The notes beneath the pieces are model-generated. The model was given only the letters and a program-made list of their open reading frames with translations. It made no database searches and had not been told where the DNA came from. 64,000 nucleotides of DNA from Chitinivibrio alkaliphilus ACht1. GTDB taxonomy: Bacteria; Fibrobacterota; Chitinivibrionia; Chitinivibrionales; Chitinivibrionaceae. The stretch lies in assembly GCF_000474745.1 (NCBI RefSeq), contig NZ_ASJR01000014.1, positions 1 to 64,000 of the forward strand, in the 5' to 3' direction. Positions 1-64,000 of this stretch are shown in pieces. Numbering within the stretch: the first letter of the stretch is position 1; each line of letters starts with the position of its first letter. Position numbers and translations under genes: made by a program.

Positions 1-3000
1 TTGCCTTCTGCGGGCCGTCTTCAGCGCCCTTGTAGATGTAAAAATAGGTTCCTTCCGAAGAAATATCATCGGCAAGAGCCTCGCTGACATCAAAAAACAG
101 CGTATCGCGATCACGATCTTCATCTTCCTGCAGACACATGACGCCTGTAAGGGCCGGGCCAACACGGTCTTCAATATGGACAGGGAGCTCAAAGGGGGTT
201 CCGTCGTTATTGAAACTGATAGATCCCTCTCCAGAAGCGGCACCGTCAAAATCAACTTCATCAATGTGTATCCGAACACGGTAATCAGTACGTGAAATAG
301 CAATGTTGTCCGCGGAAAGGGTTTCATCCGTGCCGTTTACGGAGTAATTGATTTCGGTGATATGACTTTCGGTGAAGGGGTCATCGCCGCCGCGAGCTAT
401 CTCAAAAAGATAGATGATACCGTCGCCGCGTCCGTCTCCCCGGGTATCCTCAAGATATGCTTCAACAAATTCCGGGTCATTATTTCCCCGTCGATCAAAG
501 GCAACCCACTGGTTGTACTCTTCGGGAGAGTTTGGATCATCTGCACGGTCAATGAGGTCACTCTCACTGTTAATTTTAACATGGGTAAACTCATTGAGAC
601 GTTCTGCAGGGAAAAGAGCGGTGTAAATCCCTTCACTTTCGCTTATCTCAAGGGCTTCCAAGGTGGTGCTGTCACTGTCGTTTCCGCGAAAAACCAAGGT
701 TGGTTCTCCAGCTGCAAAGCCCGTTATGGGTTCGGTGAAAGCCAATTGAAAGGTATCCACTTGATTCTCCTGTCGTGGATCGGGTATGCGGTAGAGGGGG
801 AGATTATCTCCATCTTCCACGGCGGGGCCCGTGCGGTCATCCACGGCATCCGTAAGCTCAGTCTTTTCTCCGTCATTGTTGAAAAACACCGTGGCTGATC
901 CCGTGGCATCACCGGAAATGGCATCGGTATCTACCACAATAAGTACTAGCCCCTCTTCTTCTTCAATGGTTATTCGTGCATCATCGTGCTGGATGGTGAC
1001 ATCTTGCCCATCTATTTCGTATGAAATATGGGTGATATGGGTGTGATCAAAGGGATCATTTCCCTCTGCAATTTCAAAAAGGTAGAAGAGCTGGTCTCCC
1101 ACACCATCACCTTCACTATCGCGGTGATAGGCATAAACATATTCAGGGTCATTATTACCGACACTGCGTATGGGGCGCCAGAGGTTGTATTCTTCGGCGG
1201 CATTTGGCTCATCTGCCTGGTCGCGTACAGGGCCTGCGGGGTTTATACGCACAGAATCGTAGGGGAGAACAGTGTGATGATCAAAGATGAAGGTATACAC
1301 CCCTTCGTTCTCTTCTACACTACTAGTAGTGAGATGTTCTATATTCCCCTCAGTATCTTTAAAAGAGAGATGGGCATGCCCTGCGCTGAGTTCTGCAATG
1401 GGTTCGGTAAATTCCAGAACCAAAGTATCCTCTTCGGCATCAGATTCCGGCATAAAATAGGTGGGAAGTACAGCGTCGTCAATGGCAGGCCCTACACGGT
1501 CGAGTATGGGCGCATCTAAGGTTATATCCTCACTCTCTACATTATCTCCACTTCCCCATTCGAGAATATAGGAAAACCAAAATGTTGCTCCATCATCATA
1601 TCCTCCCGTGAGTTCATCGGGATTACTAATAACTATTTCATTTTCTGAGGGACGCACGTCAATGGTGCCACCGTCTAAACGTGGTGCATTTTCAGGCCAT
1701 GCATATTCAAGATTTTCATAGGAAAGGTCTGTGTTTGAGCCGGGGGAAAATCGGGCGATAATCCGGTCTGCCATACCGTCACCTTCCGTGTCGCGGGCAA
1801 TGACAGAATCTATGCGCAGGGGATTGCGGAATGCCAGGGGGCGGTGAATAACAACGGAATTGCCCGAAGCATCACTTCCCATAAGCCAAATACGCTCTGC
1901 ATCCATGCTCTCTGCAAGATCCTTTGAAACGGAAAACTCAAAAACCATCTCATTATCAGATCTTTCTTCCACAGGATCATCTACCCGTTGCCATGTACGC
2001 CATGATTCATCAATGGACCAGCGAAGATGATCCACAAGGGTTTCATCTTCCACGGTAATGCGGTAGATCTGACTCTCATTTTCTTCGTCGTATTCTTCTT
2101 CGATATTGGTGATGTAAGGATAGATTTCATCTCGTTCAAAACCGTCACAGCTTGCATCTTTTTTGGAGTAATTTCTAACTTGATCTTGAGAATCTCCCGC
2201 TGCTCGAAAATCACGCGTAAAATCGAATTTTCCTTTTACGGTACGCAAAATAGAAAGAAAGTCATATCTATAACTGATATTATCATCGGAAACAGAGGGA
2301 GCTCGTCCTGCGAGTAAGTCAAAGGCTTCATTAACAGTATTCCAAATATCCTCGCGAGTTTCGATAAATTCTCCATCATCTTCATAAAAATATCTCAGCA
2401 TACCTCCGTCACCTTGCGTCGATACTGTACCATCGTCTCCAAAGAAGACATCCAACATATGTCTTCTTGATATAGGAAAGTCCAAGATCTCAATGGGCTC
2501 CCCTTCAACTGATTTTCGTGATGCATCAATAAATTGCTGAAGAACAACGTATAGATCAGGAATATAGTTGTTATTTCCCATTCCAAATCTAAAACGATCA
2601 TCATTAAGCATGTTTTCAGCATACGATTGATGGCCAAACACGTTTGCTACGTTACCGATAATACCATTCATTCCTTGGTTGTAGGCAACTATCATGGCTG
2701 ACAAGCCGAGATATGGGTCAGCCTCTTCTTCTTCGTAGGTTATTTCAATACCTTCTTTCCAGCAAATATCAGTGGCATGAGCAAATACATCATAATTTGC
2801 AAATAGAAATAGGCTTGAATAGAGTGCTCCATTTACGGTAGTAGCACTGTTAATACGAGTCATTCCTGAATCAGCGCGGGTATAATACGACATGAATTCA
2901 TCCATATCAATACCGCTACTGGTAACATCAAGGGCAGAAGAAAGTTGTTCTGTGTACTTAGGAAAGAAATTTGGATAATAGAGGGCCCTGTCTAACCCAG

Positions 3001-3838
3001 AAGGGGCCTCAACATGAAACGAGGTAAATTCTGTACCATTCAGATGCTCCTCTCTTAAACTTGTTGTTCCCGAAAAGCTTTCCTTAAGGCCAATACCGAT
3101 CATAACTTGCATATCAATATTTAAATATTCCTGCGCTAGGGCAATTCCTTTCCAATACATATGCTGGGATTTATCTAATTCCAGTTCTGTATTGCTCATA
3201 AAAAAGCCTTCTTCTGGAATAGCAAGCTGGAGTTGGGTTTGTCCTAACCACGTATCCATCATACCTGCAGAATACCTACCGCCACGAACCCCTAGACTAT
3301 CGTAAATCTCAGGACGGTAATCCGGGTCATAAAATTCTGGTAAGTTACTTATGCTATCAAGCTCATCAATGGTGATAGGGTCTTCTGATATCGGGTCATC
3401 TGGTGTACCAGGTGACCCCGTTCGTAGTAATAGTTCTTTACTGCCTGAAACAGGCTCCATGTCAGGGGTCGCATTGCCCCAAGGATGAACTAATGATCGT
3501 GTGGAATTAGGGGTTAAGCGAGACCCGCCGGTGGGTTGTGCGTTTGTCAAGTAGTATAGATTGACTTCGTTCATGCCATTGTTTTGAGGGTAATTAAGAA
3601 TCTTGAATTCACCGGAATTTACCCCGTCTGGAGTTCGTTCCCACTCCCAGCCATTATTTAAAAAACGAACGCCCCCAAGAGTCCACGACGAAGGAGTATT
3701 ATTCGTGATTGACACAGCTCTTCCCGATTGAGCAACTGAGGGTACTACCTCGGCACTACCAAATGATATATACATACACAGTACCACGGAAATACGCCAG
3801 AAATTTTCTCGTACAAACGAAGTTGTCTTCCCCACCAT
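1..3838 (-). CDS. giant secreted multidomain protein, C-terminus beyond window
   Basis: The frame is open from an ATG at 3838 to the window edge, about 1279 residues, with no stop seen. Upstream lie AAGGAG five bases from the ATG and a TATAAT. Residues 14-30 form a signal peptide (ISVVLCMYISFGSA then E). Residues ~225-400 carry IGIGLKES (Glu253) and AYNQG (385-389), resembling the catalytic-Glu motif and the AYNxG motif of SLT/GH23 lysozyme-like enzymes; the match is short and the domain uncertain. From ~680 a module repeats about every 224 residues. Each unit starts with an acidic Gly/Asp loop (DTEGDGMAD at 683, DSEGDGVGD at 907, DTRGDGRGD at 1131), the last two followed by YLFEIA, and includes a D-R-x-G-P-A motif at 780, 1001 and 1224. 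The loops look calcium-binding. I infer a cell-surface or extracellular protein, possibly acting on peptidoglycan or chitin-like glycan. No specific family recognised. Confidence 0.8.
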   Translation of the reverse strand, partial: MVGKTTSFVRENFWRISVVLCMYISFGSAEVVPSVAQSGRAVSITNNTPSSWTLGGVRFLNNGWEWERTPDGVNSGEFKILNYPQNNGMNEVNLYYLTNAQPTGGSRLTPNSTRSLVHPWGNATPDMEPVSGSKELLLRTGSPGTPDDPISEDPITIDELDSISNLPEFYDPDYRPEIYDSLGVRGGRYSAGMMDTWLGQTQLQLAIPEEGFFMSNTELELDKSQHMYWKGIALAQEYLNIDMQVMIGIGLKESFSGTTSLREEHLNGTEFTSFHVEAPSGLDRALYYPNFFPKYTEQLSSALDVTSSGIDMDEFMSYYTRADSGMTRINSATTVNGALYSSLFLFANYDVFAHATDICWKEGIEITYEEEEADPYLGLSAMIVAYNQGMNGIIGNVANVFGHQSYAENMLNDDRFRFGMGNNNYIPDLYVVLQQFIDASRKSVEGEPIEILDFPISRRHMLDVFFGDDGTVSTQGDGGMLRYFYEDDGEFIETREDIWNTVNEAFDLLAGRAPSVSDDNISYRYDFLSILRTVKGKFDFTRDFRAAGDSQDQVRNYSKKDASCDGFERDEIYPYITNIEEEYDEENESQIYRITVEDETLVDHLRWSIDESWRTWQRVDDPVEERSDNEMVFEFSVSKDLAESMDAERIWLMGSDASGNSVVIHRPLAFRNPLRIDSVIARDTEGDGMADRIIARFSPGSNTDLSYENLEYAWPENAPRLDGGTIDVRPSENEIVISNPDELTGGYDDGATFWFSYILEWGSGDNVESEDITLDAPILDRVGPAIDDAVLPTYFMPESDAEEDTLVLEFTEPIAELSAGHAHLSFKDTEGNIEHLTTSSVEENEGVYTFIFDHHTVLPYDSVRINPAGPVRDQADEPNAAEEYNLWRPIRSVGNNDPEYVYAYHRDSEGDGVGDQLFYLFEIAEGNDPFDHTHITHISYEIDGQDVTIQHDDARITIEEEEGLVLIVVDTDAISGDATGSATVFFNNDGEKTELTDAVDDRTGPAVEDGDNLPLYRIPDPRQENQVDTFQLAFTEPITGFAAGEPTLVFRGNDSDSTTLEALEISESEGIYTALFPAERLNEFTHVKINSESDLIDRADDPNSPEEYNQWVAFDRRGNNDPEFVEAYLEDTRGDGRGDGIIYLFEIARGGDDPFTESHITEINYSVNGTDETLSADNIAISRTDYRVRIHIDEVDFDGAASGEGSISFNNDGTPFELPVHIEDRVGPALTGVMCLQEDEDRDRDTLFFDVSEALADDISSEGTYFYIYKGAEDGPQKA

Positions 3839-3843
3839 ACAAA

Positions 3844-3868
3844 CTCCTTATAGGTAGTATCTATTATA
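3844..3868 (-). promoter_or_regulatory. ribosome binding site and -10 element of the giant secreted gene
   Basis: Read on the minus strand, TATAAT (3863-3868) lies about 25 bases upstream of the ATG, and AAGGAG (3844-3849) is five bases from it. No good -35 hexamer is visible at 16-18 bases. If this is the promoter, the leader is very short. The rest of the 257-base gap to the next gene shows nothing else I can name. Confidence 0.4.
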
Positions 3869-4095
3869 GAAAAGGAGGTAAAAGGCTCCTTTATCCCTAC
3901 CTTTAATATAATGCAAAAAAAATATTTTTCTTGTCTGAGCAGGTAAATTATGATAAAGGGGGAAAAATGCAGGGAACATTTTAAATTTGCAAAGAGTGAT
4001 ATTGTTCTTTCTCGGTATTCTTTTGGAAATATCAGTGGGAGCTTACTTCTGGAGTGTGATGTCGTCCCGTTGTATACACCATGCCTTGCTTTTTT

Positions 4096-6384
4096 TTAAT
4101 AAGTGGAATCCTTGTATCTCAGATTTTTGAAAAGCACGGGAAGGAAGAAAATGGAGTATATTGAGCTAATTATCATGGAGACAAAAATAAAGAACCCAAA
4201 AGCCCTAATGGGAGGAAAACTGGAGAATATAAGAATAAGGAATCCTGCTCCGACGACCATGGTATTAAAGAGAATAACAGAGCCCTTATTAAACACTGTT
4301 TTTCGTAGGGCTCGACGGTTTTCATTACCCCGTTCACGATAATACAGAAACCCAGAGGTGAAGTGTATGGCGTAATCAATACCAATACCCAAACAGGTGT
4401 TAATTACAATGACCGTCACCGTGTTTATGGATACCCCAAAAAGGCCCATGAGGGCGTACGTTGTTATTGTAGAGAGTAATATGGGAACGGTTGTAAAAAA
4501 ACCAATTTTAATTGAACGAAAGAGAAGAATTAAAACAAGGCATACAAAGATAATTGCCAAGGTGAGGGAGGTTACTTGTGTTCGAATTAGAAGGTCCAGC
4601 ATGGCATTGGTAATGAGTGCCGGTCCCGCAGAGTAGGTCTCCCAGTGGGAGTAGTTGTGGCTAATATGGGCTTCTATATCGTGTGCGAGATGACGATAGT
4701 CAAAGTCAGGGTCTTCCATATTGCGGGCAACCACATTCAGGCGGATACGAGTATTATCCGCGTTTATTTGTCCGGAAAGGGCGGTGCGCAGGGTGTCGGG
4801 AAGATTGTCTCTATTTTGGAAAAGGACTCGCACGGCAGTTGATGAGAGGGGGTTGTCCGTGAGTTCCCGTGAGGTTTGTTCTACGTAGGGAAGAAGAGAA
4901 ACCACGGAACCAACGGCGTCTTGCTCATTGATATAGCGGTGTATCTGTTGGAGTTCTTCCCAGGCAGAAAGATCTGTTAAGTTTCCTTCGGTGCGGGAAA
5001 GAACCACCGAGAAAAACCGCGTGCCCGAGAAGTGTTCCGAAATAAGTTTGTCCGATTGAACAATAGGGCTCTCTGCGGAAAACATAGAGATTGGATTTGT
5101 TTCAAAATAGATTTGACGAAGACCGAAAAAGGCAACACCGACAATGCAGAAGAGGGCGGCTCCATGGAGCGGGCCACTGAATATATAGTGCGTCACTACA
5201 GCGTAGAGCTTGCTTGAGGGTTTCCGTATGCGTTCTTTGCGAAATCGAACGGGGTGTTCTTTTTCATAATAGAGAAAAATGGGCAGAAGCAAGAGAGAAA
5301 AAAGCAAGGCAAGCATTACGCCGAGCCCGGTGAATATACCGAAGGTTCGTGTCCATGATATTTCTGAGAATATGAAGGAGCTAAAGCCAATAAAGGTTGT
5401 TATAGAGGTGAGTATAATGGGACGCAACAGCTCATGATAGGTGTTTTCCAAGGCCCGGTCAAAGGGCAGTTTGAGACGCCATCTTAGACGGGAAAACGTT
5501 TTTAGAAGGTGGATGGAGTCTGCCACTCCGATGGGAAAGAGTATTACCGGTATGACCGAGGTAACTACCGAGAGAGGAACTCCCAGCCATCCCATACTGC
5601 CAAAGGTCCATACAACGGCAATACAGATAACAAGAAGGGAAATAAATACGTAGAGCTTTCGTTTAAATACCAAGTAGAGAAGAAGGGTTGATATTAAGAG
5701 AGAGAGTGGTAATAGTATCGTGAAATCAATTTCCGTACGTTCACTGATAAAAAATGACATGGCCGTACCGCCCGTAATAGATGCGGTGCGATCGGTGCGA
5801 CCGTCTTCTTGACGAGTTACCTCCACAGCTTTTCTAACAATGGTAGAGCGATCCACTTCAGGGTTCATTTCTAGTACAAGGGAGAATGCTCGTCCATCCT
5901 CTGATATAAGAGACCCTGCAAGATCGGGATAGGAGTTAATTCTCTGTAAGAGTTCTTCCTCTGTTTGGGTTGTATCAACAAGGGGTTCTCCAGAAATACG
6001 GGGAACAATACCGCCAACCCGCTTAGGGATATGCAGACTGCCAATGTGGGCAACACTGGAAAAGGCAGGAGCATCCGTAATTGAGAGCGTACCGTACTGT
6101 TTTCCGAAATGTTCCACCATTTCAATACGTTCATGTAGCGAATAGGGGCTGTCTTCAGGAAAGGTAAGTAAGGCGAGTAAGGTGAACGGGCTGGTAAATT
6201 CCTCTTCGAGGCGAACCAGTTGCTGGTACTCTTCCAGGTCTCGGGGGACAGATTTCATGGTGTCATTATCAATCTCGAGACGGGTCAGGCCCACCCCAAA
6301 AAAGAGGGTGCCAAGGAAAACGGCACAGGCAATGATGAGGCGATATTTGATAAGATATGCTACAATTTTATGAGTAATAGGCAT
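4096..6384 (-). CDS. RND-superfamily exporter (MMPL/HAE3-like)
   Basis: This 762-residue protein has the RND layout in duplicate. TM1 lies at ~12-32, followed by a large periplasmic loop to ~220, then a block of five membrane segments (~222-370). TM7 is near 405-425, followed by a second periplasmic loop, and five more segments fill ~600-755. Regions such as VIPVILFPIGVADSIHLL and VIVINTCLGIGIDYAIHF are typical of the SSD-like cores of the HAE3/MMPL group of predicted lipid or hopanoid exporters. Proton-driven export of a lipid-like or amphiphilic substrate is inferred from the family. No membrane-fusion or outer-membrane partner is adjacent. It lies 150 bases downstream of the superoxide reductase gene on the same strand, so it may be read through from that operon. 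Confidence 0.85.
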   Translation of the reverse strand: MPITHKIVAYLIKYRLIIACAVFLGTLFFGVGLTRLEIDNDTMKSVPRDLEEYQQLVRLEEEFTSPFTLLALLTFPEDSPYSLHERIEMVEHFGKQYGTLSITDAPAFSSVAHIGSLHIPKRVGGIVPRISGEPLVDTTQTEEELLQRINSYPDLAGSLISEDGRAFSLVLEMNPEVDRSTIVRKAVEVTRQEDGRTDRTASITGGTAMSFFISERTEIDFTILLPLSLLISTLLLYLVFKRKLYVFISLLVICIAVVWTFGSMGWLGVPLSVVTSVIPVILFPIGVADSIHLLKTFSRLRWRLKLPFDRALENTYHELLRPIILTSITTFIGFSSFIFSEISWTRTFGIFTGLGVMLALLFSLLLLPIFLYYEKEHPVRFRKERIRKPSSKLYAVVTHYIFSGPLHGAALFCIVGVAFFGLRQIYFETNPISMFSAESPIVQSDKLISEHFSGTRFFSVVLSRTEGNLTDLSAWEELQQIHRYINEQDAVGSVVSLLPYVEQTSRELTDNPLSSTAVRVLFQNRDNLPDTLRTALSGQINADNTRIRLNVVARNMEDPDFDYRHLAHDIEAHISHNYSHWETYSAGPALITNAMLDLLIRTQVTSLTLAIIFVCLVLILLFRSIKIGFFTTVPILLSTITTYALMGLFGVSINTVTVIVINTCLGIGIDYAIHFTSGFLYYRERGNENRRALRKTVFNKGSVILFNTMVVGAGFLILIFSSFPPIRAFGFFIFVSMIISSIYSIFFLPVLFKNLRYKDSTY

Positions 6385-6534
6385 TCGGTGCTACCTCAAT
6401 TTGGTCTACGCCATGAAATGAACTTCTAAAATAATTGATGTGCTGCAGGGCAAAAGTAATTATCGTAATTTCAGCAAAAAGGGAGAAAACATAATGTTTC
6501 CTCCCGTACGTCATAGATATTGCAGAGCATACAC

Positions 6535-6936
6535 TTAGAATTGAGTAGCCCACAATCCGTGCTTGTTGCAAAATTCCCGTACTTCTTGAATTTCATCTTC
6601 AATGGTAAAGGTGGCAACGGCCCGGGGGGTTTCACCACTAACGTAGGCTTCAGTGAAATCATGTCGGTAGACCTTGTCACCCGCAAGAACTTCAATAAAA
6701 AGAATATAATGTTCAGCGGTCATGGGATGATCAACATCGCCAACTTTCACGGTTACCTGATTTCCTGAACGTTCTACTACGGGAACGTGTTTCTCATTTC
6801 CCGCATCAACGGTTTTGGGAGAAAGTTGTTCCATATCTTGTCCGCAACACACAATCGATGGTTTTCCGTCCCAGAGAGACTCTACGATATTGCCGCAGAT
6901 AGAACAGTAGTAGATACCTTTTTTTACAATGCTCAT
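6535..6936 (-). CDS. dfx: desulfoferrodoxin (two-iron superoxide reductase)
   Basis: The 133-residue protein has both iron sites of the class I (2Fe) family. The N-terminal desulforedoxin-like centre uses Cys11, Cys14, Cys30 and Cys31 (YCSICG and CCGQDM). The catalytic centre uses His50, His70, His76, Cys123 and His126 (KHVP, DHPM, EHYI, CNKHGLW). It reduces superoxide to peroxide in the cytoplasm without releasing oxygen, typical of anaerobes. The ATG at 6936 is chosen over an in-frame GTG at 6945 because AGGAGTG sits at the right distance only for the ATG. It follows the peroxiredoxin gene by 33 bases, so the peroxide it makes can be removed by its operon partner. PerR control is likely through the upstream palindrome. 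Confidence 0.95.
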   Translation of the reverse strand: MSIVKKGIYYCSICGNIVESLWDGKPSIVCCGQDMEQLSPKTVDAGNEKHVPVVERSGNQVTVKVGDVDHPMTAEHYILFIEVLAGDKVYRHDFTEAYVSGETPRAVATFTIEDEIQEVREFCNKHGLWATQF

Positions 6937-6969
6937 ACAAAACACTCCTGTTGGTTAAAACTGTGTATG

Positions 6970-7557
6970 TTACTTTTCCCCGAAAAAGTCTTTAAGACCA
7001 TCAGAGTCCGGTTTCATGGCTGTGTCACCCTTGTTCCAGTTTGCCGGACACACTTCACCATACTTTTCTGTGTATTGGAGAGCATCAACAATGCGCAATG
7101 CCTCGTCAACACTTCTTCCCAAGGGGAGGTCGTTTACAACCTGGTGTCGTACCGTACCTTCTCTGTCAATAAGAAAAAGGCCACGATACGCAATGCCGGC
7201 ATCTTCAACCAACACATCAAAATCACGGGCAATATCAGCGGTTTTATCCGCTATGATCGGATATTTCACACCGGAAATACCTCCTTCAGCAACAGGGGTA
7301 TTTAACCACGCGAGGTGACTAAAATGAGAGTCTGTGCTGGCTCCAATAAGCTGAACATCACGTTGTGCAAACTCGTCCAGTTTTTCATTGAAGGCATGAA
7401 GTTCCGTGGGACACACAAAGGTAAAGTCAAGTGGGTAAAAGAACAATAGAATATATTTTCCCTGGTATTGGGAAAGGGAAAAATTCTCGATAATTCTATT
7501 TTCCTGTACCGCAGTTGTGGTAAACGATGGTGCTTTTTTTCCAACAAGTACACTCAT
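6970..7557 (-). CDS. ahpC: typical 2-Cys peroxiredoxin (AhpC/Prx1 type)
   Basis: This 195-residue thioredoxin-fold peroxidase has the peroxidatic Cys49 in DFTFVCPTE and the resolving Cys170 in GEVCPANW, the arrangement of dimeric typical 2-Cys enzymes. Length and spacing are normal for the family. It reduces hydrogen or organic peroxides in the cytoplasm. No AhpF is adjacent, so reduction by a thioredoxin-type donor elsewhere is assumed. It starts 12 bases after the perR stop with a clear AAGGAG-like site, and sits in the order perR, prx, dfx. The grouping suggests a peroxide-inducible operon that handles both superoxide and its product. Confidence 0.95.
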   Translation of the reverse strand: MSVLVGKKAPSFTTTAVQENRIIENFSLSQYQGKYILLFFYPLDFTFVCPTELHAFNEKLDEFAQRDVQLIGASTDSHFSHLAWLNTPVAEGGISGVKYPIIADKTADIARDFDVLVEDAGIAYRGLFLIDREGTVRHQVVNDLPLGRSVDEALRIVDALQYTEKYGEVCPANWNKGDTAMKPDSDGLKDFFGEK

Positions 7558-7569
7558 AGAAAACTCCTT

Positions 7570-7980
7570 TTATAGGGTGTTACACTGGTTACATATTCCT
7601 TTTACAGATAATTCGTATTCGAAAACGGTAAAGCCATCAGCAAGATCTTGTTGCGGCCCTGCGTATGAAGGGGTAAAGTCAAAAACCTGTGCACATTTAC
7701 GGCAGAGAAAATGGCCATGCGGGGATGTGTTGATATCAAAGCGAAGCGATGTTTCATCTACGCCAAGGCTCTGAACGATACCCGATTTTTGAAATTGCTG
7801 AATAGTATTGTATACGGTTGTTCGCGAAAGGGTGGGGATTTCCTTTTTGAGGGCAACATACACATCGTCTACTGTAGGGTGGATTCTGTTATGAGCTAAA
7901 AAATCATAAATGGCAATCCTTTGGAGAGATGGTTTTATTCCTTTTTCCTGTAGGATGGTTGCCGCAGAATTTTTTGTCAT
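7570..7980 (-). CDS. perR: Fur-family peroxide-stress repressor PerR
   Basis: The 136-residue protein has an N-terminal winged helix and a C-terminal dimerisation domain. The structural zinc site is Cys93/Cys96 (CRKC) and Cys130/Cys133 (CNQC). The regulatory metal ligands align with Bacillus PerR: His34, Asp82, His88, His90 and Asp101. The aspartate in VFDF (101), where Fur usually has glutamate, favours PerR over Fur; this rests on visual alignment. Metal-catalysed oxidation of the histidines would release the protein from DNA. A perfect palindrome TGTAA-TCG-TTACA lies 17 bases upstream of its ATG, so autoregulation and control of the downstream peroxiredoxin and superoxide reductase are likely. 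A GGAG site precedes the start. Confidence 0.9.
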   Translation of the reverse strand: MTKNSAATILQEKGIKPSLQRIAIYDFLAHNRIHPTVDDVYVALKKEIPTLSRTTVYNTIQQFQKSGIVQSLGVDETSLRFDINTSPHGHFLCRKCAQVFDFTPSYAGPQQDLADGFTVFEYELSVKGICNQCNTL

Positions 7981-7996
7981 GTAAACACTCCAAATT

Positions 7997-8009
7997 TGTA
8001 ATCGTTACA
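7997..8009 (-). promoter_or_regulatory. putative PerR operator
   Basis: TGTAA-TCG-TTACA is a perfect inverted repeat with 5-base arms and a 3-base centre. It lies between a TA-rich -10-like stretch (8011-8022) and the perR start. The position overlaps the expected transcription start, suiting repression. The sequence resembles the AT-rich inverted repeats bound by Fur-family repressors but is not the Bacillus consensus. Confidence 0.6.
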
Positions 8010-8051
8010 GATAATATATATAAAAAGAAGAGGGCGCGGGAAAAGAAAAAA

Positions 8052-8918
8052 TTATTTACCTTTTTTAAGGTGTTTCTTCGAAGGAAGTTTCTGCGCTTCA
8101 GTTCCGATGGTTTCATATACATAGTTTGCTTCAATAATTGCCTTTGGATCTATGTCAGAAACCAGGGCGCAAACGCGGTTGTAGAGAACGCGGTTTGTGA
8201 TACAGTAGATTATCTTACGATTTTCCTTAGTATATCCTCCTTGGCCGTAGAGGTAGGTAAGGCGGAGGTTCAACTCTTCGATTAAGGCGGAACTTACTTT
8301 TTCAGGAATACGTGAAATAATAAAGAGCGACCGTTCGTGGCGTGAACCGTCAATTACAAAGTCAATCGTCTTTGATGAGACATATAAAAGGGCCACGGAA
8401 AACATGGCTTTCTCTAAGGAGATCATCCAAACAAGAATAAGGAGGGTGATGCCATTTACGGTGAGAAGAAACGCGCTTATTCGTATGTTAAACCGCTTTG
8501 CAAAAACCATGGCCAGCATTTCTATTCCCAAGGCACCGCCTCCCTTAATAACCAAACCAATTCCAGTGCCCAGTATTACTCCGCCATATATAAGAATAAG
8601 CACGTCACTATCAGTAACAGCAGAAGCTCCTTGAAAATAAAACATCGCCCCTGTCATGCAGAGAATTCCAAAGGCCGTTTTCAGAATAAACTCTGGGTGA
8701 AAATAGAGGAGTGAGTAGGCAGCCATAAGGGTGTTGAGTAAGAGAATGGGGATCCATAGGGAAATATCGGTAATAAATGATATGATAATGGCTAAGGAAA
8801 AGACACCACCGCCTACCAGCTCATTTGGCGCAAGAATGAGCTCGATGCTTACTGCTACGGCACATGCACCAAAGGCGATAAAGAGATAGTCCCGAATTAT
8901 TTTAAGGAGTAGGTCCAT
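8052..8918 (-). CDS. YitT-family membrane protein (DUF161 + DUF2179)
   Basis: The ~288-residue protein has five or six membrane segments in its first ~190 residues, then a soluble domain. Features such as GGGVFSLAIII and the glycine-rich KGGGALGIEML match the YitT/YpjC family. The tail (about 200-275, including YTKENRKIIYCI) matches DUF2179, a small ferredoxin-like domain proposed to bind ligands. Function in the family is not firmly known. The ATG at 8918 is preferred because ACGGGGGA precedes it; the longer frame would start at a TTG with no site. It is co-oriented with perR and ends 71 bases upstream of it, but the PerR palindrome lies between, so I treat it as separate. Confidence 0.85.
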   Translation of the reverse strand: MDLLLKIIRDYLFIAFGACAVAVSIELILAPNELVGGGVFSLAIIISFITDISLWIPILLLNTLMAAYSLLYFHPEFILKTAFGILCMTGAMFYFQGASAVTDSDVLILIYGGVILGTGIGLVIKGGGALGIEMLAMVFAKRFNIRISAFLLTVNGITLLILVWMISLEKAMFSVALLYVSSKTIDFVIDGSRHERSLFIISRIPEKVSSALIEELNLRLTYLYGQGGYTKENRKIIYCITNRVLYNRVCALVSDIDPKAIIEANYVYETIGTEAQKLPSKKHLKKGK

Positions 8919-9006
8919 TGTTCCCCCGTGGTAAGGTTTCTTCAAATATATCTTGTGGAGCTGTGCGTGCTGATATCGGTTGTGTACTATGAATGAAAAA
9001 TAAATT

Positions 9007-9035
9007 TTGACACGGAGAAAAACCTCATATATATT
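9007..9035 (+). promoter_or_regulatory. sigma-70-type promoter of the CAT-anticodon tRNA
   Basis: TTGACA at 9007-9012, a 17-base spacer, and TATATT at 9030-9035 form a near-consensus promoter. The tRNA begins 21 bases after the -10. It is the clearest promoter in the window and supports TATATT as a favoured -10 form in this genome. Confidence 0.75.
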
Positions 9036-9055
9036 ATGTGCGCTTCTTTGGACAG

Positions 9056-9132
9056 GGGCCCATAACTCAGTTGGTTAGAGTAGCGGACTCATAATCCGTT
9101 TGTCCCAGGTTCGAGTCCTGGTGGGCCCACCA
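9056..9132 (+). tRNA. tRNA with CAT anticodon (Met or lysidine-type Ile)
   Basis: A full cloverleaf is visible. The acceptor is GGGCCCA with TGGGCCC, the D stem ACTC/GAGT, the anticodon stem GCGGA/TCCGT with loop CTCATAA, and the T arm CCAGG-TTCGAGT-CCTGG. Discriminator A and CCA are encoded. The Watson-Crick 1-72 pair argues against an initiator tRNA. Elongator Met and Ile2 (CAT modified to lysidine) cannot be separated by eye. The antisense reading of this locus gives a well-known spurious peptide, which I ignore. Confidence 0.95.
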
Positions 9133-9181
9133 TCCGTCCGCAATATAAAGAATGCTGTTGCACTTGTTATCTGGAGGCCGT

Positions 9182-9886
9182 GTGGACACCCAAATTCTGA
9201 TAGATCTTGAAAACCTTGATAGAGAGATCGCACGGTTACAGAAATCCAAAAAGACGATTCCCCGTGAGCTTACTGAAATGGAATCTGAGCTCAGCGCTCA
9301 GAAAAGCGCCTTAGAGGAAGCTGTGGCTCATAGGAAGAATCGTGAGCTTGAGTGCGACCATGTAATTCATAGTATTGATGCAAATATGGAAGCCCTTGCA
9401 AAGAGTAACGAAAAATTATCTCAGGTAACACGTGAGCGTGAGTATGATGCGGTGCTCAAGGAGTTGCGTGATCGTAAAAAAATGATCGAAAAAGATCGAA
9501 AGCGCCATTCTCGTATATTAAAGGAGTGTGATGCTGCTGTGACAGCCCTTGAGGAAGCACAGGCTACCTTCGATTCACTTTCTGCAGAACTTCAGCCTAA
9601 GATTGATGCACACCGTGAACAGCTCAGTTCTATTGACACGGATATCCGTGCCGTGGAAGAGAAGCGTCCAGCCCTTATTGCACAAATACCTGAAGTATTT
9701 CGTGTGGTATATGATCGTATTCAGGCAGGGCGAACGAATGGGCGTTCCCTTTCTCATATTACCGTAGATAGTACTTATTGTACCTATTGTTATCAAGTTA
9801 TTACGCCAAAAGTTGCCCATGATGCGCAAAAATCAGATAGACCTGTGCTGTGTGAAAATTGTGGTTCAATTTTTGTTGTAAAATAA
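9182..9886 (+). CDS. coiled-coil protein with C4 zinc ribbon (DUF164/CT398 type)
   Basis: The ~234-residue protein is a long helical hairpin followed by a zinc ribbon. Residues ~5-170 are rich in heptad-like Leu/Glu/Lys/Arg (LENLDREIARLQKSKK onward). The C-terminus holds YCTYCYQVI and LCENCGSIF, four cysteines typical of the family. Homologues are widespread and have been linked to RNA or protein-complex scaffolding, but no firm activity is known. The GTG at 9182 is chosen because GGAGG lies four bases upstream; an in-frame ATG at 9152 would add a hydrophobic stretch with no binding site. It sits alone between two tRNA genes. Confidence 0.85.
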   Translation: MDTQILIDLENLDREIARLQKSKKTIPRELTEMESELSAQKSALEEAVAHRKNRELECDHVIHSIDANMEALAKSNEKLSQVTREREYDAVLKELRDRKKMIEKDRKRHSRILKECDAAVTALEEAQATFDSLSAELQPKIDAHREQLSSIDTDIRAVEEKRPALIAQIPEVFRVVYDRIQAGRTNGRSLSHITVDSTYCTYCYQVITPKVAHDAQKSDRPVLCENCGSIFVVK

Positions 9887-9887
9887 T

Positions 9888-9916
9888 TTGCATTTTTGTG
9901 TGGCCCTATGTATATT
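9888..9916 (+). promoter_or_regulatory. promoter of tRNA-Arg(ACG)
   Basis: TTGCAT at 9888-9893, a 17-base spacer and TATATT at 9911-9916 precede the tRNA by 28 bases. It shares TATATTATG with the promoter of the CAT-anticodon tRNA. The -35 starts two bases after the upstream stop codon. Confidence 0.65.
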
Positions 9917-9944
9917 ATGACCGTTGTTTGAAAGAGATAAGTAT

Positions 9945-10021
9945 GCACCCGTAGCTCAACTGGATAGAGTACCTGACTACGAATCAGGCGGTTTGGGGTT
10001 CGAATCCCTGCGGGTGTACCA
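9945..10021 (+). tRNA. tRNA-Arg (anticodon ACG)
   Basis: The cloverleaf has acceptor GCACCCG with CGGGTGT, anticodon stem CCTGA/TCAGG with loop CTACGAA giving ACG, T arm GGGGTTCGAATCCC, discriminator A and encoded CCA. The A34 anticodon would need deamination to inosine (TadA) to read CGN codons. The 1-72 pair is G-U rather than G-C, which is unusual for an elongator. Confidence 0.95.
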
Positions 10022-10028
10022 TTTATAT

Positions 10029-10053
10029 AAGCCCTGGTTTTCCGGGGCTTTTT
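10029..10053 (+). terminator. intrinsic terminator after tRNA-Arg(ACG)
   Basis: AAGCCCTGG, a TTTT loop and CCGGGGCTT followed by TTT form a 9-bp stem with one G-U pair. It starts eight bases after the tRNA and ends eight bases before the next ATG, so the following gene lacks a normal leader. Confidence 0.8.
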
Positions 10054-10060
10054 GTATATC

Positions 10061-11863
10061 ATGAAAAATACTACATCATTTTTACCTACTACTGCTTCCG
10101 AACACCCTCAAGGTGCGGGTACTCCCTTTGATTTTGTTATTATTAGTGGAGATGCCTATGTTGATCACCCTTCGTTCGGCGCAGCTCTTATTGGGCGTGT
10201 GGTCCAGTCGTGTGGATATTCCGTTGGTATTATCCCACAGCCCGATTGGCATGACCCACAGTCGTTTCGTGTGTTGGGAAGACCACGGGTCGCCTTTCTC
10301 ATAAGCGCCGGAAATATGGATTCCATGGTAAGTAATTATACCTCTGCGGGAAAACCGCGTCGTAGGGATAGTTTTTCTCCCGGGGGACGTGGAGGAAGGC
10401 GTCCGGATAGAGCCACCTTGGTCTATACTACCATGGCAAAACAGGCATACAAAGGGGTTGCTACAATTATCGGTGGGGTAGAAGCATCTCTTCGTCGTAT
10501 GGGGCATTATGACTATTGGTCTAATCGGGTGCGTCACTCTATCTTACAGGATGCCAAGGCGGATATGTTGCTCTATGGTATGGCTGAGCCTGCTCTTTTA
10601 GAGCTCCTACGTCGCCTTCGTCATGGAGAAGAGTTACGCAGTATTGAGGATTTACGTGGTTCTGTGATAAACCGAGCTGTGGTTCCTGCCCATGCACGGT
10701 CCTATATCTCTCTTCCATCATTTTCTTCTATTCGACAGGATCGACACGCTTATGGACGTTCTTTTCTCGTTCAAGCTGAAGAGAATGACCCCTTTCGTGG
10801 GCGAGGGCTTATTGAAAAGGACGGTGCGCGGTTTATTATTCAAAACCCTCCTGCCCATCCGCTTACTACGAAAGAGCTTGATGATTTCGCCGAACTTCCG
10901 TACACCCGCCGATGGCATCCCATGTATACGCACGCGGGCGGAGTGCCTGCCTTGAAGGAAGTACAGTTTTCTCTCTTAAAAAGTCGTGGCTGCTTTGGGG
11001 CATGCAGTTTCTGTGCAATTACCTTTCACCAAGGGCGCTATATCCGCTCACGTTCTGAGGAGTCCCTAGTGCGTGAGGCGTGCCATCTTCGTGACGATCC
11101 AGATTTTAAAGGGATTATTCACGATGTGGGTGGTCCAACGGCGAACTTTACGCATCCCTCCTGTGATGGTCAGGAAGAGCGAGGGCTGTGCAAAAAACGA
11201 CATTGCCTGTACCCCACGCCATGTAAAAAATTGCGTGTTGACCACCGCTCATACCTCTCTCTTCTTCGAAGATTACGCGCACTACCAGGCATAAAACGAG
11301 TCTTTATTAGATCGGGTATTCGGTACGATTATCTCTGTGCAGATCCTGACAAAAACTTCTTCTCAGACCTCGTAAAATACCATGTGAGCGGTCGTTTAAA
11401 AGTTGCTCCAGAACATTGTGATCCCGAAGTTCTTGCCTGCATGGGCAAACCATCCATCTCTGTTTTTGAAACCTTTCATCGGCAGTATCGTCAGTATACT
11501 GCTGCGGCGGGAAAAAAACAGTATCTTGTGCCGTATTTTATCTCCTCTCATCCGGGGGCGACCCTGCATCATGCCATTGCCCTTGCCGAATATATGCGGG
11601 ATGCCCATCTTCGGGTTGATCAAGTGCAAGATTTTTTACCAACGCCGGCAACCCTTTCAACAACCATGTATTACACCGGGATAGATCCACGTACGGGAAA
11701 GTCGGTGTATGTTCCTCGGAACGCACGGGAAAAACGACTTCAACGGGCATTGTTACAGTATTATAAAAAAGAAAATGCACCGCTCGTTCGCGAGGCTCTC
11801 AGAAAAGCAGGTCGTCATGATCTCATTGGACGGGGTAAGCGGTGTCTTGTTGGGCGGGGGTAA
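10061..11863 (+). CDS. ygiQ: YgiQ-family radical SAM protein
   Basis: The ~600-residue protein matches UPF0313/YgiQ. It has an N-terminal cobalamin-binding-like region, then a radical SAM core with the iron-sulfur motif at Cys311, Cys315 and Cys318 (RGCFGACSFC), followed by HDVGGPTANF and a Cys-rich segment (CKKRHCLYPTPCKKL). The C-terminal region with FLPTPATLSTTMYYTG is also typical. The substrate is unknown in all bacteria. The ATG at 10061 directly follows a terminator hairpin and has no visible Shine-Dalgarno site; a TTG at 10052 overlaps the hairpin, so ATG is preferred. It may be leaderless or depend on read-through from the tRNA. Its stop lies four bases from the convergent phosphoesterase stop. 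Confidence 0.93.
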   Translation: MKNTTSFLPTTASEHPQGAGTPFDFVIISGDAYVDHPSFGAALIGRVVQSCGYSVGIIPQPDWHDPQSFRVLGRPRVAFLISAGNMDSMVSNYTSAGKPRRRDSFSPGGRGGRRPDRATLVYTTMAKQAYKGVATIIGGVEASLRRMGHYDYWSNRVRHSILQDAKADMLLYGMAEPALLELLRRLRHGEELRSIEDLRGSVINRAVVPAHARSYISLPSFSSIRQDRHAYGRSFLVQAEENDPFRGRGLIEKDGARFIIQNPPAHPLTTKELDDFAELPYTRRWHPMYTHAGGVPALKEVQFSLLKSRGCFGACSFCAITFHQGRYIRSRSEESLVREACHLRDDPDFKGIIHDVGGPTANFTHPSCDGQEERGLCKKRHCLYPTPCKKLRVDHRSYLSLLRRLRALPGIKRVFIRSGIRYDYLCADPDKNFFSDLVKYHVSGRLKVAPEHCDPEVLACMGKPSISVFETFHRQYRQYTAAAGKKQYLVPYFISSHPGATLHHAIALAEYMRDAHLRVDQVQDFLPTPATLSTTMYYTGIDPRTGKSVYVPRNAREKRLQRALLQYYKKENAPLVREALRKAGRHDLIGRGKRCLVGRG

Positions 11864-11867
11864 GGGC

Positions 11868-12605
11868 TTATCGTCCCTGTTCGATTCGCTGTATTAAGAA
11901 TTCTGGCATCTCAGCGTCATGCATTTTTTTCTTATAGGCATCAAGATCGTAGGAGAGACGTACATATTCGAGTGATCCAATATCTGTATCAAGGATCACA
12001 TAACATGCTCTACTGTCTCCATCGCGGGGCTGTCCCACGCTTCCGACATTGACAATGTAGCGAAAATCTTCTTTTTGGTTATAAAAAAATTCTTGATCCT
12101 TGTAAATGCGGATATTGTGAGAGTCTCCATTGAGTTCAATAATTCCAGGGACATGGGTGTGGCCGTTAAAACAGAATTTTGTTTTAAAAAAATTGAAATT
12201 AAAAAGGGCGTCTTCCACGGAGGAAATATAAAACCACTGGTAGGGGTCGTAGGGGGTTGCATGGACTGCGGTGTAGTTTGCTTTTGTATATGTAAGGGGC
12301 AGGCTGTTTAGAAATTCAAGGGAGTCTTGACTGATAACAGTACTGGTCCAGACGATTGCATGGAGTGCATTGGCGTTGAAGTTGAGGTTTGCCGTGGGCG
12401 CAAAGACTGCAGAGTCGTGGTTGCCCATAAGAGTGACTTCGCATTGGGATCGTATGGCAGCAACACATTCATTGGGGCGTGGGCCATAGCCTATGACATC
12501 ACCTAAACAGATGATTGAAGAGATGTTTCTCTGTGTAATGTCATCAAACACACACTGTAGGGCATCAATGTTTGCGTGGATGTCTGATATAAAAGCAGTT
12601 TTCAT
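11868..12605 (-). CDS. calcineurin-like metallophosphoesterase (YfcE-like)
   Basis: This 245-residue cytoplasmic enzyme has all metal-binding motifs of the calcineurin-like fold: SDIHAN (residues 7-12), GDVIGYGP (~35-42), GNHD (~61-64), VHATP (~114) and GHTH (~148-151). The second motif and overall length resemble YfcE-like phosphodiesterases rather than ApaH. The natural substrate cannot be told from sequence. It follows the FHA-domain gene by only six bases on the same strand, so the two are co-transcribed. Pairing with a phosphothreonine-binding FHA protein is suggestive but does not prove a signalling role. Confidence 0.9.
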   Translation of the reverse strand: MKTAFISDIHANIDALQCVFDDITQRNISSIICLGDVIGYGPRPNECVAAIRSQCEVTLMGNHDSAVFAPTANLNFNANALHAIVWTSTVISQDSLEFLNSLPLTYTKANYTAVHATPYDPYQWFYISSVEDALFNFNFFKTKFCFNGHTHVPGIIELNGDSHNIRIYKDQEFFYNQKEDFRYIVNVGSVGQPRDGDSRACYVILDTDIGSLEYVRLSYDLDAYKKKMHDAEMPEFLIQRIEQGR

Positions 12606-12611
12606 TCACGG

Positions 12612-13400
12612 TTATCCGGTTTTGAGCATAAAGCTGAACTTACTGTTTCCTATTTTTATTTTATCGCCGTGATGAAGAATTGCTTCTGATACTTTTTTGT
12701 CATTTATTTTGAATTTTCCTGTAAACTTGTTTGAGGCACGAAGGATATGTTCTCCCTCTGATGATACACGAAGGGTGGCAATCTTTCCTGCCGATAAAAC
12801 CCCACCCTCTACGTAGATATCATCGTCATCCGTATTGCCAAGAGTCATGGGGGTTTTGTTTATTTTGTAAACGATCTGTCGTTCTACCTCAATAAGTATT
12901 CCCCGATTTTCTGTGGTGTACTGAGAGATATCCTTACTATTCTTTTCTTGCTTGGAATTCTTGTCCGAAGATGAAAAAATAAGTGATTCCTCCTCTTCAG
13001 CAGGGGGAGGCTCTTCTGATATGGTTACCACAGGGGCTTCCTCATCATGTGCAGGGGTGCCATCAAGGTGGGCAGGCTCCGGTGTTTCTGGAGCCGGGGA
13101 GCTACTGTGCGGGGGAATGAGTTCAATGGTGAAATCTCCCACGGTGAGAGCGAATACGTTCTCTACACGAAGCGTCTCAATTTTTTTTCCGTTCATGTAC
13201 GTACCGTTTAAGGAGCCGAGGTCATGAACCAAGGGTGCTGAGCCATCTTCTGGAAATTCAAACTTAAGGTGTGTTCGTGATACAGCGAGGTCTTGTATGA
13301 TAATATCGTTTGTTTTGAGTCGTCCAAGGGTTGCACCATCTTTTGCTGTCTGGTATGTTTTTATGGGGGTTGCTTTGTGTTTAATAATAATATTTAGCAT
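12612..13400 (-). CDS. protein with two FHA domains
   Basis: The 262-residue protein starts directly with an FHA domain (~residues 20-95; GRLKTNDIIIQD, SRTHLKF and SLNGTYMNGKKI hold the conserved Gly-Arg, Ser-x-x-His and Asn-Gly positions). A Pro/Glu/Ser-rich linker follows (~97-160). A second, diverged FHA-like domain occupies ~175-262 (LGNTDDDDIYVEGG, GKFKINDKKV, HHGDKIKIGNSKF); it lacks the clear Ser-x-x-His, so phosphothreonine binding there is doubtful. No signal peptide or membrane segment. FHA proteins usually recruit Ser/Thr-phosphorylated partners, but no kinase gene is adjacent. Upstream binding site is weak. It is divergent from the gene at 13489. Confidence 0.85.
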   Translation of the reverse strand: MLNIIIKHKATPIKTYQTAKDGATLGRLKTNDIIIQDLAVSRTHLKFEFPEDGSAPLVHDLGSLNGTYMNGKKIETLRVENVFALTVGDFTIELIPPHSSSPAPETPEPAHLDGTPAHDEEAPVVTISEEPPPAEEEESLIFSSSDKNSKQEKNSKDISQYTTENRGILIEVERQIVYKINKTPMTLGNTDDDDIYVEGGVLSAGKIATLRVSSEGEHILRASNKFTGKFKINDKKVSEAILHHGDKIKIGNSKFSFMLKTG

Positions 13401-13488
13401 AATATGTGCACCGGTTTCATATTTTTAGTTACGGAGTAGTATATTTAAGAATATAATTAAATTAAAAATCTAAAAGTAAAAACTTGCC

Positions 13489-13812
13489 ATGATGAATAAA
13501 AAATGTTTTCTCCTTATGTGTGTCTGTGCGGTAGCAGCTCTTTCCTTTGAAGTACACATGGATATTCCTCCCCGTGAAGTTCTGCTGCGACGGATGGATT
13601 CTCTTGAAATATCAATTCAACGGAAGCGTCGCCAAGGCGAGTCTGTGTATGATACACAGCGGGAGATGGAGCGGGTTCGTTGGGCCTTGGATCAATATAT
13701 TTCTCAAAGTTTACGTGCGGAAGAGGAGACTGCTGATACGGAGTCCTCTGGCAACAGCGCAGGAAGGCGCATTTTACTTTTTTTGCGCAGACAAGTGCTT
13801 TGGATATTCTAA
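13489..13812 (+). CDS. small exported helical protein, unknown
   Basis: The 107-residue product has a signal peptide (KKCFLLMCVCAVAALSFEV) and then a charged helical stretch (~residues 25-80, RRMDSLEISIQRKRRQGES) likely to form a coiled coil. No family recognised. It opens a run of six closely spaced plus-strand genes, ending with a FliK-like/FlhB-like pair, so an envelope or flagellar role is possible. Its end overlaps the start of the next gene by 13 bases, implying coupled translation. Two ATG codons in tandem mark the start. Confidence 0.6.
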   Translation: MMNKKCFLLMCVCAVAALSFEVHMDIPPREVLLRRMDSLEISIQRKRRQGESVYDTQREMERVRWALDQYISQSLRAEEETADTESSGNSAGRRILLFLRRQVLWIF

Positions 13813-14474
13813 TCCTTATTACCGGTGGAGTTGCAGCCCTATCAATACTCTCTGTTCTTTTAGTATATGGCGGTAATCGCTTAGCCCGAAAAAAGCAGGG
13901 TGGAAAGCGGTCTGCGTCGTATAAGGCTCCTGCGAAAAAAACTCTTTCGAGATCTACCGCACCTTCTCCGCTGGAGAAAAAAAACATGGGGGAGGGAGTG
14001 GCCCCCGCTGCTTCTTCCTCACCGCCTCCGGTAGAGTCTTTTAGTGATATCTGCGCACGTATGGAGCAGGTGTTACGGAAAAACCAAGAGGATTCCTCCG
14101 AAAGCCAGCGGAGAGAGACTCCTCTTCCCAGGGCTTCCTCCACCTCTGAAGGCGTATCCCTGTCTTCGACAGAGCAAGAGAGCTGTGATACAAGGAGTGA
14201 ACAGAAAGAAAAAGAGGATACCTTCGTAGAGGGGCCTTCCATTAATGCTGATTTATCCGTTGTTCGGGAGGAAGAGCAGAAAGAAAAGGAGCATGAAGAT
14301 TCCCCTTATGTCGCAGATACGACGTTCTGGAAAGAGAAGCGTTCTCCCATGTCGCCCCTTTATGCGCGCATACTGAAGAAGCATGAAGCTGGAAGCAGCG
14401 AGCGTGAGATTGCTCGGGAGCTCTCTTTGAGTATCGACCAGGTTCGCTTAATTCTTTCTTTGGCGAAAAAGTAA
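13800..14474 (+). CDS. membrane-anchored protein with C-terminal helix-turn-helix (SwrB/DUF6115-like)
   Basis: The start appears to be a TTG at 13800, because the first membrane segment (LILITGGVAALSILSVLLVY) follows at once and no ATG is available. After the anchor comes a long low-complexity charged region (~residues 30-180) and then a compact helix-turn-helix (SEREIARELSLSIDQVRL, ~199-216). Membrane anchor plus such a tail resembles SwrB/DUF6115 proteins found beside flagellar genes in Firmicutes. That likeness is by layout, not by strong identity. It sits directly before the FliK-like/FlhB-like genes, which supports a flagellar link. Confidence 0.6.
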   Translation: MDILILITGGVAALSILSVLLVYGGNRLARKKQGGKRSASYKAPAKKTLSRSTAPSPLEKKNMGEGVAPAASSSPPPVESFSDICARMEQVLRKNQEDSSESQRRETPLPRASSTSEGVSLSSTEQESCDTRSEQKEKEDTFVEGPSINADLSVVREEEQKEKEHEDSPYVADTTFWKEKRSPMSPLYARILKKHEAGSSEREIARELSLSIDQVRLILSLAKK

Positions 14475-14477
14475 CCC

Positions 14478-16181
14478 ATGGCTATACCGGATGTATCAGG
14501 GGTATTGCAGGGTGCTCCTCGGTATCACGGGGGGGTTACCTTGGCGGCGCGGGGAAATCGTGATGGTTATTTCTATGTGTCACTTCCCGCAGGGGGTGCA
14601 GCGCGTATTCCCGTTGCTCGGGGTAGCCTTACCGCAACGGGGGTGTTTATTGCGGAGGATAATCTTCCCTTTTTAGAGCGGGTGCCCGGGGAGTCAAACT
14701 CTGACTTGTCAGTATTGCAGTTACTTGGCCGTCATTTTGAGTCAGATACAGAACGCGTTGTTGCCATGAAAACCGTGATACACGATCTTTCTGTGATGTT
14801 AGAAGAGTCTGGAGAAGTACTTCCCCGTGAACTTCTTTCTGAGGCGGAGCAATTACGATCTGCTCTTTCGTACTCCCAGTCATCCTCTGAACTTACTCGA
14901 CAGTTTGAGTTGTTTTTTCCACGCTTGATTTCCTATGCCGTGAGTATCGGTGGATTTGAAAAAACGGTTCTGAATGCCTTGTTGAAACAAGTTGGTCCAC
15001 AGCAGGTATACGAAGGGGGACTGGAAAGTGATGTTTCCTTGGTAACGGCTATCGTTACCACTATCACAGCGCGGTTTCCCTCCTTGCGGGGGCATATTAC
15101 CCGTAAACATATTGCTACATCGGGAGGGGCCTTTCTCTCACTTTCTAATCAATTTCCTCAGTTGCAGAGTCGGGGAGAGATGGCCGCACATATACAGGCG
15201 TATTTGGTGCAGTCTACGCCTGTACTACTTTCCTGTATACATCCGCACCACGTGGCTGACACGTTGATTCAACATGAAATACCCTTTTCTCCGTGTTTTT
15301 TTACACTTCTTGAAAAAGCCCTTGTTCCCTACGCTGGGGAGGAAAAACCACACTGTTGCGCTGAGGCCCTCTGTACTCTTTTTGAGTATTCCCGAAGTGA
15401 TCTCGATGAGGCACGACTGGAACAGGTTCTACAGCGGGCGGTCTCATCCCTGTTTACCCATCGTAGCTTAGAAGAGGCCTTTCACGATTTACACAATTGT
15501 CCCCCCCTCACATCGACTGCTCGTGAGAGTATTGTTCTTTCACAGGGCTTGGAGTTTTTTCAACAATGTATCGATTCGTTTCTCCATGGTGCTCACGGGG
15601 TGTTTCCGCAGCAACTTCTCCATACCTTGGGGTATTATGATAGTGGGTTGTTGAAAAATGAGCCCAGTGAGGCCCCTCCGAGCATTGGAGTGTTTCTTCG
15701 AGCTCTGCAGCCTCCCATGGTGAGTGATACCTACGAGGAGTTTCATCGTGAGCGTGTCTTGTTTCAAGAGTGGCTCAGTGGTTTCTATCTCTTTACTCGT
15801 CGATATGAGCCGTGCACAGGAGAGTGCGCCTGGCGGTTTCTTTTGCCACCCTTGAAAAACAACGGATTTGGTATTACCCTGTTGCGTCGGCGTGAAAAGG
15901 GGGGAAGCGGGACATCCCGTGAGGGTGTGCTCTCCTTTGAAACAGAACATGTGCGTATGGGGCGTGTTGCTGGAGAGGTTTTTTATACCACGCGCTGTGT
16001 TACAGCGGTTGTCCTACGTACTGCTGAACTTGCAACATATCGACTCTTGAGACAGCGTATCGCATTGTTATCCCGAAAACTGGAACTCCTCTGCGGAGCA
16101 GTGGTGCCTGTGCACGTAAAAAACTGGGAAGAGTCGCACGAGGATGTATCCGGACATACGGAGTATTCGGTGCGGGTATGA
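14478..16181 (+). CDS. FliK-like (YlqG-type) hook-length-control-domain protein
   Basis: This 567-residue protein has no signal peptide. Its C-terminal ~120 residues (WRFLLPPLKNNGFGITLLRR then VLSFETEHVRMGRVAGEVFY and LRQRIALLSRKLELLCGAVV) follow the pattern of the FliK/Flg_hook C-terminal domain: two beta-rich segments, then a pair of helices ending in a hydrophobic strand. The middle is helical and unrecognised. The next gene is an FlhB-like small protein; the same pairing is known from Bacillus ylqG-ylqH, which strengthens the call. FliK-type domains switch the substrate of the flagellar export gate through FlhB. Overlaps the next gene by 4 bases. Confidence 0.6.
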   Translation: MAIPDVSGVLQGAPRYHGGVTLAARGNRDGYFYVSLPAGGAARIPVARGSLTATGVFIAEDNLPFLERVPGESNSDLSVLQLLGRHFESDTERVVAMKTVIHDLSVMLEESGEVLPRELLSEAEQLRSALSYSQSSSELTRQFELFFPRLISYAVSIGGFEKTVLNALLKQVGPQQVYEGGLESDVSLVTAIVTTITARFPSLRGHITRKHIATSGGAFLSLSNQFPQLQSRGEMAAHIQAYLVQSTPVLLSCIHPHHVADTLIQHEIPFSPCFFTLLEKALVPYAGEEKPHCCAEALCTLFEYSRSDLDEARLEQVLQRAVSSLFTHRSLEEAFHDLHNCPPLTSTARESIVLSQGLEFFQQCIDSFLHGAHGVFPQQLLHTLGYYDSGLLKNEPSEAPPSIGVFLRALQPPMVSDTYEEFHRERVLFQEWLSGFYLFTRRYEPCTGECAWRFLLPPLKNNGFGITLLRRREKGGSGTSREGVLSFETEHVRMGRVAGEVFYTTRCVTAVVLRTAELATYRLLRQRIALLSRKLELLCGAVVPVHVKNWEESHEDVSGHTEYSVRV

Positions 16182-16444
16182 GAGAGCAGAGAAAAAAGGC
16201 TGCAGCCATACAGTACACAGATGAGATGGAGGCTCCACGCCTTGTTGCACGTGGTGATGCTGAGGTGGCAGAACGTATTATTGCTCGTGCCCAAGAGGCT
16301 GGAGTTCCTGTGTATAAAGCCCCCCTTGTGGCAGAAGCTCTCGGATCTCTTGCCCTCCAAGAAGAGATTCCTGTTGAATTATATCAGGCTGTTGCTGAAG
16401 TATTGGCATATGTGTATACTGTTAAAAAGGAGAGTGGCGAATGA
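16178..16444 (+). CDS. FlhB-like C-terminal-domain protein (FlhX/YlqH type)
   Basis: The 88-residue protein corresponds to the cytoplasmic C-terminal domain of the flagellar export switch FlhB, without the membrane part. Hallmarks are AAAIQYTDEMEAPRLVARG near the N-terminus, AERIIARAQEAGVPVYKAP in the middle, and IPVELYQAVAEVLAYVY at the end. Stand-alone forms can in some species replace cleaved FlhB-C. The N-P-T-H autocleavage site is absent, as expected because this protein begins downstream of that point. It overlaps the FliK-like gene by 4 bases and the next gene by 4 bases, so all three are translationally coupled. Its presence implies a flagellar export system elsewhere in the genome. 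Confidence 0.9.
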   Translation: MREQRKKAAAIQYTDEMEAPRLVARGDAEVAERIIARAQEAGVPVYKAPLVAEALGSLALQEEIPVELYQAVAEVLAYVYTVKKESGE

Positions 16445-17022
16445 AGAGTGCCCTAGCTGTGTTTTGTGTAGCGATGCATTTGTATGCAACCCCGTTGTTA
16501 CTGTTGGTGGGATCTTCCCGTCCCGGCGGAGATATTCATACAGCAGAGATCAATCGCGGTCTTCGCAATATCTTTGATATGAGTAGTGAGGTGACCCTCC
16601 TATCAGAACATTCTTCCTCTCTTTTGAAGCGTCAGTTTTATCACAATGGTAAATTTCGCATGGACGAAGGTCTTTTTTCCTTTACTCGCCAAGAGATTCA
16701 GAATGAAGGGTATATTCTCCTTGCCGTGGTAGAAGAGTTTTCCCTGGAGCCGACACGACGGATTGCCTTTTCGCCTGTGGTACGCCATGAGGGGGTCTAT
16801 TCTATTCGCTATGTGTTGTACGATATTGCCGTGGGAAAACCGGTTTTTGCAACAACCGTGACAAGTTCAGTAAGTGAGGTGTCCCGTATTCTTCTTCCGT
16901 GGAAAGATGCCACATATCGTGCCCGACCATCGGCGCAGCAACGGCAACAGTACCACACAGAGATGGTACGAGAAAACCTGCATCAGGCAGAGCAACTTTT
17001 AGTGCCGCGTTTGGAGTTGTGA
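16441..17022 (+). CDS. exported protein, unknown
   Basis: The 193-residue product begins with a signal peptide (ALAVFCVAMHLYATPLLLLV) and is otherwise soluble. The mature part has alternating strands, for example YILLAVVEEFSLEPTRRI, and GVYSIRYVLYDIAVGKPVF, which resembles lipocalin or beta-sandwich periplasmic proteins such as those that sense or assemble envelope parts, but I cannot place it in a family. Its ATG overlaps the FlhB-like stop by 4 bases. It is the last gene of the run that starts at 13489. After its stop a gap of 115 bases includes a TATATT (17078-17083). Confidence 0.65.
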   Translation: MKSALAVFCVAMHLYATPLLLLVGSSRPGGDIHTAEINRGLRNIFDMSSEVTLLSEHSSSLLKRQFYHNGKFRMDEGLFSFTRQEIQNEGYILLAVVEEFSLEPTRRIAFSPVVRHEGVYSIRYVLYDIAVGKPVFATTVTSSVSEVSRILLPWKDATYRARPSAQQRQQYHTEMVRENLHQAEQLLVPRLEL

Positions 17023-17137
17023 AGAAAACGATTTTTGTGCAGTATTGATTTTTTTGTATCATGAATATATAATAACGTATATTAGCGGGAGCAGTTTTTA
17101 TGCAATTCCGTCTTGCTTCATGCGTTGGAGGTACTGC

Positions 17138-17455
17138 TTGGCAAAACACCGGACATACAAGAATGTCTTTGATGATCCTGCCGAATTCGGCAAGCTGAAT
17201 GAACTTGTTCTTTCAGCCATACAGGATTTTACAGACTATCGGCAGGGGAATCTTACGTATGGTGAGATTATCTATGTACTGGAGTGCATCCTCGACTCCC
17301 TGCGCGAAACATCGGAAAAAGAGGCGTTGAAAACCAAAATTACAAAGCGCTTTGGTGAGGCACCTTCCTTTTCACTATTACTTGCCTCCCATGCCCGTCT
17401 TGTGGAAACCCTCCTCAAAAAAAGATTATTACTACAGAGGATGAGCTGTACGTGA
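17138..17455 (+). CDS. small helical protein upstream of partner-switching genes, unknown
   Basis: A TTG start at 17138 is chosen because GGAGG (17127-17131) lies six bases upstream; a longer frame from 17045 would add a stretch unlike the rest. The resulting 105-residue protein is mostly helical (DPAEFGKLNELVLSAIQDFT, LRETSEKEALKTKITKRF) with no signal peptide. No family recognised. It ends 19 bases before the ATPase gene of the anti-sigma type and probably heads that operon. A regulatory or adaptor role is inferred only from position. Confidence 0.6.
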   Translation: MAKHRTYKNVFDDPAEFGKLNELVLSAIQDFTDYRQGNLTYGEIIYVLECILDSLRETSEKEALKTKITKRFGEAPSFSLLLASHARLVETLLKKRLLLQRMSCT

Positions 17456-17474
17456 TGTACGGAGAGGAGTAGGT

Positions 17475-17930
17475 ATGCTTGCAAAGGGTTCAAATGAAAT
17501 AACCGCATCCTTTCCTTCAACTATGGAATATGTACCCATTGTCCGAGAATTTGTTGCTGATTCATTACGACAGTATGGATTTACGGATAAGTTTTCCTAC
17601 CGAATGGAAATAATGGTTGATGAACTTGTGGTCAATGCGGTGCAGTATGGAAGTCTATCGCAGAAGTCACGGGTGGATTTGGCTGTTGCTGTGCTCACTG
17701 ATCATGTTTCGCTGGTTGTGAAAGATGAGGGGGGTACCCCCGAGAGCATTAGTGAAATGCAGGAGAGCCTGCTTCATTCTGCCACGGGGTGTGAGACAAG
17801 ATCTTCCCGCCTTGGTCTTGAGATTGTAAAAATGCTCGCTGAGTCTGTAGAAGTATCTTCTGAGGGTGAGACCGTTACGAAAGTTCGTGTGCAAAGGAAA
17901 GGGGGGAACTGTGAGTCTCCTGCGGTATGA
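17475..17930 (+). CDS. anti-sigma-type ATPase/kinase (RsbW/SpoIIAB-like)
   Basis: The 151-residue protein is a single GHKL ATPase domain of the HATPase_c_2 group. The N box is EIMVDELVVNAVQYG (~residues 56-70), the G1 box is VVKDEGG (~86-92), and the G2-like region is SSRLGLEIVKMLAE (~115-128). Proteins of this kind bind a sigma factor or other target and phosphorylate a STAS antagonist. A STAS protein is encoded two genes downstream, which fits partner switching. No sigma-factor gene is adjacent, so the target is unknown. The next gene begins inside its last codons (20-base overlap). Confidence 0.85.
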   Translation: MLAKGSNEITASFPSTMEYVPIVREFVADSLRQYGFTDKFSYRMEIMVDELVVNAVQYGSLSQKSRVDLAVAVLTDHVSLVVKDEGGTPESISEMQESLLHSATGCETRSSRLGLEIVKMLAESVEVSSEGETVTKVRVQRKGGNCESPAV

Positions 17931-18711
17931 ATTAAGTGATGAATATGATGATATTAGCTTTCTCCATCTTCCCGGAGATTTTAATGCCGCTTCTATGGAA
18001 GAGTTGACCGGTGTGATGCAGTCCCTTTTTGCAGCAGGTCGCCCCTTTGTTGTGGTTGATTTGGCTGAAGCAGAGAGTTTACGCGGGGCAGTTATTGGCG
18101 AGCTTATGGAGTGGCGTCGAAAGTTTATTGCGGAAATCGACGGGGAATTCTGTTTTTGTGGCGCCTCTCAGAGTGTGGAGCGTGAAATTCGTGAACTTGA
18201 TGTGGATAAACTATTTCGATTGTTTCCCGACCGCCGTTCTGCTGTGAACTACTTCTTCTGGGAGTTTAAAGGCCAGGTTGATACGGTTATTTTATCTATC
18301 CCCGGCTCCCTTGACTTAGTGCCCGCCACACGGAAATTTATTCGTAAGGTTTGTGAGGCAAAGGCATATTCTGGTCGTGAATCATTTCAAATAGAAACTA
18401 TTGTGGACGAACTTTGCAATAACGCGATTGAACACGGCGCAAGCGGAGGTGGTAAAAGTATTGAGCTTGCTGTTGCGGTTGGACGTAAAAAGGTTGATAT
18501 CAATATTTCCAATGGCGTTGATGTGGGCGAACGAAACTATTCTGATATTGTGTCTAATATGGAGCGATATGTAGAATCTCCTAATACGGATGTTTGCGAG
18601 TCACGGGGCAGAGGGCTTGCTCTTGTAAAGATGTTATCCAGTGAGTTTGACATAGATGGGTCTGAAAACGGGACCTGTGTACATGTTACTAAAATAAGAG
18701 AGGAACGATAA
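17911..18711 (+). CDS. STAS domain fused to anti-sigma-type ATPase domain
   Basis: The GTG at 17911 follows AAGGGGGG at four bases and gives 266 residues. The N-terminal ~110 residues have a STAS fold (ISFLHLPGDFNAASMEEL, RPFVVVDLAEAESL). The C-terminal ~130 residues form a GHKL ATPase with N box IETIVDELCNNAIEHG and a G2-like SRGRGLALVKMLSS. The usual Asp/Asn-Ser-Ser/Thr-Gly phosphorylation loop of antagonists is replaced by AESLRGAVIGEL, so this STAS part may not be switchable. Antagonist and kinase folds in one chain could be self-inhibiting or form a scaffold. The stop is followed at once by the ATG of the separate STAS protein. Confidence 0.85.
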   Translation: MSLLRYELSDEYDDISFLHLPGDFNAASMEELTGVMQSLFAAGRPFVVVDLAEAESLRGAVIGELMEWRRKFIAEIDGEFCFCGASQSVEREIRELDVDKLFRLFPDRRSAVNYFFWEFKGQVDTVILSIPGSLDLVPATRKFIRKVCEAKAYSGRESFQIETIVDELCNNAIEHGASGGGKSIELAVAVGRKKVDINISNGVDVGERNYSDIVSNMERYVESPNTDVCESRGRGLALVKMLSSEFDIDGSENGTCVHVTKIREER

Positions 18712-19071
18712 ATGCAAAGCAAAATCGAATTGGTTTATGAGGATATTGATGGAGTTGATTCCAGTAAGCTTATTTTATTACAAGGCGATTTAGATGCAAC
18801 CAATGTGGAGACAGTGGTAGAAAATGTTTTTGGCCTCATCGATGAAGGCTTTGTAAACATTATTGCTGATTTCAAGGAGCTGCGATACGTAAATAGTACA
18901 GGCTTAGGAATTCTCCTGCATTTTAGCAAAACAGCAAAGGAACGGGGTGGATCATTTAAGGTTTGTTCTGTGAATGAAAACGTGTACGAGATTATCGATA
19001 TTATAGGTGCAACGACGCTGCTTGATATTTACAACACCCGCGAAGAAGCAATTAATTCTTATAAGGAGTAA
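18712..19071 (+). CDS. STAS-domain anti-anti-sigma factor (SpoIIAA/RsbV-like)
   Basis: The 119-residue protein is one STAS domain. The phosphorylation loop is intact: LRYVNSTGLGILL, with Thr63 at the position of the serine or threonine phosphorylated in SpoIIAA/RsbV. When unphosphorylated it would bind the ATPase encoded upstream and free its target. The length is typical. The ATG immediately follows the stop of the STAS-ATPase fusion and six bases separate its own stop from the next gene, so the whole set is one operon. Which of the two ATPases is its partner cannot be told from sequence. Confidence 0.9.
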   Translation: MQSKIELVYEDIDGVDSSKLILLQGDLDATNVETVVENVFGLIDEGFVNIIADFKELRYVNSTGLGILLHFSKTAKERGGSFKVCSVNENVYEIIDIIGATTLLDIYNTREEAINSYKE

Positions 19072-19076
19072 CCCCT

Positions 19077-20651
19077 ATGATATTCCTAAGAAGGGTTTTA
19101 CTGTTCTTACCGATTCTGATTATTATCTTTTTTATTCTGAAGGCCCTCGATGTAGAATTTCTTGATTTTGACCGTGGAGAGCCCTTTGTGACAATTGGGC
19201 GAAGTACCTACACAGAGCAAGATTTGGAAAGCGTGGCTCGTGTAAAGCGGTTGTTCCCCATAAAAAAAGAGTCCCTGCGCTTTCCCGGAGAACGGGATAC
19301 GGTTACCTCTCTCATAGAAACGGTCTTGTTCTATGATGAGGCGCGGCAGTATCGTAACAGCTTAAAGGGTACGGCCCGATGGGATCTGTTTCAGACCTTT
19401 TGGAAAGGGCGAACTTTTTTCCTTGATATTCTGGTTCGAAATAATGGTTTTAGTGATGAAGAAATAGAGGCGCATTTTGAGGAGAATCGGGACTACTTTC
19501 TTGCCTTGGACGAGCGCTTGGGGGCTGATACCTTAGCAGCACTTCGTCCTGCCGTGGCAGACTCACTCTTTCTGAAACACCACAAACCAACCCAGGAGTT
19601 TATCGATCGGATAGAGGGCGATAAATCTGATTCTGAAATTCGTGATATCTGGTTAGAAAGTTTTCGGGTTAACCGGAACGGATTCTTCTTGAATCTTTTT
19701 TATGAAAAAGAGTTCGGTAGATCGGTTCCTTCTGATCTTAGCTCTATTGTTGGACCAAATGAAATTGTTACAGAACGTGAGATTGATGAGTTACTCACGT
19801 GGTTGCCGCAATATAGTTTTGACGAAGAAGAGCAGTATAATTATGCGCAGTTTATTCTCGCGTGGAAGCTCTTTGGCAACGAGGCTGAGCGACGTGGGTA
19901 TACACGGAGTAGGGAGTATCGTCGATCCTTTGAATGGTTTAAAAAATATAGTGTCGTTCATCACTATATGAATGAAGTTCTCGATGAACGAGTGGAGCCC
20001 TTTGGGTCACTTTTAGATGAGCATTTTATCTTTGCCTATTGGGACCGTCATGGGCAACCCTTGAATGAGTACGATACTGTGGTATACGAGCAGTTACGTT
20101 CGCAATACCGCGAGAAAATGAATGACATATCTATCTCCCGTCATATTAACGAAAAGCGTGAAAACACGCGTATCGACTTTATGAATTCTTCAGATGGAGA
20201 TGAGTGGAATCTTGATGCGGCTCAAATGTTTACCCGCGCTGACTCGCTTCTATCCCAGGGGAATGCCTCGAAGGCACGAGAGCTTTTTACAACCCTGCGT
20301 GATACCTATCTCTATACAGATCATGGGTTGATGGCCCTTACTAAACTTGCAGAAATAGAGAAAAAAGAGGGGCGTTTTCGAAGAGCCATAGATGCCTTCC
20401 GTGATTATATAATCTTTTCCGGTGATGAGGGTGATTTCTGTAGTGAATATTTTATGATCGCCATGATCTACGGTGATCATTTACATCGCTATGAACAAGC
20501 GGCTGCGAATTATGGATGGATTCTGGAAAACTCTGAGCGTTGTAATATGGCCGGAGATGCGGAATTTATGTATCTTCACCTTGGAGAGCCAATTCCGGGC
20601 ATCCAGGAGTTGAAAGAGCGTGCCTTGCGTCAAGGACAGGATGTTCGATAA
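19077..20651 (+). CDS. membrane-anchored periplasmic protein with SurA-like and TPR regions
   Basis: The 524-residue protein has one N-terminal membrane anchor (LLFLPILIIIFFILKAL, ~7-23). Next comes a large, strongly helical, charged region (~45-390) with peptidyl-prolyl-isomerase-associated SurA/PpiC N-domain-like features such as VTIGRSTYTEQDLESVARV and NGFSDEEIEAHFEENRDYFL. The end (~400-515) holds two or three TPR-like helix pairs (ARELFTTLRDTYLYTDHG, ALTKLAEIEKKEGRFRRAI). No isomerase domain is evident. I infer an envelope chaperone or lipoprotein-assembly-like scaffold. It is last in the partner-switching operon and is followed by a strong terminator. Confidence 0.65.
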   Translation: MIFLRRVLLFLPILIIIFFILKALDVEFLDFDRGEPFVTIGRSTYTEQDLESVARVKRLFPIKKESLRFPGERDTVTSLIETVLFYDEARQYRNSLKGTARWDLFQTFWKGRTFFLDILVRNNGFSDEEIEAHFEENRDYFLALDERLGADTLAALRPAVADSLFLKHHKPTQEFIDRIEGDKSDSEIRDIWLESFRVNRNGFFLNLFYEKEFGRSVPSDLSSIVGPNEIVTEREIDELLTWLPQYSFDEEEQYNYAQFILAWKLFGNEAERRGYTRSREYRRSFEWFKKYSVVHHYMNEVLDERVEPFGSLLDEHFIFAYWDRHGQPLNEYDTVVYEQLRSQYREKMNDISISRHINEKRENTRIDFMNSSDGDEWNLDAAQMFTRADSLLSQGNASKARELFTTLRDTYLYTDHGLMALTKLAEIEKKEGRFRRAIDAFRDYIIFSGDEGDFCSEYFMIAMIYGDHLHRYEQAAANYGWILENSERCNMAGDAEFMYLHLGEPIPGIQELKERALRQGQDVR

Positions 20652-20657
20652 ATCGAA

Positions 20658-20690
20658 GGCGACCGGATCTTCTTCCGGTCGCCTGTTTTA
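20658..20690 (+). terminator. intrinsic terminator of the partner-switching operon
   Basis: GGCGACCGG, an 8-base loop, CCGGTCGCC and then TGTTTTAT make a perfect 9-bp GC-rich stem with a U-rich tail, seven bases after the stop codon. Confidence 0.9.
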
Positions 20691-20721
20691 TACCCTCCCT
20701 CTTTCTACATAAGGAGTCTCT

Positions 20722-21834
20722 ATGCAGGTTTGTGGAACACCGTATCGAACCGTGTGGCTTGATCCGGAAGATCAGCGTTGTCTCAGGGTGATTAACCAAA
20801 GCCTACTTCCCCATCGTTTTGAAACACTCGCCTTGTATACTCCTCATGATGTTGCTCGTGTTATTTCAGAGATGCATATTCGCGGGGCCGGGTGTATTGG
20901 GGTAACGGCAGCCTACGGCATGTATCTTGGAGCATGTACCGCTCCTCAAGATTCGTATCACGATTATTTACATGAGGTTGGAGCATTGCTTACGGAAACG
21001 CGTCCGACAGCGGTAAATCTATCGTGGGCGGTACAGCGAATGTTGCGAGTCGCATTGTCGGCTCATTCCCTGCAGATGCTGCAGGATCGTACCCGTGATG
21101 AGGCCCAGAAGATTGCCGATGAAGATGTCGCTCACTGCCGTGCTATTGGAGAGTATGGCCTTCCCCTTATCGAAGAAATATATGCGCGTACTCAAAAGCC
21201 GGTGGAAATCTTGACTCACTGCAATGCCGGATGGCTTGCCTTTGTTGACCATGGCTCAGCCACAGCGCCCATCTATGCGGCACACCGCCGGGGAATTCCC
21301 GTGCATGTGTGGGTCGATGTGACGGGACCACGTAATCAAGGCAGCCGTTTAACTGCATGGGAGCTTCTTCAAGAAGGAGTACCCCATACGATTATTGCTG
21401 ATAATACGGGGGGGTATCTATTTCAGCATAATGCTATTGATATGGTAATTACCGGAGCCGATTGTGTAACACGCCAAGGAGATGCTGCAAATAAGATCGG
21501 TACATATTTGAAAGCCCTGGCGGCTCGTGAACATTCTGTTCCCTTTTATGTCGCCCTTCCTTCATCTACCTTTGATTTTTCCCGCACCGATGGTCTTACG
21601 GAAATACCCATAGAAAAACGTGGATCCCATGAAGTAACCTATGCATATGGTGAGAATGATGAGGGTGTTTTTTCGCGAGTCCGTATTGCTCCTGCGGAGA
21701 GCCCCGCTGCCAATTGGGGCTTTGATGTTACCCCGGCCCGCTTTATTACCGAGCTTATAACAGAACGGGGACGTTGCGTTCCCACGTGGGAAAATATTCG
21801 TACCCTCTTTCCCGAGGCGTCCAGTGCGGGATGA
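20722..21834 (+). CDS. mtnA: methylthioribose-1-phosphate isomerase
   Basis: The 370-residue protein belongs to the eIF2B-like aldose-ketose isomerase family. Seen motifs are MHIRGAGCIGVTAAYG near residue 50, ILTHCNAGWLA with the catalytic Cys, and VITGADCVTRQGDAANKIGTY with the catalytic Asp. It converts 5-methylthioribose-1-phosphate to the ribulose form. An AAGGAG site lies six bases before the ATG. The two following genes, a class II aldolase and mtnP, overlap it head to tail, so it works in methylthioadenosine recycling. The related ribose-1-phosphate isomerase activity is possible but the mtnP neighbour argues for MtnA. Confidence 0.93.
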   Translation: MQVCGTPYRTVWLDPEDQRCLRVINQSLLPHRFETLALYTPHDVARVISEMHIRGAGCIGVTAAYGMYLGACTAPQDSYHDYLHEVGALLTETRPTAVNLSWAVQRMLRVALSAHSLQMLQDRTRDEAQKIADEDVAHCRAIGEYGLPLIEEIYARTQKPVEILTHCNAGWLAFVDHGSATAPIYAAHRRGIPVHVWVDVTGPRNQGSRLTAWELLQEGVPHTIIADNTGGYLFQHNAIDMVITGADCVTRQGDAANKIGTYLKALAAREHSVPFYVALPSSTFDFSRTDGLTEIPIEKRGSHEVTYAYGENDEGVFSRVRIAPAESPAANWGFDVTPARFITELITERGRCVPTWENIRTLFPEASSAG

Positions 21835-22429
21835 AGGATATTGTAAGTATCAGTGTGAGCTTACGGAGGAAGAGATCCTTCTTCCCACTGATCCTACCCC
21901 CTTTTTTCAAGTTCGCCGTGCTCTCTGGAAGTATGGGTATATTGGTCAGTACGATGATGGTATTGGTTTTGGAAATCTGAGTTTTCGCTCTGCCCCTGCT
22001 TCTTTTTTTATCTCAGCCACGGCAACAGGTGGGAAAGATCGTCTCTCTGAGGATGATATTGTTGAAGTTATGGAGTGTGATCCCTACCGAAACAGGGTAA
22101 GGGCCCGCGGCAAAGCAAGCCCATCTTCTGAAGCGATGACTCATTGGGCTATCTATGAAAAATGTCCTGCATGTTTTGCTGTGATTCACGTACATAGTGC
22201 GGATCTATTTTCATATCTTAGAAAAAAATCCTATCCTGCTACGGGAGCTGCGGTTTCCTATGGAACCCCCGCCATGGCAGAAAATATTTCTGCCGTTGTA
22301 GACCAATCCCGTGAGGGAGGTGTGTTTTATACCCCCGGTCATTCTGAGGGGGTGTTTGCTTATGGGAGAGATCTTCTCTCTACGTTTCAGAAATTAAAAC
22401 ATCTTCGTATGGAGTGCTGTAATGAGTAA
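21824..22429 (+). CDS. class II aldolase, probably methylthioribulose-1-phosphate aldolase
   Basis: The 201-residue protein has the class II aldolase/adducin fold. It shows GFGNLSFRS (phosphate binding), ATATGGKDRLS, SSEAMTHWAIY with the catalytic Glu, HVHS with two zinc histidines and PGHSEGVFAYG with the third. Between mtnA and mtnP two functions fit. One is an Ald2-type aldolase, splitting 5-methylthioribulose-1-phosphate into DHAP and methylthioacetaldehyde (DHAP shunt). The other is MtnB dehydratase of the full methionine salvage route. No mtnC, mtnD or mtnW gene is nearby, which favours the shunt, but genes elsewhere could complete the long route. Starts at GTG 21824 (GAGG six bases upstream), overlapping mtnA by 11 bases. 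Confidence 0.8.
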   Translation: MRDEGYCKYQCELTEEEILLPTDPTPFFQVRRALWKYGYIGQYDDGIGFGNLSFRSAPASFFISATATGGKDRLSEDDIVEVMECDPYRNRVRARGKASPSSEAMTHWAIYEKCPACFAVIHVHSADLFSYLRKKSYPATGAAVSYGTPAMAENISAVVDQSREGGVFYTPGHSEGVFAYGRDLLSTFQKLKHLRMECCNE

Positions 22430-23171
22430 AATCGGTATTATTGGTGGAAGTGGTTTGGACAATCCTGATATCTTACGTAATGCCCAAGATGTAACGGTTG
22501 AGACCCCCTATGGTGCTCCGAGTTCTCCCCTGAAGTGTGGAGAAATAGGAGGGGTGCCCGTTGTTCTCATTGGACGACATGGTCGTGAGCATACGATCCC
22601 TCCTTCCCAGGTGAACTATCGGGCAAATATTGCTGCCTTACAGGCGGAAGGATGTACCCACATTCTTGCCACTACGGCTGTGGGCTCACTCCGTGAAGAG
22701 ATCCGTCGGGGTGATTTGGTTATTATTGATCAATGTATTGATTTTACAAAGCAGCGGGCCATGACCTTTTTTGATACCTTTTCCCCTCATGATCCACGTC
22801 ATACCCCCATGGCAGACCCCTTTGATAGTACCTTGCGAAAAGCCATGATCGATGTTTGTGACACCCATTCCTTTTCCTATCATCCACGGGGAACCGTCGT
22901 TACCATTGAGGGGCCTCGCTTTTCTACCCGTGCGGAGTCTCATATGTTTCGTGCATGGGGGGCAGATATTATTAATATGTCCATTGCCACAGAAGCAGCT
23001 TTGGCCGCAGAAGCTGAGGTTCCCTACGCAGCAGTTGCCATGACAACCGATTATGATTGTTGGAAAGAAGATGAAGAGCCGGTGAGTTGGGAGGCAATTC
23101 TTGCAGTATTTAAAGCAAATGCAGAACGAGTGACGACCCTTTTACAGAAAGTGATTGCCCAGATTGGATAG
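22422..23171 (+). CDS. mtnP: methylthioadenosine phosphorylase
   Basis: The 249-residue enzyme is of the PNP/MTAP family. Seen are IGIIGGSGL at the start, GRHGREHTIPPSQVNYRAN (phosphate and ribose contacts), ATTAVGSLREEI, and VVTIEGPRFSTRAES. The C-terminal VAMTTDYDCWKEDEE carries the Asp-Tyr-Asp signature of 6-aminopurine specificity. It cleaves methylthioadenosine with phosphate to adenine and methylthioribose-1-phosphate, the substrate of the mtnA product encoded two genes upstream. Its ATG overlaps the aldolase stop by 8 bases. The methyltransferase gene starts within its final codons. Confidence 0.93.
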   Translation: MSKIGIIGGSGLDNPDILRNAQDVTVETPYGAPSSPLKCGEIGGVPVVLIGRHGREHTIPPSQVNYRANIAALQAEGCTHILATTAVGSLREEIRRGDLVIIDQCIDFTKQRAMTFFDTFSPHDPRHTPMADPFDSTLRKAMIDVCDTHSFSYHPRGTVVTIEGPRFSTRAESHMFRAWGADIINMSIATEAALAAEAEVPYAAVAMTTDYDCWKEDEEPVSWEAILAVFKANAERVTTLLQKVIAQIG

Positions 23172-23916
23172 AAATACCCCCTATGTGGAACAGGCCTATC
23201 GTCTTTGTGAGAAAGAGCAAAAGGAAACATGCGGCCACGATTCTGCACAGCGGTACCTTGCAAATCACGCATCCCGGTTTCATCGTATTCAAAATGTATG
23301 CCGAGAACTTTTTCCGCATAGAGATACGCCCCTTCTTGATATTGGACGGAGTGGTCTTACTGCTGAACTGGCACAATATTATGAAAATATGACAACCTTG
23401 GGGTTTCCCCTTACGCACGATAGGGGAGGGCATCGCGAGATTGAATCCCTCACACTGCCCCATATCGAGTATGATTTACGAAAATGTGAAGATCCAGAAA
23501 CGTGGCCCGTAGAGAAACGTGACTCCTTTGCGGGCATTGTTTGCAGTGAGGTGCTTGAACACCTTCCAATTGCTCCTGAATATTTCCTGTTGTTTCTGGC
23601 GACACTCTTGAAACCGGGAGGACTCCTTCTTCTTACAACACCCAATCGGGCTGATATTCGAAGCAGAATACGATTGCTCATGGGGCGAAATCCTGAAGGC
23701 GTAATTCGCTTGTATTCAGATAACCCGGGGCATTTTCGTGAGTATACACGAAAGGAACTCATCCATATGGGAAATCGGGCGCTTTTGCACCCCCGAAGAG
23801 TTGTGTCGTGTAATTTTACTCCCTTGCGCGGTGATATCTTTGCTCCTGTGCGGATATTTCCTCCATTTAAGGATTCCCTTATTGCTCTCTATGAAAAGAA
23901 AGATGTCCGTAGATAG
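23155..23916 (+). CDS. class I SAM-dependent methyltransferase
   Basis: The ~250-residue protein shows a modest motif I (PLLDIGRSGLTAELAQYY), GIVCSEVLEHLP (the C/D-x-x-E-V-L-E-H-L motif of Methyltransf_11/23 members) and LLKPGGLLLLTTPNR. This form is frequent in enzymes acting on glycans, lipids or quinones; the substrate is not evident. Starts available are TTG at 23155 or 23164, both inside the end of mtnP and without a clear binding site, so expression by coupling is likely. Its use of SAM next to a pathway recycling a SAM by-product may be coincidental. Ends before the terminator at 24004. Confidence 0.8.
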   Translation: MPRLDRNTPYVEQAYRLCEKEQKETCGHDSAQRYLANHASRFHRIQNVCRELFPHRDTPLLDIGRSGLTAELAQYYENMTTLGFPLTHDRGGHREIESLTLPHIEYDLRKCEDPETWPVEKRDSFAGIVCSEVLEHLPIAPEYFLLFLATLLKPGGLLLLTTPNRADIRSRIRLLMGRNPEGVIRLYSDNPGHFREYTRKELIHMGNRALLHPRRVVSCNFTPLRGDIFAPVRIFPPFKDSLIALYEKKDVRR

Positions 23917-24003
23917 ATCTGGTGTAAATGGTGCTTTTTTTTCCGTTGACCGGAATGTATATTTCTGAAAATTTAACCTTTTTACTCTTGTAAAAATATG
24001 CAG

Positions 24004-24028
24004 AAAAAGATGATCTCATCTTTTTTTT
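24004..24028 (+). terminator. intrinsic terminator between the mtn operon and carA
   Basis: AAAAAGATG, a 4-base loop ATCT, CATCTTTTT and a further T tract form a clean hairpin. It ends 31 bases before carA. It is either the terminator of the upstream operon or an attenuator in the carA leader; no second, competing stem is obvious to me. Confidence 0.75.
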
Positions 24029-24059
24029 GCCCGAACATTAAAAATAAGCGAGGTCCTTT

Positions 24060-25226
24060 GTGGTTAAAGGCTATGTAATACTCGAAGACGGAACTGTCTA
24101 TAAGGGGAAGTCCTTCGGGGCAGAGGGAGAAGCCCTGGGAGAAGTTGTATTTAATACGAGCTTGACCGGTTATCAGGAAATTATTACGGATCCTTCCTAT
24201 AATCGTCAAGCCGTTGTTATGACCTATCCGCAAATAGGAAATTATGGGGTAAATAGGGAAGATGTTGAGTCTGACCGAGTGCATGTTGAAGGGCTTATTG
24301 TACGGGAGGCCTGTGCATACCCGTCTAATTTTACCGCAGTAATGTCTCTTGGAGAGTATTTACGACAAGAGGGCGTTGTGGGGATAGAGAAGGTTGATAC
24401 GCGGAGTTTAACACGACATATTCGAGAAGCTGGTTCTATGAAGGCTGTGCTATATGCAGGTACAAAAGAGCCTGACGTGGCCGCCCTTGCCAAAAAGGCG
24501 CATGAGTGGGAAGGGTTAAGTGGGGTTGATTCAGTACGTGAGGTTACCTGCTCAGAGCCCTATGTATTTACTGGAACCCCCGAACGACCAGTTCCACAGG
24601 ATGGAAAATACAATGTTGTGGCCATTGACTACGGAGTGAAAAGCAATATTCTACGTATGTTAAGCCGGGCTGGATGCCGAGTGACTGTGGTTCCTGCGCA
24701 GACAACGGCAACGGAAATTCTTGCCATGAATCCCCATGGAGTGTTTCTTTCAAATGGCCCCGGAGATCCCTCTGCTGTAACGTACGCACACACCACCATT
24801 CGAGAATTAATTGGGACGGTGCCTCTCTTTGGAATTTGTCTTGGACATCAATTATTGACGATCGCTTACGGGGGAGCGGCGTATAAATTGAAGTTCGGTC
24901 ATCACGGCGGAAATCATCCGATACAAAACAGAACCACCGGTTCTGTAGAGATAACAGCTCAAAATCACTGTTACTGCACGGATATGAACAGCCTGTCTCA
25001 CACCACTGTTGAAGAGACCCACGTAAATCTTAATGATGAGACCTGTGCTGGAATTAGGGATCGCAAAAACCGTGTCTTGGCAGTACAATATCACCCTGAA
25101 GCTTCCCCGGGGCCCCATGATTCGGCGTATCTTTTCCGTGAGTTCATAGACATGATTAACGATTATATTTCAGAAAAAAATAAGGGGTTTACAGAATGCC
25201 AAAGCGTACGGATATACACAAAATAA
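24060..25226 (+). CDS. carA: carbamoyl-phosphate synthase small (glutaminase) subunit
   Basis: The 388-residue protein has the CarA N-terminal domain ([18 protein letters not shown] and [16 protein letters not shown]) and a class I glutamine amidotransferase domain. The nucleophile is Cys260 in [11 protein letters not shown], and the His/Glu pair is in [13 protein letters not shown]. It hydrolyses glutamine and channels ammonia to CarB for arginine and pyrimidine synthesis. It starts at GTG 24060, with GAGG upstream. Its last ~10 codons overlap the start of carB by 31 bases, longer than usual, giving a short C-terminal extension ([10 protein letters not shown]). Confidence 0.97.
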
Positions 25227-28200
25227 TGATAATCGGAAGTGGCCCCATTGTGATTGGGCAAGCCTGCGAATTTGATTATTCTGGTGCACAGGCTTGTAAG
25301 GCCTTAAAGCAGGAAGGGTATGAGGTAATTTTGGTTAACTCAAACCCGGCGACAATTATGACAGATCCTGATATGGCTGATAAAACCTATATTGAGCCGG
25401 TTACTCCTGCCTGTGTTGAAAAAATAATTAAGAAAGAGCGCCCCGATGCACTCCTGCCTACCCTTGGGGGGCAGACCGGGCTGAACACAGCCATGGCCTG
25501 TGCTGAACGGGGCGTTTTGGATCGATATGACGTCGAGCTGATTGGGGCAGATATTGATGTCATTCGCCGTGCTGAAGATCGGAGTGAATTTAAGGCAGCC
25601 ATGGAGCGTATTGGTCTTGATATGCCCAAATCTGCCTTTGCCTATAACCTTGATGAGGCGTGGGAGATTGCTGAAAAGTTCGGGTTTCCCTGTATTGTTC
25701 GTCCCAGTTTTACCATGGGTGGTACCGGTGGTGGTATTGTCAATAACAAAGAAGAGTTTGAAACGGTTGTTGCAAGTGGCTTGCGTAACTCTCCCATCAG
25801 TGAAGTACTGATTGATGAATCCATCCTTGGGTGGAAAGAGTATGAGCTTGAAGTGATGCGGGATGCCCATGATAATGTGGTTATCGTTTGTTCCATTGAA
25901 AATATTGATCCCATGGGTATTCACACAGGAGATTCTATCACGGTAGCTCCGGCCCAAACCTTGACAGATAGACAGTATCAACACATGCGGGATGCTGCCT
26001 TGGCAATTATTCGTGAGATTGGGGTGGAAACCGGTGGATCCAATGTGCAATTTGCCGTGAATCCGGAAAACGGTCGACTTATTGTTATTGAGATGAACCC
26101 TCGTGTGAGTAGGAGTTCCGCCTTGGCATCAAAAGCAACGGGCTTTCCCATTGCCAAGTTTGCTGCCATGCTCTCCGTGGGCTACACCCTTGATGAAATA
26201 CAGAATGATATTACACGGGAAACGCCGGCCTGTTTTGAACCATCCATCGATTATGTGGTAACCAAGGCACCTCGTTTTGCCTTTGAGAAATTTCCTGAAG
26301 CCGATGCAAGCCTTGGGGTACAAATGAAAGCGGTGGGGGAAACCATGGCCATCGGTCGTACCTTTAAAGAGTCCTTACAAAAGGCACTTCGCGGCTTAGA
26401 AACAGGCCATGTTGGGTTTGAAGCGGCATCCATGCACGCGCTTTCCCCCGAGGATATTCGCCTGGCCCTGAAGCGACTCGATGCAGATAGAATCTTCTAT
26501 ATTCGTGCTGCCCTTGATGCAAAGATATCCGTTGAAGAAATATATGAAATTACCATGGTTGATCCATGGTTTCTGCGTAATATGGCTGACATTGTTACCT
26601 TTGAAGAGAAGATACAGCCTTCTGTGCTAGATGCATCAGTGGAAACGCAGAAAGAGATGATCATGGAAGCCAAGCAGATGGGCTTTTCTGATACCCAATT
26701 GGCACGGATGTTCCAATTTTCCGACGAAGCAGCCTTTCGTGCCTACCGAAAAGATCTCGGTATTTCTGCAGTGTATAAACTTGTTGACACCTGTGCGGCT
26801 GAGTTTGAGGCGTATACCCCCTACTACTACTCAACCTACGAAGAAGAAAACGAGGGCTCACGCAGTAACCGAAAGAAAATTGTCATTCTCGGGGGTGGGC
26901 CAAACCGTATTGGACAGGGGATTGAGTTTGATTATTGTTGTTGTCAAGCATCCTATGCCATGGAAGAGTTGGGGTATGAATCAATCATGGTTAATTCAAA
27001 TCCTGAGACTGTCTCTACGGATTATGACACCTCGGATAAACTCTATTTTGAGCCCCTTACCTTTGAAGATGTAATGAATATTATTGATGCTGAAGAACCG
27101 GACGGCGTTGTGGTGCAGTTTGGTGGGCAGACTCCGCTCAATCTTGCAGCACGGCTGAAAGAGGCTGGTACCCCTATTATCGGTACTTCTGTTGAGTCTA
27201 TTGACCGTGCCGAAGATCGTGACGGCTTTGGTAATTTATGCAAAAAACTCGGGGTGCGTCAGCCGCCGAACGGCATGGCGGAAACGCCTGAGGAAGCAGC
27301 GGAAATTGCTGGACGAATTGGGTTTCCTGTGTTGCTTCGTCCCTCCTTTGTTCTTGGTGGACGGGGTATGCGTATTGTATACTCCTTTGAAGAGCTTGAG
27401 CAGTTTATTCATGAAGCAAAACGGGCAGGGGAAGATCGTCCCGTACTGATTGATAAATTTGTGGGAGACTCCATTGAGATTGATGTCGATGCCGTATCTG
27501 ATGGTACGGACTGTATTGTGTGTGGTGTCATGGAACATATTGAGGAAGCGGGGGTTCATTCCGGTGATTCTGCCTGTGTTCTTCCTCCCCATACGCTTTC
27601 CCGAAAAATTGTGGCTGAAATATCCCAGATTACCAAAAATATTGCACGGGAACTTTCTGTGGTGGGGTTACTGAATATTCAGTTTGCCGTAGACGGAAAT
27701 GATGTGTACATTCTTGAAGTAAACCCACGAGCTTCGCGGACTGTTCCCTTTGTGAGCAAAGCCACGGGAGTTCCCTGGGCAAAAATTGCAGCGAAGGTTA
27801 TGACAGGAATTCCCCTGGCAAATCTTCCTGAAGCGGTGAATCCTCCCATGGATTATTTTGCTGTGAAAGAGGCGGTTCTTCCTTTTAATAAATTTCCTGG
27901 AGCGGAAATTATACTTGGCCCTGAGATGAAGTCTACGGGGGAAGTAATGGGAATTGACCGGGATTTTGGCAGTGCGTACGCCAAGGCTCAGGAGGCTGCA
28001 TATAATGAGCTTCCCGCCAGTGGAAAAGTCTTTATTTCTGTACGGGACAGTATGCGTCGAAATATTACATTCATGGTGAAAAAACTCTATGAATTGGGCT
28101 TTTCTATTTATGCAACAGAGGGAACTGCTAAGGCACTCCTGAGCAGTGCAGTGCCCACCATGGAAGTTGCAAAGATTGGTGAGGGAAAACCGGATGTGGT

Positions 28201-28474
28201 TGATCTTATTAAGGCAAATACCTTTGACTTGGTAATTAATATTCCGGAAGGACAAAAGGCATTGAAAGATTCCAAGCCAATTCGCAGTGCTGCTGTGACC
28301 CATGGGGTAACCTATGTTACCACTATTGAAGGTGCTCAGGCGGCGGTTGCAGGGATGGATTCCCTTGATAAGAAAGACTATACGGTAAAACCAATTCAAG
28401 AGTATGGACGAGCCTATAAGCGTATCATGGAAGGATTGGGTAAGCCGAGCTTACAGGATAGTCTTTTCGACTAA
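25196..28474 (+). CDS. carB: carbamoyl-phosphate synthase large subunit
   Basis: The 1092-residue protein has the full CarB layout. It comprises a first carboxyphosphate ATP-grasp half ([18 protein letters not shown] at ~13; [12 protein letters not shown] at ~171; [18 protein letters not shown]), an oligomerisation segment, a second carbamoyl-phosphate ATP-grasp half ([51 protein letters not shown]), and a C-terminal methylglyoxal-synthase-like allosteric domain from ~945 ([22 protein letters not shown]). The two halves echo each other as in all CarB. It makes carbamoyl phosphate from bicarbonate, ammonia and two ATP. The ATG lies inside carA. A terminator follows 22 bases after the stop. Confidence 0.98.
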
Positions 28475-28496
28475 GGCTTGTCTCTCCAGACTCTAT

Positions 28497-28529
28497 AAAG
28501 GACATCCGTGCGGGTGTCCTTTCTTTTAT
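28497..28529 (+). terminator. intrinsic terminator of carAB
   Basis: AAAGGACATCC, loop GTGC, GGGTGTCCTTT, then CTTTTAT: an 11-bp stem with a U-rich tail. It overlaps the last bases of the convergent gene ending at 28526, so it may also act on the opposite strand. Confidence 0.85.
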
Positions 28530-29215
28530 AAGCCAAGAGAACGATCATCAAGAACCCGGTCTTCTATTTCTTTTTTCAGTGCAACCGATGATGCTGAAAG
28601 GAGATAGTCAAAGCGCTCATCCGGTGCGGAAATATCAATGGAAAATATGATTTGCGTTTCGGGATACGTCCATTTCGCATAGCCCCGTGTGATGATTCGT
28701 TTATAGTATTCAGAGGCGTTGTATCGCAAATTCCATCGTTCTTGACTAATATAGTTATCTGTTCGAGCAAACATGTTTCGTGGATCTATTCCTTTGAATA
28801 CCGGTTGCCTTCTTCCATATCTCCGTTTCAGAAGCGTGTAAATATCATTGACAAAAGTGAGTGTTTGTGTCCGAATTTCCCGATAGTACTCATCCACGGA
28901 TATAAAGACATTAAAGTTGAAATCGTACTCTGCCAAATGTGAGAAATCAAAGTGTACGGTGGCTTGAAAAAATTGGTCTTCGTAGAAATAAAAGTTAGTT
29001 ACTGCGGTATATCCACCAATCTCCTGATTTCGTTGGAACACCTCTATTTCAGGAGTGTTTGGAAAGAGGGGTGTTTCCGTATTTTCCCAGCCTTCTCCCA
29101 GGGCAGTGGCAGAAATCTCATCCGGACCGGTTCCCCACTCAAATTCTTGAAACCCCTGAGGCGCTTGGGCCCAGAGAAGAATGGGGATACAGAGGAGGAA
29201 TATAGTTATTTTCAT
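28526..29215 (-). CDS. exported protein, unknown
   Basis: The 229-residue product has a signal peptide (ITIFLLCIPILLWAQA) and a mature domain opening with GFQEFEWGTGPDEI. That opening recalls periplasmic proteins with a 'phe-x-trp-gly' helix-strand start that monitor or modify envelope parts, but no named family can be assigned. Aromatic-rich strands (TAVTNFYFYEDQFFQATVHF, YAKWTYPETQIIFSIDI) suggest a beta sandwich. It follows the flippase-like membrane protein gene by 32 bases on the same strand and may be co-transcribed with it. Confidence 0.65.
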   Translation of the reverse strand: MKITIFLLCIPILLWAQAPQGFQEFEWGTGPDEISATALGEGWENTETPLFPNTPEIEVFQRNQEIGGYTAVTNFYFYEDQFFQATVHFDFSHLAEYDFNFNVFISVDEYYREIRTQTLTFVNDIYTLLKRRYGRRQPVFKGIDPRNMFARTDNYISQERWNLRYNASEYYKRIITRGYAKWTYPETQIIFSIDISAPDERFDYLLSASSVALKKEIEDRVLDDRSLGL

Positions 29216-29247
29216 GGTGATACATCTCCTTTATACCCGTATCGGCA

Positions 29248-30216
29248 TTATTCAGAAGCTTCTGTATGATTTCCCATAAGAAAGGTAACCCCCCCGGCAA
29301 GAGAGCAGAGTATTGCTACAATGGATGCTAAGAGCTCCATAATTGTTGCAGAGGAGGGAAAGCCTGCTGCCATGAAGAGCTTACCACCAAATACTTCCTT
29401 AACTCCAAAGGGGAGGGGGACCACCATAACGAGTGATATAATGGGGATAATAATAAAAAAGTAGGGAAGTCGATCATGGCTATACATTCCCAGCGCCGCA
29501 GCACACAGGATGTGTACCACAATACGGAGTGTTTGAATCGAAAAAGAGTATATTGCAACTTTGCCGAGTATGGAACGCTCACCTCGGTTTTTCCGATTGA
29601 TAAAGGTTGTTTCGAGGAGCGAGTGAATCTTATCGGCATAGGGGAGCCATTTCAGTTTTTTGATACTGCCTTTTGTTTTTTCTTGCAGCCGTCGTGACAG
29701 AAGTGTTGCAAAAATAACGGCAAAGATTGTTGAAAAGAGGAATAGAACCGCCATGGCTGAATACGGTGGTAATCCTCGTTGAATATTGCTTACCAAGAGG
29801 ATTGTTCCTCCCATGAGAGCAAATATATTTATTACTACCAGGCCGAAAAATCTATCGAGAAACGTAGAGGCAAAGGCGTGGGTTCCTGAATCTCCTCCTA
29901 AATGTAGAGCTGTTACTTTATAGGCATCGCCTCCTACCACGCCGAACATGAAATTATAGAAAAATAAGCCCGTCGTATATATTTGCAATGCCTTGAGTGG
30001 GGAGATTTCTATGTTCTTCATCTTGAGAAGTTCACGCCACTGTTGCGAGCCCAGTATCATGCTACACCCAAAGACCCCCACGGCTCCTAAAAAAAAGCCC
30101 CGATGTGCTTCCGTAATTTCTTGCACGATCGTATCCCACCCCACGGTATATACAATATAGAGAATAACCGTCAGGGTAATGGCGAGTTTGAACAGAAAGA
30201 ACAGTCCGTTTTTCAT
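29248..30216 (-). CDS. LPG-synthase-TM/UPF0104-type flippase-like membrane protein
   Basis: The 322-residue protein has about eight membrane segments with the pattern of the TIGR00374/UPF0104 family, related to the membrane part of lysylphosphatidylglycerol synthase: YTTGLFFYNFMFGVVGGDAY near ~80-99, STFLDRFFGLVVINIFALMG near ~117-136, and VVPLPFGVKEVFGG near ~272-285. Family members move or modify lipids or polyprenyl-linked sugars. No MprF-type soluble domain is present. The substrate is unknown. It is divergent from the Na/phosphate cotransporter gene; the first strong feature upstream is the Pho-box-like repeat set. Confidence 0.85.
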   Translation of the reverse strand: MKNGLFFLFKLAITLTVILYIVYTVGWDTIVQEITEAHRGFFLGAVGVFGCSMILGSQQWRELLKMKNIEISPLKALQIYTTGLFFYNFMFGVVGGDAYKVTALHLGGDSGTHAFASTFLDRFFGLVVINIFALMGGTILLVSNIQRGLPPYSAMAVLFLFSTIFAVIFATLLSRRLQEKTKGSIKKLKWLPYADKIHSLLETTFINRKNRGERSILGKVAIYSFSIQTLRIVVHILCAAALGMYSHDRLPYFFIIIPIISLVMVVPLPFGVKEVFGGKLFMAAGFPSSATIMELLASIVAILCSLAGGVTFLMGNHTEASE

Positions 30217-30282
30217 GGATACCTTTCAGATAAAGAGTCGCCGCACGGGCTTTGGGTAAAATATATAAGGAGGGGCAGTAAG

Positions 30283-30384
30283 ATGTTAAAAATAGTTCTC
30301 ACTCGTGGCAGCCCATGGATGAAATGGTTTATGTATCCTGTGCAGAAATTGGTGCGGGAGAGAAATATTGTAAAAATATTGTAA
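30283..30384 (+). CDS. possible 33-residue cationic small protein
   Basis: An ATG at 30283 preceded by AGGAGGGG at seven bases opens a 33-codon frame. The peptide has GSPWMKWFMYPVQKLVRERN and is rich in Lys, Arg and Trp, giving a positively charged amphipathic helix. The very strong ribosome-binding site is the reason to report it. Its last codons run through the first two Pho-box-like repeats, so it could be a leader peptide, a stand-alone microprotein or chance. No homologue recognised. Confidence 0.3.
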   Translation: MLKIVLTRGSPWMKWFMYPVQKLVRERNIVKIL

Positions 30385-30406
30385 TCGAATTGTAAAACTA
30401 TTGTAT
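30367..30406 (+). promoter_or_regulatory. Pho-box-like array: four direct repeats with 11-bp period
   Basis: The heptamer ATTGTAA (last copy ATTGTAT) begins at 30367, 30378, 30389 and 30400, exactly 11 bases apart. This is the geometry of tandem PhoB sites (7-base repeat, 4-base spacer), on one face of the helix. It ends 32 bases before the start of a Na/phosphate cotransporter gene, which is the expected target. The last copy overlaps TATATT at 30404, which may be the -10. Confidence 0.75.
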
Positions 30407-30437
30407 ATTTCCTCTCTGAATTTTATAAGGAGCCCTT

Positions 30438-32294
30438 GTGATACGTCATATGATCCTCTTGTTCTCTCTCCTATCGTTACTTTCCACTGTATCTGTCTTT
30501 GCTGGTGATGGGGAGAATCTCTCCTCCGAAACAGCTATGGAAACCCTTCCTGAAGCGGCAGCTGAACATGATTTTATGAATGAATTAGAAGGTATTACCC
30601 CCTTCACCGAAGCAATACTCGCGCTTCCCATGGTCTTTTTTATTGTGGGCGGTCTTGCCATATTCCTGTTGGGAATGAACTACATGTCTTCGGGGCTCCA
30701 AACGATTGCAGGGTCACGACTGCGCAGTATCATTGCGACCTTGACCAATAATCGGTTTTCCGCGGTTCTTGTGGGGTTTGTTGTCACGGTTATTGTGCAA
30801 TCAAGTAGTATTACCACGGTAATGACCGTCGGGTTTGTGAATAGCGGGCTCATGGTCTTACGTCAAGCCCTTGGTATTATATTCGGTTCGAATATTGGTA
30901 CCACCCTCACCGGATGGATTATTGCCCTGAATGTGGGGCGCTTTGGTCTTCCTATTCTGGGGATTGCGACCTTTTTCTATCTGTTTTCAAAGCGAGACAG
31001 CATAAAATATACGGCCCTTGCCTTTTTAGGGATTGGGATGGTCTTTTTCGGGTTGCAACTCATGACCCATGGGTTTCGTCCCTTTGCAAACTCGCGGGAA
31101 TTTGAAGCGCTCTTTCTTATTTTTAACACTGATACCTATTTGAGCATGCTTATGTGTGTACTTCTCGGTGCATTCCTCACGGTATCTGTCCAATCGTCCT
31201 CAGCCACCATGGGGATCACCATTGCCCTTTCTGTAACGGGGGCAATTCCCTTTGAGACAGCGGCAGCCCTCGTGTTGGGAGAAAATATCGGAACAACCAT
31301 TACGGCCTTTCTTGCCTCTCTTACCACAGGGGCAAATGCGAAGCGGGCCGCCTATGGACACATTATCTTTAATGTGGTGGGGGTTCTGTGGATTACCAGT
31401 ATATTCCCCTTTTATATCTCATTTATTGAAAGTCTCTTTGAACGATTCAGCGACACCCTGCAGCTGGTGTATGGAAATGGTGATACGGGGGGAGCAATTG
31501 CAGTGAAAATTGCCATGGTGCATACCGTTTTTAATACGGTGAATACCCTGGTGTTTATTCCTCTTCTTGGCCCTCTTGAACGACTCTTATTTAAGCTTGT
31601 CCCGCAAGATGAAGAGCAGGGGTTTCATATTACGGAACTTCAAACGTTAAAAATGCATGAATCTCCCACCCTTGCCCTTGCAGAAACAAGTATGGAAATT
31701 CGCGGAGTGGCAGAGCAGGTTTCCCGTGCCGGAGCAGCCTTGGAGACATATCTAACAGAACGAGATTCTGCGCGGGAGAAAGCAAAAAATACGGTTTTTG
31801 AAATTGAAGAGAAGGTCGATTTATATCAAAAAGAACTCTCTGATTTTCTGGTGGAGCAGCTCTCTACAAAAGAACTCTCCCATGATGTGGTACAGGCGAT
31901 TCAGAACCAATTTCGTGTTATTGACGATTATGAGAGTATTAGTGATTATTATGTGACGGCCCTGAAGCGGCTTATTAAAATAGAAAAGAAAAAGTTATTT
32001 CTTGATGAAGATGAGCGTGAAGAGATTTTACGTCTTCATCGTCGGGTCGGTTCTGTGCTTGATTCTCTGCGTACCTATTCGTGTCATGAAGGGTGCGAGA
32101 AGAAGGGCGAATTATTGGCAGAGCTTGAGAATATTCGCTACATGATTAAGGACATTCGTAAGAATAACCTCAATGCCTTGAAAAATAGAAACCGTGATGA
32201 GAATGTCTTTATCTCACTTACCTTTGCGGATATTCTTACGGCGTATAAAAAGATCAACAACCACTTTCTTAGTATTCTTGAATTGGCAGAATAA
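30438..32294 (+). CDS. Na+/phosphate cotransporter (NptA/YjbB type) with PhoU-like domain
   Basis: The 618-residue protein begins at a GTG with AAGGAG five bases upstream. A signal-like N-terminus (LFSLLSLLSTVSVFAGDGEN) precedes the transporter core. Both QSSS motifs of the NaPi-II fold are present (VIVQSSSITTVMTVGFVNSG and VSVQSSSATMGITIALSVTG), each followed by a GSNIGTT/GENIGTT turn. From ~400 the soluble, helical PhoU-like domain follows (IRGVAEQVSRAGAALETYL). It imports inorganic phosphate with sodium at the inner membrane. The upstream array of four 11-bp-spaced repeats implies induction by phosphate starvation. Confidence 0.93.
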   Translation: MIRHMILLFSLLSLLSTVSVFAGDGENLSSETAMETLPEAAAEHDFMNELEGITPFTEAILALPMVFFIVGGLAIFLLGMNYMSSGLQTIAGSRLRSIIATLTNNRFSAVLVGFVVTVIVQSSSITTVMTVGFVNSGLMVLRQALGIIFGSNIGTTLTGWIIALNVGRFGLPILGIATFFYLFSKRDSIKYTALAFLGIGMVFFGLQLMTHGFRPFANSREFEALFLIFNTDTYLSMLMCVLLGAFLTVSVQSSSATMGITIALSVTGAIPFETAAALVLGENIGTTITAFLASLTTGANAKRAAYGHIIFNVVGVLWITSIFPFYISFIESLFERFSDTLQLVYGNGDTGGAIAVKIAMVHTVFNTVNTLVFIPLLGPLERLLFKLVPQDEEQGFHITELQTLKMHESPTLALAETSMEIRGVAEQVSRAGAALETYLTERDSAREKAKNTVFEIEEKVDLYQKELSDFLVEQLSTKELSHDVVQAIQNQFRVIDDYESISDYYVTALKRLIKIEKKKLFLDEDEREEILRLHRRVGSVLDSLRTYSCHEGCEKKGELLAELENIRYMIKDIRKNNLNALKNRNRDENVFISLTFADILTAYKKINNHFLSILELAE

Positions 32295-32300
32295 GGTATT

Positions 32301-32325
32301 CCCCCGGAAGCGTCTCTTCTGGGGG
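32301..32325 (+). terminator. terminator-like hairpin after the phosphate cotransporter gene
   Basis: CCCCCGGAAG, loop CGTCT, CTTCTGGGGG gives a 10-bp stem with one G-U pair, six bases after the stop. The tail GCGATCG is not U-rich, so termination may be inefficient or Rho-assisted. Confidence 0.5.
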
Positions 32326-32676
32326 GCGATCGAATAGCTAAGATCCCCGTTTCAATACGTAAAAAAATATAGCGAATCTACCTCGCTCCCCGTCTTTTGA
32401 CTGGGAGCGTCTCACTGTTTCATGTAGCAGAGCCAGAAAGCCCAAGAGATGCATTCCCCTTAGAACACTGGAAAGAGTTGCAAGAAAAAATGATGCCCTC
32501 GTGTTTCCACAAGGCGGCGGCAGAGCGTAAAACTGGAGCCTCGTCGAGCACGAGAAGGGGTCAGAGCGTAAAACTGGAGCCTCGTCGAGCAACGAGCCCT
32601 GAGTGTCTATATTAAGTGAGACAATATTCTATATTAATTTTATTACCTATCGGGGCAGAAAAACAGGAGATCAAAA
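32326..32676. other. accessory scar: no intact gene
   Basis: This stretch between the cotransporter hairpin and the transposase remnant has only short, broken frames. One plus-strand frame (about 32417-32545) reads FHVAEPESPRDAFPLEHWKE with coding-like composition and may be the tail of a lost gene, but I do not recognise it. It runs into the tandem repeat at 32521. Confidence 0.5.
32521..32591 (+). repeat. two copies of a 30-bp direct repeat
   Basis: A 30-base unit beginning CAGAGCGTAAAACTGG occurs at 32521-32550 and 32562-32591, separated by CGAGAAGGGGT. Both copies are identical. The start of the unit (GGGGTCAGAGCG form) reappears at 33733. Repeats with GGGGTCAG ends are common at transposon-related or REP-like sequences. 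Confidence 0.85.
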
Positions 32677-33041
32677 GTGGAAAGAAAGAATTATGAGAGA
32701 TCATCGACATCGTCTGGTGTTGCTGGGAAAACGAGTAAGTCAACGGAAGTGCTTCCGGACAGCTCCCGAAAAACGAAGCGTCCTTCTAAGACAGTGGCCT
32801 ATAAGTTATCAGTATTATCTGCAATAGCGAAACTAAAGAAGGATGACCCCACGCAAATCGGTGCGTACCTGCGTTCAGAGGGGCTTTTTTCAAAAACAGT
32901 TGAAAGGTGGCAACAAGAGCAGGAACAAGGTCTTTTAAATAAGCATCGTGCGGGAAATTATTACGAAACGAGATAGAAAACTTGAAAAAAGAAGGAGGGA
33001 AAGAAAAAAAGCGAGACAGTTGCGTAAAAAGAATATTTTAA
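32677..33041 (+). pseudogene. frameshifted remnant of a transposase OrfA (IS3-like helix-turn-helix)
   Basis: The first frame (32677-32976) has the N-terminal part of a two-component IS transposase: TVAYKLSVLSAIAKLKK, then GAYLRSEGLFSKTVERWQ, the pattern of a helix-turn-helix with the REGLYSS-x-x-x-WR signature. After AGN at ~32958 this frame degenerates and stops, while the -1 frame continues with LRNEIENLKKEGGKEKKR, the expected leucine-rich continuation, to a stop at 33041. So one frameshift splits the gene. No catalytic DDE part follows. The element is dead. Confidence 0.7.
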
Positions 33042-33140
33042 GGGTTACCCCAGCGGGCTGAAGGTCCGTATAGACTAATTAAGGAATGAGGGTCGATCTT
33101 TGGATTTCCGCTGAACCAGTACAGTTCATTGATTATTAAA

Positions 33141-33638
33141 ATGATAAGCGAAAGTGATGATATTACTCGTGGAATGGCTTGGGATACCTCAATAAATATT
33201 AAAGAAGTGTATGATGTTTTTGATGCTTTGGGTGTTGAAAATCCTGAGAAACTTTTGAGAATGTGTTTGCACGAACTGGAAAATTCAGGGTTAATCTATA
33301 CGCTCTCTGATGCCTCTACTGCAATGGGTTATGATACTTTTGGTCCGACCAATGAGTTCTTTTATCAAACAGATGAATTTTGTCAAAATTGGACACCATC
33401 AAAAGATGCGCTCGAACTAATAAAGATTGCAGATGAAATGCCAAATAGGACTTGCGATAATAGTGTTGCTTGTAAAAAATTAAATTGGCCTATTCGCCGT
33501 ATGAATTCAGCTCTAAAATTCTTAGAATCAGGATATGCCATCGAAGAACTATCCAATTATGCAGGTATGTCACAATTTTTTGATATAAGCTATACATTAA
33601 CAGATGAAGCAGATTTTTTATTGGAAAATGAAGTATAA
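33141..33638 (+). CDS. AT-rich orphan gene, unknown
   Basis: The frame encodes 165 residues from an ATG at 33141; a TTG at 33129 would add four. No Shine-Dalgarno site is visible. The product is soluble, acidic and helical (KEVYDVFDALGVENPEKLLR, and RMNSALKFLESGYAIEELSN), with a look of winged-helix repeats, but no family is recognised. A sample of its sequence is near 35% GC, well below the neighbours, and it lies between transposon-type debris on both sides. It is probably acquired cargo, possibly truncated at its 5' end. Confidence 0.55.
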   Translation: MISESDDITRGMAWDTSINIKEVYDVFDALGVENPEKLLRMCLHELENSGLIYTLSDASTAMGYDTFGPTNEFFYQTDEFCQNWTPSKDALELIKIADEMPNRTCDNSVACKKLNWPIRRMNSALKFLESGYAIEELSNYAGMSQFFDISYTLTDEADFLLENEV

Positions 33639-33682
33639 AAAAGAATTAACAAATGCCTTGGCGATGAGTCACACCACTAAGG

Positions 33683-33739
33683 TGACCTGCCCTATTACAC
33701 AAAAAATGTCACATGTTCTACCTGAAGGGGGTCAGGTCA
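33683..33739. repeat. imperfect inverted repeat with GGGGTCAGGTCA end
   Basis: TGACCTGCCC (33683-33692) faces GGGGGTCAGGTCA (33727-33739) across 34 bases. The right arm continues into AGAGCG, shared with the 30-bp repeats at 32521 and 32562. This resembles the ends of REP/RAYT-type or MITE-type elements and marks the right border of the scar. Confidence 0.5.
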
Positions 33740-33788
33740 GAGCGTGCAATCTCATTAACTCTCCCAATAATTTCTTACACACTTAATA

Positions 33789-33818
33789 ATGGAGCATGTC
33801 CTGGAGGACACACTCCAT
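33789..33818 (-). terminator. hairpin at the end of the FMN-binding/ABC operon
   Basis: ATGGAG...CTCCAT with an inner TGTCCT...AGGACA stem forms a two-part hairpin four bases beyond the minus-strand stop at 33823. The minus-strand tail is TATTAAG, only weakly U-rich. Confidence 0.5.
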
Positions 33819-33822
33819 AATT

Positions 33823-34407
33823 TTAGTCAGCAAGGACCAGTTCTTCAAAGGAAACAAGGGCCTTTCGCACCCCTACGGTAACCCCTGTGGTCGCAATGGT
33901 AGCATCTTCACCTGCCGGATCCTCCAGGGTATCAATCCCCTCAATACCCAGACCAACAAATGTCTCCAGAAATTCATCCTGTCTGAAGGTGCGGTCCCGT
34001 TCACGCGCCCGCTGGATATAGATTGTGTTTATGGTGTGGGTGGTATCCATACCAAAGACAAACTCTATGGCGCCAAATTCTCCGCGCTGGGTCACCGCCT
34101 GAGTATATCCGATAACCACACCGTCGCGATTAAGCATTTCGTAGTACTGATACTCCTCACGCTGTCCGGGAAGTATCTCTTCTCCCGTTCGCTCCTCAAT
34201 ACGATCCCGCTTTTCCGCAGAAAGGGGGAGTGCCACGGTGCGATAATCCCGTGCATCGGGAAAGAGGCGGGACATGGTGCGTTCCGGGTTTCGCCAGACG
34301 CAGACATAGACCTGTTCAGCCGTAAGGGGCTTAGCGAACAGTAGAAAAAGAACGATAGAGCTGCAATACCATACTGTGGGTATCTTCGTGATATGTTTCA
34401 TATTCAT
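33823..34407 (-). CDS. exported FMN-binding-domain protein
   Basis: The 194-residue product has a signal peptide (TVWYCSSIVLFLLFAKPLTA) and a domain like the covalent-flavin domains of RnfG/NqrC/NosR. It has GVVIGYTQAVTQRGEFGAIE in the middle and an Asp-x(n)-Thr-Gly-Val-Thr motif (DATIATTGVTVGVRKAL) near the C-terminus. In that family the last Thr is flavinylated by ApbE. Gly-Ala-Thr is more usual than Gly-Val-Thr, so flavin attachment is probable, not certain. A periplasmic electron-carrier role is inferred. It is the last gene of a five-gene operon and its start lies ~77 bases inside the upstream barrel gene; an internal ATG at 34401 is equally possible. Confidence 0.75.
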   Translation of the reverse strand: MNMKHITKIPTVWYCSSIVLFLLFAKPLTAEQVYVCVWRNPERTMSRLFPDARDYRTVALPLSAEKRDRIEERTGEEILPGQREEYQYYEMLNRDGVVIGYTQAVTQRGEFGAIEFVFGMDTTHTINTIYIQRARERDRTFRQDEFLETFVGLGIEGIDTLEDPAGEDATIATTGVTVGVRKALVSFEELVLAD

Positions 34408-35284
34408 ATCCTCCGCGAAAGGTTAAGGTTCGTATGGGCAGGGAAATTCCCGTATAGATGCTTCCCCCCTTTTCATCATGGGGAAGAAAGGCCGCCTGTC
34501 CTGCCGTTTCAATAGTCAGCCGTGGCAAAAGAGCGTACTCTGCATTGGCAAAAACATGCTGCTCCCAGGATGCGTCATATCTCTTGACCACCCCTTCAAA
34601 ACGAACAAGCCCCCGACCATAATAGAGGGTATTGTCAAGTCCTATGGCGGTCTGTTCCTCCTCATGGACATGGCCCATTCCGTGGCCGTGAGCGCTGACG
34701 GCAACCGTCCCGTGGGAGAGGGAGAGTCCCACCACAAGATCTCCCGTGATGAAGGGGGTGATTCCCACACGGGCGGTAAGAAGCCCGGGGCCGGGAAACT
34801 CTTCAATATCCGCCATGCCGTATCCCTGGGTCAGGGCGATGCCGTAGTCTGCCATGCCAATAACCCCATCAAGGAGAATGCCGTTATCCGCCGTATTAAG
34901 GCGACTACCCCGGTAGGGCGACGCATAGGGCATTCGTTCGGGACTCCAATCGGTGAGAAGCCCCCAGGGGAGGGGCACCCTTCCCACCGAGACGTTCCAT
35001 TTTCCCATGGGGCCCTTTATCTGGCCATAGGCTTGATGGAGCATAAACTCAGAGAGATTATTATGGAGCTCCGCCTGGGCAAAGAAAATAAAACGATCAC
35101 CCCGGCTGTCCGAAATCACTTTCCGCAGGGATCCCCCCAGGGCGTTTATTTCCCCGGTGAGATCCTCATCACTTTCCCACCGTCCCCGCAAATCCTCTTC
35201 AAGATCAATAAAGAGGGTCCCAAAGGAGAGGGACACTGCACAGAGGAGGAGGGTGATACTATGAAATAATTTTACCGTCTTCAA
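34331..35284 (-). CDS. outer-membrane beta-barrel (porin-like) with His-rich loop
   Basis: The 317-residue protein has a signal peptide (LFHSITLLLCAVSLSFG) and alternating amphipathic strands ending in an aromatic-rich tail (MVLQLYRSFSTVR). The repeated motif VSVGRVPLPWGLLTDW near residue ~97 is common in phosphate-selective-porin-like barrels. One loop reads HGHGMGHVHEEE (~199-210), five histidines in twelve residues, a likely metal-binding stretch. It lies directly after the ATPase gene with a 26-base overlap and before the FMN-binding gene. A role in letting metal ions or a small redox compound through the outer membrane is inferred from the loop and the operon, not proven. Confidence 0.7.
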   Translation of the reverse strand: MKTVKLFHSITLLLCAVSLSFGTLFIDLEEDLRGRWESDEDLTGEINALGGSLRKVISDSRGDRFIFFAQAELHNNLSEFMLHQAYGQIKGPMGKWNVSVGRVPLPWGLLTDWSPERMPYASPYRGSRLNTADNGILLDGVIGMADYGIALTQGYGMADIEEFPGPGLLTARVGITPFITGDLVVGLSLSHGTVAVSAHGHGMGHVHEEEQTAIGLDNTLYYGRGLVRFEGVVKRYDASWEQHVFANAEYALLPRLTIETAGQAAFLPHDEKGGSIYTGISLPIRTLTFRGGYEYETYHEDTHSMVLQLYRSFSTVR

Positions 35285-35924
35285 GGGATACCACCTTTCC
35301 GCACCGTTTGGCCAGCTCTGTATTATGGGTTACCATAATAACGGCGATACCCCCTGAATTGAGATCTTCAAAGAGCTCTATGACCGCTTCGGCATTTTTT
35401 GTGTCAAGATTTCCCGTCGGTTCATCGGCAAGGATAACCTTCGGATCGTTTACGAGACTTCTGGCCACTGCCACCCGCTGCATTTCTCCACCGGAAAGCT
35501 CCCGGGGAAGATGCTTCATGCGATGCCCAAGGCCAACCCGTCGGAGTATTTCCGCAATTTCCTCTTCCTCTTTTTTATGATGCGAAAAGAGGAGGGGCAG
35601 GGCAACATTCTGCTGTACTGTGAGGGTGGGAATAAGAAAAAACTGCTGGAAGACAAAGCCGATGGTGGAGCGGCGGATCTCTCCGAGGACGGCCTCACTG
35701 CCCGCCTCCACTTCCTGATTTTCCACAAAGACCCGTCCCGCCGTGGGGTGATCCATACAGCCGGCCACATTGAGCAGGGTAGTTTTCCCGGAGCCCGATG
35801 GGCCGCAAATAGCTGTGTATTCACCGGCGGCAATGGAGAGGCTGATTCCATCAAGGGCGTGTACTTCCTCAATTCCCCGTTTGTATATTTTGGTAACCCC
35901 GTCAAGGGTGATAATATTACTCAT
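35259..35924 (-). CDS. ABC transporter ATPase (LolD/MacB type)
   Basis: The 221-residue subunit has Walker A GPSGSGKTT (~41-49), a Q-loop in FVFQQFFLIP, the signature LSGGEMQRVAVARSL, Walker B VILADEPTG and the switch His in MVTHN. The LSGGEMQRVA signature and short length place it with LolD/MacB/FtsE-type ATPases that work as mechanotransmitters rather than importers. Its partner is the permease encoded just upstream (8-base overlap). Confidence 0.95.
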   Translation of the reverse strand: MSNIITLDGVTKIYKRGIEEVHALDGISLSIAAGEYTAICGPSGSGKTTLLNVAGCMDHPTAGRVFVENQEVEAGSEAVLGEIRRSTIGFVFQQFFLIPTLTVQQNVALPLLFSHHKKEEEEIAEILRRVGLGHRMKHLPRELSGGEMQRVAVARSLVNDPKVILADEPTGNLDTKNAEAVIELFEDLNSGGIAVIMVTHNTELAKRCGKVVSLEDGKIIS

Positions 35925-37092
35925 TTCTCAAGACCTCCATGGGAACAATAGACGACGCTTTCAGGGCCGGATAGAGGGCGCATAACAGCCCCGTTGACAC
36001 AGACAGAACAAGGGAGAGCAGGACAATGTCAAGGCCCGGCGATACGATGGATCCGGCGGGAACATAGGCCACCAGAAGGGTGCGCAGAAAGGATCCCGCA
36101 ATGGGAGTTATGACAAGTCCAAGAATGATTCCCGCCAGGGCTCCTGCCAGGCAGATAAGCAGGGTCTCAGCCGTAATAAGCTTCAGAATATCAGATCTGC
36201 GTGCTCCCACACATTTCAGATAGGCTATTTCACGTTTGCGCTCCATTACTGCCATGAGCATGGTGTTGATAATGCCGAAGACAGAAACACCGAAGGCAAC
36301 CCCCACCATGACAAACATGATGGTGCGTGTGGCGGCAAAAAAACCAAGGATACCATCGCTGAGCTCCTTGGCACCAAGGACGTAATATCCTTCAGGGAGT
36401 TGTCCGCGCAGTTCAAGGCTTATCTCCTGCAGGCGGTCGATATCATGCAACTTCAAGGCGATTGCAGAAAGACGTCCTTCACGGTTAATCATTTTCTGAG
36501 CTGTCTCCAGGGGCAGAAAAAAGATACCATCATCCTGGGAGTAACTTCGTTCAAGGATCCCCGTGACGGTGAACACCATGTCAAAGGGTTCTGAATAGAT
36601 TTGATCTCCCACGGAGACATTTTCAATTTGCGCCATGTCTGCCCCAAGAATAACGGATTTTTCATCCTCAAACCATCCACCTTCTTCAAGGGTCCAGTCG
36701 GGACGAAGCCCATGTATGGCGTCGGTGATGCCCATGAAAATATCTGTCCGGGAGCCATCGGGGAGGGTTTCGGCAAAGAGCTTGAAGGGGAGTATGGCCG
36801 ATACTCCCTCGGTCTCTTCCACCATGGGGATAATCTCTTCCTCCACATAGAGGGGGCTTAATCCGCCTTGAGCTATGACAGAGGAGGCCTCAATGGGACA
36901 TCCCTCCTTTGTGAGATAGAGGTGGACCCCCGTATTTTCCACAAGATCCCGCTGGACCGATTCCTGATAGCCCCGGTCAACGGAGAGTACCACCACAAGG
37001 GTGGCCGCCGCCACCATGACGCTGAGCGCCGTCAGAAAGGCGCGCATGGTGCTGCGGCGGATGTTGTTGAGGGCAAGATGAAGAATATTCAT
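35917..37092 (-). CDS. ABC transporter permease (MacB/FtsX family)
   Basis: The 391-residue permease has the MacB topology. TM1 is at ~18-38 (RAFLTALSVMVAAATLVVVL), then a ~220-residue periplasmic domain (MacB_PCD; MVEETEGVSAILPFKLFAET), then three C-terminal TMs at ~255-385 with the FtsX core (FGVSVFGIINTMLMAVMERK, REIAYLKCVGARRSDIL). Such permeases extract lipoproteins or drive periplasmic partners instead of moving small solutes. It overlaps the lipoprotein gene by 4 bases and the ATPase gene by 8. Confidence 0.93.
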   Translation of the reverse strand: MNILHLALNNIRRSTMRAFLTALSVMVAAATLVVVLSVDRGYQESVQRDLVENTGVHLYLTKEGCPIEASSVIAQGGLSPLYVEEEIIPMVEETEGVSAILPFKLFAETLPDGSRTDIFMGITDAIHGLRPDWTLEEGGWFEDEKSVILGADMAQIENVSVGDQIYSEPFDMVFTVTGILERSYSQDDGIFFLPLETAQKMINREGRLSAIALKLHDIDRLQEISLELRGQLPEGYYVLGAKELSDGILGFFAATRTIMFVMVGVAFGVSVFGIINTMLMAVMERKREIAYLKCVGARRSDILKLITAETLLICLAGALAGIILGLVITPIAGSFLRTLLVAYVPAGSIVSPGLDIVLLSLVLSVSTGLLCALYPALKASSIVPMEVLRNE

Positions 37093-37469
37093 GACTGCCC
37101 TCCCCGGAGGAGTTCAAGGCCCGTGGCGGTGAGTACGGTCTGACCAGAACCGGCATGTATCTGTGCGGTCACACGCAGGCGCTGTCCCGGCTGCATGCGG
37201 GGCGCCTTCGTATCACCTTCCATATACACCGTAACAGCCTGTCCGCGTTCGGTATAGGTAAAATCACACCGGGAGGAACACAGGGCCGACATGGTTCCTT
37301 CCAGCACCACGGTCTCACCGTGAAATTCGGCGGGGTTTTCGAGTATTTCCGCCAGGGGAGTAGCTTGTACATCCTCATCGGCGGGAGTTCCCGTTGTTTT
37401 TGAATCGGAGCAGGCCCCAAGAATAACGGCGATACACATCAGAGTAAATACGAGAATTTGGTTTTTCAT
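37089..37469 (-). CDS. OB-fold lipoprotein of the ABC/FMN operon
   Basis: The ATG at 37469 (AAAGGAA upstream) gives 126 residues; the longer frame adds a non-signal-like N-terminus. A lipobox (VILGAC, Cys20) marks it as a lipoprotein. The mature part (PAEFHGETVVLEGTMSALCS, then AVTVYMEGDTKAPRMQPGQR) resembles a small OB-fold such as tRNA_anti-like/BOF periplasmic proteins. A Cys-x-x-x-Cys (CSSRC) could bind metal or form a disulfide. It is the first gene of the tightly packed operon and lies 40 bases downstream of the CAAATG/CATTTG palindrome, the probable operator. Confidence 0.75.
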   Translation of the reverse strand: MKNQILVFTLMCIAVILGACSDSKTTGTPADEDVQATPLAEILENPAEFHGETVVLEGTMSALCSSRCDFTYTERGQAVTVYMEGDTKAPRMQPGQRLRVTAQIHAGSGQTVLTATGLELLRGGQS

Positions 37470-37508
37470 TTTTCGTTCCTTTTTAAAGTTTTTGGGTAGA
37501 TAATACAG

Positions 37509-37526
37509 CAAATGCATTTGCATTTG
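37509..37526. promoter_or_regulatory. palindromic operator candidate upstream of the ABC/FMN operon
   Basis: CAAATG-CATTTG-CATTTG consists of one hexamer, its reverse complement, and a second copy of the latter. It contains the perfect 12-base palindrome CAAATGCATTTG and the overlapping repeat AAATGCA-TT-TGCATTT. The hexamer-array layout recalls Fur-family (Fur/Zur) boxes. It lies 40 bases upstream of the lipoprotein ATG, where a repressor site would be expected. Confidence 0.5.
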
Positions 37527-37550
37527 TGGTGTTACTTTAAAAAAGAGGTA

Positions 37551-37952
37551 TCAACAGAGGAGACGTACGGTTTTGAGCTTTCGCGTGGAGGCGAATTCCT
37601 TTGCACACTTCGCTTCGGAAGAGATGGAGCGAAATAGGGGGGGCATTTTCAAAATAGATACGGGTATGATTCCCGCTTCTGTATGCGTATGAACGGATAT
37701 TTCAAATGTGGGAATAGAAGACACGGTGATGAGTGGCTGTTGGTGTGTCTCATGAAACGCGCAATTTTTGCAGTGCTCTCCATCAGTGCAAGTATCACAA
37801 CAGTTGAGAGGATTCTCCTCGTGATGCGTATCTACACAGGAGAGGTCTTCCATATTGTGCACATGCAGGCAGTGCTCCGGGGAAAGGCCGAAGAGTCCTG
37901 CTGAAAGCAGGAGTACGAAGAGTATTGTTCTGTGCAGTACGACGTGCTTCAT
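37551..37952 (-). CDS. exported Cys/His-rich protein, putative metal binder
   Basis: The 133-residue product has a signal peptide (HRTILFVLLLSAGLFGLS). Residues ~26-70 hold seven cysteines and eight histidines, including EHCLHVHNMEDLSCVDTHH and NCCDTCTDGEHCKNCAFHE. No known zinc-finger spacing fits exactly. Extracytoplasmic metal binding, for example of zinc, copper or arsenite, is inferred. It is on the same strand as the ABC/FMN operon, 81 bases upstream of the lipoprotein ATG, and lies beyond the end of the ars operon. It may be the first member of the ABC operon or separately controlled by the palindrome in between. Confidence 0.6.
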   Translation of the reverse strand: MKHVVLHRTILFVLLLSAGLFGLSPEHCLHVHNMEDLSCVDTHHEENPLNCCDTCTDGEHCKNCAFHETHQQPLITVSSIPTFEISVHTHTEAGIIPVSILKMPPLFRSISSEAKCAKEFASTRKLKTVRLLC

Positions 37953-38122
37953 ATCTATCTCCTTCTATAAAGATATACTTTTGTTTGGGTGAATGCAAAA
38001 AAATAGTATTCCCTAACTCTTTTCTCCGCAGGAGCGAGAGTAGCCGCACAGGTTCTGAAGCTTATAGCCCAAGTCGTTTTGAGAAAAAGGGGAGACCGTA
38101 ATGTTTCGAAAAATAGCGGAGG

Positions 38123-38157
38123 GCATAGCTCTTCAAAAGAGGGTGAAGAGCCTATGC
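38123..38157 (-). terminator. hairpin downstream of the ars operon
   Basis: GCATAGCTCTTC and GAAGAGCCTATGC pair over 12 bp with one bulged C and a 10-base loop. It starts 10 bases past the acr3 stop on the minus strand. There is no clear U tract, so it may protect the 3' end or need Rho. Confidence 0.5.
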
Positions 38158-38167
38158 TTGTGGGCGT

Positions 38168-39232
38168 TTAATGGACGGGGGAGTTCTGTGCTGGAAACCA
38201 CCTTCGGGTCCCATTGGCAATTTTCACCAGGGTCAGCATGAGGGGTACTTCCACCAAAATCCCCACCACCGTGGCAAGGGCGGCACCGGATTGCAGACCA
38301 AAAAGGGATATGGCCACGGCCACGGCAAGTTCAAAGAAATTGCTGGCACCGATAAGCCCCGCCGGGGCGGCGATAGTGTGGGGGAGTTTCCATACCCATG
38401 CCCAGCCATAGGCAACAAAAAATATACAGAAGGTTTGAATAATAAGCGGTACGGCAATAAGCACGATATGCAGGGGATTATTCAAAATAACCTCACCCTG
38501 AAATGAAAAGAGAATAATCAGGGTCAAAAGAAGGCCGATAATGGGAATACGGTCAAATTTTTTCAAAAAAACCTTTTCAAAATAATCTGCACCTTTTTTT
38601 TGTATGACAATCTTGCGTGAGGCATAGCCTGCAGAGAGCGGTACAAGAATAAAAAGCATAACCGACAGAAGGAGTGTGTCATAGGGGACAAGGACGTCAC
38701 TTACCCCGAGAAGAATCATCACAATGGGTGCAAAGGCCACAAGGAGTATCAGATTATTAATAGAGACCTGTACCAGGGTGTAGGCGGGGTTTCCCTTTGT
38801 CAGATGACTCCAGACAAACACCATGGCCGTGCAGGGGGCTGCTCCAAGAAGCACCGCTCCGGCAATATACTCTGTGGCAAGATCATCGGGGATAAGCCCG
38901 CCAAAGATCACACGGAGAAAAAGCCAGGCAAAAAAGAACATTGTGAAGGGTTTGATGAGCCAGTTGGTGGAACAGGTTACAATAAGCCCCCTTGGCATTT
39001 TCAGGGCGTTTACCACGCTGGCAAAGTCAATTTTCAGCATCATAGGGTAAATCATCATCCAGATAAGCACCGCAACGGGAATCGATACCTGCGCATATTC
39101 CCATTGACTGAGTGTCTCCGGTATGAGGGGGAAAAACTGCCCGAGAAATACACCGGCCACAATGCATATGATCACCCAAAGGGTAAGATAGCGTTCAAAA
39201 AATCCAAGGGGACTGTTGTTTTGTGTACTCAT
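38168..39232 (-). CDS. acr3: ACR3-family arsenite efflux permease
   Basis: The 354-residue membrane protein has ten hydrophobic segments of the BART superfamily. Family signatures are GAVLLGAAPCTAMVFVWSHL with the essential Cys, VSINNLILLVAFAPIVMILLG, and IGASNFFELAVAVAISLFGL. It expels arsenite across the inner membrane using the proton gradient. It lies nine bases after the ArsJ gene and is the last gene of arsR-GAPDH-arsJ-acr3. With ArsJ this gives export of both As(III) and arsenylated 3-phosphoglycerate. Confidence 0.95.
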   Translation of the reverse strand: MSTQNNSPLGFFERYLTLWVIICIVAGVFLGQFFPLIPETLSQWEYAQVSIPVAVLIWMMIYPMMLKIDFASVVNALKMPRGLIVTCSTNWLIKPFTMFFFAWLFLRVIFGGLIPDDLATEYIAGAVLLGAAPCTAMVFVWSHLTKGNPAYTLVQVSINNLILLVAFAPIVMILLGVSDVLVPYDTLLLSVMLFILVPLSAGYASRKIVIQKKGADYFEKVFLKKFDRIPIIGLLLTLIILFSFQGEVILNNPLHIVLIAVPLIIQTFCIFFVAYGWAWVWKLPHTIAAPAGLIGASNFFELAVAVAISLFGLQSGAALATVVGILVEVPLMLTLVKIANGTRRWFPAQNSPVH

Positions 39233-39241
39233 TGGTTCTCC

Positions 39242-40471
39242 TTAGGGCATTTTTTGAGAAATATCTGTTTTTGATGAATCAGGAAGAATGCCCGTAATGG
39301 CCGTGGTAATAATCAAAAATACCGTGGATCCTGCCAGGGCAGCACTGACCCCACCCCACTGAAAAAGTATTCCCGATAAGAATGTTCCCGTGAGGCGGCC
39401 CCCCGCATTTGCCATATAGTAAAACCCCACATTTGTTGCGGCGGTATCTCCATGGGCAAAGGCAAGGACAAGGTAGGAATGTACACTTGAGTTTACCGCA
39501 AAGGCTGCGCCGAAGAGAAACAGTCCGGCGATGATGATTATCTCAGGATGTGGTACGGTATGGAAGAGGAGCGTAATTGCCCCCATAACAGCGGTAAGAA
39601 TACAGGAGATTGTCATGGTGGTTGTTTTTCCGGGAGCCCTTTTTGTTTTTCTTCCCAAGAGAGCGGGGGCTCCGGCCTGAACACCTCCATAGATAATTAC
39701 CCAGACTGCCATGAAAGTGCCCACCTGACTATGGGTCCACCCCAAGGTGCGGGAGAAATAGATTGGTATGGCTACGACAAACCATATATCACGGGCGGCA
39801 AAGAGAAATACCCGGGCTGCTGAGAGAATTTTGATGTTTTTCTGCTGTCTAAAGAGTCCCTGAAATGGTTTCGGCTGCGCAGGGGCACCAATTCTGGGGG
39901 GGAGAAACAAAAGAGATCCCCCCAGGGATACAAGGATAAGCAGCGCCAGAATAATCAGGGCGTTGGAGAAGCCGAAATACTGCAGGAGAAATCCCCCCAC
40001 AAAAAAACCGGCCCCTTTTACGGCATTTTTTGACCCCGTAAGAACGGCGACCCACTTAAAAAGCAGGGCATTCTTCTGCTGGGGGATCAGGTATTTTATG
40101 GCGGTTTTGGAACTCATTTTTGTCAAATCCTTTGCAATGCCTGAGAGGGACTGCATGGTCATAACAAAGGGTATTGCAACAGCGGCAGGCCAGTCATGAT
40201 TCAAAAAACTGAGCCCAATGAGAGCAACCGGCTGAATGGACAAGCCCCAGATTAATGGAGCCTTCAGTCCGTATTTTTGCCCAAACCACCCGCCAAAAAG
40301 GTTGGTAAGCATTCCAAAGAATTCATAGAGAAGAAAGAGGAATGCCAGGGTCACCGGAGAATATCCAAGACGGTGAAAATAGAGGAGGATAAGCATTCTG
40401 ATGGCACCATCAGTAAGCATGAAAGACCAGTATGCTCCGGTGACAACGGCGTAGGATTTTATACTGTTCAT
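39242..40471 (-). CDS. arsJ: ArsJ, MFS exporter of 1-arseno-3-phosphoglycerate
   Basis: The ATG at 40471 overlaps the GAPDH stop (ATGA), giving 409 residues; the longer TTG frame is inside GAPDH. About twelve membrane segments fit the MFS. Stretches such as [20 protein letters not shown] near the N-terminus and [15 protein letters not shown] near ~120 match ArsJ. Next to a GAPDH gene in an ars operon the function is well supported: GAPDH makes unstable 1-arseno-3-phosphoglycerate from arsenate and ArsJ exports it, where it falls apart. That route removes As(V) without reducing it. Confidence 0.93.
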
Positions 40472-41466
40472 AGGGCCTGTGCCACTTTCCTGCAAAGGTC
40501 TGACATACGGTGTACATACCCTGTCTCATTATCATACCACGCAAGAATTTTTACCTGGCGCTTGTCAACCACCATGGTGGATTGTGCATCAATAATGGCA
40601 GATCTGGTGTCGTTGGTATAATCCACAGATACAAGGGGGCGTTCTTCATATCCCAGAATACCCGCAAGGGTTGTGGTGGAAGCTTCCTTAAAAAGGGCAT
40701 TTACTTCCTCTGCCGTTGTGTCCCGTTCCACTTCAAAAACACAATCTGTAAGGGATGCGTTGAGGAGGGGAACCCGAACGGCCAGGCCGTTTAATTTTCC
40801 CGTAAGTTCAGGATAAATCATGGTAATGGCCGTGGCAGAACCGGTGGTGGTTGGTATTAAGGAGGAGCCGCATGCCCGTGCCCGGCGAAGATCCTTGTGG
40901 GGGGCATCAACAATGCGCTGTGTGTTTGTAATATTGTGAATTGTGGTGATACTGCCGTGTGCAATGCCGATATTTTCCTGCAGTACCTTCACCACAGGAG
41001 CAAGGCAGTTTGTTGTGCATGATGCGGCGGTGAGAAGTTTTTTGTCGGGCCTATAGAGTGAATCGTTTACACCGTATACGATATTACAGGCTCCTTTTTT
41101 GACGGGGGCTGATACAATAACCGTATCGGCTCCGTTTTTGAAATATGGTACAAGCTCCTCTTCCTTCCGAAAGGCACCGCTGCACTCCACCACGATATCA
41201 ATATCGGGAAGGGGGACAGCGGCGGGAGTTTTTTCCTGTGTATGTAGAATTTCCCTGTTGGCAATACAGAGGGACTTTTCTGTATGTGTTACGGGAACAT
41301 CCCAGGTTCCGTGAATGGAGTCAAAGGTAAGAAGATGTGCAAGGCCGGCCGTATCCCCCATGGGTTCGTTTATTGCGACAATCTCGAAGGATGGGTCTCC
41401 ATGGGCCGCACGAAAAAAGAGGCGTCCCATTCTTCCAAATCCATTAATCAGTACTCGTTTTTTCAT
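40468..41466 (-). CDS. ArsJ-associated glyceraldehyde-3-phosphate dehydrogenase
   Basis: The 332-residue enzyme has the NAD-binding start [18 protein letters not shown], the catalytic [15 protein letters not shown] motif and [21 protein letters not shown]-terminal [15 protein letters not shown] is also canonical. It oxidises glyceraldehyde-3-phosphate with arsenate in place of phosphate. Association with arsJ (4-base overlap) and arsR (22 bases upstream) marks it as the arsenic-specific paralogue, not the glycolytic one. Its sequence is diverged from housekeeping GapA in places (e.g. [20 protein letters not shown]), matching the known ArsJ-linked clade. Confidence 0.95.
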
Positions 41467-41488
41467 AGATATTTCCTTTTTTACAGTG

Positions 41489-41812
41489 TTACGAACAGGC
41501 GACTTTCTTCACCATGGCTCTGTCTTGTCCTATCTGAGGCTCCTTTTCAAGGGTCGAAGCGACCCATATGAGTACGGGATGGGCTTTCATGGGTTCAGGG
41601 ATATGATAGAGCATCCACCGCCCCTTTTTTTCTCCTTGCACAAGACCTGTTTCCATGAGGAGAGCCATGTGATTTGATACGGTTGCTCCGGAAACATTGA
41701 GCATTGCTCGGATATGGTAGGCACAGAGGGGCTCTTCTGTGAGTAAGGCCCCGAGAATCCGCAGGCGGTTTTTATCAGAAAGAGCTTTAAACAGGGTTGC
41801 ACAGGTATCCAT
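41489..41812 (-). CDS. arsR: ArsR-family arsenic-responsive repressor
   Basis: The ATG at 41812 gives 107 residues, the usual ArsR length; upstream frame residues are Phe/Pro-rich and unlike the family. The winged helix includes [28 protein letters not shown] and [18 protein letters not shown]. Cysteines sit at residue 4, in PLCAYHI and near the C-terminus (KKVACS). The classic CVC pair in the DNA-recognition helix is missing, so As(III) probably binds a different Cys set. It is first in the ars operon, and an inverted repeat lies 15 bases upstream of its ATG. Confidence 0.9.
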
Positions 41813-41827
41813 GGTAGTCACACTTTC

Positions 41828-41851
41828 ATAGTTATCTAAATAGCTAACTAT
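41828..41851 (-). promoter_or_regulatory. ArsR operator candidate
   Basis: ATAGTTA and TAACTAT form a perfect 7-bp inverted repeat around a 10-base centre, 15 bases upstream of the arsR ATG. The adjacent minus-strand TATATTATAG (about 41849-41858) would serve as -10, so binding would block transcription of arsR-GAPDH-arsJ-acr3. Size and position suit SmtB/ArsR sites. Confidence 0.7.
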
Positions 41852-42002
41852 AATATAAAAAGGGAAAAAGAGAGGGGGGATGGCTTTTTTATTTTTACAC
41901 AATTCTAATATTTACGAACCTTGGTTGTTCAGTGCATACAAAGAGAGGAGTACTCAGAACGTTCTTTGGACAAGTAGTATGACAAGACAAGGTGATATGA
42001 GA

Positions 42003-42026
42003 ACGGGTTCCCCGTGGGGAACCCGT
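42003..42026. repeat. perfect palindromic hairpin
   Basis: ACGGGTTCCCC-GT-GGGGAACCCGT is a palindrome of 11-base arms. It can fold as a 10-bp stem with a CGTG loop. On the minus strand it follows the T tract of the larger terminator, so it may back it up or be a separate binding site. Confidence 0.6.
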
Positions 42027-42102
42027 GAAAAAAAAGTTTCGGTAGGTGTTCTCTTTGGTTTGGTGGGAGGGGTATAACAAGGAGAACTGTGTACCGAAAC
42101 TT
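42027..42102 (-). terminator. long two-stem terminator of the hybrid kinase gene
   Basis: On the minus strand AAGTTTCGGTA (from 42102) pairs with TACCGAAACTT (to 42034), and inside it GTTCTCCTTG pairs with CAAAGAGAAC with one G-U pair. A run of eight T follows directly. The stem totals 21 bp with a short internal loop, much larger than a normal terminator, 89 bases after the kinase stop. Confidence 0.7.
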
Positions 42103-42190
42103 TATGTACCGGTAATATATACCCACAACATCAACTATTTGTTCTTTTTCGTAAAAATAAGAGGATAAGTGTAGACATGAGGTCCACACG

Positions 42191-43744
42191 CTATGAGGAG
42201 TGTTGGAGCTTTCGAAATTCTCCCATAACCTGTGCAATATTAATCGGTTTTGGGAACACGGCGTTGATCCCGGCTTCAGTAGATACTTCTTCAATTATTT
42301 CTGTTGTTGAAGCTGATATGCCAATAATAGGTGTGGGGCTACTGCCCTTTTGTTGTTCGATATGGCGTATTTTTTTTGCCGCTTCAAGACCAGACATGCG
42401 TGGCATTTGTATATCCATGAGGACAAGGTCAAAGGACGATTTTTCAAAGAGACTCACCGCTTCAGCACCATCCATGGCTATTTCTGTGCTGATATTATTC
42501 TTTTCCAGAAAATGCTTAATATAAATCTGGTTGACCCGGTTGTCTTCGGCAAGGAGCACATGTATACTTTTTTCAAGGAGGGGGGTGTCCTGCAGTGCCC
42601 TTGGTATTTCTGAGGCCTTTTCCTTTGATGGGGATTCTGTTTTTTTCTGCTCTACCCTACACGGAAGGGTAAGGGAAAAGCAGCTGCCTTCTCCCTCCGT
42701 ACTTGTAACAGTGATAGTGCCCTGGAGTACCTGTGCAAGCTGCTGTGAGATGGCTAAGCCGAGCCCTGTGCCTTGATGCTCCTTTGTGTAATGAGTATCA
42801 ACCTGCTCAAAAACTTCAAATATGGTAGTAAGATGTTCCTCTTTTATGCCGATGCCCGTATCTATGACGTTAAAACAGAGTCCTTCTGAAGTGGGTGTGC
42901 AGTGGAGGGTAACAGTTCCGCGGGGCGTGTATTTAATGGCGTTAGAGATAAGATTAATTAAGATTTGTCTCAGTTTCAGGGCATCTGAATAGATGCAAAG
43001 GGGAAGATCGGCAGAAAGATCATGACACAGGGTCAGGGATTTATCTTCAGGAATGGTTTGCTTCATTGTGTAGAAAAGGGATTCGAGAAAGGGACGAAGA
43101 AGAAAGAACTTTTCTTTTCGTGTGTATTTATTCGATTCAATTTTTGAGTAGTAGAGAATATTATTCACCATGGCAAGAAGATTTTTCGAAGAGTCAAGTA
43201 TGTGTAGTACGTTCTCCCGTACATACGAGGGAGGATTCTGGGACAGCATCATTTGACTCATACCAATCACACCACTAATGGGTGTTTTTATCTCGTGGGA
43301 CATATTGGCAAGAAACTCAGCCTTAATATTGCGAGATTTTTCCGCCTGTTCTTTTTCAGCTGCAAGTTGGGAATTCATGGAGCGAATTCGTTCTAGCCCA
43401 CGAAAGAGTACCTCTAAATAGATCAGGGAGAAGAGTGGAAAAACAATATTGGAGATAATGCCGTTGATAAGCATATCCTGTTCCATGGGGGACGTTGCAT
43501 TTGCGTAGGCGGTAAGTATGGAGGTTAGAGAGATTGCTGTTTTTATCCCGAGGGCTGTGTATGTAACAACCCGCGTGGTAACGAGGGGAAAGAAGAATAT
43601 AAAGAAGATTGATATGTTATTGAGTGAATTCGGTAAGCGATCAAAAGTAAGTATGGTTGTGCGGATACTAAGAAAAAGCAGTAAATACCCCCCGATAAGA
43701 ATGATCGGTGTATTAAAGCGGCTTTTTCTAAATTTTCCCACCAT
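42191..43744 (-). CDS. membrane hybrid sensor histidine kinase with C-terminal receiver
   Basis: The 517-residue protein has four or so N-terminal membrane segments (~10-125) with almost no extracytoplasmic domain, a short coiled coil, HisKA with phosphoacceptor His150 (ANMSHEIKTP), a GHKL ATPase domain (LISNAIKYTPRG N box; VIDTGIGI G1; GTGLGLAISQQL G2), and a receiver domain with Asp444 (LVLMDIQMP). No output domain or Hpt is present, so phosphotransfer must continue to another protein. The signal is probably membrane-linked. GGGAG precedes the ATG. No regulator gene is next to it; the neighbours are the ars operon and the TIGR02147 pair. Confidence 0.93.
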   Translation of the reverse strand: MVGKFRKSRFNTPIILIGGYLLLFLSIRTTILTFDRLPNSLNNISIFFIFFFPLVTTRVVTYTALGIKTAISLTSILTAYANATSPMEQDMLINGIISNIVFPLFSLIYLEVLFRGLERIRSMNSQLAAEKEQAEKSRNIKAEFLANMSHEIKTPISGVIGMSQMMLSQNPPSYVRENVLHILDSSKNLLAMVNNILYYSKIESNKYTRKEKFFLLRPFLESLFYTMKQTIPEDKSLTLCHDLSADLPLCIYSDALKLRQILINLISNAIKYTPRGTVTLHCTPTSEGLCFNVIDTGIGIKEEHLTTIFEVFEQVDTHYTKEHQGTGLGLAISQQLAQVLQGTITVTSTEGEGSCFSLTLPCRVEQKKTESPSKEKASEIPRALQDTPLLEKSIHVLLAEDNRVNQIYIKHFLEKNNISTEIAMDGAEAVSLFEKSSFDLVLMDIQMPRMSGLEAAKKIRHIEQQKGSSPTPIIGISASTTEIIEEVSTEAGINAVFPKPINIAQVMGEFRKLQHSS

Positions 43745-44003
43745 AGAAACTCCCGTGACAAGGTTCTGCTCTAAATATACATATATAATAGGGAATAGTC
43801 TGGCCTTTTCATGAATAATTTTGAAGTGTTGATAATAAATGGTGTCTTTTGACTCCTCTGTTTCAGCGGGTTTCTTCTTTTGTTGTTTTGTATAGGGGGG
43901 TTTGGTTTATTTGAGTGTTGATACGTTCATCAACGGTAAAAGAGAAAAAAAGAAGAAAAAAACAACGGAAGAGTAAAATCAGTGTATATTGTGAGTATGA
44001 AAA
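43745..44003. other. divergent intergenic region, promoter side
   Basis: This first part of a 349-base gap separates the hybrid kinase (minus) from the TIGR02147 gene (plus). It is AT-rich with A-rich runs near 43940-43975. TATATT at 43985-43990 is a plausible plus-strand -10, without a good -35. No gene is seen. Confidence 0.4.
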
Positions 44004-44069
44004 GTTGTTATTGGTGGGAAACAACCTTTTTGGTGGGAGGGATGGCCACTCAGAAGCATGGGTGGCCAT
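44004..44069 (+). promoter_or_regulatory. structured leader upstream of the TIGR02147 gene
   Basis: Two hairpins can form: GTTGTT/AACAAC (44004-44025, followed by CTTTTT) and ATGGCCAC/GTGGCCAT (44042-44069, 8-bp stem, 12-base loop). TTGGTGGGA occurs at 44011 and again at 44030. The leader ends 24 bases before the ATG. No known riboswitch consensus was recognised; the first hairpin could be a weak attenuator. Confidence 0.4.
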
Positions 44070-44093
44070 TACTTTAGTATATGAGGGGTATGG

Positions 44094-44915
44094 ATGGTTT
44101 CGGTATTTGAATATTTAGATTACCGCAAATTTCTCAAAGAGTTTTATGAGGAATCAAAAAAGTCGAACCCCTATTTTTCGTATCGCTATATTGGCAAACG
44201 TCTTGAGGTTGATCCAGGATATTTAGTCAAGGTGTTTCAAGGAAAGTATCATTTAACCTTGGAAAAGACACCTCTTGTACGGCGTCTCTGCGGCTTTTCT
44301 GCCAAAGAGGAAGCATATTTTTCCACACTTATTCAATTTAATAAAGCAAAAAATGATCAGGATGTTAAAGTATACTTTGAGAAACTTCTTTCCTATAAAG
44401 AAGTGGGGGCCACCAGCATTGTGCCAAACCAGTATCGGTTTTATACGCGGTGGTACTATTCTGCAATACGGGGGCTTCTCGGGTACTATGAGTTTGACGG
44501 TGACTATGCGAAATTGGGTAAAATGTTAAGCCCGTGTATTTCTGCTCGAGAGGCAAAAGAAGGGGTAGAGCTTCTTCTTGAACTTGGTTTTCTGGAGCAG
44601 GATGAAGCGGGGGTGTATCGCTTGCGTGATGCTAATATTACCACGGGCGAAGAGTGGCGATCTATTGCTGTACGTGAATTTCAGCAGGAGACCATTGCCT
44701 TGGCTGGAGAGTCCTTAACTCGCCATGATAAAAAAGATCGGGATATCTCAACCCTTACGGTAGCTCTTTCCCGCGGAGAGCTTGATGTTGTGCGGGATAT
44801 TATTCGTGAATTTCGTTCTTCAGTGGTTCAGTATGTAGACTCCGTTGAGTCTCCCGACTCTGTATATCAGTTAAACATTCAGCTTATACCTATGACAGAG
44901 CAGGGAGGGAAGTAA
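44094..44915 (+). CDS. TIGR02147-family (DUF4423-like) putative regulator
   Basis: The 273-residue soluble protein opens with SVFEYLDYRKFLKEFYEESK and YRYIGKRLEVDPGYLVKVFQ, the characteristic N-terminal helix-turn-helix of the TIGR02147 family described from Fibrobacter and Bdellovibrio. The C-terminal half is helical, including ISAREAKEGVELLLELGFLE and DISTLTVALSRGELDVVRDI. Family function is unknown; DNA binding is inferred from the N-terminus. Its TAA stop shares a base with the ATG of the lipoprotein gene (TAATG), so the two are obligately coupled. The family points to Fibrobacterota or relatives. Confidence 0.85.
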   Translation: MVSVFEYLDYRKFLKEFYEESKKSNPYFSYRYIGKRLEVDPGYLVKVFQGKYHLTLEKTPLVRRLCGFSAKEEAYFSTLIQFNKAKNDQDVKVYFEKLLSYKEVGATSIVPNQYRFYTRWYYSAIRGLLGYYEFDGDYAKLGKMLSPCISAREAKEGVELLLELGFLEQDEAGVYRLRDANITTGEEWRSIAVREFQQETIALAGESLTRHDKKDRDISTLTVALSRGELDVVRDIIREFRSSVVQYVDSVESPDSVYQLNIQLIPMTEQGGK

Positions 44916-46456
44916 TGCGGCATATTTTTGGGGTATGTATACTACTGCTTTTGATATCCTGTTCTCTTGATATGGCCGGGGGGAATACCTCGGAAACAAC
45001 AAACGGTAGAGTTGCCGTAGTAGATGCTGGGGGAGACCCCGTGGCTCATGCAGAGGTGGCCTTGCGAAGAAGTTCTTACACTCCGATTTCGGATCCTCAG
45101 GGGCATCAGGTCATCCGTGCCAAAACCAACGAAAGAGGCTTTGCCGATTTTGCAGAAATTCTTCCCGGTGAATACACTCTCACCTCACGAAGTGACGCGG
45201 GAGATCGGGGGCTGCGTTCTTCCATCCTCTTTACGGTGGAAGAGGAGGCGCAAGCCGTTGTTCGTCTTGATCGTCCCGGAAGTCTCTATTTGGATATATC
45301 TTCGGACTATGTAGACGACTCCGGGGTTGTGTATATTGCGGGGACTTCCTATGCGGAAAGAGTTCAGTCTTCTCGCGATGGCGCAGTACGAACGGTTCGT
45401 TTTGACTCTCTTCCTTCGGGAGTTCTTCCTCCGCTCTGGTATAGCTCTGAACAGGCTGAAACACCACAGCTTCTTCTTCGTGGAGTGGAAATTATGCCTG
45501 ACGAAGAAACCGCCTTGTTTCTTGACACGGTGGATGCAATCCGCCCCCTGTGGGAGTTCTCCTTTACCTCACGGGTGAGTAGAGATGTTATTGCGGGATT
45601 TTCCGGTGACTCCGCTGAATTTGCTCAAAATATACGCACAAAATTACACCGTGCTGAAGATGTTTTTAATATGGATCAGCTTTTTGACGGAGAGTTTCGT
45701 TTTATCTTAGATACGGTGCTACTCTTTACTGAAGGTAGTACTTTTGATACCCTTGGGCATGGCTCTGACTACTTTATTGACTATCATCTGGAAGATCCTG
45801 GAGTACGTACGGTAGATCGTTTGATTGCCCTGCGGGGCATTGTTTCCTATGGAGATTCTCCAGATAGATTCTTTTCTGAGGAGTTTATCGAGGGGAGTAT
45901 TTCCTTGTTAGCGCAGCTTCGGGGGGCCTATCCCCTTTCGTCAGAGAATATTTCGAAGGAGAAAAATCGCGTATACAGCAATGTTGAGTTTTATCATGAT
46001 GAGACCACGTACGTTGATGCACCTTTTTCAGCAAACAGATGGCATGAGGTGAATTTTTACGGAATAAACAGTAACGGTGCCCGTGTGGGAGGAGAGCGTG
46101 ATTTTCTCACGCGAGCTATTCCTGAACGAGTCTCTCTTACGGTGCGACGAAATGGTGATGGGACTCCGATCTCAGGGGCAACTGTGGAAGTTTTTCCTCT
46201 TCGCTATCTCGATGGGGTATTGGAAAACCGTGTGGTTTTTTCTGGAGAGTCAAATTCGGATGGAGTGGTATCCTTTTCCGGAGATGTTTATACAGAAGAC
46301 GGTGAAATTGCGTATACGAATTTGTTTTTACGCTGCACCGTTGATGATCAGGTTTTTCTTCGTGTGCTTCCTCTATCCCATGCGCTTACCCAATATTTGC
46401 AGGAAGGAAGTAGCGATTTTACGAGCACAATCTTTCTTGATATTCCCCTTGAATAA
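44915..46456 (+). CDS. lipoprotein with carboxypeptidase-regulatory-like domain
   Basis: The 513-residue product has a lipobox LLLISC (Cys16). Residues ~30-110 form a CNA-B/CarboxypepD_reg-like beta sandwich (RVAVVDAGGDPVAHAEVALR, TNERGFADFAEILPGEYTL). A second, similar domain lies near the C-terminus (LTVRRNGDGTPISGATVEVF, ESNSDGVVSFSGDVY). Between them is a region (~120-390) with EFAQNIRTKLHRAEDVFNMD and DTLGHGSDYFIDYHL, reminiscent of a metallopeptidase-like secreted domain; the motif HGSDYFIDYH is not a canonical HExxH. The protein is surface-exposed or periplasmic and is translated with the TIGR02147 regulator. Confidence 0.75.
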   Translation: MRHIFGVCILLLLISCSLDMAGGNTSETTNGRVAVVDAGGDPVAHAEVALRRSSYTPISDPQGHQVIRAKTNERGFADFAEILPGEYTLTSRSDAGDRGLRSSILFTVEEEAQAVVRLDRPGSLYLDISSDYVDDSGVVYIAGTSYAERVQSSRDGAVRTVRFDSLPSGVLPPLWYSSEQAETPQLLLRGVEIMPDEETALFLDTVDAIRPLWEFSFTSRVSRDVIAGFSGDSAEFAQNIRTKLHRAEDVFNMDQLFDGEFRFILDTVLLFTEGSTFDTLGHGSDYFIDYHLEDPGVRTVDRLIALRGIVSYGDSPDRFFSEEFIEGSISLLAQLRGAYPLSSENISKEKNRVYSNVEFYHDETTYVDAPFSANRWHEVNFYGINSNGARVGGERDFLTRAIPERVSLTVRRNGDGTPISGATVEVFPLRYLDGVLENRVVFSGESNSDGVVSFSGDVYTEDGEIAYTNLFLRCTVDDQVFLRVLPLSHALTQYLQEGSSDFTSTIFLDIPLE

Positions 46457-46504
46457 AATGAGGGGCATCCCTGCTTCCTGAAAAAAATATATATTCTACC
46501 CCAT

Positions 46505-46581
46505 GCTCCCATAGCTCAGGAGGATAGAGCACAGGTTTCCTAAACCTGGTGTCGCGTGTTCGAATCGCGCTGGGAGCACCA
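46505..46581 (+). tRNA. tRNA-Arg (anticodon CCT)
   Basis: Acceptor GCTCCCA pairs with TGGGAGC. The D arm is GCTC-AGGAGGATA-GAGC, the anticodon stem CAGGT/ACCTG with loop TTCCTAA, giving CCT. The T arm is GCGTG/CGCGC with one mismatch-like G-C/T pairing, discriminator A, and CCA is encoded. TATATT at 46490 is a plausible -10. Confidence 0.93.
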
Positions 46582-46646
46582 TTGTTTCTGGTGTTTCATA
46601 GGTGCGCCGGCAAAATCCCCACTTATACATCTCTACTCGGCTAAGA

Positions 46647-46685
46647 TCAAACCAGCACTCTCATGGCAACCGAGAGATGGTTTGA
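46647..46685. repeat. two-part hairpin downstream of tRNA-Arg(CCT)
   Basis: TCAAACCA...TGGTTTGA (8 bp) encloses CTCTC...GAGAG (5 bp) with a 9-base loop and small internal loops. There is no U tract on either strand. It lies 66 bases after the tRNA and could be a tRNA 3' trailer structure, a small RNA, or the remains of an integrated element. Confidence 0.5.
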
Positions 46686-46769
46686 CCCTGATTGGACAGC
46701 GTGAAGAAGGTGGAGTACACCCTTGAAGATTTGTCTTGAGACAAGGCTTAAAAATCACATGTATTACCC

Positions 46770-47927
46770 TTACTTTTTCTCTGTGTGAGAGAGGTAGGAG
46801 TTAAGGGATTCTTTCTTGGTATCGATGTCGTCTTGGTGGTCAGCATAATCATGGGCAACTTTCTTAAAGGCATCTTCCACCGTAGAGAAAATATCAATAA
46901 TGGTGGGGTCAAAATGATCTCCCCGTTCATCATAGATAATCGCTGCAGCAAGTTCATGGGACATGGGTTCTTTGTATACGCGACGACTAATTAAGGCATC
47001 ATAGACATCTGCCAAGGCCATGAGACGTGCACTGAGCGGGATGGATTCTCCCGCTATCTTGAGCGGGTAGCCATTGCCGTTCCAGCGTTCATGGTGATAA
47101 CGGGCAATTTCTTTGGCTATTTGCAGAAATGGAAGGCGAACTCCCAAGGAATCTTCTGCATTCTTTATGGCGCGAAACCCAAGTTCTGCATGGGTTTTCA
47201 TTACCTTAAACTCATCATCGGTAAATCGTCCCGGTTTAAGAAGAATCTTGTCAGGAATTCCAACTTTCCCTATGTCGTGCAGGGGGGCCGTTTTATAGAG
47301 TGTTTCAATGTATTGATCTGTGAGGAGATCTGTATAATACCCCTGGCTCCGCAAGGATTCAGCCAATATTTTAATATAGAGCTGCGTTCGTCGAATATGA
47401 TTGCCAGTTTCACTATCCCGAGTTTCTGCCAAAGAAGCCATGGCAAGGATGGCAACATCTTGCACTGCCACAATTTCCTCTGTTCGTTGTTCTACCAACT
47501 GTCCTAATTCAGCATTTTTTTCTTTCATAGTATCGGCGTTTTTTTTCAATAAAAGATGATTGGCAATGCGGGCTCGTAACCGAGGGGGACTGATTGGTTT
47601 GGTAATATAATCCGCTGCGCCAAGGTCAAAGCCAAGTTTTTCAGACTCAATATCTGTGGAGGCTGTTACAAAAATGATCGGTATGTGTTCTGTATGAGGG
47701 AGATTTTTTAAGTACACACATACCTCATATCCATCCATATCGGGCATCATAACATCTACGAGTATGATATCTGGTTGGGGGTGGTTTTGCGCAATTTCAA
47801 CCGCTTTTTTTCCTTCGCGTACAGCAATTACTCGATAGGTGTCTTTTAAGGTGGAGCGAAGGCTGGCTAAATTCTGTGGTGAATCGTCAATCAATAAGAC
47901 TGTCTGTGTGGGTACTGCTTCTTTCAT
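46770..47927 (-). CDS. response regulator with HD-GYP phosphodiesterase domain
   Basis: The ATG at 47927 overlaps the kinase stop (ATGA) and gives 385 residues. The receiver domain has acceptor Asp58 (IILVDVMMP) and the conserved Lys in YITKPISP. A short coiled coil leads to the HD-GYP domain with [10 protein letters not shown] (His217-Asp218) and [11 protein letters not shown] (~278-288), the full catalytic signature for c-di-GMP hydrolysis. So phosphorylation by the upstream hybrid kinase probably controls c-di-GMP breakdown. DNA-binding output is absent. Confidence 0.95.
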
Positions 47928-50900
47928 GGAGTATCTCCCGAATAGATTGTTTGAAAACACTCAAGGGCTTCGGAAAAAGAGAATGACGTGATATACTCAT
48001 CCACTTTGTGGGGTAGCTTTGGGTACTGTTTCAGTAAATATGTTTTATATGTATCCCAGATATCGAGAACTTCGGCATCGCTATTTTCTAAAAGGTCAAT
48101 CATGGTTTGGAGCACGGCGTTCGGATCTTCCGGGGTCATCCCTGTCTCTTCCTCGGCATGCTCTTGTTGATATGCTTTTATGCAGCCAAGAACCTCTCGG
48201 AGCTCCTCCTGTATTGCCCGGGCTTTTTGTAGATTGCGAGGAGAGCCTTGTTCCTCGCGTGATACCTGTTCAAGTTCCGCAGCCAGACGTGCAAGCTGTT
48301 CTGCTCCGATAAGATCGGCATTTGATTTGAGAGTATGGGCAAGGCGGACATACGTATTTTGGTCTCCATCATGGAATGCACGACTGTATTCAGAGAAAAA
48401 ATCCCCGTGCGATGTCACAAAAAGTGAGAGTTGTTTGTTGTACATCTCACTATCATTATCGGTGCGTTGCAGAGCTGTTTTCCAATTAAGGCAGGTAAGA
48501 AGTGAGAAATTTTGCTTCCGGGAAGAGGGCGGCTTGGGTGCCATACTTTTTTTCGATGGTTCTTCTGATTGAGGCAACCACGTTGCCAGGACCTCGTAAA
48601 AAGAGTTGATATCTATGGGTTTTACCACATGGGCATCCATGCCTGCCTCTTTCGATTTTGCAATGTCTTCGTTTCGGCCGTTGGCTGTCATGGCAATAAT
48701 GGGGAGTGCTGCTCCACGACGAAGCTTACGGATATGCCGTGTCGCTGTATAGCCATCCATCACCGGCATTTGGCAATCCATGAGAATACAGTCAAAGTGG
48801 ATATCTTGATTCTGTATAAACTCAACAGCCTCTTCCCCGTTGCAAAGGGTAACTGTCTCTATATCAGCACGGTGCAGTATATCTTCTGCTAATTCCTGAT
48901 TCATTCGATTGTCTTCAACCAATAAGACGCGAGAGCCAGAAAAGGAAACCTCTTTGAGGGCAATACCGCGTTCATCTTCCGGAGAGTACCTGTGCTGTAT
49001 TGTGGTAAAGGACTCAGCGAGCATGTCAAATACCTGTGACGGTATACATGGCTTGGTCATCACCCCTGAAAGGTGCACTCCTTTCTGCTCTGCAGTACGG
49101 GCAGCATCTGAGGCTTGCATTCCTGTCACTAAATACACGCACGGTGGCCGGGAAAGGGGGAGTTTTTGAATCTCCTTGGCGAGGGTTAGGCCGTCCATGT
49201 CGGGCATTCTCCAATCAAGAAATACTGCGGGAATACGCATGTTAATCTGTATGGCGTCAAGAAGAGTCTGAAGGGCTTCCCTGGAGGAATACACAGGGGT
49301 TGCATCCATACCGAAATTCGTAAGAATTTCGGTCATTACCTTTGCAGAAACGCGGTTGTCATCCACTACCAGACAGGGCATATCCTGTAAAAAAGCAGCA
49401 TCTATGGTGGAACGTAAGGGGGCTGATCCATCGGCAATGGGGAGTGCAAGGGTAAAGAAAAAGGTCGTTCCCTGATCTTTTTTACTGCTAACCTCGAGAA
49501 TTCCCCCCATAAGCTGTATAAGATTATAGGCAATGCTTAAGCCAAGGCCGGTACCGCCTCGTGAGTTGTGTTCATTTGTTTTTGCTTGTGCAAAGGGTGC
49601 AAAGACGGAGGCGCACTCTTCTTGGGTCATACCGATGCCGCTATCGGTAATTTCAAAATAGAGGGTGCTCTTTGTTTCTTCAGAGCCTACTTGTCGTATG
49701 GTGAGAACTATTTCACCGGTATCGGTATATTTTACGGCATTGCCACAGAGGTTGAGTAATACTTGTTCTATGCGTGTGGGGTCCCCAATCATCTTCTCAT
49801 GGATGTTCATATCGTGAAGAATAAGAAATTGAATGTCTTTTTGCTGGCATTGTACGGTCATAATGCGGGCAACATTTTGTAATATTGGCTGCAGGGAAAA
49901 GGGGCGTTTGTCTATGGAGAATTGCCCGGACTCTAATTTAGATACATCCAAAAGGTCATTGATGATTTTCAGGAGATTTTTTCCCGCGTGATAAATATTT
50001 AGAATGTACTGTTTTTCTCGGGCATCTAAGTCGCCTTGTAAGGCTAATTGGGACATGCCGATAACGGAGTTCATGGGCGTACGAATCTCATGACTCATGT
50101 TTGCAAGGAACTCACTTTTAACGGCATTAGCCATTTCTGCTTCCAAGGCAAGGTCGGTAACATGGACAGTCTGAGCGTCCAATTCGGCCATGGTTTTTTC
50201 CAACTGTTGTGTCCGTTCCGTTACGCGTCTTTCCAAGTCGTCTTTCTGTGCCTGTACTTCCTTGTTTTGTTCTTGGATTCGTGCAACAAGGGTATTGAAG
50301 CCTTGCACAAGAGCATTTATTTCACGGCCCGGTACGGAAATGTCACGGACCGGGGAGAGTTGTTCTACCCGGTCCATCATTTTTACCCGCTGAATAAACT
50401 GGGAAAGGGGGGATTCGATAAGGCGTCGGGTTAGGAGCCAAAGAAGTGCCTGGACCCCTGCCATGGAAAGAAGAATAAAGAGACCAGAAATGCCCAAAGA
50501 CCGCAGGAGTTCCTGTTGAATAACTCGATGTGGGGTATACAGATGTATTGATACGGAAGGGGGAGGCTCATTTTCACCGGGGAGTGCATTATGCACATGG
50601 AGATAGGATGTTTCTTCCGTGGGGGGATTTCCTGCATGAAAGGTATGGTACGCACTGTGAATTTCAATGTATGAAACTGGGGTTTGTTCCGCAATATATG
50701 CGGTGGATGAGCTGATAAATTCATCAATAAATGACTTGTGTTCAGCCATGTGAGGATGGGTGTAGCTGGAAATGGCTTCCTCATACATGGGGAGCATCGT
50801 GTGCATCTGTTGCTCCATGTTAGCGCGAAATTGATTTTCAACACGGGGCTTCTGCACCAGATATTGCACGGTGACGAGTGCCATAAAGAGGAGTGACAGA

Positions 50901-50950
50901 GCACAAAGGGTCTGTTGTAACAAAATACGGTGCAGAGGTGGTTTTTGCAA
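47924..50950 (-). CDS. hybrid sensor kinase: sensor-HAMP-HisKA-HATPase-REC-REC-Hpt
   Basis: The 1008-residue protein starts at TTG 50950 with AAGAG-like purines upstream. TM1 is at ~9-30, a periplasmic sensor of ~125 residues follows, TM2 is at ~152-175, then HAMP and a coiled coil. HisKA has His287 ([10 protein letters not shown]); the ATPase boxes are [24 protein letters not shown] and [14 protein letters not shown]1 carries Asp579 (AVFLDWRMP), REC2 carries Asp725 (CILMDCQMP), and a C-terminal Hpt has His872 ([14 protein letters not shown]). All phosphorelay steps up to a final receiver are in one chain. That final receiver is most likely the HD-GYP protein encoded with a 4-base overlap. 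Confidence 0.95.
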
Positions 50951-51001
50951 CAGTGTATCTCTTGATAAATAGATGATTTTATGAGTGTAGCATACTTGAT
51001 G

Positions 51002-51034
51002 TTACCATGCCATGAAAAAATGCAGGCATGGTAA
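51002..51034. promoter_or_regulatory. perfect 10-bp inverted repeat upstream of the hybrid kinase
   Basis: TTACCATGCC and GGCATGGTAA flank a 13-base A-rich centre. The site lies 52 bases upstream of the kinase start on the minus strand and about 160 bases before the plus-strand SLOG gene. It looks like a regulator-binding site; there is no U tract for a terminator. Confidence 0.5.
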
Positions 51035-51193
51035 GAATCTCTCCTGGTTTTTTGAAGGTTTTCTTGACTATCAGGTTGTGCATGCCTCCTACGGAGAGTG
51101 ACGGAAACATGCCGTACCGGAGAAAACTTGTCATCATATGTCACATGAAAGGTGTATATTACGGTGAGTATGGTTTAATGTACAAGGGCAGAG

Positions 51194-51607
51194 ATGAAAG
51201 TGGCAGTGATTGGAAGCCGATCCTTTTCTACGTACGAAATTATGGCAAAACATCTGAGTACCTATGCTATTTCCGAGATTGTTTCAGGGGGAGCACGGGG
51301 GGCAGACACTCTGGCAGAGCAGTATGCTGCGTGCAAAAATATTCCCCTCAAACGGTTTCTTCCCGACTGGAGGCGGTATGGAAGGGCTGCGGGTATTCGG
51401 CGAAACTGTGATATTATCAACTATGCTGATCAGGTAATCGCCTTTTGGGATGGTAACTCCCGTGGCACCAAACACAGTATCACCTATGCGCAGGGACAGG
51501 GAAAAAAGATCTTCATTGTACGCGTTGGCGGGAAGGTGCTTCCGGAGCCCATACCGAAAGAATCTTATGAGCACTCAAAAGAAAGAGGATGTAATGAGTA
51601 TGTATGA
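51194..51607 (+). CDS. SLOG-family DUF2493 (YspA-like) protein
   Basis: The 137-residue protein shows the SLOG nucleotide-binding layout: VAVIGSRSFSTYEIM at the start, IVSGGARGADTLAEQYA (~29-45), then FLPDWRRYGRAAGIRRNCDI and IAFWDGNSRGTKHSITYA. The GSR, GGxxGAD and GT signatures are all conserved. SLOG proteins bind nucleotides or nucleotide-derived signals and in some cases take part in phage-defence or stress circuits; a specific role is not known here. It is followed by an overlapping small gene. A TATATT at 51155 may be its -10. Confidence 0.9.
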   Translation: MKVAVIGSRSFSTYEIMAKHLSTYAISEIVSGGARGADTLAEQYAACKNIPLKRFLPDWRRYGRAAGIRRNCDIINYADQVIAFWDGNSRGTKHSITYAQGQGKKIFIVRVGGKVLPEPIPKESYEHSKERGCNEYV

Positions 51608-51974
51608 AAGAATTATGTCGCGATGTACGCCGGGAGAGCCCTGTTGCCCCGAGGCACTGAAAGATCTCTTTTCCGGGTTTGAGCCGATTGTCGCTGTTTC
51701 CGAAGATGATTTTTCAGCTTTTTTGCAGTTTCATACAGATATTGTGTGCCTTGACATGAATACTCTTGCCCCGGCTGATCTCCATGGGGGACCCTGGGGA
51801 GTGTTTACCGTGGTGGAAGTATCTTCTGCGGCAACCCTAGAGGAGTATACCAGACTCATAGATACGGTACAGCAGCACTCCTCCGTACAGAGTCAGCTTT
51901 CCGCGGTGTTTTGCACTGAAAACGCCCCCCGTGTACGGGGTGTGCTGTTTCGTGGGCGGGTAAGAACGCCTTAG
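51594..51974 (+). CDS. unknown protein coupled to the SLOG gene
   Basis: The ATG at 51594, with AGAGG seven bases upstream, gives 126 residues and a 14-base overlap with the SLOG gene; an ATG at 51567 is also in frame. The product is soluble and acidic. RCTPGEPCCPEALKDLF near the N-terminus holds three cysteines. VVEVSSAATLEEYTRLIDTV and VFCTENAPRVRGVLFRGRVR form the rest. No family recognised. Its stop overlaps the convergent WcaJ-type gene stop. Confidence 0.65.
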   Translation: MSMYERIMSRCTPGEPCCPEALKDLFSGFEPIVAVSEDDFSAFLQFHTDIVCLDMNTLAPADLHGGPWGVFTVVEVSSAATLEEYTRLIDTVQQHSSVQSQLSAVFCTENAPRVRGVLFRGRVRTP

Positions 51975-53335
51975 TAGGCATTGAGACGGGACTGTTTTGA
52001 AAAGAGGGTCTTTAGAATTATTTTTATATCCATGAAAAGTGACCAGTTTTCCAAATAATAGAGATCGAACTCAACCCGTTTATGAATGTGTGAATGGGTT
52101 TTTACATGTCCCCGATAGCCATTTACCTGAGCCCATCCGGTGATACCCGGTTTTATAAAGTGTCGCCGCATGTAGTCAGATACCTGACTTCGGAAATTAT
52201 CCGTATCTGCCAGCATGTGGGGGCGCGGCCCCACAAGGCTCATATCACCCTTGAGCACATTTAATAATTGGGGCAGTTCATCCAGATTTGTTTTGCGCAT
52301 CAGTAAGCCGAGGGCGGTTTTTCGTTGTTCCCGTTCTTCGTCGCTTTCATCGCCGGGGCTGTTTTTTTGCCGCATGGAACGAAATTTATAACAGGCAAAG
52401 TCCCTGTTTTTATAGCCCGTTCGTGTTTGGGTAAACAGGATGGGCCCGGAAGAGGTTGCCTTGATGCTTATGGAAAGAACGATGAGGAGCGGTGAGAGTA
52501 GGATCATTCCCAGAAGGGCCCCGAAAATATCCATACCTCGTTTCATACATTGATTATGCAGGCTGTCCAGGGGGAGGTCACGCAGGGTGAGCAGGGGCAT
52601 GGTTCCAATGTAATTGACTTGCACGGGAATGTCGTACCAGCGTGAAAAGTCCGTGGTGAAATGAACACGAATTCCCGTATCCTCCGCAGCGGTAATGAGG
52701 TTTCGTACGGCGTCCTTGTATTTGAGGGGGGTGGCTATGATAATCTCATCGATGCAGTGTTCTGTAAAAATCGTTTCGGCGTTGGTAAAGTTACCTAAGA
52801 TATGGGAGCCGCTCCGTTCATGGTCGATAAAGCCTATACAGGTTCTGCCAAGTTGGGGGTAGAGGGAGAGTTCCTCGGCAATTTTTTCTCCCAGAGGGCC
52901 TGCACCCACGACGACAACGTTGATACCGCGATGACTTGTGCGGGTGATACGACGCAGTATTCCGTTTATTCCTCCCCGGACGAGAAAAGAAAGGGTTGCT
53001 TGCAGAAGGGCAAAGAGGCTGATTTGGAGGCGCGAGTAGGGGATATCCTTCACAAGAAATGCGCCCGACCAGAGAAGTAGCCAAAAAAGAATAAGGAGCT
53101 TTATGGTTTTTGAGAGACGAAAGCGGAGCCCCGGTTGAAAGGACGGAGCGTAATATCGCAGGTGGGTTGTTACGGCAATCCACACGAGGAGGGAGTAGGC
53201 TAAAAAGAGTTTCTCCGCCGTGGTGAAAGAGCATGCCCCAAATCGGAAATAGATAGAAAAAAAGAACGTAAAACCGAGCAATAGTATGTCGGCACTTTTA
53301 TATGCATAGCGGTATGCATGCAGAATTGTTTTCAC
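51971..53335 (-). CDS. polyprenyl-phosphate sugar-1-phosphate transferase (WcaJ/WbaP type)
   Basis: The 454-residue protein has four N-terminal membrane helices (~15-130), a Rossmann-like CoA-binding-like region with NVVVVGAGPLGEKIAEELSL (~144-163), one further membrane segment (~268-290), and a C-terminal catalytic domain. The latter carries ATSSGPILFTQTRTGYKNR, CYKFRSMR, NLDELPQLLNVLKGDMSLVG and PRPHM, the signatures of this family. It transfers a hexose-1-phosphate, typically glucose or galactose, to undecaprenyl phosphate to begin a repeat unit. It opens the polysaccharide locus and is divergent from the SLBB export gene. Confidence 0.95.
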   Translation of the reverse strand: MKTILHAYRYAYKSADILLLGFTFFFSIYFRFGACSFTTAEKLFLAYSLLVWIAVTTHLRYYAPSFQPGLRFRLSKTIKLLILFWLLLWSGAFLVKDIPYSRLQISLFALLQATLSFLVRGGINGILRRITRTSHRGINVVVVGAGPLGEKIAEELSLYPQLGRTCIGFIDHERSGSHILGNFTNAETIFTEHCIDEIIIATPLKYKDAVRNLITAAEDTGIRVHFTTDFSRWYDIPVQVNYIGTMPLLTLRDLPLDSLHNQCMKRGMDIFGALLGMILLSPLLIVLSISIKATSSGPILFTQTRTGYKNRDFACYKFRSMRQKNSPGDESDEEREQRKTALGLLMRKTNLDELPQLLNVLKGDMSLVGPRPHMLADTDNFRSQVSDYMRRHFIKPGITGWAQVNGYRGHVKTHSHIHKRVEFDLYYLENWSLFMDIKIILKTLFSKQSRLNAY

Positions 53336-53504
53336 TGGATACTCCTCAACATTGCTTATGGTGATGTTTTTGCTACGGTTATGTGCGTCGCAGCAAGATG
53401 AAGAAAATAGTATATGTATCCACAGAAGAGATAAAAAAAGAGCCCTTTTTTATGAGAAAAACATATTTTACGCGGCATATATTCACATGGGTAGGAGTTG
53501 TACC

Positions 53505-54734
53505 GTGAAACATTCTTTTTTGATTGTCCTTTTGAGTCTTACTTCCCTCTTTGCCTATACCGACCGATCTCTCGCTGAGGAGGTTGCAGTTGAGGTAAGC
53601 GGAGCCCTGGTGACTCCCGGTACGTATCGGGTGGCACCAAATCAGCGTATTATTGATGTTATTAAAATGGCCGGTGGCGGAGAATTACCTCCCCTGGAAC
53701 TGGTTGATTGCAGAGCCGTATCTGTGGTAGACTCGGAAGGGCGTATGGAACAGGTTGATCTCTTACGCTACATAAATACGGGAGATCTTGCCCATAATCC
53801 CTACGTAGAGGGGGGGCAGAGTATTCGCATCGGTTTTGCCACAGAGCGGGTGTATATCTCAGGAGATATTCAGGGAGGTCTTGTGGGAGATGTGCCGGTT
53901 CGGTCCGGTGAAACCGCACGGGAGCTGCTCGAACTGTATACGCTCAACCCTACGGCAGACACCACCACCGTACTCTTTGAGCGGGTGGGAGATCCCCCGC
54001 GGGAGTTATCTCTTGCTGAGTTGGGGGATGTGGCCCTTCAGAATCTTGACGGGATTACGGTTTTTCCTCATATGGAACGAACAGAGGTACACCGAGTTGA
54101 ATTGGGAGGAGAAGTGTTGCGCCCCGGGGTATATGCCATAACCCATGGAGAAACCACGGCGCGGGAGCTTCTTGCTCGGGGTGGTGGTGCCGCTTCTCTC
54201 GGGGATACCAGCCGTGCCTGGGTGTTGCGACGGGAAAAAATAAAATCTCTGCCCAAGGAGTCGCTCCTGGCGGGTATGGAGAATCTTCGCCGGGAAGTAA
54301 CATATAGTATGTCCAACGCCATGCATTCCGGGGATTATGCAATTATTCCCTTACGAGAGTATGGCCATGTGCCTCTTGAAGATGGAGATCTGCTGTACAT
54401 ACCACGCCGTGAAAAGAAGGTTTATCTAAGTGGGAGCGTAAAGCGTCCCGGGGCATACCCCTACACCGACGGAAAGAGTGTTGATCATTATGTAGAACTT
54501 GCCGGAGGATTTCGCCAGAATGCAGACCCGAATGGGGTGTATGTGGTAGAGACCTATGGAGACCATCATCGTATTCTTACGGAAGATGCCCTGCGAGCAG
54601 GTACCATGGTGGTTGTGCCCGAATTTGACCGAGAAGGACGGACCCGATTTGTTCTGGAAATTGTTCGTACCAGTGCAACTATTCTCACCTCACTCATTAC
54701 GGTAGGCACCTTTGTCTACAACGTATCAAACTAG
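53505..54734 (+). CDS. SLBB-domain polysaccharide export protein (Wza-related)
   Basis: The GTG at 53505 is chosen for AGGAG seven bases upstream and because the signal peptide (KHSFLIVLLSLTSLFAY) follows at once; the longer frame is unlike an export signal. The ~409-residue mature part holds four SLBB/ligand-binding modules, each opening with a gly-rich turn: VSGALVTPGTYRV, YISGDIQGGLVGDV, ELGGEVLRPGVYAI and YLSGSVKRPGAYPY. The typical Poly_export (DUF2233-like) N-domain of Wza is not obvious. A C-terminal helix (TSATILTSLITVGTFVY) could insert in the outer membrane as in Wza. It is followed by the tyrosine kinase gene 17 bases later. Confidence 0.85.
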   Translation: MKHSFLIVLLSLTSLFAYTDRSLAEEVAVEVSGALVTPGTYRVAPNQRIIDVIKMAGGGELPPLELVDCRAVSVVDSEGRMEQVDLLRYINTGDLAHNPYVEGGQSIRIGFATERVYISGDIQGGLVGDVPVRSGETARELLELYTLNPTADTTTVLFERVGDPPRELSLAELGDVALQNLDGITVFPHMERTEVHRVELGGEVLRPGVYAITHGETTARELLARGGGAASLGDTSRAWVLRREKIKSLPKESLLAGMENLRREVTYSMSNAMHSGDYAIIPLREYGHVPLEDGDLLYIPRREKKVYLSGSVKRPGAYPYTDGKSVDHYVELAGGFRQNADPNGVYVVETYGDHHRILTEDALRAGTMVVVPEFDREGRTRFVLEIVRTSATILTSLITVGTFVYNVSN

Positions 54735-54751
54735 GCAGAAGGGGGATACCT

Positions 54752-56617
54752 ATGGAACTTCATGAATATTGGCATCTCATTGTGCGTCGGCGAATGATTC
54801 TCATTCTCTCAACAATTCTCTGTACGGCCGTGGGCCTTACCTATATTTACTATGCCACTCCCGTATATGAGGCAGCGGGGAAGGTCTTAATTACGGATGC
54901 CCCCGCAGAGATTGGTCTTGGAGGCTCTGCTCGGTCCAGAGACCTCATGCTCTCTGCCATCGGCTCTCGTTCAGACCCCCTTATGACACAGATTGAAATA
55001 ATGCAGACCCGTCCTCTTCTGGATGAAGTAATTGAAAAGCTGCACTTAGTTGACGATTCTGGGCAGGCCCTTACTGCTCGGGCGCTTCGATCGCGGTTCT
55101 CCTTTTCGGTTCAGCCCAACACAAATGTGATTCGCTTATCCTGTCGTCACCCTGAACCAGAGGTGGCAGCGGTACTTATCAATACCTTGGCCGATGCGTA
55201 TATTCGGGTAAATGGAGAGATGAATCGTCAGCGTGCCCGGGCGGCAAAGGAGTTTATTGAGGAACAATTGCATACACAAAAGATGATTCTCGATTCTACA
55301 GAAGCAGCCTTAGTTGCATACAAGGGAGATATCGGTTCTATTAGCCCTGATCAGGAAACCCAGTTGCGCATTGGTGGTATTGCCCAGCTAGAAACCGATT
55401 TAATGCGTTTGGAAAGCAAACGTATTGGTGCTCGGGCAGAGCGACGTGATCTTCAGGAAAAACTGGAACAACCCGGTGCCCGTAACAGTTCTCTCTTTTC
55501 GCACTGGCGCTCGGCCCTGGAGCGGGTGAACACGGAGATTGCAAGCATTGAAGCCCAGAAGGGAAGTCTTGAGGCAAAAATTGCCGCGCGACGGCGGGAG
55601 CTCTCCAGTCTTCCTGCACAGGAAATTAAGTATGCAAACCTCCTGCGTGATCGGGAGATTCAGAAGAATCACTACGTCCAGCTCTTAAGCCAGTATGAAG
55701 ACTTCCGTATTCAGGAAGCCGCTAATATTTCGACGGTAAAGGTGGTTGAACCAGCCATTGCACCGGATTTCCCCGTTGAGCCAAATAAAAAGAAACTGGT
55801 GGTTCTTGCCGTTCTCGGCGGGCTTATGGTTGGCTTCGGACTTGCTCTAATTCGTGAATACCTCGATGATACGCCCCGTTCCCTTGAGGAGATCCGGGAG
55901 CTTCTGCCCTATGACTTTCTCGGTGCCGTGCCGTATATGAAAAAACATACACCGCTGTACTCCTGCAGCAGTGACCAGGCCTTTGCCGCTGAGTCAATTC
56001 GTTTGGTGCAGACAAATCTCAAATTTTCCGGGGTTCTCTCCGATGAACACAATATGCTCATGGTGACAAGCTCGCAACCGGGAGAAGGAAAGACGACAAC
56101 CACCATTAATCTTGGTGTTACCTATGCCGAGCTGGGAAAAAAATGTGTTGTCGTAAATCTCGATCTCCGTCGTCCCGCCTTTCATACAATTCTGGGACGC
56201 ACCTTTGAAAAAGGGCTTACGGATTATCTGGTGGGAGATGCCTCCGTGGAGGATATTGTCTATACCCATGATGTAGAACACCTGCATATTATTCCCTCGG
56301 GTACCACACCGCCAAATCCCTCAGTACTCCTGGCAAATAGTCATATGAACGATCTTATGGACCGCTTGCGAGCAGAGTATGACATGGTGCTCTTTGACAC
56401 TCCCCCGGTGACCATGGTTGCCGAAACCCTTTCCCTTGCCCCCTCCATGAACGGCATTGTGCTGGTGGTGGATTCGGAACACTCCTCTGTTCGTATGCTG
56501 AAGCAGATGTCTGCTGTCTTAGATGGGAAGAACCTTTCGATTCTCGGCTTTATGGTAAATAAGGCGGAGCGGGGAAAACGGAATGGCTATTATAGCAGCT
56601 ACACGCAGGAGTCATGA
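54752..56617 (+). CDS. polysaccharide co-polymerase and BY-type tyrosine autokinase (Wzc-like)
   Basis: The 621-residue protein joins a Wzz domain (TM1 ~16-34, VYEAAGKVLITDAP; long coiled coil; GNVR-like VEPAIAPDFPVEPNKKK; TM2 ~352-372) to a cytoplasmic BY-kinase. Walker A is GEGKTTT (444-450), A' is VVNLDLRRPAFH and B is VLFDTPPV. The tail has only a few tyrosines (GYYSSYTQES), fewer than the usual cluster. Autophosphorylation of the tail controls chain length and export. Its end overlaps the convergent phosphatase gene by 19 bases; the kinase and phosphatase would be functional opponents. Confidence 0.95.
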   Translation: MELHEYWHLIVRRRMILILSTILCTAVGLTYIYYATPVYEAAGKVLITDAPAEIGLGGSARSRDLMLSAIGSRSDPLMTQIEIMQTRPLLDEVIEKLHLVDDSGQALTARALRSRFSFSVQPNTNVIRLSCRHPEPEVAAVLINTLADAYIRVNGEMNRQRARAAKEFIEEQLHTQKMILDSTEAALVAYKGDIGSISPDQETQLRIGGIAQLETDLMRLESKRIGARAERRDLQEKLEQPGARNSSLFSHWRSALERVNTEIASIEAQKGSLEAKIAARRRELSSLPAQEIKYANLLRDREIQKNHYVQLLSQYEDFRIQEAANISTVKVVEPAIAPDFPVEPNKKKLVVLAVLGGLMVGFGLALIREYLDDTPRSLEEIRELLPYDFLGAVPYMKKHTPLYSCSSDQAFAAESIRLVQTNLKFSGVLSDEHNMLMVTSSQPGEGKTTTTINLGVTYAELGKKCVVVNLDLRRPAFHTILGRTFEKGLTDYLVGDASVEDIVYTHDVEHLHIIPSGTTPPNPSVLLANSHMNDLMDRLRAEYDMVLFDTPPVTMVAETLSLAPSMNGIVLVVDSEHSSVRMLKQMSAVLDGKNLSILGFMVNKAERGKRNGYYSSYTQES

Positions 56618-57053
56618 GCATGAAAGAGGCGGGGGATGGTTCTATCTATCTCCCGGGCAATAGAGGAAAACACCCGTCTATACACTCGGGGAGATTTTCC
56701 ATAGGGGTCTTGAATCTCTCGTCGGAGGCTTGTGCGCCCAAAGCCGCGTAAGAGAACGGTTCGTTCGTGTACCCTAGGATAGTAGAGATGGATATGCTCT
56801 GTATGCTGCCGTTCCATACAGAAGATCCATTCTGCCGTGGCAAGAATTTCGGCGGAGATGGGGCGTGATCGATGTGTTGCAAGGGGTGCTCCAAACCGTT
56901 GTGCTGCCTCGTGAGCTTCGGGCGGGCTTTTTTGTCTTGTAACCCCGCCGTGCCCATGGATGTTACCGGGATGTGCGGGTAGTGGTGGTGACAATAGGCT
57001 TCTGCAAAGGCACTTCGACAGAGATTTCCTGTACAAATAAATATGTACTGCAT
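56599..57053 (-). pseudogene. low-molecular-weight tyrosine phosphatase (Wzb-like), frameshifted at A6
   Basis: Two overlapping frames share the gene. Frame 1 from ATG 57053 gives FICTGNLCRSAFAEAYC (P-loop Cys7...Arg13) and SMGTAGLQDKK. Frame 2 continues the family with PPEAHEAAQRFG, THRSRPISAEILA, MERQH and the catalytic-Asp motif EIQDPYGKS, ending at 56599. The join falls at six consecutive A on the coding strand (plus-strand T at 56928-56933): a -1 slip there gives a normal 151-residue protein. Causes could be a real indel (pseudogene), programmed slippage or an assembly error. It would dephosphorylate the Wzc-like kinase encoded convergently. Confidence 0.8.
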
Positions 57054-57063
57054 TTGAGTTCCC

Positions 57064-57825
57064 CTAGAGAAAAAAGAGTAGATAGACCGTCCATTGTGGC
57101 AGGGTTGAAAAACCCTCTTTCAGAGAGCTTCCCCGAGGGGGAGCATACCCCGCTTTACGGCCTATTTGCACCCGGTGCTTTCGCGGAGGCTCTTCAAAAT
57201 ATATCCTTTCCACGGAATGGTCCACCCCTTCTGCACCGTAGATTCGATATGCTCCGTAATTTTTTTGAATACCCAGATTATGCCGATACTCCAGGCCCAG
57301 ACGGAATTTTCTGCTTCCGCCGTGAATACGTACCACGGGGCCACCAAAGCTGTGGTGTTTTCCCTCTGCAGAGTAGAAGAGGTGGAGCAGCCCCTCATGT
57401 TCATCCGTTCCGTCATGGTAGGTGTAGATCCCCGAGGTATCCCCCTGTCGGTCTCGTTCGGTTAGCTGGTACCCCAGGCTGATTCCACCGGAAACGTGGA
57501 GCCATGAGCGCAGATCTCGTCCATAGAGGTAGGTAAAGAAGGCTGTGCCGAAGATTTGGAGATCCATATGATGGGTCTCTTCACCGGTGAAGGAATTACG
57601 GCGGGTTTCCGTATCATCGGGAACAAGGCTGTAGCGTCCCGTAATGGCCATGGTGTGGCGATCACGAAGCACAAAGCCTCCCTGCAGACTGGTCACGGTT
57701 GAAAGACGACCCCCGCCGGGATGCACCGTAGAATAGGAGAGTGCCGCATAGGAACGGATATTCTTAGCAGAAACAGAGATATGGAGTAGACACATCACAG
57801 CAAGAACAAGGGCAAACAGCTTCAC
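57064..57825 (-). CDS. outer-membrane beta-barrel-like protein, unknown
   Basis: The 253-residue product has a signal peptide (FALVLAVMCLLHISVSA). The rest alternates short amphipathic strands (VTSLQGGFVLRDRHTMAITG, LHVSGGISLGYQLTERDR, RKFRLGLEYRHNLGIQ) and ends WTVYLLFFL, the aromatic end typical of barrels. No family recognised. It is 10 bases upstream of the phosphatase gene on the same strand, so co-transcription is probable. In this locus a role in polysaccharide passage or attachment is possible. Confidence 0.65.
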   Translation of the reverse strand: MKLFALVLAVMCLLHISVSAKNIRSYAALSYSTVHPGGGRLSTVTSLQGGFVLRDRHTMAITGRYSLVPDDTETRRNSFTGEETHHMDLQIFGTAFFTYLYGRDLRSWLHVSGGISLGYQLTERDRQGDTSGIYTYHDGTDEHEGLLHLFYSAEGKHHSFGGPVVRIHGGSRKFRLGLEYRHNLGIQKNYGAYRIYGAEGVDHSVERIYFEEPPRKHRVQIGRKAGYAPPRGSSLKEGFSTLPQWTVYLLFFL

Positions 57826-58042
57826 GGGCGCTCCTTTTTATCATATCATACCATTTGTACTCTCCTTCGCAACGAAAAGATGCGTGATGGCCTATCTCCT
57901 GTTATTTCATGTACTCCCGATGAGTGAATCTCCACAATAAATTCATAAAAAATTCTGTTTCACCGGTGCAAAAAACGTATATTATGGCGCTCACAGGAAA
58001 ATAGGGAGTGTTTCTCCCGCTTCACATAACAAGGTTGTTCTC
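57826..58042. promoter_or_regulatory. divergent promoter region between the barrel gene and wecB
   Basis: TATATT at 57978-57983, in the GTATATTATGG context also seen before tRNAs, is a likely plus-strand -10 for wecB; the -35 is weak. A small hairpin GGGAG/CTCCC lies at about 58004-58018. No gene is seen. Confidence 0.4.
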
Positions 58043-59197
58043 ATGAGAGTTCTTTTTGTGTACGGAACCCGTCCGGAAGCCATAAAGATGGCTCCCTTGG
58101 TGCGTGCGTTTCAGGAAGAACCCGCCTTTGAGGTACGGGTTTGTGTTACCGGTCAGCATCGTGAAATGCTCGATCAGGTCTTGTCCTTTTTTGAGATTAC
58201 CCCCGAATATGATCTCAATCTTATGAAGCCGAATCAGACCCTCTTCTCACTCACGGCCGATGTCCTTACGGGGCTGGAACCCATTATCGACTCCTTCAAG
58301 CCGGAATTACTCTGGGTTCAGGGAGATACCACTACGGTTATGGCGGGCTCCCTTGCGGGGTTTTACAAACAGATTCCCGTGGCACATCTGGAAGCAGGGC
58401 TTCGTTCGGGAAATCGTTTCTCCCCCTTTCCCGAAGAGATAAACCGAAAGGTGACCGGCCATATTGCAGACTACCACTTTGCTCCTACGGCCCGGGCCGT
58501 AGAAAATCTTGCCGCCGAGGGTATTTCTCAGAAGGTGTGGCAGGTGGGAAATACGGTCACCGATGCCTTGCTCTTAGGGCTCAATATTATCTCAGAGCGG
58601 GGTGAATCTCCCTATGAACAGGCCTTTGCCGAGATGGGCGTTGATTTCTCAAAACGGGTTATTCTCGTTACGGGGCATCGCCGGGAATCCTTCGGTGGTG
58701 CCTTTGAGCAAATGTGTTCTGCCATGAAAGAGATAGCCCAAACCTATGCGGATGTTCAGTTGGTATATCCGGTGCATCTCAACCCTAATGTGCGAACCGT
58801 GGTGCAGGAGGTATTATCCGGGCTTTCCAATGTTATTCTCATTGATCCCCTTGACTATCCCTCGCTGATTTGGCTCATGAATCGATCTTTCATGGTACTC
58901 ACCGATTCCGGCGGTATTCAAGAGGAAGCCCCCACCTTGGGCAAACCTGTTCTCGTTATGCGCGATGTAACGGAACGACAGGAAGGGGTTGAGGCCGGCA
59001 CGGCAAAACTTGTGGGGACATCGAAGGAGGTTATTCTCCGAGAAGCCTGTGCGCTTCTGGACAGTACAGAGGCCTACACAAAAATGGCCAATGCGGTAAA
59101 CCCCTATGGAGATGGAACCACAAGTTCACAGATTGTACGGATTGTAAAAAAGGAGCTCCTCTCCCCAGATCGTACCACACCGCCGGCTACGGAGTAG
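58043..59197 (+). CDS. wecB: UDP-N-acetylglucosamine 2-epimerase (non-hydrolysing)
   Basis: The 384-residue enzyme shows VYGTRPEAIKMAPLVRAF at the N-terminus, VTGQHREMLDQVL, QGDTTTVMAGSLAGF, HLEAGLRSGNRFSPFPEEI with conserved acidic residues, VTGHRRESFG and TDSGGIQEEAPTLGKPVLVM. All match the GT-B fold epimerases of the WecB family. It converts UDP-GlcNAc to UDP-ManNAc in the cytoplasm. The gene next downstream encodes the dehydrogenase that oxidises UDP-ManNAc. Starts at ATG 58043 with AACAAGG upstream. Confidence 0.96.
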   Translation: MRVLFVYGTRPEAIKMAPLVRAFQEEPAFEVRVCVTGQHREMLDQVLSFFEITPEYDLNLMKPNQTLFSLTADVLTGLEPIIDSFKPELLWVQGDTTTVMAGSLAGFYKQIPVAHLEAGLRSGNRFSPFPEEINRKVTGHIADYHFAPTARAVENLAAEGISQKVWQVGNTVTDALLLGLNIISERGESPYEQAFAEMGVDFSKRVILVTGHRRESFGGAFEQMCSAMKEIAQTYADVQLVYPVHLNPNVRTVVQEVLSGLSNVILIDPLDYPSLIWLMNRSFMVLTDSGGIQEEAPTLGKPVLVMRDVTERQEGVEAGTAKLVGTSKEVILREACALLDSTEAYTKMANAVNPYGDGTTSSQIVRIVKKELLSPDRTTPPATE

Positions 59198-59206
59198 CAC
59201 GGAACC

Positions 59207-59240
59207 ACCCGTCTTTGTTCAAAACAGGGCGGAGACGGGT
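59207..59240 (+). repeat. hairpin between wecB and wecC
   Basis: ACCCGTCT (59207-59214) and AGACGGGT (59233-59240) form an 8-bp stem with an 18-base loop, ten bases past the wecB stop. No U tract follows, so it may modulate rather than stop transcription. The rest of the 156-base gap shows nothing more than the wecC leader. Confidence 0.4.
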
Positions 59241-59353
59241 AGGGCTCTGTTACTGCTGTGGAGCCGCGGGGATGAGGAAACAAGAGGGAGTGTATGAACC
59301 GCTCCTTATTAAGAACATACAACGAGATATCAAAACATACGAAGGAGCATCAC

Positions 59354-60628
59354 ATGGTTCTAAATACTCTGAGAGAATTTCATGCAGATCACAGCGACGC
59401 ATTCACGGCCCCCCTTGCAGTGGAGAAAGTGTGTGTGGTTGGCTTAGGCTATATCGGACTTCCCACGGCGGCCCTTCTGGCCAATCGGGGCTACACCGTT
59501 CACGGGGTGGATGTCAACCGTGAAGCCATTGAGACAATTAATTCCGGAAAGATCCACATTGTAGAACCGGATCTTGATATGTTTGTCCATGCGGCGGTGG
59601 AGTCAAAGCGTCTGCGCGCTGATACGGTGCCCAAGGCATCGGATGTGTTTATGCTCTGTGTGCCCACGCCCTTTAAAAGAAACGATACGGATATACCCGA
59701 GCCTGATCTATCCTATGTGGAGTCCGCCGCACGGCAGATTGTTCCCGTACTCAATGACGGTAATATGGTCATACTGGAATCCACCTCCCCCGTGGGGACA
59801 ACGGAGCTTGTGGAGAAGACCCTGCGTGAAAACGGGGTTGATACGGAAAAAATCGCCATTGCCTACTGCCCTGAGCGGGTGCTTCCGGGAAAAATCATGT
59901 ACGAACTGGTGGAAAATGACCGCATTGTGGGCGGAATAAACGATTACTCCACAAAAATGGTATCCGCCTTTTACCGCTCCTTTGTGGTGGGAGAGGTATT
60001 GGAGACCGACTGCCGCACGGCGGAAATGAGCAAGCTGACGGAAAACGCCAGCCGGGACGGGCAGATTGCCTTTGCCAACGAACTATCCATGACCTGCGAT
60101 ACTCACGGCATTGATGTTTGGGAGCTGATCTCCCTTGCAAACCGGCACCCCCGTGTGAATATTCTCAATCCCGGAACTGGTGTTGGTGGCCACTGCCTTG
60201 CAGTTGACCCTTGGTTTATTGTGGATAAGGATCCGGCGCATACCAAGCTTATTGCGCAGGCTCGTCGTACAAACGACTATAAAACAGAGTGGTGTATTGA
60301 GAAGGTGAAGGCTGCGGCCTATAAGTTTCAAGCTGAGAGTGGTAAAGCGCCTACAGTGGCTTGTATGGGGCTTGCATTTAAGCCCGATATTGACGATCTG
60401 CGTGAGTCTCCTGCTCTGCGGGTACGTGAAGCTTTGGAGGAAGAATCATTCCATCTGCTTTCTGTGGAGCCTAACTTGGAAGAGCAGGAGAAAAATGGAC
60501 TTTGCTCTTACACAACTGCTGTGGAAAAGGCTGATATTGTGGTGTTTTTGGTGGCGCATCGGGAATTTGGGAACCTCAATATCCCTGAGGGAACCCGTGT
60601 TCTTGATTTTTGCGGGGTGAGGAAGTAG
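59354..60628 (+). CDS. wecC: UDP-N-acetyl-D-mannosaminuronate dehydrogenase
   Basis: The ATG at 59354 has AAGGAG six bases upstream and yields 424 residues; a longer frame from 59294 lacks a site. The protein has the NAD-binding VVGLGYIGLPTAALLANRGY, then ESTSPVGTTELVEKTL, a diverged ENASRDGQIAFANELS (usually Phe-Arg-Asp-Val-Asn in WecC), and the catalytic Cys in GVGGHCLAVDPWF. The C-terminal ACMGLAFKPDIDDLRESPAL is canonical. It oxidises UDP-ManNAc to UDP-ManNAcA with two NAD. With wecB it supplies an acidic amino sugar for the repeat unit. Confidence 0.93.
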   Translation: MVLNTLREFHADHSDAFTAPLAVEKVCVVGLGYIGLPTAALLANRGYTVHGVDVNREAIETINSGKIHIVEPDLDMFVHAAVESKRLRADTVPKASDVFMLCVPTPFKRNDTDIPEPDLSYVESAARQIVPVLNDGNMVILESTSPVGTTELVEKTLRENGVDTEKIAIAYCPERVLPGKIMYELVENDRIVGGINDYSTKMVSAFYRSFVVGEVLETDCRTAEMSKLTENASRDGQIAFANELSMTCDTHGIDVWELISLANRHPRVNILNPGTGVGGHCLAVDPWFIVDKDPAHTKLIAQARRTNDYKTEWCIEKVKAAAYKFQAESGKAPTVACMGLAFKPDIDDLRESPALRVREALEEESFHLLSVEPNLEEQEKNGLCSYTTAVEKADIVVFLVAHREFGNLNIPEGTRVLDFCGVRK

Positions 60629-60660
60629 ATGTTGTTTAGTCTGTTACAATGGTGTAGATA

Positions 60661-62127
60661 ATGCGAAAACTTATCTTGAAAAATTCCTTCTTTTCCGTAA
60701 CACAGATGCTTCTGAAAATGGCCTTCCTGTTCATTCTGTACCGTATAATTTACAGAGAACTGGGGGTGGAAGAGCTGGGGCTTTGGTCTCTCACCTATGC
60801 CTTTCTCTCATTTCTTGATTATGCATCACTGGGGATTCCCGGTGGTATTGTAAAGTTTGTGGCACAGTATGCAGCCCGAAAAAAATATACAGAGTGTTCG
60901 GAGCTGGTGCAGACTTCAATTATGATGATGTTTGGCCTTAGCTGTATGGCCTTACTCATTGGATATCCCATCGTTCGTCTCTTACTGCTTCAGCTTGTGG
61001 ACAGTGACACGACGCTTCTTTTAGAACTATTGAATTTGGGCGCCATCGCCTTCATACTACAAATGATTTACAACTCCTATGTATCTGTCTATGACGGGTT
61101 TAATCAGATTTACCGGCGTAATATTGTGAGTATGGTAGGTGAAACAATTCACTTTATTCTCTCCATAGTATTCATATTTCGTTTTGGGATTATCGGTGTG
61201 GTGTATGCTAAAATTATTGAACACCTGATTATACTCATTGGTGCTGTTTTTGTTATTCCCACATTTTTTAAAGAGATGCCCTATATTCCCCGGGTATTTA
61301 AGGCAAAATACCTTCGTGAAATCTTGGGGTATAGTCTTCATTTTAAGGTGGCGGGGCTTATGGCATCCCTTGTTAATCCCCTTTTGCGGGCACTGATAAA
61401 CCATTACGGTGGGCTGGGTCTGGTGGGGTATTATGAAATGGCACAAAAATTAGTGCATAAATTTTCCCGTTTGGTTGCTGTGGCGCTGCAGTCTCTTTTT
61501 CCCACTATTGCTGCGTTAAAAGAGACCGATCCTGATAAAATGTATACGGTATACACCATGGTTTTTCGTGTGATACTTTCTGCGGTATATCCGGCAATGC
61601 TTTTGTTTGGTTTTGCGGCTCCCTTTATTTCACTTGTCTGGCTTGGGGAAATGAGCATCATCTTTTCCGCCCTTGTTGTTGTGTTGAGTATCACTTACGG
61701 CAGCGAAATTATAAAGTTTCCCGCCCGGCTCTGTATGTTTGGGTTGGGGGAGCTGAAATGGATTCAGATCACTAATGGTATTACCCTCGCCCTTGTGACT
61801 TTTTTGGGGAGCGTCGGCGGTGTTTTTTTTGACGGTGTTGGGGTTGTTGCTGGTACCAGCATTGCCCTGTTTATCTCCTTTAATCTCTTAACAGTGGTGT
61901 TTCACAGAATACACCATATACCCCTTTTCTCTCTTATTTCTCTTAAAACAAAACTGGTATATCTTTTTCTCGGAATACTGTATATTCTCCTGGTACATTT
62001 GTATAGAGGCTCCTTCGGAGACTATTTTCTTACACTGTACGGGGGTATTGGCACAACAGCTCTTATTTTAGTTGTTGCGGGAGCACATAAGGATATGCGT
62101 ATGCTTATACAGGGGAAAAAAGCATGA
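60661..62127 (+). CDS. wzx: Wzx-type lipid-linked oligosaccharide flippase
   Basis: The 488-residue protein has 12-14 membrane segments and opens LILKNSFFSVTQMLLKMAFL, with the MATE/MOP-flippase pattern (YGGLGLVGYYEMAQKLVHKF near ~250, PTIAALKETDPDKMYTVYTM near ~285). It belongs to the polysaccharide-biosynthesis flippases that move undecaprenyl-linked repeat units across the inner membrane. The last four bases overlap the next gene. Low identity to named Wzx members is usual for the family. Confidence 0.85.
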   Translation: MRKLILKNSFFSVTQMLLKMAFLFILYRIIYRELGVEELGLWSLTYAFLSFLDYASLGIPGGIVKFVAQYAARKKYTECSELVQTSIMMMFGLSCMALLIGYPIVRLLLLQLVDSDTTLLLELLNLGAIAFILQMIYNSYVSVYDGFNQIYRRNIVSMVGETIHFILSIVFIFRFGIIGVVYAKIIEHLIILIGAVFVIPTFFKEMPYIPRVFKAKYLREILGYSLHFKVAGLMASLVNPLLRALINHYGGLGLVGYYEMAQKLVHKFSRLVAVALQSLFPTIAALKETDPDKMYTVYTMVFRVILSAVYPAMLLFGFAAPFISLVWLGEMSIIFSALVVVLSITYGSEIIKFPARLCMFGLGELKWIQITNGITLALVTFLGSVGGVFFDGVGVVAGTSIALFISFNLLTVVFHRIHHIPLFSLISLKTKLVYLFLGILYILLVHLYRGSFGDYFLTLYGGIGTTALILVVAGAHKDMRMLIQGKKA

Positions 62128-63452
62128 TACCGCTCGGGTTGTTTTTTGTTTCTATTGCCCTGCTTTTGCAAAACAAACGCAAAGAAGCCGTTCTGTTTTT
62201 CCTGTTTTATGCAACGGGGGGAATGGGATTTCTTGGTCATGGTTACTCTTTTGCCGGAGTATCCTTTCGGTCAACAGATCTTGCCATCGGATTTATCTTG
62301 TGTCTGACCATACAATCTCTCTTCTGGTATAAAATGGGAGTTGCACGTCGTAGTGCAAGTCCCCCTATTCTTGGATTGTGGAAGTTGTTTGTTGGCTATC
62401 TTGTTGTATTGATCTTCATTGATCAATTATTTGATGCCCCCTCCCTGTCTGATACCTATCGTATGATGCGGCAGTGGATTATCCTGTCCGTCCTGTTTCT
62501 CATACCGATTTTATCGCCGCAGGAGCAGCGGTGGTGTATAGAAAAGGTGGTGCTTCTTACCATGATTCAGCTCTTTTTCTTTTTTATGCAGCCCGTCGTC
62601 GGTTATGAAATATCTCAAGGGATAACGCGGATTAATGAGTTTGGATCGGGCTTTTTACGGTATATAAATTTTCCCACCTACTGGCCGGTGGCTCTCTGGT
62701 ATTTTGCCTTTCACCCATCCCTCTCACCAAACAAGAAAATTGCTGGTGTCACATGGGTTCTTGTGACTCTTTCCATAACCCTGTCCCGTTCTCTCTATGG
62801 CACTATTACCCTTGGTGTTTTTCTGTATGGAATGCTTTTTCTTCCCACTGCCCAAAAAATAAAACTCTTTCTGGTTTTCCTTATTATTGCAGCAGGACTT
62901 CTTTCCTTTCCCCCCTTACGAAACCGCCTTGCTACCGGTTTTGATGAAATAGAGTATATCATGGCCTATGACGGCGATATTGAAGCCTTGCGTGGACGGG
63001 GGAATATGACCTTTCGCACCATACACTTTATTGAACGGTTTCAGTATCTTTCCACGTCCCCCCGTCTTTTTCTCTTTGGCCTCGGCTTTATTCATGAGCA
63101 AAGCATGACGGATCAGATCTTTACGGTGGGGCTTCTTGATGAACGAAATAATGTTATCCAGCTGGATACAGGGGATATCGCCTGGTCACTTATTCTTATC
63201 CGTTTTGGTATGCTGGGGGTTGTTTTCGTGATACTTTTAAATATAACCATGATACGGTTTTTCTGGAAACACCGTACACGCCATTTTGGAAAGATCGGCT
63301 TTGTGTACTGCGCCTCTACATTTATCACAAGCCTTGCTTATCCGGAAATGGCCCGGGCAAGCTATTATATAGTACCTTTTATTATGATATCATACTTGCA
63401 TAACACGAGGAATATCGATGAAGAAAATAGTCCATCTCCTCTTCTCTCTTAA
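62124..63452 (+). CDS. wzy: O-antigen/capsule polymerase or ligase-like membrane protein (Wzy)
   Basis: The 442-residue protein has ~11 hydrophobic segments and a large hydrophilic loop (~275-345, FDEIEYIMAYDGDIEALRGR), where the Wzy_C/O-antigen ligase family has its periplasmic catalytic loop. It begins at ATG 62124, overlapping wzx by 4 bases, and its end overlaps the glycosyltransferase by 34. Polymerases are too diverse for a firm call; position next to wzx favours Wzy over WaaL. Arginine RGRGNMTFR in the loop is consistent with catalytic arginines of this group. Confidence 0.7.
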   Translation: MIPLGLFFVSIALLLQNKRKEAVLFFLFYATGGMGFLGHGYSFAGVSFRSTDLAIGFILCLTIQSLFWYKMGVARRSASPPILGLWKLFVGYLVVLIFIDQLFDAPSLSDTYRMMRQWIILSVLFLIPILSPQEQRWCIEKVVLLTMIQLFFFFMQPVVGYEISQGITRINEFGSGFLRYINFPTYWPVALWYFAFHPSLSPNKKIAGVTWVLVTLSITLSRSLYGTITLGVFLYGMLFLPTAQKIKLFLVFLIIAAGLLSFPPLRNRLATGFDEIEYIMAYDGDIEALRGRGNMTFRTIHFIERFQYLSTSPRLFLFGLGFIHEQSMTDQIFTVGLLDERNNVIQLDTGDIAWSLILIRFGMLGVVFVILLNITMIRFFWKHRTRHFGKIGFVYCASTFITSLAYPEMARASYYIVPFIMISYLHNTRNIDEENSPSPLLS

Positions 63453-64000
63453 TACGGGAGGAACAGAAAATATGGTGGTTGATATTTGCAACTGCCAAGT
63501 AGAGTATGCTCAGGTTTATCTGATAATAATTCATGATTCAATTAATCAAATGGTTTTATCTCAACTTTCTGACAAGGTGAATTTAATATGCTTAAAAGAA
63601 AAACCTCCTACTAAAATTCCTTTTTTTGTGTTTGGTCTATGGCTCAGGCTTTTTAAACTGCGTCCAGATATACTTCACCTCCATAATCGAATGAGCTTAA
63701 AACTGTTTCCTCATTTTACTAAGAGATTTATTAAAACGATACAGTTTACCTTTCACACAACAGGAATTGCACCTGGGAGAGATGTTTTAAGAGTTGATAG
63801 CTGTTTTTCAATTTCGAATGCAGTTCGTAATGAACTCATTGGACGAACTGGTATCGATTCAACCGTTATCTACAATGGGATTGCTGTTGGTTCTATTCCG
63901 TGTAGAAATGTACGTAATGCACCAGAAAAAACATTTAAGATTGTTCAGGTTGGAAGAGTCGATTTTTCCATTAAGGGGCAGGACATTCTCTTAAAAGCCG
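63419..64000 (+). CDS. GT4-type glycosyltransferase, N-terminal part, runs off window
   Basis: From ATG 63419 (GAGG eight bases upstream) the frame stays open for 194 codons to the edge. The N-terminus VHLLFSLNTGGTENMVVD has the GG-x-E motif of GT-B family 4, then ILHLHNRMSLKL, and VGRVDFSIKGQDILLKA starts the second Rossmann half. The C-terminal catalytic part lies outside. It would add a sugar to the lipid-linked repeat unit on the cytoplasmic side. The gene is more AT-rich (a 60-base sample is 25% GC) than wzy just before it (43% in a like sample), so it may have come by transfer. Confidence 0.88.

Follow-up and report, generated by a model that had tools for sequence, protein, structure and literature searches.

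Six adjacent genes in a 64,000-nucleotide stretch of Chitinivibrio alkaliphilus ACht1 DNA (the window analyzed here) encode an outer-membrane porin, helper proteins that lie between the membranes, and an ATP-driven inner-membrane machine. The cassette is conserved as a unit and horizontally spread, occurring in Fibrobacterota, Desulfobacterota, Verrucomicrobiota/Lentisphaerae, and Spirochaetota and on a Massilia plasmid. It is apparently undescribed: as the original prediction had supposed, a search for this gene set returned no characterized locus from a literature in which subscription papers were largely outside coverage. Our preferred reading, to which we give a probability of about 40%, is that the cassette is an envelope machine for metal or redox stress, in which a type VII ABC transporter works periplasmic partners and probably moves metal species outward.

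All six genes lie on the minus strand, in the following order: a Cys/His-rich exported leader protein (37551..37952; 133 aa), the OB-like lipoprotein LIPO (37089..37469), the permease PERM (35917..37092), the ATPase ATP (35259..35924), the outer-membrane protein BARREL (34331..35284), and an exported RnfG/NqrC-fold protein designated FMN (33823..34407). Successive genes from LIPO onward overlap by 4 nt (LIPO/PERM), 8 nt (PERM/ATP), 26 nt (ATP/BARREL), and 77 nt (BARREL/FMN), in agreement with the earlier description of five genes overlapping head to tail by these lengths; the Cys/His-rich exported protein placed upstream in that description corresponds to the leader, with 9 Cys and 12 His. The GC content of the cassette genes is 0.49–0.56, compared with 0.46 for the window. 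The LIPO reading frame is open to 37523, but its start is probably the MKNQ start at 37469, because AAGGAA stands just upstream of that position. A palindrome between the leader gene and LIPO (CAAATGCAAATGCATTTG, 37509-37526) may serve as an operator or as a processing hairpin. Matches to promoter-like sequences near it were no better than chance, equaling those in shuffled sequences, and so we claim no promoter. Downstream of the cassette, near position 33730, is a sequence of the GGGGTCAG type, and two tandem 41-nt copies (88% alike) occupy 32508-32589, just downstream, in AT-rich DNA without clear genes.

When genome contigs were scanned with PERM, the matches showed a sharp break, with 15 loci at 52–69% identity followed by 65 at 22–37%. 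The close loci (from Fibrobacterota, Desulfobacteraceae, Opitutia, Lentisphaerae, Spirochaetota, and CSSED10-310) carry LIPO-PERM-ATP-BARREL-FMN as far as each contig extends, and none of the distant loci has LIPO, BARREL, or FMN. The set is thus more than a chance association, and we rejected the distant MacB-type permeases (L033–L097), which have no partners in common with the cassette, as members of the same system. The five families thus co-occur and are not scattered, and the suggestion that the five genes form one unit is borne out by relatives in several phyla. The long BARREL/FMN overlap also recurs across phyla (71 nt in four loci, and 83 and 47 nt in two others), as does the 8-nt PERM/ATP overlap.

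The four listed genomes of the same family all lack PERM, and the RnfG-like protein of the window groups with an Opitutia copy (94/95 support) and not with those of its own order, which together argue for horizontal transfer. A search of plasmids with the RnfG-like protein matched Massilia alone: a plasmid of Massilia putida from tungsten-mine soil carries ArsR-BARREL-FMN-LIPO-PERM-ATP-DsbD_N. A second plasmid, the Tn3-bearing pIFL1_1 of Vibrio campbellii (L106, 3673-7061), has a related arrangement, ArsR - small protein - PERM - ATP - TlpA, adjoined by SMR, P-type ATPase, and thioredoxin genes. We rejected it as a cassette copy (its permease is 27% identical and its small protein gave no convincing match to LIPO); it may be a further variant in which a thioredoxin takes the place of the RnfG-like protein.

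PERM contains MacB_PCD (1.7e-12) and FtsX (2.5e-16) domains and four predicted transmembrane helices, and ATP has Walker A, LSGGE, and Walker B motifs and belongs to the MacB/LolD class. These features place the pair in the type VII (MacB) superfamily of ABC transporters, as expected from the original assignment to a mechanotransmission MacB-type ABC. Transporters of this type act on periplasmic partners without pumping across the inner membrane, as is established for MacB and LolCDE. The cassette shares the permease and ATPase classes with MacAB-TolC, but its ATPase is unfused, its scores against the MacB equivalog are 208.7 and 47.2 (cut-off 966), and in place of a MacA-type adaptor and TolC the module has a 16-strand porin; the missing adaptor and channel count against the metal-stress reading. 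The ATPase is LolD-like and the permease partly matches lolCE, but the scores fall far under the curated cut-offs (231.6 compared with 307.75 for LolD, and 105.2 compared with 362.45 for lolCE), there is a single permease gene, and no Lol-type role is indicated.

The lipoprotein combines an LGAC lipobox with a CxxxC pair; across the family, the lipobox is present in 15/17 members and the CxxxC pair in 16/17. A Pfam scan of these 17 members gave no named family above its cut-off, and weak OB-type matches appeared in single members (DUF4920 at 6e-4 in one and stress_OB_fold at 0.0018 in another), so that the predicted OB-fold lipoprotein is supported as OB-like. The other copies with the gene order of the window have a Cys-rich exported gene at the leader position, with a loosely shared C-terminal end.

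BARREL, which has a TTG start, belongs to no sequence family that we could recognize, and a PDB sequence search gave nothing. Its AlphaFold2 model (pLDDT 85) has 16 strands and the long loop 3 of general porins, and Foldseek matched it to general porins (OmpT/OmpU, TM 0.71). By modeled fold BARREL is thus a general porin, and it is predicted to act as a channel, in keeping with the outer-membrane barrel and HGHGMGHVH loop described before. Judging from strand order, this loop, between strands 9 and 10, should face outside. Its histidines are present in all 13 copies with the gene order of the window and in one further locus that also has a Cys-rich leader (L098), and are almost wholly lacking from the copies that have a YtkA-like gene.

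The FMN model (pLDDT 90; alignments for both models left out one plasmid-derived row) had RnfG/NqrC proteins as all 19 of its best Foldseek matches, and a profile of the family matched RnfG in the PDB at 2.7e-4, with a second match at 1.2e-3. Pfam gave no FMN_bind match and no named family above cut-off for 11 members, and the ApbE flavinylation motif D-x-x-[S/T]-G-A-[S/T] (PMC12052999) was present in 0/51 homologues. The acceptor column is not conserved, holding T or S throughout only in copies with the gene order of the window, whereas Cys36, Pro41, and Gln132 are present in 50/50 of the rows that cover them. FMN therefore resembles the RnfG/NqrC flavin subunits in fold and remote homology but differs from them in its invariant N-terminal Cys and in the absence of an ApbE motif and of Rnf/Nqr partners, and 'FMN-binding' is a statement about its fold only. 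Of the periplasmic flavoprotein that had been predicted, the fold is supported and a covalent flavin is not, even though the search for apbE suggested with that prediction did find the gene in the genome.

These observations bear on the least likely of the explanations that we considered, a redox conduit in which the RnfG-fold protein, carrying FMN, would deliver electrons to a target in the periplasm or outer membrane and the ABC transporter would be an assembly or maturation machine. The fold, the apbE gene, and genes of the DsbD-N and TlpA types around some copies are consistent with such a conduit, as is the finding that FMN-domain and thioredoxin proteins are interchangeable in iron-linked clusters (PMC8238504). 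The motif and acceptor-column results argue against it, and neither a membrane electron donor nor a target enzyme was recognized in the flanks tested.

The genes that flank the cassette point to metals at some of its copies, in line with the metal link originally proposed. Immediately upstream in the window, on the same strand, is a complete ars cluster (38168..41902) consisting of arsR (41902-41489), an arsenic GAPDH gene (41466-40468), arsJ (40495-39242), and acr3 (39232-38168), all with NCBIfam matches above cut-off; the GAPDH gene and arsJ overlap by 28 nt. This cluster encodes the organoarsenical 1-arseno-3-phosphoglycerate route together with arsenite efflux. At two loci (L018 and L020), the genes directly upstream of LIPO encode an ECF sigma factor, a small membrane protein placed where an anti-sigma factor would be expected (without a Pfam match in L018), and a Metal_resist protein of the CnrX/ZraP type. 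The Massilia plasmid copy has an ArsR/SmtB regulator, and Rrf2 regulators with three conserved Cys are found at L020, L139, L144, and L183.

Part of this context weighs against a metal-stress machine. Between acr3 and the leader gene is a stable, terminator-like hairpin (38122-38157, z -3.1), which weakens the case for cotranscription, and the ars cluster and the cassette are probably separate transcription units. ACR3, ArsJ, and GAPDH gave no match beside the other copies scanned, so that ars structural genes adjoin the window copy only and the cassette lacks the regular association expected of an ars-operon component; metal genes do not adjoin most of the other copies tested. A resistance island is suggested by the neighboring ars genes, which are no evidence for arsenic as the substrate. 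The flanks are otherwise unrelated between copies, and the cassette is therefore self-contained.

The nearest analogue is ZrgABCDE of Vibrio and its counterpart PA4063-PA4066, which lack a porin and an RnfG-like protein. Like ZrgB and PA4065 (compared by published description), the cassette has a MacB-type permease with a separate ATPase (PMC9820375, PMC11481552); the systems also share metal-linked regulation and dedicated exported partners that include a His-rich one. It differs in having the porin, the RnfG-fold protein, and the CxxxC OB-like lipoprotein instead of a ZrgA (PF10986) or ZrgE-type protein: no module protein matched PF10986 in Pfam scans, and sampling for ZrgA in Pseudomonadota gave no match above cut-off. 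Because Vibrio ZrgABC is assigned to zinc import and is needed for growth under zinc limitation (PMC9820375), the cassette could by analogy serve metal uptake, the porin admitting metal that the ABC transporter and periplasmic proteins take in. The shared ABC class and His-rich exported component speak for such Zrg-like scavenging. We consider it improbable, as the module has no ZrgA or ZrgE homologue, the adjoining regulators are ArsR, ECF/Metal_resist, and Rrf2, and no Zur or Fur was recognized beside the copies examined. PA4063-4066 of Pseudomonas aeruginosa is assigned to metal-chelate export (PMC11481552), and this assignment and the resistance-type regulators lead us to favor outward movement; given the import assigned to the Vibrio counterpart, the analogy is not decisive on direction.

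Iron clusters of the P19/FTR1 type also contain FtsX-type ABC genes. They further resemble the cassette in combining an exported metal protein with an FMN-domain or thioredoxin protein (PMC8238504), but the module has no P19 (PF10634) or FTR1 (PF03239) domain and does have a porin. We rejected membership of the Zrg, Lol, MacAB, and P19/FTR1 groups, as their diagnostic features were not found.

Because the role of the cassette is read from folds and neighbors, we infer its functions, including the metal substrate and its direction, any use of flavin, and a physical complex. The likely metal ligands are the Cys and His residues of the leader, the CxxxC pair of LIPO, the histidines of the porin loop, and Cys36 of the RnfG-like protein. 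In the export reading, the leader, LIPO, and the RnfG-fold protein would bind a soft metal or metalloid in the periplasm and might also reduce metal or metalloid species. PERM and ATP would not pump the metal across the inner membrane; the pair would instead use ATP as fuel to cycle its periplasmic domain, loading or releasing the partners, and the porin with its His-bearing outer loop would let the metal cross the outer membrane, in all likelihood toward the outside. Such a cassette may represent a new determinant of metal tolerance, and at least one plasmid carries it.

With RnfG-like alignments as bait, in genome samples that were draws and not complete surveys, matches were found in 19/395 genomes from the phylum of one Desulfobacteraceae copy (two of them already known), 5/379 Pseudomonadota, 9/338 Verrucomicrobiota, and 5/296 Spirochaetota. 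Four layouts emerged: leader-LIPO-PERM-ATP-BARREL-FMN (A), BARREL-FMN-LIPO-PERM-ATP (B), YtkA-like-BARREL-FMN-PERM-ATP (C), and BARREL-FMN with a gene for a histidine kinase, guanylate cyclase, or HAMP protein after it (D). The porin gene is adjacent in 43 of 50 loci with an RnfG-like gene (five of the seven others are cut by a contig end); an ABC transporter is present in 41 of the 50, a kinase or cyclase in eight, and both in none. Layout tracks the tree closely (4 changes, compared with 25.7 in shuffles). A kinase or cyclase can thus replace the ABC transporter directly after the porin and RnfG-like genes, and the porin–RnfG-like pair can stand without the transporter, which counts against a metal-stress machine.

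These variants raise the main rival explanation, which could be combined with export: the porin and the RnfG-fold protein, with its invariant Cys and no covalent flavin site, would form a sensing unit that relays a signal from the outer to the inner membrane and docks on an interchangeable effector that extends into the periplasm. That effector would be the kinase or cyclase in some lineages and, in others including this one, the type VII ABC transporter, which would turn the signal into periplasmic work. The mutually exclusive distribution of the two effectors is as such a relay would have it, and the inner-membrane proteins of layout D, kinases and cyclase alike, have one N-terminal transmembrane sensor region in common. 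The kinase-type homologues are remote, however, lie on separate branches, and were recognized by two families standing side by side, and the ABC variants carry additional putative metal-binding proteins that would be superfluous for pure sensing. We regard a general relay of this kind as unlikely; if it exists, it would constitute a new class of envelope-spanning device.

Several protein families that lack a name in Pfam and NCBIfam would gain a function from a widely distributed trans-envelope system built around a type VII ABC transporter and a co-opted RnfG/NqrC fold. The natural exchange of ABC transporter for kinase or cyclase makes what MacB-class transporters move or signal testable by domain exchange.

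Several loci of the wider family had unusual features. One (L135, 2868-9197) encodes two different FtsX-type permeases, a doubled ATPase in a single chain, and, between them, a polytopic 339-aa protein bearing a CCTSFFD motif. In another (L170, 248-1819), the RnfG-like domain is fused to DUF3179, and ATPase and permease genes adjoin on the opposite strand. A DNA photolyase gene lies just upstream of one BARREL-FMN-kinase set (L180, 10632-12080); the corresponding upstream genes in L179 and L182 are not photolyases. Downstream of a further BARREL-FMN-kinase set (L172, 5205-8690) is a gene whose product resembles multicopper oxidases and contains dockerin and TSP_3 repeats, and the matching position in L174 is occupied by a gene for a fungalysin-type peptidase.
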